Assembly (NCBI RefSeq): GCF_000003605.2 | Contig: NW_003113995.1 | Coordinates: forward strand, 1-22,185 | Source of the DNA: Saccoglossus kowalevskii | Lineage: Eukaryota > Hemichordata > Enteropneusta > Harrimaniidae | Direction of reading: 5' to 3' | DNA: 22,185 bases | Shown: positions 1 through 22,185 of the stretch, one piece after another | Layout: the number at the start of each line of letters is the position of its first letter | Numbering within the stretch: the stretch's first letter is position 1 | Position numbers and translations under genes: made by a program | The notes under the pieces: model-generated | The model's input: the letters and a program-made list of their open reading frames with translations, nothing else | What the model was told of the DNA's origin: nothing | Database searches by the model: none

Positions 1-1576
1 TTTCATGTAATCAGATATGTTTTATAGACCCACATTTTTGCAGTTGATTTGGTAGTATTTCTAAACCATACTGTTATTTTGTCTAATAATTAAAGATATA
101 CCAATGCCGCACATTCGCACGTTTATAAATTTATTTTAGATGAACTGGACCATAAAAGTACTTAAAAGCAGTTGGAAAACGTACTAGTACAAGCATGTAC
201 TAATTTCTTTACTATCAATATATATAAACACAAATTGGAGTCTCTCCAATTGGTTCTTACATTGCTTTGTTTAGATACAGCAGAGTACGTAGCCACCAGG
301 GTTGTAGGCTTGACTTAAAGCTCATATTAACAAACGATTTCCACCCATAGCTCATACACATTTACATTCAAGTAACAGTGTGGGAAAACATTCAGCGTCA
401 TATAATGAACAACGTGATTACATACTTATATGTATATTTTACATTTATCACCATGTTTTTTACCATTGTAGTGTTACATATCAGTTGAAAGTACATCGTT
501 TGGTTTATTGGAAAAGTCATGTAAATATAAAACATAATATAAAAATTACATACAAGTATTAAACACTGCTATAAAGCCTTTCCGTTTTCGACATTGTGAA
601 AGTTTTTCATTAAAAAATACAGTTATTTCACCAAGTAAAATCATATTTTATTCAAGTTATTGTTCATACATTAGTTGTTGAACCCACTACATAGTTTGTA
701 ATTTCATTCAGCTTCTTTCAGTCATATGTCAAGACAAATAAAAGGCAAAAATGCAGAAAATATAGCAAATAATCTTTTTTCTGTAATATTCTTGTGTAAC
801 TATGACAATTCTTTTGCATCTAAAATGGTTTAAATCGTACGAACTCTAAATTAACGCTGATAACTAATAATAAACGCTGATATAACATTCTAAAACTAAC
901 AGTACTAGTTGGATATTTGGTGCAAAAACACGTGTTTTAATATCATGTATTTGTGTATATGCGACAAAATGTTTAAATATATATATTGTTTTTTATACAA
1001 ATAGATTTAAGCGGTGTGGACAGAGCAATATATTACTTGATTCGAATGAATATGGTGACATACAAAAACTAAATGCGGTGACATCATTGCTACACTATGC
1101 GGCACTTTGAACGATTGTATGTTCGCCTTCAGTATAATACACACGAAAAAGTGTACATAAAAGCATGTCGTACTGGAAGATCTTGTTTTCCATCAAATAC
1201 AAAATGACAAACAATGATTACATGTATGCATCATAAAAAACCTCCGATAGGCAACGTCGGGATTTATAACATTAATAGAGATTTATTTAAGTATTACCCC
1301 ACCTCCACCCCCTCGCCGTGTATGTGATTTCGACATGCCTCTCACAATATATGACTAATCCGTATACTATGAATGAATCGATATTATAAGCGTTATGAAA
1401 CACAAGACTGTTGTCCCACACACTTACAATAATACAACGTACGTAACAACCAAATTTAAAAACCTACTTTAAAAAATACATGCATAAGAATCTCGACGGT
1501 CGTGTTTACAAATTCACTATGTAATAAAAGATGGACAGGATTGCAACTGGTAGTTCAAACGAGGTAATAAATTAGA
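1..1576. other. AT-rich non-coding flank
   Basis: No coding region is supported here. The only open frames are short, low in complexity, and lack splice context or family motifs. A short direct repeat (AAACGCTGAT type) occurs near 853-882. Positions 13-38 resemble 22137-22162 at the far end of the window; see the findings. Confidence 0.6.
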
Positions 1577-1610
1577 ATCAAATCATAGACCCTCAACAAA
1601 GGGATAGGAA
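1577..1610 (+). repeat. Left target duplication and TIR of the P-like element
   Basis: ATCAAAT at 1577-1583 is followed by the 27-bp terminal repeat at 1584-1610 (begins CATAGACCC, ends GATAGGAA). The repeat matches the inverted right end perfectly. Confidence 0.85.
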
Positions 1611-4001
1611 ACAACACGAGACAACAAAAGATGTTTATTAATCAAGTGTACGCTGTTGTTTTGCATACTAATTATCTTGTCGTGTGCTCGACATCCGGAT
1701 GACGTCATCAGCTGCGTGTACGTCGTGTCTCCTTATCAGTCTAGTCTCAGCACTACACCCTGTCGAACGCATTTACGCAAGCTCCGAAGTCTTTGTCAAC
1801 AACGCATTTTTCCTTTGGGTATTTATTCATATAAGGTACGTATTTGGTAGTGTTTGTACATCTAGTAATATGCTTGTTACGGGTTTGAATCAATATTTTG
1901 TGACGATGACAAAATCAATGTTATGTCACCCGAGGCATGTTCACTGTTTGACCCTGTTTGATATTCGATTGAAGGCATTGCGTTGTCCACCCATTTTTCT
2001 CCCATTCATGAGTTCGACATCAATAAAACTAAAATAAATGATTTCTGTATGTCCCCGTGCTCGCGTTGACATGCGGCATTATTACAAATGTCTGGCAATT
2101 TTCTGAAAAAAAAAACTACCGTCATTCTCCCTGGTGTCTCAATGTATACGGTGGTGTTTTATTTCGATCGCCATTTTGACCGTCGATGCGACATATATGT
2201 TTGTCCACCCATTTGTTCCACAATCACCGACGTGACGCCTATAAAATTGATCAAAAATATTTATTAGGTGTTTGCGGTCGCATTAATAGGTGGTATTTTG
2301 GTAAATAATGTGTAACCTTTCATAATAATGACATAAATTAGCGACCGTGTGCTGACTTCCGCCATCGCCATGTTTATTTACTATTTGACATGATTTGAGA
2401 CGTTGCGTTGTCCATCCATGGTCAAATTATTTTTCAAAATTACAAAAAAAATGTCACAAATAAAATCCACATCCAATTTTTCAAATTGTGATCAAGTAAC
2501 AGGAAATTATGTCCATTTGGTTCAAAATTATCAAATATTAAGTTGATACACCAAAATAGAGGCGGGTAAAATTATGTCACTCAAAAGGTTCAGTCTGAAT
2601 TTCTTGCCTGAATTACAGTGAATTCATTTCTTGATGTTACGAAGCATCTATTGTCACAACCTAGTGTGAAGTTTGTGTTGTCTGAGCGTTTTAACCAGGA
2701 ACCACTGGAATCCTACTTCGGCAACCAGCGTCAAATGAAAGGGGGGAAATGAGGCTCCATCTGTACTTCAGTTTGGGCAGACTGCCAATGTGTTGAGAAT
2801 GAAAAGTTCAAACCAACTACGCGTTCATTGCAGTAATGTCCAAGGATCAGTGGGCAATGCTGACATAGACTGCATCCCACTCCCAAAACAGCGGCGGTAT
2901 GCAAAATAAGCATTAGTTTTGTGCTTTTGAGATGGAGTCATGTAAACAATTATTGGATGTACATGAACTTTGTCTGTACATGTGAATTAGGGTGGTATTT
3001 ATTTACAAGTGATTTTCTGAAATGGTGCTGATATTTGTACATTTATTTATTACAACAAATTTTTGCTCGGTCATTTGTACTTGCCGTCAGGTTTTTTATT
3101 TCAATGGGAGGCGGTGACTTTTGCTCTTATATTTTTCATGGACAAAATCACTTATTTTCATCTACATTTCAATGTAACAACCTGTCTGAAACCGTCAAAC
3201 CAATCGTCAGTGTACAGTTAGCACCTATGACAAGATCCAGTGTGTTTGGCTTTTAGGGGACCAAAAATTGTTGTTGCAGATTTGGAATCATGAACATTGA
3301 TCGTATGCCAAATGTATAATGATTGCCCACGTTCGTGCAGAGTCAAATAGAGAGGCGACTCCAAAAGGTCTAATGAGCATATCTAGACTTACAAGCACCT
3401 TTATGGACATCTTGTATGCTGGTTTCCATTATAAAAGTAATGAGCATTGTAAAATACTTTTGTTGGCAAGAAAATTAGCCAATTTTATCTAACTGTTAAA
3501 CTTATGTGTGTTCATTTCTTCACTTAGAATTTAAAACACAAGTTGTTAGCAACACAAACATTTATTCATAAAACAACATGTACAGACCAGGTATCTATAT
3601 GCAGTGTACCGGTAGATACAATAGAAGAGCACAAAACATTTAAAAAAAATTATATACACAGATCAGGAAAATAAGACTTATTTTGGCCATAGACTAACCA
3701 GTCACTATATAAGCGCATGTGCTACTAATAGAGCAAATGCAGTATTTTGAAAATGACGCATGTAGCTATTTAGCATGATCTCGTTCTCGCGAAACCCCGT
3801 AAATCGTGAGAATTGACCTAATTACCATAATCGCATTCGGGATTTTGCGAGATTTTTCGTGACCAGACGATGAGTTTATTAGTTAGTTTATTTGCGTTGT
3901 ACACCGTTATGTAAACTCGCACTAATATGTTTTTAATTATGCAAAGCAACATCGTACAAAGAAAATAGCCTTGCTTCCTATCCCTTTGTTGAGGGTCTAT
4001 G
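1584..4001 (+). mobile_element. Degenerate P-element/THAP9-like DNA transposon
   Basis: This 2418-bp element has matching ends. Both carry a 27-bp terminal inverted repeat with one mismatch-free core, starting CATAGACCCTC and ending GGGATAGGAA (1584-1610 and, inverted, 3975-4001). Just outside, the 7-bp word ATCAAAT is directly repeated at 1577-1583 and 4002-4008, as expected for a target-site duplication. A second, subterminal inverted repeat of 21 bp lies at 1647-1667 and 3938-3958 with 19 of 21 matches. Inside, 2619-2909 encodes the C-terminal part of a P-element/THAP9 type transposase, in the same orientation as the left end. P elements are known for TIRs starting CA, 7-8 bp duplications and subterminal inverted repeats, so all signals agree. 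The N-terminal THAP zinc finger and most of the catalytic region were not found. The copy is therefore probably internally deleted and immobile. Confidence 0.82.
2619..2909 (+). pseudogene. P-element/THAP9-like transposase, C-terminal remnant, frameshifted
   Basis: The exon follows a plausible acceptor (TTACAG, ending at 2618). The first segment reads NSFLDVTKHL then LSERFNQEPLESYFGNQRQ, up to the G-rich run at 2741-2746. The motif N/Q-Q-E/D-P-L-E-x-Y/F-F-G-x-Q/I-R followed by a glycine pair is the hallmark of the C-terminal region in P-element and THAP9 transposases. After GGGGGG the frame meets TGA at 2750. Shifting by one base at 2747 restores the expected continuation, NEAPSVLQF, corresponding to the usual N-x-x-P-x-V-x-x-F. 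That frame runs on to a TAA at 2907-2909. The single-base shift disables the gene. No upstream THAP or catalytic exons were recognised, so only a small terminal part of a transposase is present. Confidence 0.78.
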
Positions 4002-4008
4002 ATCAAAT
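3975..4008 (-). repeat. Right TIR and target duplication of the P-like element
   Basis: The inverted 27-bp repeat occupies 3975-4001 and ends in GGGTCTATG. ATCAAAT follows immediately at 4002-4008, identical to the left duplication. The subterminal copy is at 3938-3958. Confidence 0.85.
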
Positions 4009-6626
4009 ATAATTGCGCCACAAGTCATAGACGCCACAGCATTATATCGATGTACTACTTTTAGTGAATATTTAAAAAAAAATGTATATTTGCGTTGTGT
4101 GCCAGGTGCAGCGTAGAAACAAAGGCAAATATTTATTGCGACAGTTACTGCTACAATAGCAGTGGTCAGATTGAGAGTGGGGTTTACGCACGTCCATTAC
4201 CCTCGATGAAAATCCGCTATTCAACGGGTAAAGTAATTACATATGGGTATTGAATAGTTTCGTCTTTCCACTAAATATATTTATTTATTTTACACACCTC
4301 TGCTCTGAGAAATATGTACACATAACTATTAATATGTCGTTTTTCTACGTTACGTATTGAATTAATAAGGCCGATTGAGTATTTATTATGATTGAATAAT
4401 TGTGCATGTTGTTGTATCGAGAAAGTGAGAAATACCATTATAATATGATTCGTATTACAATATAAATGTAGTCTTAACAGCAAACATGACAGTGTTTGTT
4501 TGGTGAAATACTGAAAACACTACTTATCTGACGCATTATTCCATCCATGAGAGTCAATAGCGGTCAGAGAATGAGGTATTACTAAACCACAATGTCTACT
4601 AAAGCTATTGCTTGAGGCAAATGCATGGAGCACATTATATCAAAAGGCGATAGTGATAATCCCATAACAAAGGAAAGGCTTATTGCATAGAATTCGTGCT
4701 ACAACATAGCTTCCAACTTTGCTAACAATTTTGGTGTAAAGCTGTTCCATTATGACACCGCATTAATGTAATCATAATGTTTTGTCCAATTATTTTAAAA
4801 ATTATATTTAGGAATTATACTAATTTCAATATATTTCACGGTTTCAGCAAAAAACGTGCGATATATAGCCGCATTAACCTGAAAAATCATTTCAAATTCT
4901 CTCAACCTCAACTTTCCCGCACGTAGAAATGAGATTTTTCGCGGATTGTGAAAATTCTACAGTTTAAATTGACTTCAAAATTTCTATGGTAAACTAACTG
5001 TAATCGGTATTCATTGACATTCGTGGACAACTCAAAACTACACAAACATAATCAATGATCATGCGGTGACAGAAACTACATTAACTTAATACGACCATTG
5101 CACTTCACTGTCACCGCAATGTTGTTTCGTATACCAAGACAGCATCCTGACAGGGGCTACTTTTCTGTCTTGTCTACATCCATATATGAATTATTTTGCA
5201 ATGATAATAATGTAATTCAAAATATTCTGAAGATTAGAGGATCCAGTAATGATAATATCATTTGTCAACTGTAAATGCATGTTACTAGTTTTATTCCACC
5301 AATCGTTTTTATTAGCCCAAATAAAACGAAAAACAATGCTTTCCATTTGTTATACATAATTATTTGGGACATGTAATAAATTGGCGGGAACCATGAAGAC
5401 AATATTAGTTTTGGCATCCTTGCTATCTTAGTTCCTGTTAAGCGCGATCGTTATGTGATGAGAACTGGTCAGATCAAAATAACATGAAAGGAGAAGTGAA
5501 AATAATACCGAGAATTGAATATGAGTAGAAATTATATCTTCTTCTCAATTTGTTCCAACTATGCGCTACTCCAAGCTGGAGTTATCATGTAACCGGGAAG
5601 GTGTTTTTTTACTTTGTCGAAATACTTTGGCTATATTTGTAAAAAAATTATATTATTCAATTACGATTCGTTGTAAGTATTTGTATATTGGACACCCAAG
5701 AGCAAATGTAACATGGTAGGTTGATCTGACCATGAACTACTGGGCTATATTTGTAACAGAAAATTATTTTGAATGTTATTTGTGACGTCACAGATCCGAA
5801 CTGCGCGTGTCCATATACTCACTGTAAGTGAGCATTAACAAAACGCCAATTGCATTGTTTACTAGTATATTGTTGTATTTTTGGGCAGTGCGTTATAGTG
5901 TATGGGGGACGTGTCTGCTTATACATTGATGAGACGCGTCACATGTTTCGAGTTGATATTATCGAAGCCAAGTATTTCAACAATCGTTCCGTTTAATTGT
6001 TAATTAGAACCAATTAATTATTAATAGTGTTATATTATGCCGAAATTATTTAAATAAACTGTCACACAAAAGATCGAATTAATCCTATTGTTTAAACAAA
6101 AAATAAAATAGGACACTAGGTTGGAAATCAAATACACTAAACAAGATTAATTCAAATAATTCGCTAAAAATGTGTAACAATAATTAAAGTGTAACAATAA
6201 TTTAGATAGAAACTTTTTCCTTTTATAGTATACTAAACATTATCACGTCATTCGTTTACACTCTTCTATAGAGTGGATCACAGTGTCAAAATACAATTAC
6301 CATGTTCCTTCAATAATTTGTATTCTATCATGTAATTCGAGAATAGTTCTTTTTGAATTATTGAAATTGATTAGATGTAGTTGGCTAATTATGACGCCCG
6401 AAGTCGCCTGTAGCAAATTCCGGTATGGCGGTTGTGCACTATGGGAATGTTATTTTGCAGTGACAAGTACACCTGGAATAAGATAATTTCCCTAATTTCT
6501 GTATGTCAATTACACACAAGTGTCACTATACCAATATCAGTATATCGCGCATTTATTCCCATGAAGGCAGGGAGGCTCATCTTATCACTTATAATCTGCT
6601 ATCTCTGTTTTCATGCGTTGTTACAG
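4009..6626. other. Non-coding region between transposon and pseudogene
   Basis: No gene is supported. A weak C-rich stretch at about 6390-6480 (VACSKFRYGGCALWEC) looks faintly like an eroded EGF module, but it lacks several cysteines and clear splice sites. Near 5630-5750 the phrase GGCTATATTTGTAA is repeated. The rest is AT-rich sequence without recognisable structure. Confidence 0.5.
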
Positions 6627-6747
6627 ATGAAACAGCTCAGCCAGCAACCCGTGTTACAGCATGTGTTTTCTATAATGACGACGCCTGTACCAGTAATTCT
6701 GACATTTTTTGTTTATGTATTAGCGGTTAGGCGGGATTGTGCAATCG
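6627..6747 (+). pseudogene. EGF1-like pseudo-exon
   Basis: An acceptor (GTTGTTACAG) precedes an open stretch in phase 1 containing ETAQPATRVTAC and later ACTSNSDIFCLCISG. It aligns with the intact EGF1 exon at 13943-14074, which has the same TAC before the second cysteine and a C-x-C pair. The tyrosine of the usual G-Y-x-G turn is replaced by TAG at 6728-6730. The first cysteine is missing, and the possible donor (GGTAGTT) is out of the expected phase. Confidence 0.6.
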
Positions 6748-6870
6748 GTAGTTTACTCCGTGTCAGGACAAATAATTCGAAAGTTCAAATGAGTGCTGAT
6801 ACATCGTTTTACGGAAATCTAGTTTTCGATGCTAGATGTGTAATAATACAATCACATTTCGAATTTTCAG

Positions 6871-6984
6871 AGGTAAATGAATTTGAATCTGACCCATGTC
6901 TACACGCTGGCATCTGTGAAGACTAATTACATGCGTACACATGCAGTTGACCAGATGGTTTTGATGGGCTTAATTGTGAACATG
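6871..6984 (+). pseudogene. Calcium-type EGF pseudo-exon with two stops
   Basis: The exon is flanked by TTTTCAG and GTAATA. It is exactly 114 nt in phase 1-1, the same length and phase as the intact EGF2 and EGF3 exons. It reads VNEFESDPCLHAGICED, stop, LHAYTCS, stop, PDGFDGLNCEH. The first EGF cysteine has become phenylalanine (TTT, 6882-6884). TAA sits at 6924-6926. The fifth cysteine is replaced by TGA at 6948-6950, one base from TGC or TGT. The V-N-E start resembles EGF3 (VDEC). Confidence 0.78.
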
Positions 6985-7709
6985 GTAATATACTTCTTTT
7001 GTGTTCTCATGTTCAAGATATAATTATCAAGCATGGAATTTTAAGTTGTCATTCTGTAAGTTGTCATTTACATATGTCATTTGCGTAATTGTGTATAAAC
7101 AAACAATTCACTCACATTACAATTTGCTAAGATACCTCATATAAACAGACAAATGACAGACACACACAAGAGATTTTATCTTTTTTAGATTAACTATGCG
7201 GCAGGGGTGGGATGGGACACTACTGTAGACTCCAATTGCCGTGCCAACATAGACTCTGTTCTGGTTTTGGCAACATAGCGAGCCCAACATGTGGGTTCCG
7301 AGCAACAAAGGCAAAATCGTGAAAAGCGTGAAAAGCTGTGCATTTACAGAAAGTTCAGATGCTTAAGAAATTTATCACATTCTGGTGACCAGAAGCACCC
7401 CCAAAACAAACGCTGCAAGGAGGAATATAGCTTCAGCAGTTCTGTTCCATTTTTTCCAGGTCCTTTGTCGCTTTTATAATAGTTTATAATAACTCGAAGA
7501 ACATTTTCTATATTGAAGTTGCCACACTTTTAATTCAAACTCAAATCGCATCGATGATTGCAGGCTTCTATCTTGTTTGAGCATTTATATTCTTATCGCC
7601 TCATTATCGCTGTTGTTTCCGTCTAAAACTATTACGACTAAACTAGCTCGAAAACACAGTAATCGTTACTGCTACTACCAGTTTGGGGATAATGCTTTTC
7701 TTTTCTAAG
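6985..7709. other. Intron-like spacer in the pseudogene
   Basis: This lies between the EGF and FTP pseudo-exons. I see no coding signal; the open frames present are short, and there are no lectin or EGF motifs. Confidence 0.4.
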
Positions 7710-7866
7710 ACATCCTTAGCCGTTCACGGCAGCATCATGGAGAGAGTGGAGCAAATCTTAATTTAATTGATGATATATTGTTTAACACTCTGACCACTGG
7801 TGGTAACTTTCTGACCCGTTTGTCTTCCACTTACTAAAACTTCTTACTACTGAAACTGGTGGGAAA
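7710..7866 (+). pseudogene. Possible first FTP pseudo-exon
   Basis: A strong pyrimidine-rich acceptor (CTTTTCTTTTCTAAG) is followed in phase 1 by a segment reading DILSRSRQHHGE then ANLNLIDDIL. This can be aligned with VSQSST and [10 protein letters not shown] of the intact exon at 15823-16029. A TGGTGG near 7798, followed by GACC, resembles the PWW-x-x-DL core but is in a shifted frame. The segment ends at GTGAGT. It is 157 nt against 207 nt in the intact exon, so it carries deletions. The match is weak on its own and is supported mainly by order and splice phase. Confidence 0.35.
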
Positions 7867-9217
7867 GTGAGTTTTGGGTTATTTGCCACAATAGTTCATG
7901 TCAAGTGGTGTCTTCCGCGTGTAATCTAACTATATTAATCGCCGAACCTTTTACAGCAAATAGAGGTACTCATGTTTAAGCACAATGACGACTGTGAAGA
8001 GTTTCTAAAATATAAATACGCCAAAACGTACTTTCACAGTGTTGTGATACAAATGAGTGTTTCAGAGAGATTGTTGTATAGACCAGTCACAGACAAAAGG
8101 GACACATTAAAATAAATTATATAAACAAAAAGATATGCAAAATGCCAAAAATCTACCAAACAAAACAAATAAAATAATGGTAAGTTAAATTATGAAAATA
8201 ATATATATTGTTACAATAAATTACCATTCCGAAACATGAAACACTAATGTAAAAAAAATCAGTCATGTGTGCAACATGCATCGCAATATGTACGCCAGGT
8301 TCCAATGCATTAATTAGCATACATCGCTGCACTTAAAACAGATCGCATGCCATAAACATCTGCTTGTAAGTACCATCCAATCAGTGACATTCAAATAGCA
8401 TGTCCGTTTTATTAGGCCGCGTACCAAAAGCACGTGCACATATATCATCCAATCAGTGGTCTCCACAAATTTATATACACATTCCATTGTCGTATGCACA
8501 TGCTCGTCCATTTTATTGGACGCAGCAGTAGGAACATCGCCCTCTTAAGGCAGCATCTTCTATAAGTTAGATGAAAATATTCAATAATACAGGTACCATA
8601 TACATATACATAAATATCAACGTTACCCACATTGTAATTGAAGTGTTCATATTCCAATAGTTATAAGCCGAAATTTAATTGAAAATGATAAAAATAAAAA
8701 CTACAAGAATTAACATCAAATTGTTACCTTTAATAGACAAGATTACTGTGGTAGGTCTTTATTTTCTATTTTTGCCGACACATATTAGTAAAGTTTGTTT
8801 ATTGTAAGGAGTTATATTTCATTCCTACGTGTTCAATTTGTAAGATTTTATTTACCCCTTACCAATATACCTAATCCCACTCTCACAGTCTAGTGGCCCT
8901 TCTCATAATTATTTTATAATCCCTTCTTCAGGACACGTTTAGTTATTTGGAATTGCATATTGTATTACATTTGGGAGGCTGTAATTAGGTTTAGAGTTCG
9001 GCTTGGGTGGGGTTTTAAGGACCTCTTTACGTGCAATGAATAATGAAAGACTCAAGAGTACAACCAAAATGAGAAAAATATAGGAACACACCGAGTCTCT
9101 GGCTTACTCAAAATTAGTTGTAACAAATTATTTTTCAAACTTAAATTAGGTAATTTGCATAATAAATATCACTACATACAGCGCACGTCTCGTTCCATTT
9201 TATATTGCACCTGACAG
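7867..9217. other. Intron-like spacer with short duplications
   Basis: No coding exon was recognised. It contains the CCAAT-bearing irregular duplication at 8374-8527, annotated separately. The rest is AT-rich. Confidence 0.4.
8374..8527. repeat. Irregular direct duplication with CCAAT boxes
   Basis: CATCCAATCAGTG occurs at 8374-8386 and again at 8446-8458. A second pair resembling GTCCRTTTTATTRGRCGC occurs near 8401 and 8506. CCAATCA is the usual NF-Y core, and a TTTATATAC follows at about 8470. It could be an old regulatory duplication or simply a decayed repeat; no transcript downstream was found. Confidence 0.4.
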
Positions 9218-9345
9218 ATTTATAAATGCTGTAGTTCTGGTTGACTATAAAGCACAATATGAGAACGCTGTCCAGTGTGGAGATGTCGTAAATGAACAAA
9301 GCGTTTAACTGTACAATGGTAACCAGAGGATATACTACTACTGCA
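9218..9345 (+). pseudogene. Second FTP pseudo-exon
   Basis: After an acceptor (CACCTGACAG) the sequence reads INAVVLVDYKAQYENAVQCG then DVVNEQSV, and stops at TAA (9306-9308). The intact exon at 16301-16513 has [20 protein letters not shown] followed by DIVDAQ, so the two are clearly homologous. Beyond the stop, nucleotide similarity continues through the equivalent of the [12 protein letters not shown] segment, with a few bases deleted. The end of the exon, which should carry LCEVEVY, is not recognisable. Confidence 0.72.
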
Positions 9346-9621
9346 GTACGTTTTCATTGAACAAATACCTTTTTGTGCACATAAATTAAAGTGCTGTATA
9401 AAACAACAGCATTTTATTGAAATTCCATGTTCGCAGCCATATTGCATTTTTTAGTGGTAATATTCTGTTATTGTATTGATATTGTAGCTAATGTATTACC
9501 GTAATATGATAGATCAATGCGAGTCTTCACAATTTCATTTCACATGACAGTTCAATAGTGAAAACCGTGAGCTTTTATCACCTTTATCAAATTGCAATCT
9601 TATCTACCCTTCTAATTTCAG

Positions 9622-9690
9622 GTGGACGTAGCAATTCTCGTAATTACGCTACGCACAAATTTCGAGTGAGTAAACAATAGTTGCAACTCA
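9622..9690 (+). pseudogene. Possible CTLD first pseudo-exon
   Basis: It follows the acceptor TCTAATTTCAG in phase 1. The reading SRNYATHKF can be placed against LRNEALTWN of the intact CTLD exon at 16711. The run ATAGTTGCA may correspond to TTAGTTGTCA, which holds the first CTLD cysteine. TAG interrupts the frame at about 9678. Support comes mainly from position after the FTP copy; similarity is weak. Confidence 0.28.
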
Positions 9691-10207
9691 GCAAACGGGG
9701 AACTAATAACTAATATTTCATGTATTTGTTTGTTCCAATAGATTGAGGCCATCGATGACAGTAATAAGTGATGAGCTGAAATATTATTTGGAGGATGTTG
9801 TCATGCATACGAGATGCCAACAATTTTGACTATGTTGCCTAGTGTTCGATCCATCCATCAAAACGCAAGACCGCGTACGAGTTAAATAACATTGAACGAA
9901 TAACTTTAATTGATCAAAGGGGGAAAAGGGATTAAATACAATCTGTTTACAAATCTAGGATTTTCTGTCCATTAATGAAGCATTTAACTGCTAGCGCACA
10001 ATGTATGAGAAAATTACAGAAAGAATGATTTCAGATTTTACTTAGCCTTTGAATAAACAATTACTGGAATGTACAATATGATTGCCTTAAATTACATATT
10101 CATGTACAGTACACAAAATTCATATAATGTAACGTGTAGCTTTGAAAAATACATTACAAAACTTCCAATAACGTAACGTAATTCCCAGTTATATAGTAGG
10201 TTATTAC
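9691..10207. other. Non-coding region before the assembly gap
   Basis: AT-rich, with no secure exon. A segment near 9780-9840 (TGTTGTCATGCATACGAG, then AACAATTTTGAC) has faint CTLD-like wording but no consistent frame. Confidence 0.35.
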
Positions 10208-10751
10208 NNNNNNNNNNNNNNNNNNNNNNNNNNNNNNNNNNNNNNNNNNNNNNNNNNNNNNNNNNNNNNNNNNNNNNNNNNNNNNNNNNNNNNNNNNNNN
10301 NNNNNNNNNNNNNNNNNNNNNNNNNNNNNNNNNNNNNNNNNNNNNNNNNNNNNNNNNNNNNNNNNNNNNNNNNNNNNNNNNNNNNNNNNNNNNNNNNNNN
10401 NNNNNNNNNNNNNNNNNNNNNNNNNNNNNNNNNNNNNNNNNNNNNNNNNNNNNNNNNNNNNNNNNNNNNNNNNNNNNNNNNNNNNNNNNNNNNNNNNNNN
10501 NNNNNNNNNNNNNNNNNNNNNNNNNNNNNNNNNNNNNNNNNNNNNNNNNNNNNNNNNNNNNNNNNNNNNNNNNNNNNNNNNNNNNNNNNNNNNNNNNNNN
10601 NNNNNNNNNNNNNNNNNNNNNNNNNNNNNNNNNNNNNNNNNNNNNNNNNNNNNNNNNNNNNNNNNNNNNNNNNNNNNNNNNNNNNNNNNNNNNNNNNNNN
10701 NNNNNNNNNNNNNNNNNNNNNNNNNNNNNNNNNNNNNNNNNNNNNNNNNNN
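10208..10751. other. Assembly gap (544 N)
   Basis: All bases are N, so any exon of the decayed copy lying here is invisible. Open frames running across the N run are artefacts. Confidence 0.99.
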
Positions 10752-12640
10752 ACAGCTGGGCGACCTGTCCTCAACCTAAGCCCTAACTAACTCTTTGTTT
10801 AAAACAATAGCATCTGAAGTGGTATACACTGCAGGTGACTAATTACCGATACTAGATTATAATGTGACAGATGTTACCACACAATTTTATTTGTTATATG
10901 GATTCGAGTTACCTTTACTAGATGAAGAATAATTCACTCAGCATTCCATTGTTACATTGCCACTAATCATATGTATCGTTGTTACATTAAACCGAAAATT
11001 ATACATAATATAATTATTATCAATTTTTTATACAATACTGTAACCCATTTTCCTACTGTTAATGTGCTTGTCATTGCTCGTCTATAACAAGTTCAGCTAT
11101 TAAATGCTAATTACAAATCAATGTTCATGACTAGCATTGGTATGTACGATTATTCTATAATGCTTTTTAAGTTTCATATTTGTATACATATGCATGTATG
11201 TATCCAATGGCCAGCAAATACACTGTTTATCAATGTATTATTACATTTTTAATTGCATTCTCTTTTCAATTATGAAGCTTAAGAACAAACTACCCTTATT
11301 TCATATTTCAATACATGATAGTCGAGGTGCCAGTTATAGTTATCTTTAATTGTAATAAAATGTTTAGTAAGTAGATATGCCAAAATTATGAACACTGCTA
11401 ATAATGTATTTCCACTGTACTATCCCAATTTGCAAGTCATTCAAAATCAACCCCAAGTGAACAAACCGACACAAATTATGTGAACACATGACCGAATGAC
11501 AGATTTGTTCACGTGGTAATTTGAAAAAATATAAAAAGAAATAGCAACACCATCTTCAGAGTGCGTGTTTCATGTAATATACAATATCCTGGTATCGGCT
11601 TACAAAATTGTATTGGGATGCTTACCGCCAATTCTATTTCCAGTAATGTATGCATGACAAACAAACAAACAAACGAATAAAACAGAGCCTCTTAAGGCGT
11701 ACTAAATTACAAACAAGTACAACCCCTATCAAAAAATACACATAACCACTCACATAATTATCCTCATAACTAACATCAACCACTGATTCATATGGAATAA
11801 ATATACTTTTATTTTCACAACGTTTATTATTATGCAAAGGACGAAATTAAATTAAGGGTGACAAGGTCAGTTAAATTATATCCCAACGAATGTAACAATT
11901 GTAAAGATGGTGATTTTACAAAACTGTAAGCCAAGCTTTAATTTATAATTTTTGGGGTGATTGGAAGTTATCGAAGGAGTAGCCGGTGTTAGTTAGTGCA
12001 AGTGACGCCCAGGACAAAACTCGAACCCAAAAAGCGAACAAACGCCCTTAAGAATGCCCTGATCAATAAGAGTCTAATTTGCAGGGAAATATTATTTTGA
12101 GTTCCCCAGTGGACATTTGTTATAAGAGGCAGGACTTTCAGGATAATTAGTAGTATCTCAGGAGCTATGAGAAGAATTAAAACAATTAATCATGTTTATG
12201 TATTTTTTATGCGCATTACGTAACATAACATCAATGTTTAAACTTGGTTCTCACATGACACAAGAAATTTCATTATTATTCAAAAATAAAGAGTTATAGT
12301 TTCTAAATATTTACAATGCAGGACAAGTAATATTAATGTTGGTTTGTTAATATTAATTATATATTTGCATTATAATTCCGTATATTCATGGCGAATACAC
12401 TCCAGAATCATAAGAATCCCGTTATTATTTTTGTTTTATTGATTGTTGCTATTTTGACTGAAAATTAAAATATAATAAAGACTGGCATGGTTTCCAAGAT
12501 GTCTTTCTGTTTACCTTTATACGATAATTACGCGAAGAACTTCTTCACTTTGTAAACGACCGCTCAAATAGCATTGTATGTAACCAACTATTACAGTATT
12601 TCACATATTCTTCCTGTTTAGGGCAGGCACCTGGAGTGGT
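10752..12640. other. Non-coding intergenic region
   Basis: This 1.9 kb of AT-rich DNA lies between the gap and the promoter of the main gene. It holds the inverted repeat at 11453-11516 and a short (ACAA)n run near 11657-11674. No exon with splice sites and a family motif was found on either strand. Confidence 0.5.
11453..11516. repeat. Imperfect hairpin-forming inverted repeat
   Basis: CCAAGTGAACAAA at 11453-11465 is matched in reverse complement by TTTGTTCACGTGG at 11504-11516, with 12 of 13 pairs and a spacer of about 38 bases. It could form a stem or be the remains of a small palindromic element. No target duplication was seen. Confidence 0.5.
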
Positions 12641-12672
12641 AGTGTGCTCGCCTATAGGCGGTGACAAACGCT

Positions 12673-12680
12673 TGACGTCA
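12673..12680. promoter_or_regulatory. Consensus CRE palindrome
   Basis: TGACGTCA is the full cAMP-response element, bound by CREB/ATF factors. It lies 90 bp upstream of the TATA box of the lectin gene, a usual position for a proximal element. The role is inferred. Confidence 0.45.
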
Positions 12681-12756
12681 TATGAAAGTGATTTCTCAGC
12701 CTGTGATAATTGGCGCCTAAAGTATGCGAATCGTGTTTTGTTTAGTAATATACCCT

Positions 12757-12770
12757 ATTGGTTATATAAA
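12757..12770 (+). promoter_or_regulatory. Inverted CCAAT plus TATA box
   Basis: ATTGG at 12757-12761 is followed at once by TATATAAA at 12763-12770. A start site about 30 bases on, near 12793-12800, would give a 5' leader of roughly 150 nt to the ATG at 12949. The tight spacing of CCAAT and TATA is unusual. Confidence 0.5.
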
Positions 12771-12948
12771 CTATGATCTTTCACGATCCCCTTTCTTTGG
12801 TAGCGCGCTAGAAGCGTTCCGAGCAAGTTGTCATCACGATACAAACAACAATTCAAACTTTTCAAGGGGAATTTGTATGTGGCACTTGGATTATAGATGT
12901 TTCACGTTCGTCACTGTGTCTGTTAGCTGAGGTATAAGACAGCATCAA

Positions 12949-12984
12949 ATGGAAAATTCTGTCGCCAAATCTGAGGGGAGCAAG
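12949..12984 (+). CDS. Exon 1: start and cytoplasmic tail
   Basis: This encodes [12 protein letters not shown] and ends before donor GTAGGA in phase 0. TGA at 12928-12930 closes the frame upstream, so this ATG is the first available. G at +4 fits a start context, although -3 is C. Confidence 0.65.
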
Positions 12985-15900
12985 GTAGGAACTACAACAA
13001 ATATGTAAATTCGTTAACTCATTAGATGTTTTCTTTTACTCGCACATGTACAAAATATGTCTTTATTTACTGGTAAGCAATATGCTAATATAGCTGTCGA
13101 CTGTATATCCGTTAGAAGGTCACCAATGGAAAGAAACTTCGCAGAGTTGCATTTGTATTGTTATCCGTGGCTGCAGCTACTGCTTTGCTGGCTACAGTTA
13201 CAACTACCGTATCTCTGTCTACCGGAGGCAAGCACGATGACAAGATGTGTAAGTAATGTGTATTTATTTAGTGTCATGGCACTGTCATATTAAATTAATT
13301 GTGTTATATACTAGCATATGGACGTGTTTTTTATTCCTCAGGGACGGAGTATATTTAGGGCAAACACTAATATTAGAGGCTATTAGTGTGTGCAAGTGTT
13401 ATAGTTGAGAATCACGTTTCACTTGACACTCACGCCGAATGTCCCGCTTCAGTTTTTTTTGGTATAAACAGCGGAATGTATGAAAAATTTACCAGTATTT
13501 TTTATGGCATTACTTTGTATATTTCTAATTTCTATATTAATAATAACTCACCAAATGTGTTTTAAATCCACATAAACGCGAGGCACCATTTCTGATTCTC
13601 CCAAACTCCCTCAAAAAATCAGTACAAGTCTAGTTGGCATTTCTCGCGCCTTGAGCAAAACCATGTTTTAAATTCACTGCTTTAATAATTGAGTTTCCAA
13701 TGTATCGTTGATGCCGAAGGTTACAAAAAAAACATATTATTTTATTGCTCGAGGATGAATAAATCTTGTTTCAGGAACGGCAATCGTTCAGACAAATGAG
13801 ACAGACGCTCCACGAATACCCGAATACGCGCTCTTAAATTACGAGATATTCTCTATATATTTCATCCAGCGAATGGTACATGTTATAATGCATTAAATAT
13901 AATGTTAGATTGTCTAAACATAAATATGTTATTTATTCACAGCGAAATTGGCGACAACAAAGAAACCCATGGAGTGCAACGCAACAGCGTGTCGCAATGG
14001 AGGTACTTGCTCTACTGGCGATACTGTCACGTGTATGTGTACTAATGGTTACACAGGAGAATACTGCGAGACCTGTAAGTGTAAGAACGATCATACCCCG
14101 AGCAATAGTATTGTGGTTTTTGACGCATTTCAAACTATCACATTACTTAATAGCCAGATTAAAATACGGCGATTAGCAGAGATTATTTGCCTTTCAGGAA
14201 GAAATGTTAAGCTGATAGCAGAGTTTGCTTTTCATACAGTTATACCAAAACAACTTCATGGATACATAAAGCCGAATAAAAACACAATTTGAAAAATATG
14301 TTTTGCGGGAACTCAGTGCTACCAGATACTGCGCTAACAATATGCGCATAGTGTACTCTGTCGTAAGGTGAATACATGGAATTTATACACACATTCCAAT
14401 TTAACGTGTAGTATAATATCTGATAAACACTTATTATAAATACAACAACAGACATTATTTCTCCAACAATACATCTACATTAGTCATTAGTTGTAGTCTA
14501 TACGGGTCATCGAGTATACAACTACGTGTTACTTACAGATCAGAACTATTGTGAACCCAACCTTTGTCAAAACGGTGTCGCGTGTGAAAACGCTATTGAA
14601 TCCTATACCTGCGATTGTGTGCCTGGTTTTCAAGGGATTAACTGTGAAACGGGTAAGTGGTGCGCATATTTGCATATTTGTATACCTTAAGAACAGAGCT
14701 CAATATGATTACAATGACATCATTTGCATGCCTTTCAGAATCGGAGGATTTTGTAATGCATACAAATCTACCCCCACAGATACAACGTTTTTACAGCTGC
14801 ATACAATATTTCCACTCAAAAATCTATACTTATCATCAACATAATAGACTTGAAATCGTTTATAAATTTCACTTACATAAAGTGCGTTATTATCATTCTA
14901 CAAAGATGTTGATGAATGCTCTTCACAACCATGTGAAAACGGCGGAACATGCAATGATACTCTGAATGGGTATACATGTGACTGTGTGACAGGAACCTAC
15001 GGCGACCACTGTGAAATAAGTGCGTAAATACTTATTTATTATCATGACCAATATTTTCTTTCAATTCAAATATTGATTGTATTAGAGAATAATAATTTAA
15101 ATATATCGAACCTGCATGCGGCAGACGGCCATAGTGTGTCATTGTTTAAAATCAATCGTCCACCCGTGAACCTTTGCGTTTTCAGCGCGCGTATTTATCG
15201 TCGGATTTCCGGTGACCCCTTCGCTTTAACTGAGTTGTTGATTGTAAATATGCAAATATACAACTTAATTAATCATCCACAGATCCAGACGACTGTGTTC
15301 ATGTTACTGACTGTTACGGAGGAATGTGTATAGACGGTTTTGACAGCTACACATGTGACTGCAATACAGGTAGGACATGGAAAATACTTGAAATATCTGT
15401 TACGTATTTGCAAATTAGGGAACCATATTTATTTGCAGTATGCATTGTCAGTAAATATCGGTACACGGAAAGTGCAAATATGTAAATCATACTTTAACTG
15501 TGGCTACCGCCTTGAGGAAAATTAAAATTGTGTCCTGCATATTCAACGTTTGTTTCGCAAATTTAAAGTTTTGGTGTGTGAATTTGAAATTTTCTCCCGC
15601 GAATTTAAATTTACACTTACACTCCTTTACGTCACATAGGGCGCTAGAGGACGTTAGAGATTTGTAATGTATGCCGGTATTGCATATCCTTGATTCCCAA
15701 TGCTAAAATAAAACAGTCAAGGTCACTGCTGTTGTCGTGCCAACCATTTGTATAGCGACATTATTAACTTAAATTTACAAAACTATGTTTACATCATCTA
15801 ACATTTTTTTGTTCCCTTTTAGACGTGTCAAATGTTGTGTATCAAAAACTTGTTAGTCAAAGTTCAACACAGATAGAACGTGAGGCAGTAAACGCTATTG

Positions 15901-18900
15901 ACGGCATTCTCACTCTTAGTGATGCGTGTACGCACACTGCCGAAGAGTATGAACCGTGGTGGCAGATTGACCTATTCGAGATTCACTGCATTCATAACGT
16001 CATTATCACTAATCGCCACGATTGCTATCGTAAGTTCCCATATTTGTCTTTTTCAAAAGTTTATCATTGCGAATCTAGGCAAATGAACAAGTCGAATTCC
16101 ACAAATGTCAAACTCCCGTGTCCTCCGCTAATAACGGCATAAGATAATTGTCAGACCTGTGGATACACTGCACAAGCTCTGGTGGAATGTTCTAACATTC
16201 ATTACAAAATAGCAACAGACATATTCAATATATTTGTTATATATTTGTTTTATAAATTATATATATGTCTGAAATTATTGACTATAAAATTACGTTTCAG
16301 GAGAATGGTTGGAAAACGCCGTGGTTCTGGTTGGCTATACAGCACAACGTGATGACACTGTTCAATGTGGTGATATTGTGGATGCACAACGCGCTTCACA
16401 GGAAAGTGTTGAGTTTACATGTGAAATGGGAACGAGAGGAAGATATGTAACTGTTATGTTACAGGAAACTACACACTTTCTGTCACTCTGCGAGGTGGAG
16501 GTATATGCACCAGGTAATCTGTGTGTGTTACTCAGATTATGTTGCCATATGTTTAAACGATTGTTTAAATGATTGTTTAAACGATGATATGTGTCTTTAA
16601 TCTGGCTGCTCCTTGGGGATATATTTCCACCATACATTGATCTAATTTTCTTATAAGTTTAAAATGTTGTGAAACTAAATCCAATATCTATATATTGTGG
16701 CAACATTTAGCTCGCAGAAGATTTGAACTGCGTAATGAAGCTCTTACATGGAACCAAGCTAATGTTAGTTGTCATGACATTGGAGCGCATTTGGCAAAGA
16801 TCAGAAGTATAGAAGAAAATAACTATCTAGTACAGCTTATTGAGCAATATGACATTCGCGGTGAGTGGGAATATTTTGCGCAAGTGCAAATGTTTTTTTC
16901 TTCTGTTTGTGAGTTCTTTGCATGTAAAAATCCATCTATCCTCGGAGCGAACACCTGGGTATTTTTACCACCTGGCAACCATCACGGTGAAATTAAAGAC
17001 CGGAACTCCTAGAAAACTGTACCTCAGACAGTTGTTGTGACTCTACTAAACAGTGTAACAAGATTACTTCTACGTGTACAAGATATATAAATTTAGTTGC
17101 CCAGGATTACTTCAAAGTTGAGTTTGTGCTTTTTTCCCAACTTTACATGTTTTTTTTACGCGTTCCTATGCAGCACTCATATACTTAATGGTACAGTGTT
17201 GCTTGTCTTAGCAACGTAGAATATACGTAGGATATGACCTTTTTATAACTAAGAACATACCTTATTCGTAAATGACCGTCGATATCTCGCTGAGTATTCT
17301 AGAGTAACGTTTAGTTGTGTGTATGCCAATTTCACTATGACTACCCAGCTGGTTCTAAAAAGAAAAGTAAAGAAACTCCGAACGCTCAAGTTGGATGACC
17401 CGGTCAAAATTGACATGGAAAACCTCACCATGCAAAAATTGATCCTTGGTCAAATCCCACCTACTTGTTCTATAATAAATTTATATTCAAGAAAGTCTGT
17501 CGTTTTGGGTAGACAATACAGTATAAACGAGTATTTTCCCACAATTCCGGCGAGGTATGTAATGAAAATGGTGCGACTGTAATTCTTGTATTACGTTTTA
17601 CTTTATTAGTCAGGAGTGAGCGTACATATCAGTTTTCAAAAATCTTGCTCAATCCAGGTCAACCTGTCATATCTATGTACCACCCTGGCCAGCGATGTAA
17701 TCAAACTATTAAAACACTGCTGCAAAAATCACATTTGCCATATGTGAAGAAGTGATGATAACATTTTACAACCATGAAGTATGTAACCTCTGGCCCCTAC
17801 AACGAGTCCAAATATAATATAAAATATTGAGGTGGTATGTTCAGACTTCTGAGATGTACATTCAACCTGATGTGATTAAACCCACACAAAAAGGCAAAAC
17901 ATCAAATCTGACTTAACAAAGCCTTTAAAGTTTTTATGAAGCTTGAGGAAAAAATATTGACTAAACACAAATAAATTGAAAGAATCCTTTGATTCAAATA
18001 TCTTCAACGATTTGATTTGGGTTGCATTGTTCATTGTGCATTGTTTATGATGGTTTCTTTTCTTTTCCGGATTCATGGTTACTGTAATGACATTGTATTC
18101 TCAGATTATTGATTACACAATGTATACGTTTGGACTGCCTAACTCACAGCGTAATTTGCAGTTTTCACAATATTTGAGGTTTTGTGTATATTATGATACC
18201 AGCGATGGAATCGATAGTGAAATTAACCTGAAAACAACCAAACATCATCCAGGAATTGTCTGTTGTCAATTGTCTGTCAAACTACGTACAAGAGAGTTTG
18301 CTACAGAAGATCGAGAGGTAGTACTTTTAGGGAACTATATATATTAACAAACATTCCCGCGTTGGTTGGTTGGGTGGGTGAGTGAGCAGGATGTGCTTAT
18401 TTTTTTTTTGAAACACCTGACATCACTTCATGGCTGTCTGATTTGATGTCTATATGTCATTCTTTCAATGACTTGTCTTTGTTTGTGTCTCTTGTCCAGC
18501 GTGATTTGTTTATGGACTTGTACTTCTGCCAGTTAAACATATGATTTGAATTTTGGATTGGTATAATTGTTATTTCTATTTAGCAAACATGTAAACATAT
18601 GACGTCATGATGCAGAGAACTATAGTGTTCTTTCTTTCCCATTATCGAATTTGCTATTCCTCTTATATAGTTCCGGTGAACAGTTGACATGATGACAGTA
18701 GAAAATATAACAATATAGCTAATTGGTAGCAAAAACAAATCGCCCTCTCGCTGGCGGACGTTTGCAAAACAAGTACAACTATGAACTTATATCATCTATG
18801 ATTTTCTTGCTTTAATTGCTTAAAGTGATTCATTTATTAGTATTTTGTCTGTACCCACTCTCATATTTATAATTTAAGAGGTTAGTACTAAAGTGCTTTG

Positions 18901-21834
18901 TTACTAGGAGCCTGGTGGACCGGAGTTAATGATATCCGAACTGAAGGTCATTATGTATATGCAGATGGCACTCCTCTTGTGTTTACCAATTGGAGGCAGT
19001 ATCCACGTGAACCGAGTGATGCTAATCACGAAGACTGTGCAATGGCAATGTAAGTGGCACTTCTTTTCAACAACTGTGTGATTTGTATGTGCATATCTGT
19101 CAATGTCATATGGCACAATATTTAAATGTTGGTTATTTACTCCCGTCAATAACACACAATCGGAGTCGTTAATACAGTTAATGCATCTGTATGTACGTAT
19201 GTGTGTGTGCGTTTGTGTGTGCGCGTGTTTGTCTTATCAACGTTGTGAAGACTTTCATTTAAGTTTACACATACCAAGTGACGACCCGAATTTAAGTCAA
19301 GTTTGCGTAGCGTGGGGTTAGTAAAGTGTGATTGAATGTACCATACCGATCCTTTTTACTAATCCTAGGCTTTGCAAAAATTTCTATGTTAAATCACAGG
19401 ATGTATGATTGTATTTCTACTTTGTTGCATTTTTATTTAATTGAGCTAAAATGGAAACTTAATTAACTTAATTGAGTTTTATTTAAAATCGCATTAAAAT
19501 TAAATCGCAATTCTGTATAGAATCGCGTTTTAAGGTAGAGATGCAGGTTCGTGGGCACTTGGGAGTGCATTTTTTGTTTTTGCTTTTTATTATCCAAACA
19601 ATCTTGGCTATAGACTGTTTACATTTTGTAAAATTGTGAATAGTGGAACATACTCAAAAAACGATTTTAAAATATAAATAACAGGTTCAAACATTCTCGC
19701 TTTCGAATGCTTAGCAAGATTTAGCAAGGCTGTACATAAATAATAACAAAGAAACATGGTGAAAAGAAAAGAAATGACGGGATCCCATATTATTCACTAT
19801 ATTTAACTTTTAACAAAAAGATAGTACATTTAAATTTGGAACTGTTACAATCATTTTCATTATAAGATTTAGCAAACTTCTTACTAAGTGAATTGTTATG
19901 CAAATTAGTAATTATCTCAGATTCTTTTTAGTGTACATCCCAGAACTTTGAAAAAATAGCTCCTAGACGCTTTGGCATTTTGTTTTGTAATTTTCACAAA
20001 TGATTGACAATGTGTTTATCTTCAAAACGCCGTTGGGGCATTGTTTTTGGTTGAACAGTGTTACAACAATCGTACAGACAACTAGCCTGGATGTTAATTT
20101 ATGCATAAACTTGAAGTAGTGAAATTTGGGCTGCTGCCCTGCAAATTTGACAACTGGTAGACAGTTTTTGAGACGGCACTTTCTTCATAGTAAACAGATG
20201 TACCCATAAACCAATTTTGACAAGAAACAGAAGCATGGTTTAGGAGCTAATTTTTTTTAAATCACTTTTGACCAAATAAGCACATTTTTTGTGCATATTT
20301 CAAACTACAGTGTCCATAAAAAATACTAACACAATTTTAAAATTCATACAATAAGCTTTCCAAAAATATATAGTTTTGTGGACAAGGGAGGTCTTGGTTT
20401 CCAAATTAACTAATTAAAATACCTGTCAGGTAAACTGCATCTCTACCTTAATCAAAAGATATCGCAACTATATATTAAAAAGTTAATACAATGCGTGTCG
20501 TCACAACAATGCTAAGACGTGTAAGTGCGTGTGTTTGTTTGTCTGACTGTCTGTTTCACTTTTATCTAAAGAACCATATGTAGTTTTTCGATGAAACTTT
20601 ATGAATTGATGGCCTGAGCTAATGCACAGATTTAATTAGGTTTTGGTTGAAATTCACGCATATTAATGACCTAATTTGCATGATAATTAGCTAAGGTTTA
20701 AAGTTTAGCTGTTCCATGACTGTTCCACTGATATCTAAAGAACCTCTCATTGAATGTAGATGAAACTTGGTACATAGATGCCCTGGACTAATGGACAGAT
20801 ATGATTACTTTTGGGTAAATATCCATGCACATCAATTACCGGATTTGCTAATGATTAGTCTGCGGCTTTGTCACTTATATCTCGAGTACTAATCATCACA
20901 TTTCAATGACACTTTGTACATGTCATATGTCATAATACAGTGCACAGACCTGATAGGTTTTGGGTTAATATACATGTATATTAATTACTTATTTTGCATA
21001 ATTGCAGCTTTTTTGCTGATATTTCAAATACTAATCATTTCTATAAACCTTGGTACATATATACTCTATTATTCCCATACCTTATTAGTGCATATTAATC
21101 ACCATATTTACATAATTAGCAAGTTTTTGGCTTTATACGAATATGTGAAGTACATTACTCATTTCAATGGAACTTAGTACATAGATTGCCAAAATACGCA
21201 AACCTACTTACATTTCAATTATACTAGGTTCATAGATGGTATGTGACATTGTGCAGACGTTTTTAGTTTTACAATAAATCTGTTCATATTAATTACCTGA
21301 TTTGCATACTATTTAGTCAGTTTTTAGCTTGTCCATCAGTATCTTAAGTACTAATCTTATTTCAATGAATTTGGTACATATATACTATAAGACAATATGA
21401 CGATATAATTTAGTTTGGTTTTATATACATTTGTTATAATCACCTAATTTGCATAATAATTTACATTTCCGCTTTCAAGGAATATTCATCACATTGTAAT
21501 CAAATTTGGTACCTGTATCGAACAATATTAGCTGCCAATCTTTTTGCTTGAAAAACTAATCTTAAATTTCAAATTGTCAATACTCTTAGGACACAGAAGT
21601 TCTTTCTGAGCTTTCTTTGTATTTATCTGTTCATGGTACAATTACCGCGTCTGAATATCTCTTTGTAATTTTATTCGGCACAAATATTTACATGTTGATT
21701 GCTTTTCACAATATTATCAATATTGCAGCAAATGTGTAACTATAATTTCACATGTATTCCGTATTTTATCAAATTCATGGTATATTATTTGTAATATTAT
21801 TTCTTTCAGCAAAGATCTAGTACGTAGCCTGTAG
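12949..21834 (+). CDS. Type II membrane receptor: EGF x4, FTP (fucolectin) and C-type lectin domains (multi-exon)
   Basis: This gene is assembled from splice sites and phase: 12949-12984, 13116-13248, 13943-14074, 14539-14652, 14906-15019, 15283-15369, 15823-16029, 16301-16513, 16711-16860, 18908-19049 and 21810-21834. The predicted product has 450 residues: cytoplasmic tail 1-22, membrane helix about 23-46, EGF modules 66-100, 101-138, 139-176 and 177-205, FTP domain 206-345, and CTLD from 346. There is no cleavable signal; the basic KKLRR before the helix indicates N-in topology, with both lectin modules outside. The start is supported by an in-frame TGA at 12928-12930. All junctions from exon 2 to exon 9 are phase 1. 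The role is probably glycan recognition at the cell surface, perhaps in immunity; that is inference. The CTLD end is broken by a frame problem in the last exon. Individual domains are certain; the exact join order is very likely, but no transcript confirms it. Confidence 0.78.
13116..13248 (+). CDS. Exon 2: signal-anchor transmembrane helix
   Basis: The acceptor CCGTTAG and donor GTAAGT give phase 0 to phase 1. The exon reads [10 protein letters not shown], then a hydrophobic span [18 protein letters not shown], then a polar [16 protein letters not shown]. Positive charge before the helix and none after it predicts a type II anchor. The sequence is also open in another frame, which has no meaning. 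Confidence 0.75.
13249..13942 (+). other. Intron 2
   Basis: This 694-base intron begins GTAAGT and ends TTATTCACAG. No further exon or repeat of note was seen inside. Confidence 0.7.
13943..14074 (+). CDS. Exon 3: EGF-like domain 1
   Basis: It is 132 nt in phase 1-1, from acceptor ATTTATTCACAG to donor GTAAGT. After a short linker ([10 protein letters not shown]) it has all six EGF cysteines: [22 protein letters not shown] and TNGYTGEYC. It lacks the calcium-binding D-x-D-E start. NAT is a glycosylation sequon. A decayed relative lies at 6627-6747. Confidence 0.88.
14075..14538 (+). other. Intron 3
   Basis: This 464-base intron begins GTAAGT and ends ACTTACAG. No exon-like content was recognised. 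Confidence 0.75.
14539..14652 (+). CDS. Exon 4: EGF-like domain 2
   Basis: It is 114 nt in phase 1-1. It reads [20 protein letters not shown] then [17 protein letters not shown], with six cysteines in EGF spacing. The C-x-N-x4-Y-x-C-x-C stretch fits the Asp/Asn beta-hydroxylation consensus. Confidence 0.9.
14906..15019 (+). CDS. Exon 5: calcium-binding EGF domain 3
   Basis: It is 114 nt in phase 1-1, from acceptor TCTACAAAG to donor GTGCGT. It reads [16 protein letters not shown] then [20 protein letters not shown]. The D-V-D-E-C start and the C-N-D-x4-Y-T-C-D-C segment are the standard calcium-binding EGF signature. NDT is a sequon. Confidence 0.92.
15283..15369 (+). CDS. Exon 6: truncated EGF domain 4
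   Basis: It is 87 nt in phase 1-1, from acceptor CATCCACAG to donor GTAGGA. It reads [16 protein letters not shown] then [14 protein letters not shown]. Five of the six EGF cysteines are present. The exon ends where the G-x-x-G-x-x-C tail should follow, so the sixth cysteine is missing. A 12-nt candidate micro-exon at 15439-15450 could add one cysteine but with unusual spacing. Confidence 0.82.
15370..15822 (+). other. Intron 6
   Basis: This 453-base intron begins GTAGGA and ends in a T-rich tract before TTTTAG. It contains the possible micro-exon at 15439-15450 and the AAATTT-rich repeats at 15553-15612. Confidence 0.6.
15553..15612. repeat. Imperfect AAATTT-type short repeats
   Basis: Three similar units, GCAAATTTAAAG, GTGAATTTGAAATTTT and GCGAATTTAAATTT, follow one another inside intron 6. 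They look like a fragment of a dispersed AT-rich repeat. Confidence 0.4.
15823..16029 (+). CDS. Exon 7: FTP (fucolectin-like) domain, first half
   Basis: It is 207 nt in phase 1-1, from acceptor TTCCCTTTTAG to donor GTAAGT. Landmarks in order are [39 protein letters not shown] and [10 protein letters not shown]. These match the F-lectin/tachylectin-4 fold: QSST, A-x-D-G, C-x-H-T, PWW-x-x-DL, ITNR-x-DC. The His of CTHT and the Arg of NR are known fucose contacts. An extra cysteine lies in FEIHCIHNV. The second cysteine of the family's adjacent pair is Tyr. Confidence 0.9.
16301..16513 (+). CDS. Exon 8: FTP domain, second half
   Basis: It is 213 nt in phase 1-1, from acceptor TTACGTTTCAG to donor GTAATC. 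It reads [15 protein letters not shown], then [22 protein letters not shown] and [11 protein letters not shown]. The C-G, GRYV-x-V and LCEVEVY blocks are typical of the end of FTP domains. Where the family usually has Arg before Leu (DCC-x-x-RL), this protein has Trp (DCYREWL). A decayed relative lies at 9218-9345. Confidence 0.9.
16551..16586. repeat. Three tandem 12-bp units
   Basis: GTTTAAACGATT, GTTTAAATGATT and GTTTAAACGATG follow one another in intron 8, framed by CATAT and ATATG. Two units contain the palindrome GTTTAAAC. Confidence 0.7.
16711..16860 (+). CDS. Exon 9: C-type lectin domain, first part
   Basis: It is 150 nt in phase 1-1, from acceptor CAACATTTAG to donor GTGAGT. It reads [20 protein letters not shown], then [19 protein letters not shown]. 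The TW-x-x-A-x-x-x-C, G-x-x-LA-x-I and EEN-x-x-L blocks define the CTLD start. No cysteine precedes the helix, so this is a short-form domain. NVS is a sequon. Confidence 0.88.
16861..18907 (+). other. Intron 9
   Basis: This 2.05 kb intron runs from GTGAGT to TTTGTTACTAG. Open frames near 17319-17582 and 18075-18347 are not recognisable proteins and lack splice support. A small GGCG-type hairpin (CGCCCTCTCGCTGGCG) lies near 18742-18757, possibly part of a short dispersed repeat. Confidence 0.65.
18908..19049 (+). CDS. Exon 10: C-type lectin domain, sugar-binding loop
   Basis: It is 142 nt, from phase 1 to phase 2, between TTACTAG and donor GTAAGT. It reads [20 protein letters not shown], then [20 protein letters not shown] and EDCAMA. 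WTG-x-ND, DGTPL-x-FTNW and EDC are canonical. EPS occupies the place of the EPN (mannose) or QPD (galactose) calcium motif. The domain is unfinished here; the WND strand and last two cysteines should follow. Confidence 0.9.
19199..19230. repeat. GT-rich microsatellite
   Basis: An interrupted (GT)n/(GC) run. It is low-complexity sequence within intron 10. Confidence 0.7.
19534..20447. mobile_element. Non-autonomous DNA transposon with TTAA target duplication
   Basis: GGTAGAGATGCAG at 19534-19546 is repeated in inverted form at 20435-20447. TTAA lies immediately outside both ends (19530-19533 and 20448-20451). The 914-bp interior is AT-rich with no transposase. TTAA duplications are typical of piggyBac and Kolobok families. 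The GG start does not fit the CC-starting piggyBac ends and leans toward Kolobok; the assignment is tentative. Confidence 0.7.
20566..21535. repeat. Degenerate tandem array, unit about 150 bp
   Basis: The landmark TTAATTACCTGATTTGCATA recurs in varied form at about 20662, 20832, 20981, 21094, 21289 and 21438. A second landmark, ATTTCAATGAAACTTGGTAC with ACATAGATG, recurs between them, often after ATATCTNAAGTACTAATCAT. Spacing varies from 113 to 195 bp because of indels. The array lies in the last intron. Open frames within it are by-products. Confidence 0.75.
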
Positions 21835-21871
21835 CAACACTTTTAAATTTATTTGTGAATATGACAACTAG
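21810..21871 (+). pseudogene. Exon 11: CTLD terminal exon, frame broken
   Basis: The acceptor TTATTTCTTTCAG (ends 21809) is strong. Joined to exon 10 in phase it gives A-I-K-D-L-V-R-S-L and TAG at 21832-21834. In a different frame, 21821-21871 reads [16 protein letters not shown] and stop. C-x(5-7)-F-I-C-E is the standard CTLD end with cysteines three and four. The W-N-D calcium motif is absent. A small deletion or assembly error between 21817 and 21823 would explain both frames. An acceptor at 21834 is also in phase but would skip the third cysteine. Confidence 0.65.
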
Positions 21872-22185
21872 TTGTATAAAAGGACATGGTAACATACGTG
21901 TGAAGACATATTGCACAATCAGTTGAATATGCTATATTTGATACAGTCTTTTTCAACAATGTCGATTACTATTAAAAGTGTGTATAATCTATCTCACGCA
22001 CTTGAATTGTACTATACGTTACAATGAATTTTATGATATGATAAGCAGTCACATATATAGCATGAGATAAAACACGCTTTGAATATATGGAATTTCTGTT
22101 CTGAGACAGGTTCGCGGACTTGGTGTCGTTTTTTTTAGATATGTTTTAGAAACCCAGATTTTAATAAGTATGTATTCATCAGCTA
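21872..22185. other. 3' flank of the lectin gene
   Basis: This would hold the 3' UTR. No AATAAA was seen within it. The last 50 bases resemble the start of the window. Confidence 0.4.

Follow-up and report, generated by a model that had tools for sequence, protein, structure and literature searches.

The 22,185-nt window of Saccoglossus kowalevskii contig NW_003113995.1 analysed here contains what we read as a single member of a tandem duplication of an animal mosaic lectin-like gene. We take it to be, most probably (about 0.55), a pseudogene of recent origin or a truncated variant that lacks classical dual sugar binding. This reading rests on the degenerate state of the two sugar sites and on a C-type lectin domain (CTLD) whose tail lies out of frame. 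The product would be membrane-bound or secreted, with a hydrophobic N-terminal segment followed by an EGF stalk, an FTP domain and a C-terminal CTLD.

Ten exons on the + strand (12949–19049), joined at GT-AG introns, encode a stop-free product of 441 residues, and phase 1-1 is kept throughout from the EGF1 exon to the exon for CTLD part 1. A preliminary description of this locus had carried the phase-compatible run of exons on to 21871. The ten exons do form one open frame, but an end at 21871 needs an acceptor ending at 21834, which loses the third CTLD cysteine. The joins between modules are predicted from phase and order, and the assembled frame supports a putative mosaic in which a hydrophobic segment is followed by EGF, FTP and CTLD modules. 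The features of the gene are as follows.

12949–12984, + strand: exon 1, 12 residues from the start codon on, ending in phase 0; join with exon 2 predicted from phase
13119–13248, + strand: exon 2, KKLRR and then ~22 hydrophobic residues (19-residue mean 2.25), phase 0 in and 1 out
13943–14074, + strand: EGF1 exon, six Cys, phase 1-1 (joined frame, Pfam)
14539–14652, + strand: EGF2 exon, six Cys, phase 1-1 (joined frame, Pfam)
14906–15019, + strand: EGF3 exon, six Cys, DVDEC start, phase 1-1 (joined frame, Pfam)
15283–15369, + strand: EGF4 exon, short, five Cys, phase 1-1 (joined frame)
15823–16029, + strand: FTP part 1 exon, His and first Arg of the fucose motif kept (Pfam, PDB alignment)
16301–16513, + strand: FTP part 2 exon, Trp at the last basic position of the fucose motif (PDB alignment)
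16711–16860, + strand: CTLD part 1 exon (Pfam, PDB relatives)
18908–19049, + strand: CTLD part 2 exon, EPS for EPN, phase 2 out (Pfam, PDB relatives)
21810–21871, + strand: probable terminal CTLD exon, tail out of frame with the CTLD part 2 exon, no WND

An additional candidate exon near 13780, between exon 2 and EGF1, was left out because it would read into a stop at the phase-1 join. Upstream of the first ATG, the nearest in-frame stop is at 12928. A TATA-box-like sequence at 12763–12768 (+ strand), 186 nt 5′ of that ATG, is a possible core promoter, a consensus match being no proof of function. At the other end, an ATTAAA occurs at 21971, 100 nt 3′ of the stop at 21871.

The top hydrophobic 19-mer of exon 2 has a Kyte-Doolittle mean of 2.25, and no later exon exceeds 0.81. 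A signal anchor (type II, as in the preliminary description) and a long signal peptide would each account for this segment, the two being indistinguishable here. A domain search of the spliced product, proposed in the preliminary description, returned the EGF, F5_F8_type_C_2 and Lectin_C families above their cut-offs, the CTLD being only partly covered. The EGF family matches three stretches (5.9e-18). The six-cysteine EGF modules described earlier hold for three of the four EGF exons, and EGF4 has five cysteines. The EGF4 exon measures 87 nt versus 114 nt in EGF2 and EGF3 (27 nt shorter); its sixth cysteine is absent, leaving an odd one.

The FTP domain is complete, as first described: it matches the Pfam family F5_F8_type_C_2 (3.3e-13, above the cut-off) over profile positions 1–91 of 91. 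Taken singly, part 1 scores 35.6 bits against this family and the FTP part 2 exon finds no Pfam match to it; in the joined protein the score is 50.5 bits. The join between the two halves is supported because they score higher joined than singly. Among PDB sequences, the closest relatives are FBP32 of striped bass (3.4e-38) and the eel agglutinin 1k12 (6.7e-17), both F-type lectins, and the domain belongs to the F-type lectins by its homology to them; seven sequences match at E ≤ 1, the last of which (0.83) is chance-like. PMC5297725 writes the fucose motif of this family as HX(26)RXDX(4)R/K; PMC5712786 has HX24RXDX4(R or K). Counted by eye, the S. kowalevskii motif is incomplete, with the His, the 26-residue gap, the Arg, X and the Asp kept and the last basic residue replaced by Trp. 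Likewise, the vicinal Cys pair reads Cys-Tyr, its second Cys replaced by Tyr, whereas the eel lectin has Arg at the last basic position and an intact Cys pair. The F-type cation motif, h2DGx with N, D or S at position x in PMC5712786, corresponds to AIDGI in the spliced sequence, whose terminal Ile departs from it.

The CTLD of the ten-exon product matches Pfam Lectin_C at 9.1e-13 (49.3 bits versus a cut-off of 22.6) over profile positions 2–84 of 107, the last 23 positions being missing. A CTLD is thus present as originally proposed, but it is partial in the open frame and its tail is out of frame. The two halves reach 27.7 and 21.0 bits singly, 49.3 bits in the joined protein and 51.8 bits when joined alone; the join between them is supported because the halves score higher joined than singly. 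The best 60 of 191 PDB matches at E ≤ 1 include LY75, members of the mannose receptor family and DC-SIGN. In C-type lectins, EPN and QPD are the mannose and galactose motifs, and variant motifs exist (PMC5379193, accessible part). The S. kowalevskii domain has EPS in the CTLD part 2 exon where EPN is expected, and contains neither EPN nor QPD. The pattern W[NDE]D with a Cys 1–3 residues on is absent from all six frames of the window; a looser W.D with a Cys 2–3 residues on occurs four times in the six frames, none of them in the terminal exon. Canonical sugar binding has presumably been lost in both the FTP domain and the CTLD. The dual-specificity recognition receptor of the preliminary description is at odds with these findings: the fucose motif is without its last basic residue, the CTLD is without EPN, QPD and WND-Cys, and the CTLD end is either out of frame or dependent on a later acceptor.

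The break lies at the end of the CTLD. A recognisable tail at 21821–21871 has its own frame, which is not continuous with the CTLD part 2 exon and has a stop immediately 5′. Within it, a CTLD-like 10-residue tail at 21830 is the sole six-frame match to C-x(5,6)-[FYW]-[LIVM]-C-[EQKRD]. Splicing to an acceptor ending at 21809 gives ...CAMAIKDLVRSL, eight residues followed by a stop at 21832–21834, and would yield a protein without the last two CTLD cysteines. The four conserved CTLD cysteines do not occur in one open frame, and the acceptor ending at 21834 regains the fourth only. With no tail the joined halves score 51.8 bits against Lectin_C; the joins at 21834 and 21809 reach 52.4 and 52.3 bits, respectively, and are not separated by this score. 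The out-of-frame tail, placed after a seven-X spacer, raises the score to 62.2 bits over profile positions 2–106 of 107. Behind an identical spacer, nine control tails taken from the same stretch (of 66 available; the five Cys-richest of 35 with Cys and four random ones from 31 without) gave 51.7–52.7 bits. The tail is probably a real terminal exon because this gain is absent in the control tails. A Pfam search of six frames of 12600–22185 found no terminal CTLD exon elsewhere downstream, and the tail itself was not detected as a separate exon. We also observed a pair of direct repeats of ~143 bases (20548–20690 and 20717–20858, 71% identical, no TRF array) 5′ of the terminal exon.

Upstream of the gene, two pieces in the same order and on the same strand resemble its own exons and carry in-frame stops.

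6870–6980, + strand: decayed EGF exon with two in-frame stops (tblastn E 1.1e-7 to EGF3; Pfam E 1.2)
9225–9377, + strand: decayed FTP part 2 exon with one in-frame stop (tblastn E 9.4e-8 to FTP part 2; no Pfam match)

Both rest on similarity to the gene's own exons, in tblastn within the window with no composition correction and no masking. The same search returned no significant CTLD match upstream in the window (best E 0.12). These pieces suggest that the EGF and FTP modules are parts of a single gene that was duplicated, and that the family is eroding. An assembly gap of 544 N (10208–10751) separates the decayed pieces from the gene. Further upstream lies an inverted repeat of 33 bases (1582–1614 and 3971–4003, 2.4 kb apart, 97% identical) whose arms resemble DNA-transposon termini. 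Pfam found a transposase in none of the six frames of this 1582–4003 element; a stretch near 2680–2900 resembles a P-element/THAP-type transposase. One scan for related loci in viral contigs confirmed none.

The end of the CTLD can be explained either by a frame-broken copy, by splicing at a later acceptor, or by an assembly error. Splicing of a working gene at the acceptor ending at 21834, with a CTLD lacking the third Cys and the WND loop, has in its favour that the join yields INTFKFICEYDN and a stop at 21871, leaving the frame open. The 14 nucleotides before this acceptor include seven pyrimidines, a count shared by two accepted acceptors (FTP part 2, CTLD part 1). This weakens the case against the later acceptor. 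On the other hand, 7/14 is close to the 6.98 averaged by 981 AGs on the + strand, and the acceptor ending at 21809 has 10/14. Four AGs fall within the 40 nt before 21834, the most upstream one ending at 21809, versus none before 21809, although the accepted CTLD part 2 exon is likewise preceded by four. The gain in Lectin_C score (0.6 bits versus 0.5 with the other join) is negligible, and the join leaves the second Cys unpaired. Overall, the acceptor evidence leans towards 21809 without settling the choice, and we consider a working gene spliced at 21834 unlikely. We give somewhat more weight, still well below that of the pseudogene or truncated variant, to a break that stems from an assembly or sequencing error or from a rare allele. 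The gene would then encode a complete EGF-FTP-CTLD membrane receptor for ligands other than canonical fucose or mannose. Ten open GT-AG exons with matching phases, the ATTAAA 100 nt past the stop at 21871, and an imperfect assembly, seen in the 544-base run of N at 10208–10751, agree with such an error or allele; the incomplete fucose motif, the missing WND-Cys, EPS for EPN, the short EGF4 and the decayed pieces upstream speak against it.

It is improbable that two or three distinct genes or exon clusters (for example, EGF-FTP and CTLD) have been taken as one. The joins between FTP and CTLD and between exon 2 and EGF1 do rest on phase and order, and the decayed pieces upstream are EGF and FTP only, with no significant CTLD match, but the spliced frame is stop-free with matching phases, and pairs of EGF, FTP and CTLD modules are joined in known proteins, as far as the accessible descriptions go. 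We also doubt that the locus encodes a working, compact EGF-FTP-CTLD receptor without CCP, from a tandem and fast-changing family with non-canonical ligands, whose CTLD tail is a real splice variant. The pseudogene or truncated variant itself has to accommodate several observations. All ten exons are open, as they would not be in a long-dead pseudogene; the frame break could stem from misassembly or from allelic variation; and the acceptor ending at 21834, with pyrimidines no lower than at two accepted acceptors, would still leave an open frame. In addition, a first-order Markov null built on 19050–22185 produced at least one + strand match to the tail pattern in 107 of 2000 runs, the upstream FTP piece is without Pfam support, and the EGF piece has a Pfam E of 1.2.

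The novelty claimed in the preliminary description is weaker than supposed. In Drosophila, CG9095 and furrowed unite an FTLD with a CTLD, CCP modules and a membrane segment; Hydra pairs the FTLD with a CTLD, and Nematostella has it alongside CCP and EGF (PMC5712786). In C. elegans, too, an FTLD is coupled to a CTLD (PMC5297725). The proteins of Hydra, C. elegans and Nematostella, as described there, have subsets of the EGF, FTP and CTLD set. Tribolium TcCTL15 combines FA58C, eleven CCP, a CRD and a membrane region (PMC9954269), the Drosophila membrane protein Uninflatable has EGF repeats, one CLECT, two FA58C, CUB, CCP and HYR (PMC3340373), insect CTL-X lectins list F5/8 type C and EGF among their extra domains (PMC10341621), and rotifers have a single EGF ahead of the CTLD (PMC8878817). 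As predicted for the S. kowalevskii gene, furrowed, CG9095 and TcCTL15 (CTL-X or selectin-like) place an F-type or FA58C domain and a CTLD in one membrane protein, and CG9095, too, is without canonical binding residues in either lectin domain (PMC5712786). They differ in their CCP modules: Pfam found no CCP in six frames of 12600–22185 and three + frames of 2700–12601, exons beyond the window falling outside this scope. Thus, the combination of multiple CCP, CTLD and FTLD that marks a furrowed-type selectin (CTL-X) does not occur in the window stretches scanned. Conversely, the S. kowalevskii gene has EGF modules ahead of its lectin modules, whereas the available descriptions of furrowed, CG9095 and TcCTL15 name no EGF. 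Uninflatable, a membrane protein, likewise unites EGF, CLECT and FA58C, with additional CUB, CCP and HYR, a comparison that follows the FA58C label and not the FTP type. The accessible portions of PMC12867482, PMC9334734 and PMC5094078 describe no matching architecture. The EGF-FTP-CTLD order without CCP was not found described in the literature searched, which includes few subscription papers.

We therefore read the gene as a degenerate representative of an already known class of mosaic lectins. By analogy with furrowed-type proteins, its intact relatives may carry an FTP jelly roll and a CTLD atop an EGF stalk and serve in recognition or adhesion. The EGF-FTP-CTLD order would add one arrangement to the known set and opens no new mechanism. 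Shuffling of phase 1-1 lectin and EGF exons builds invertebrate immune and adhesion genes. The S. kowalevskii locus would present one such shuffled lectin and EGF exon arrangement together with the decay of neighbouring copies.
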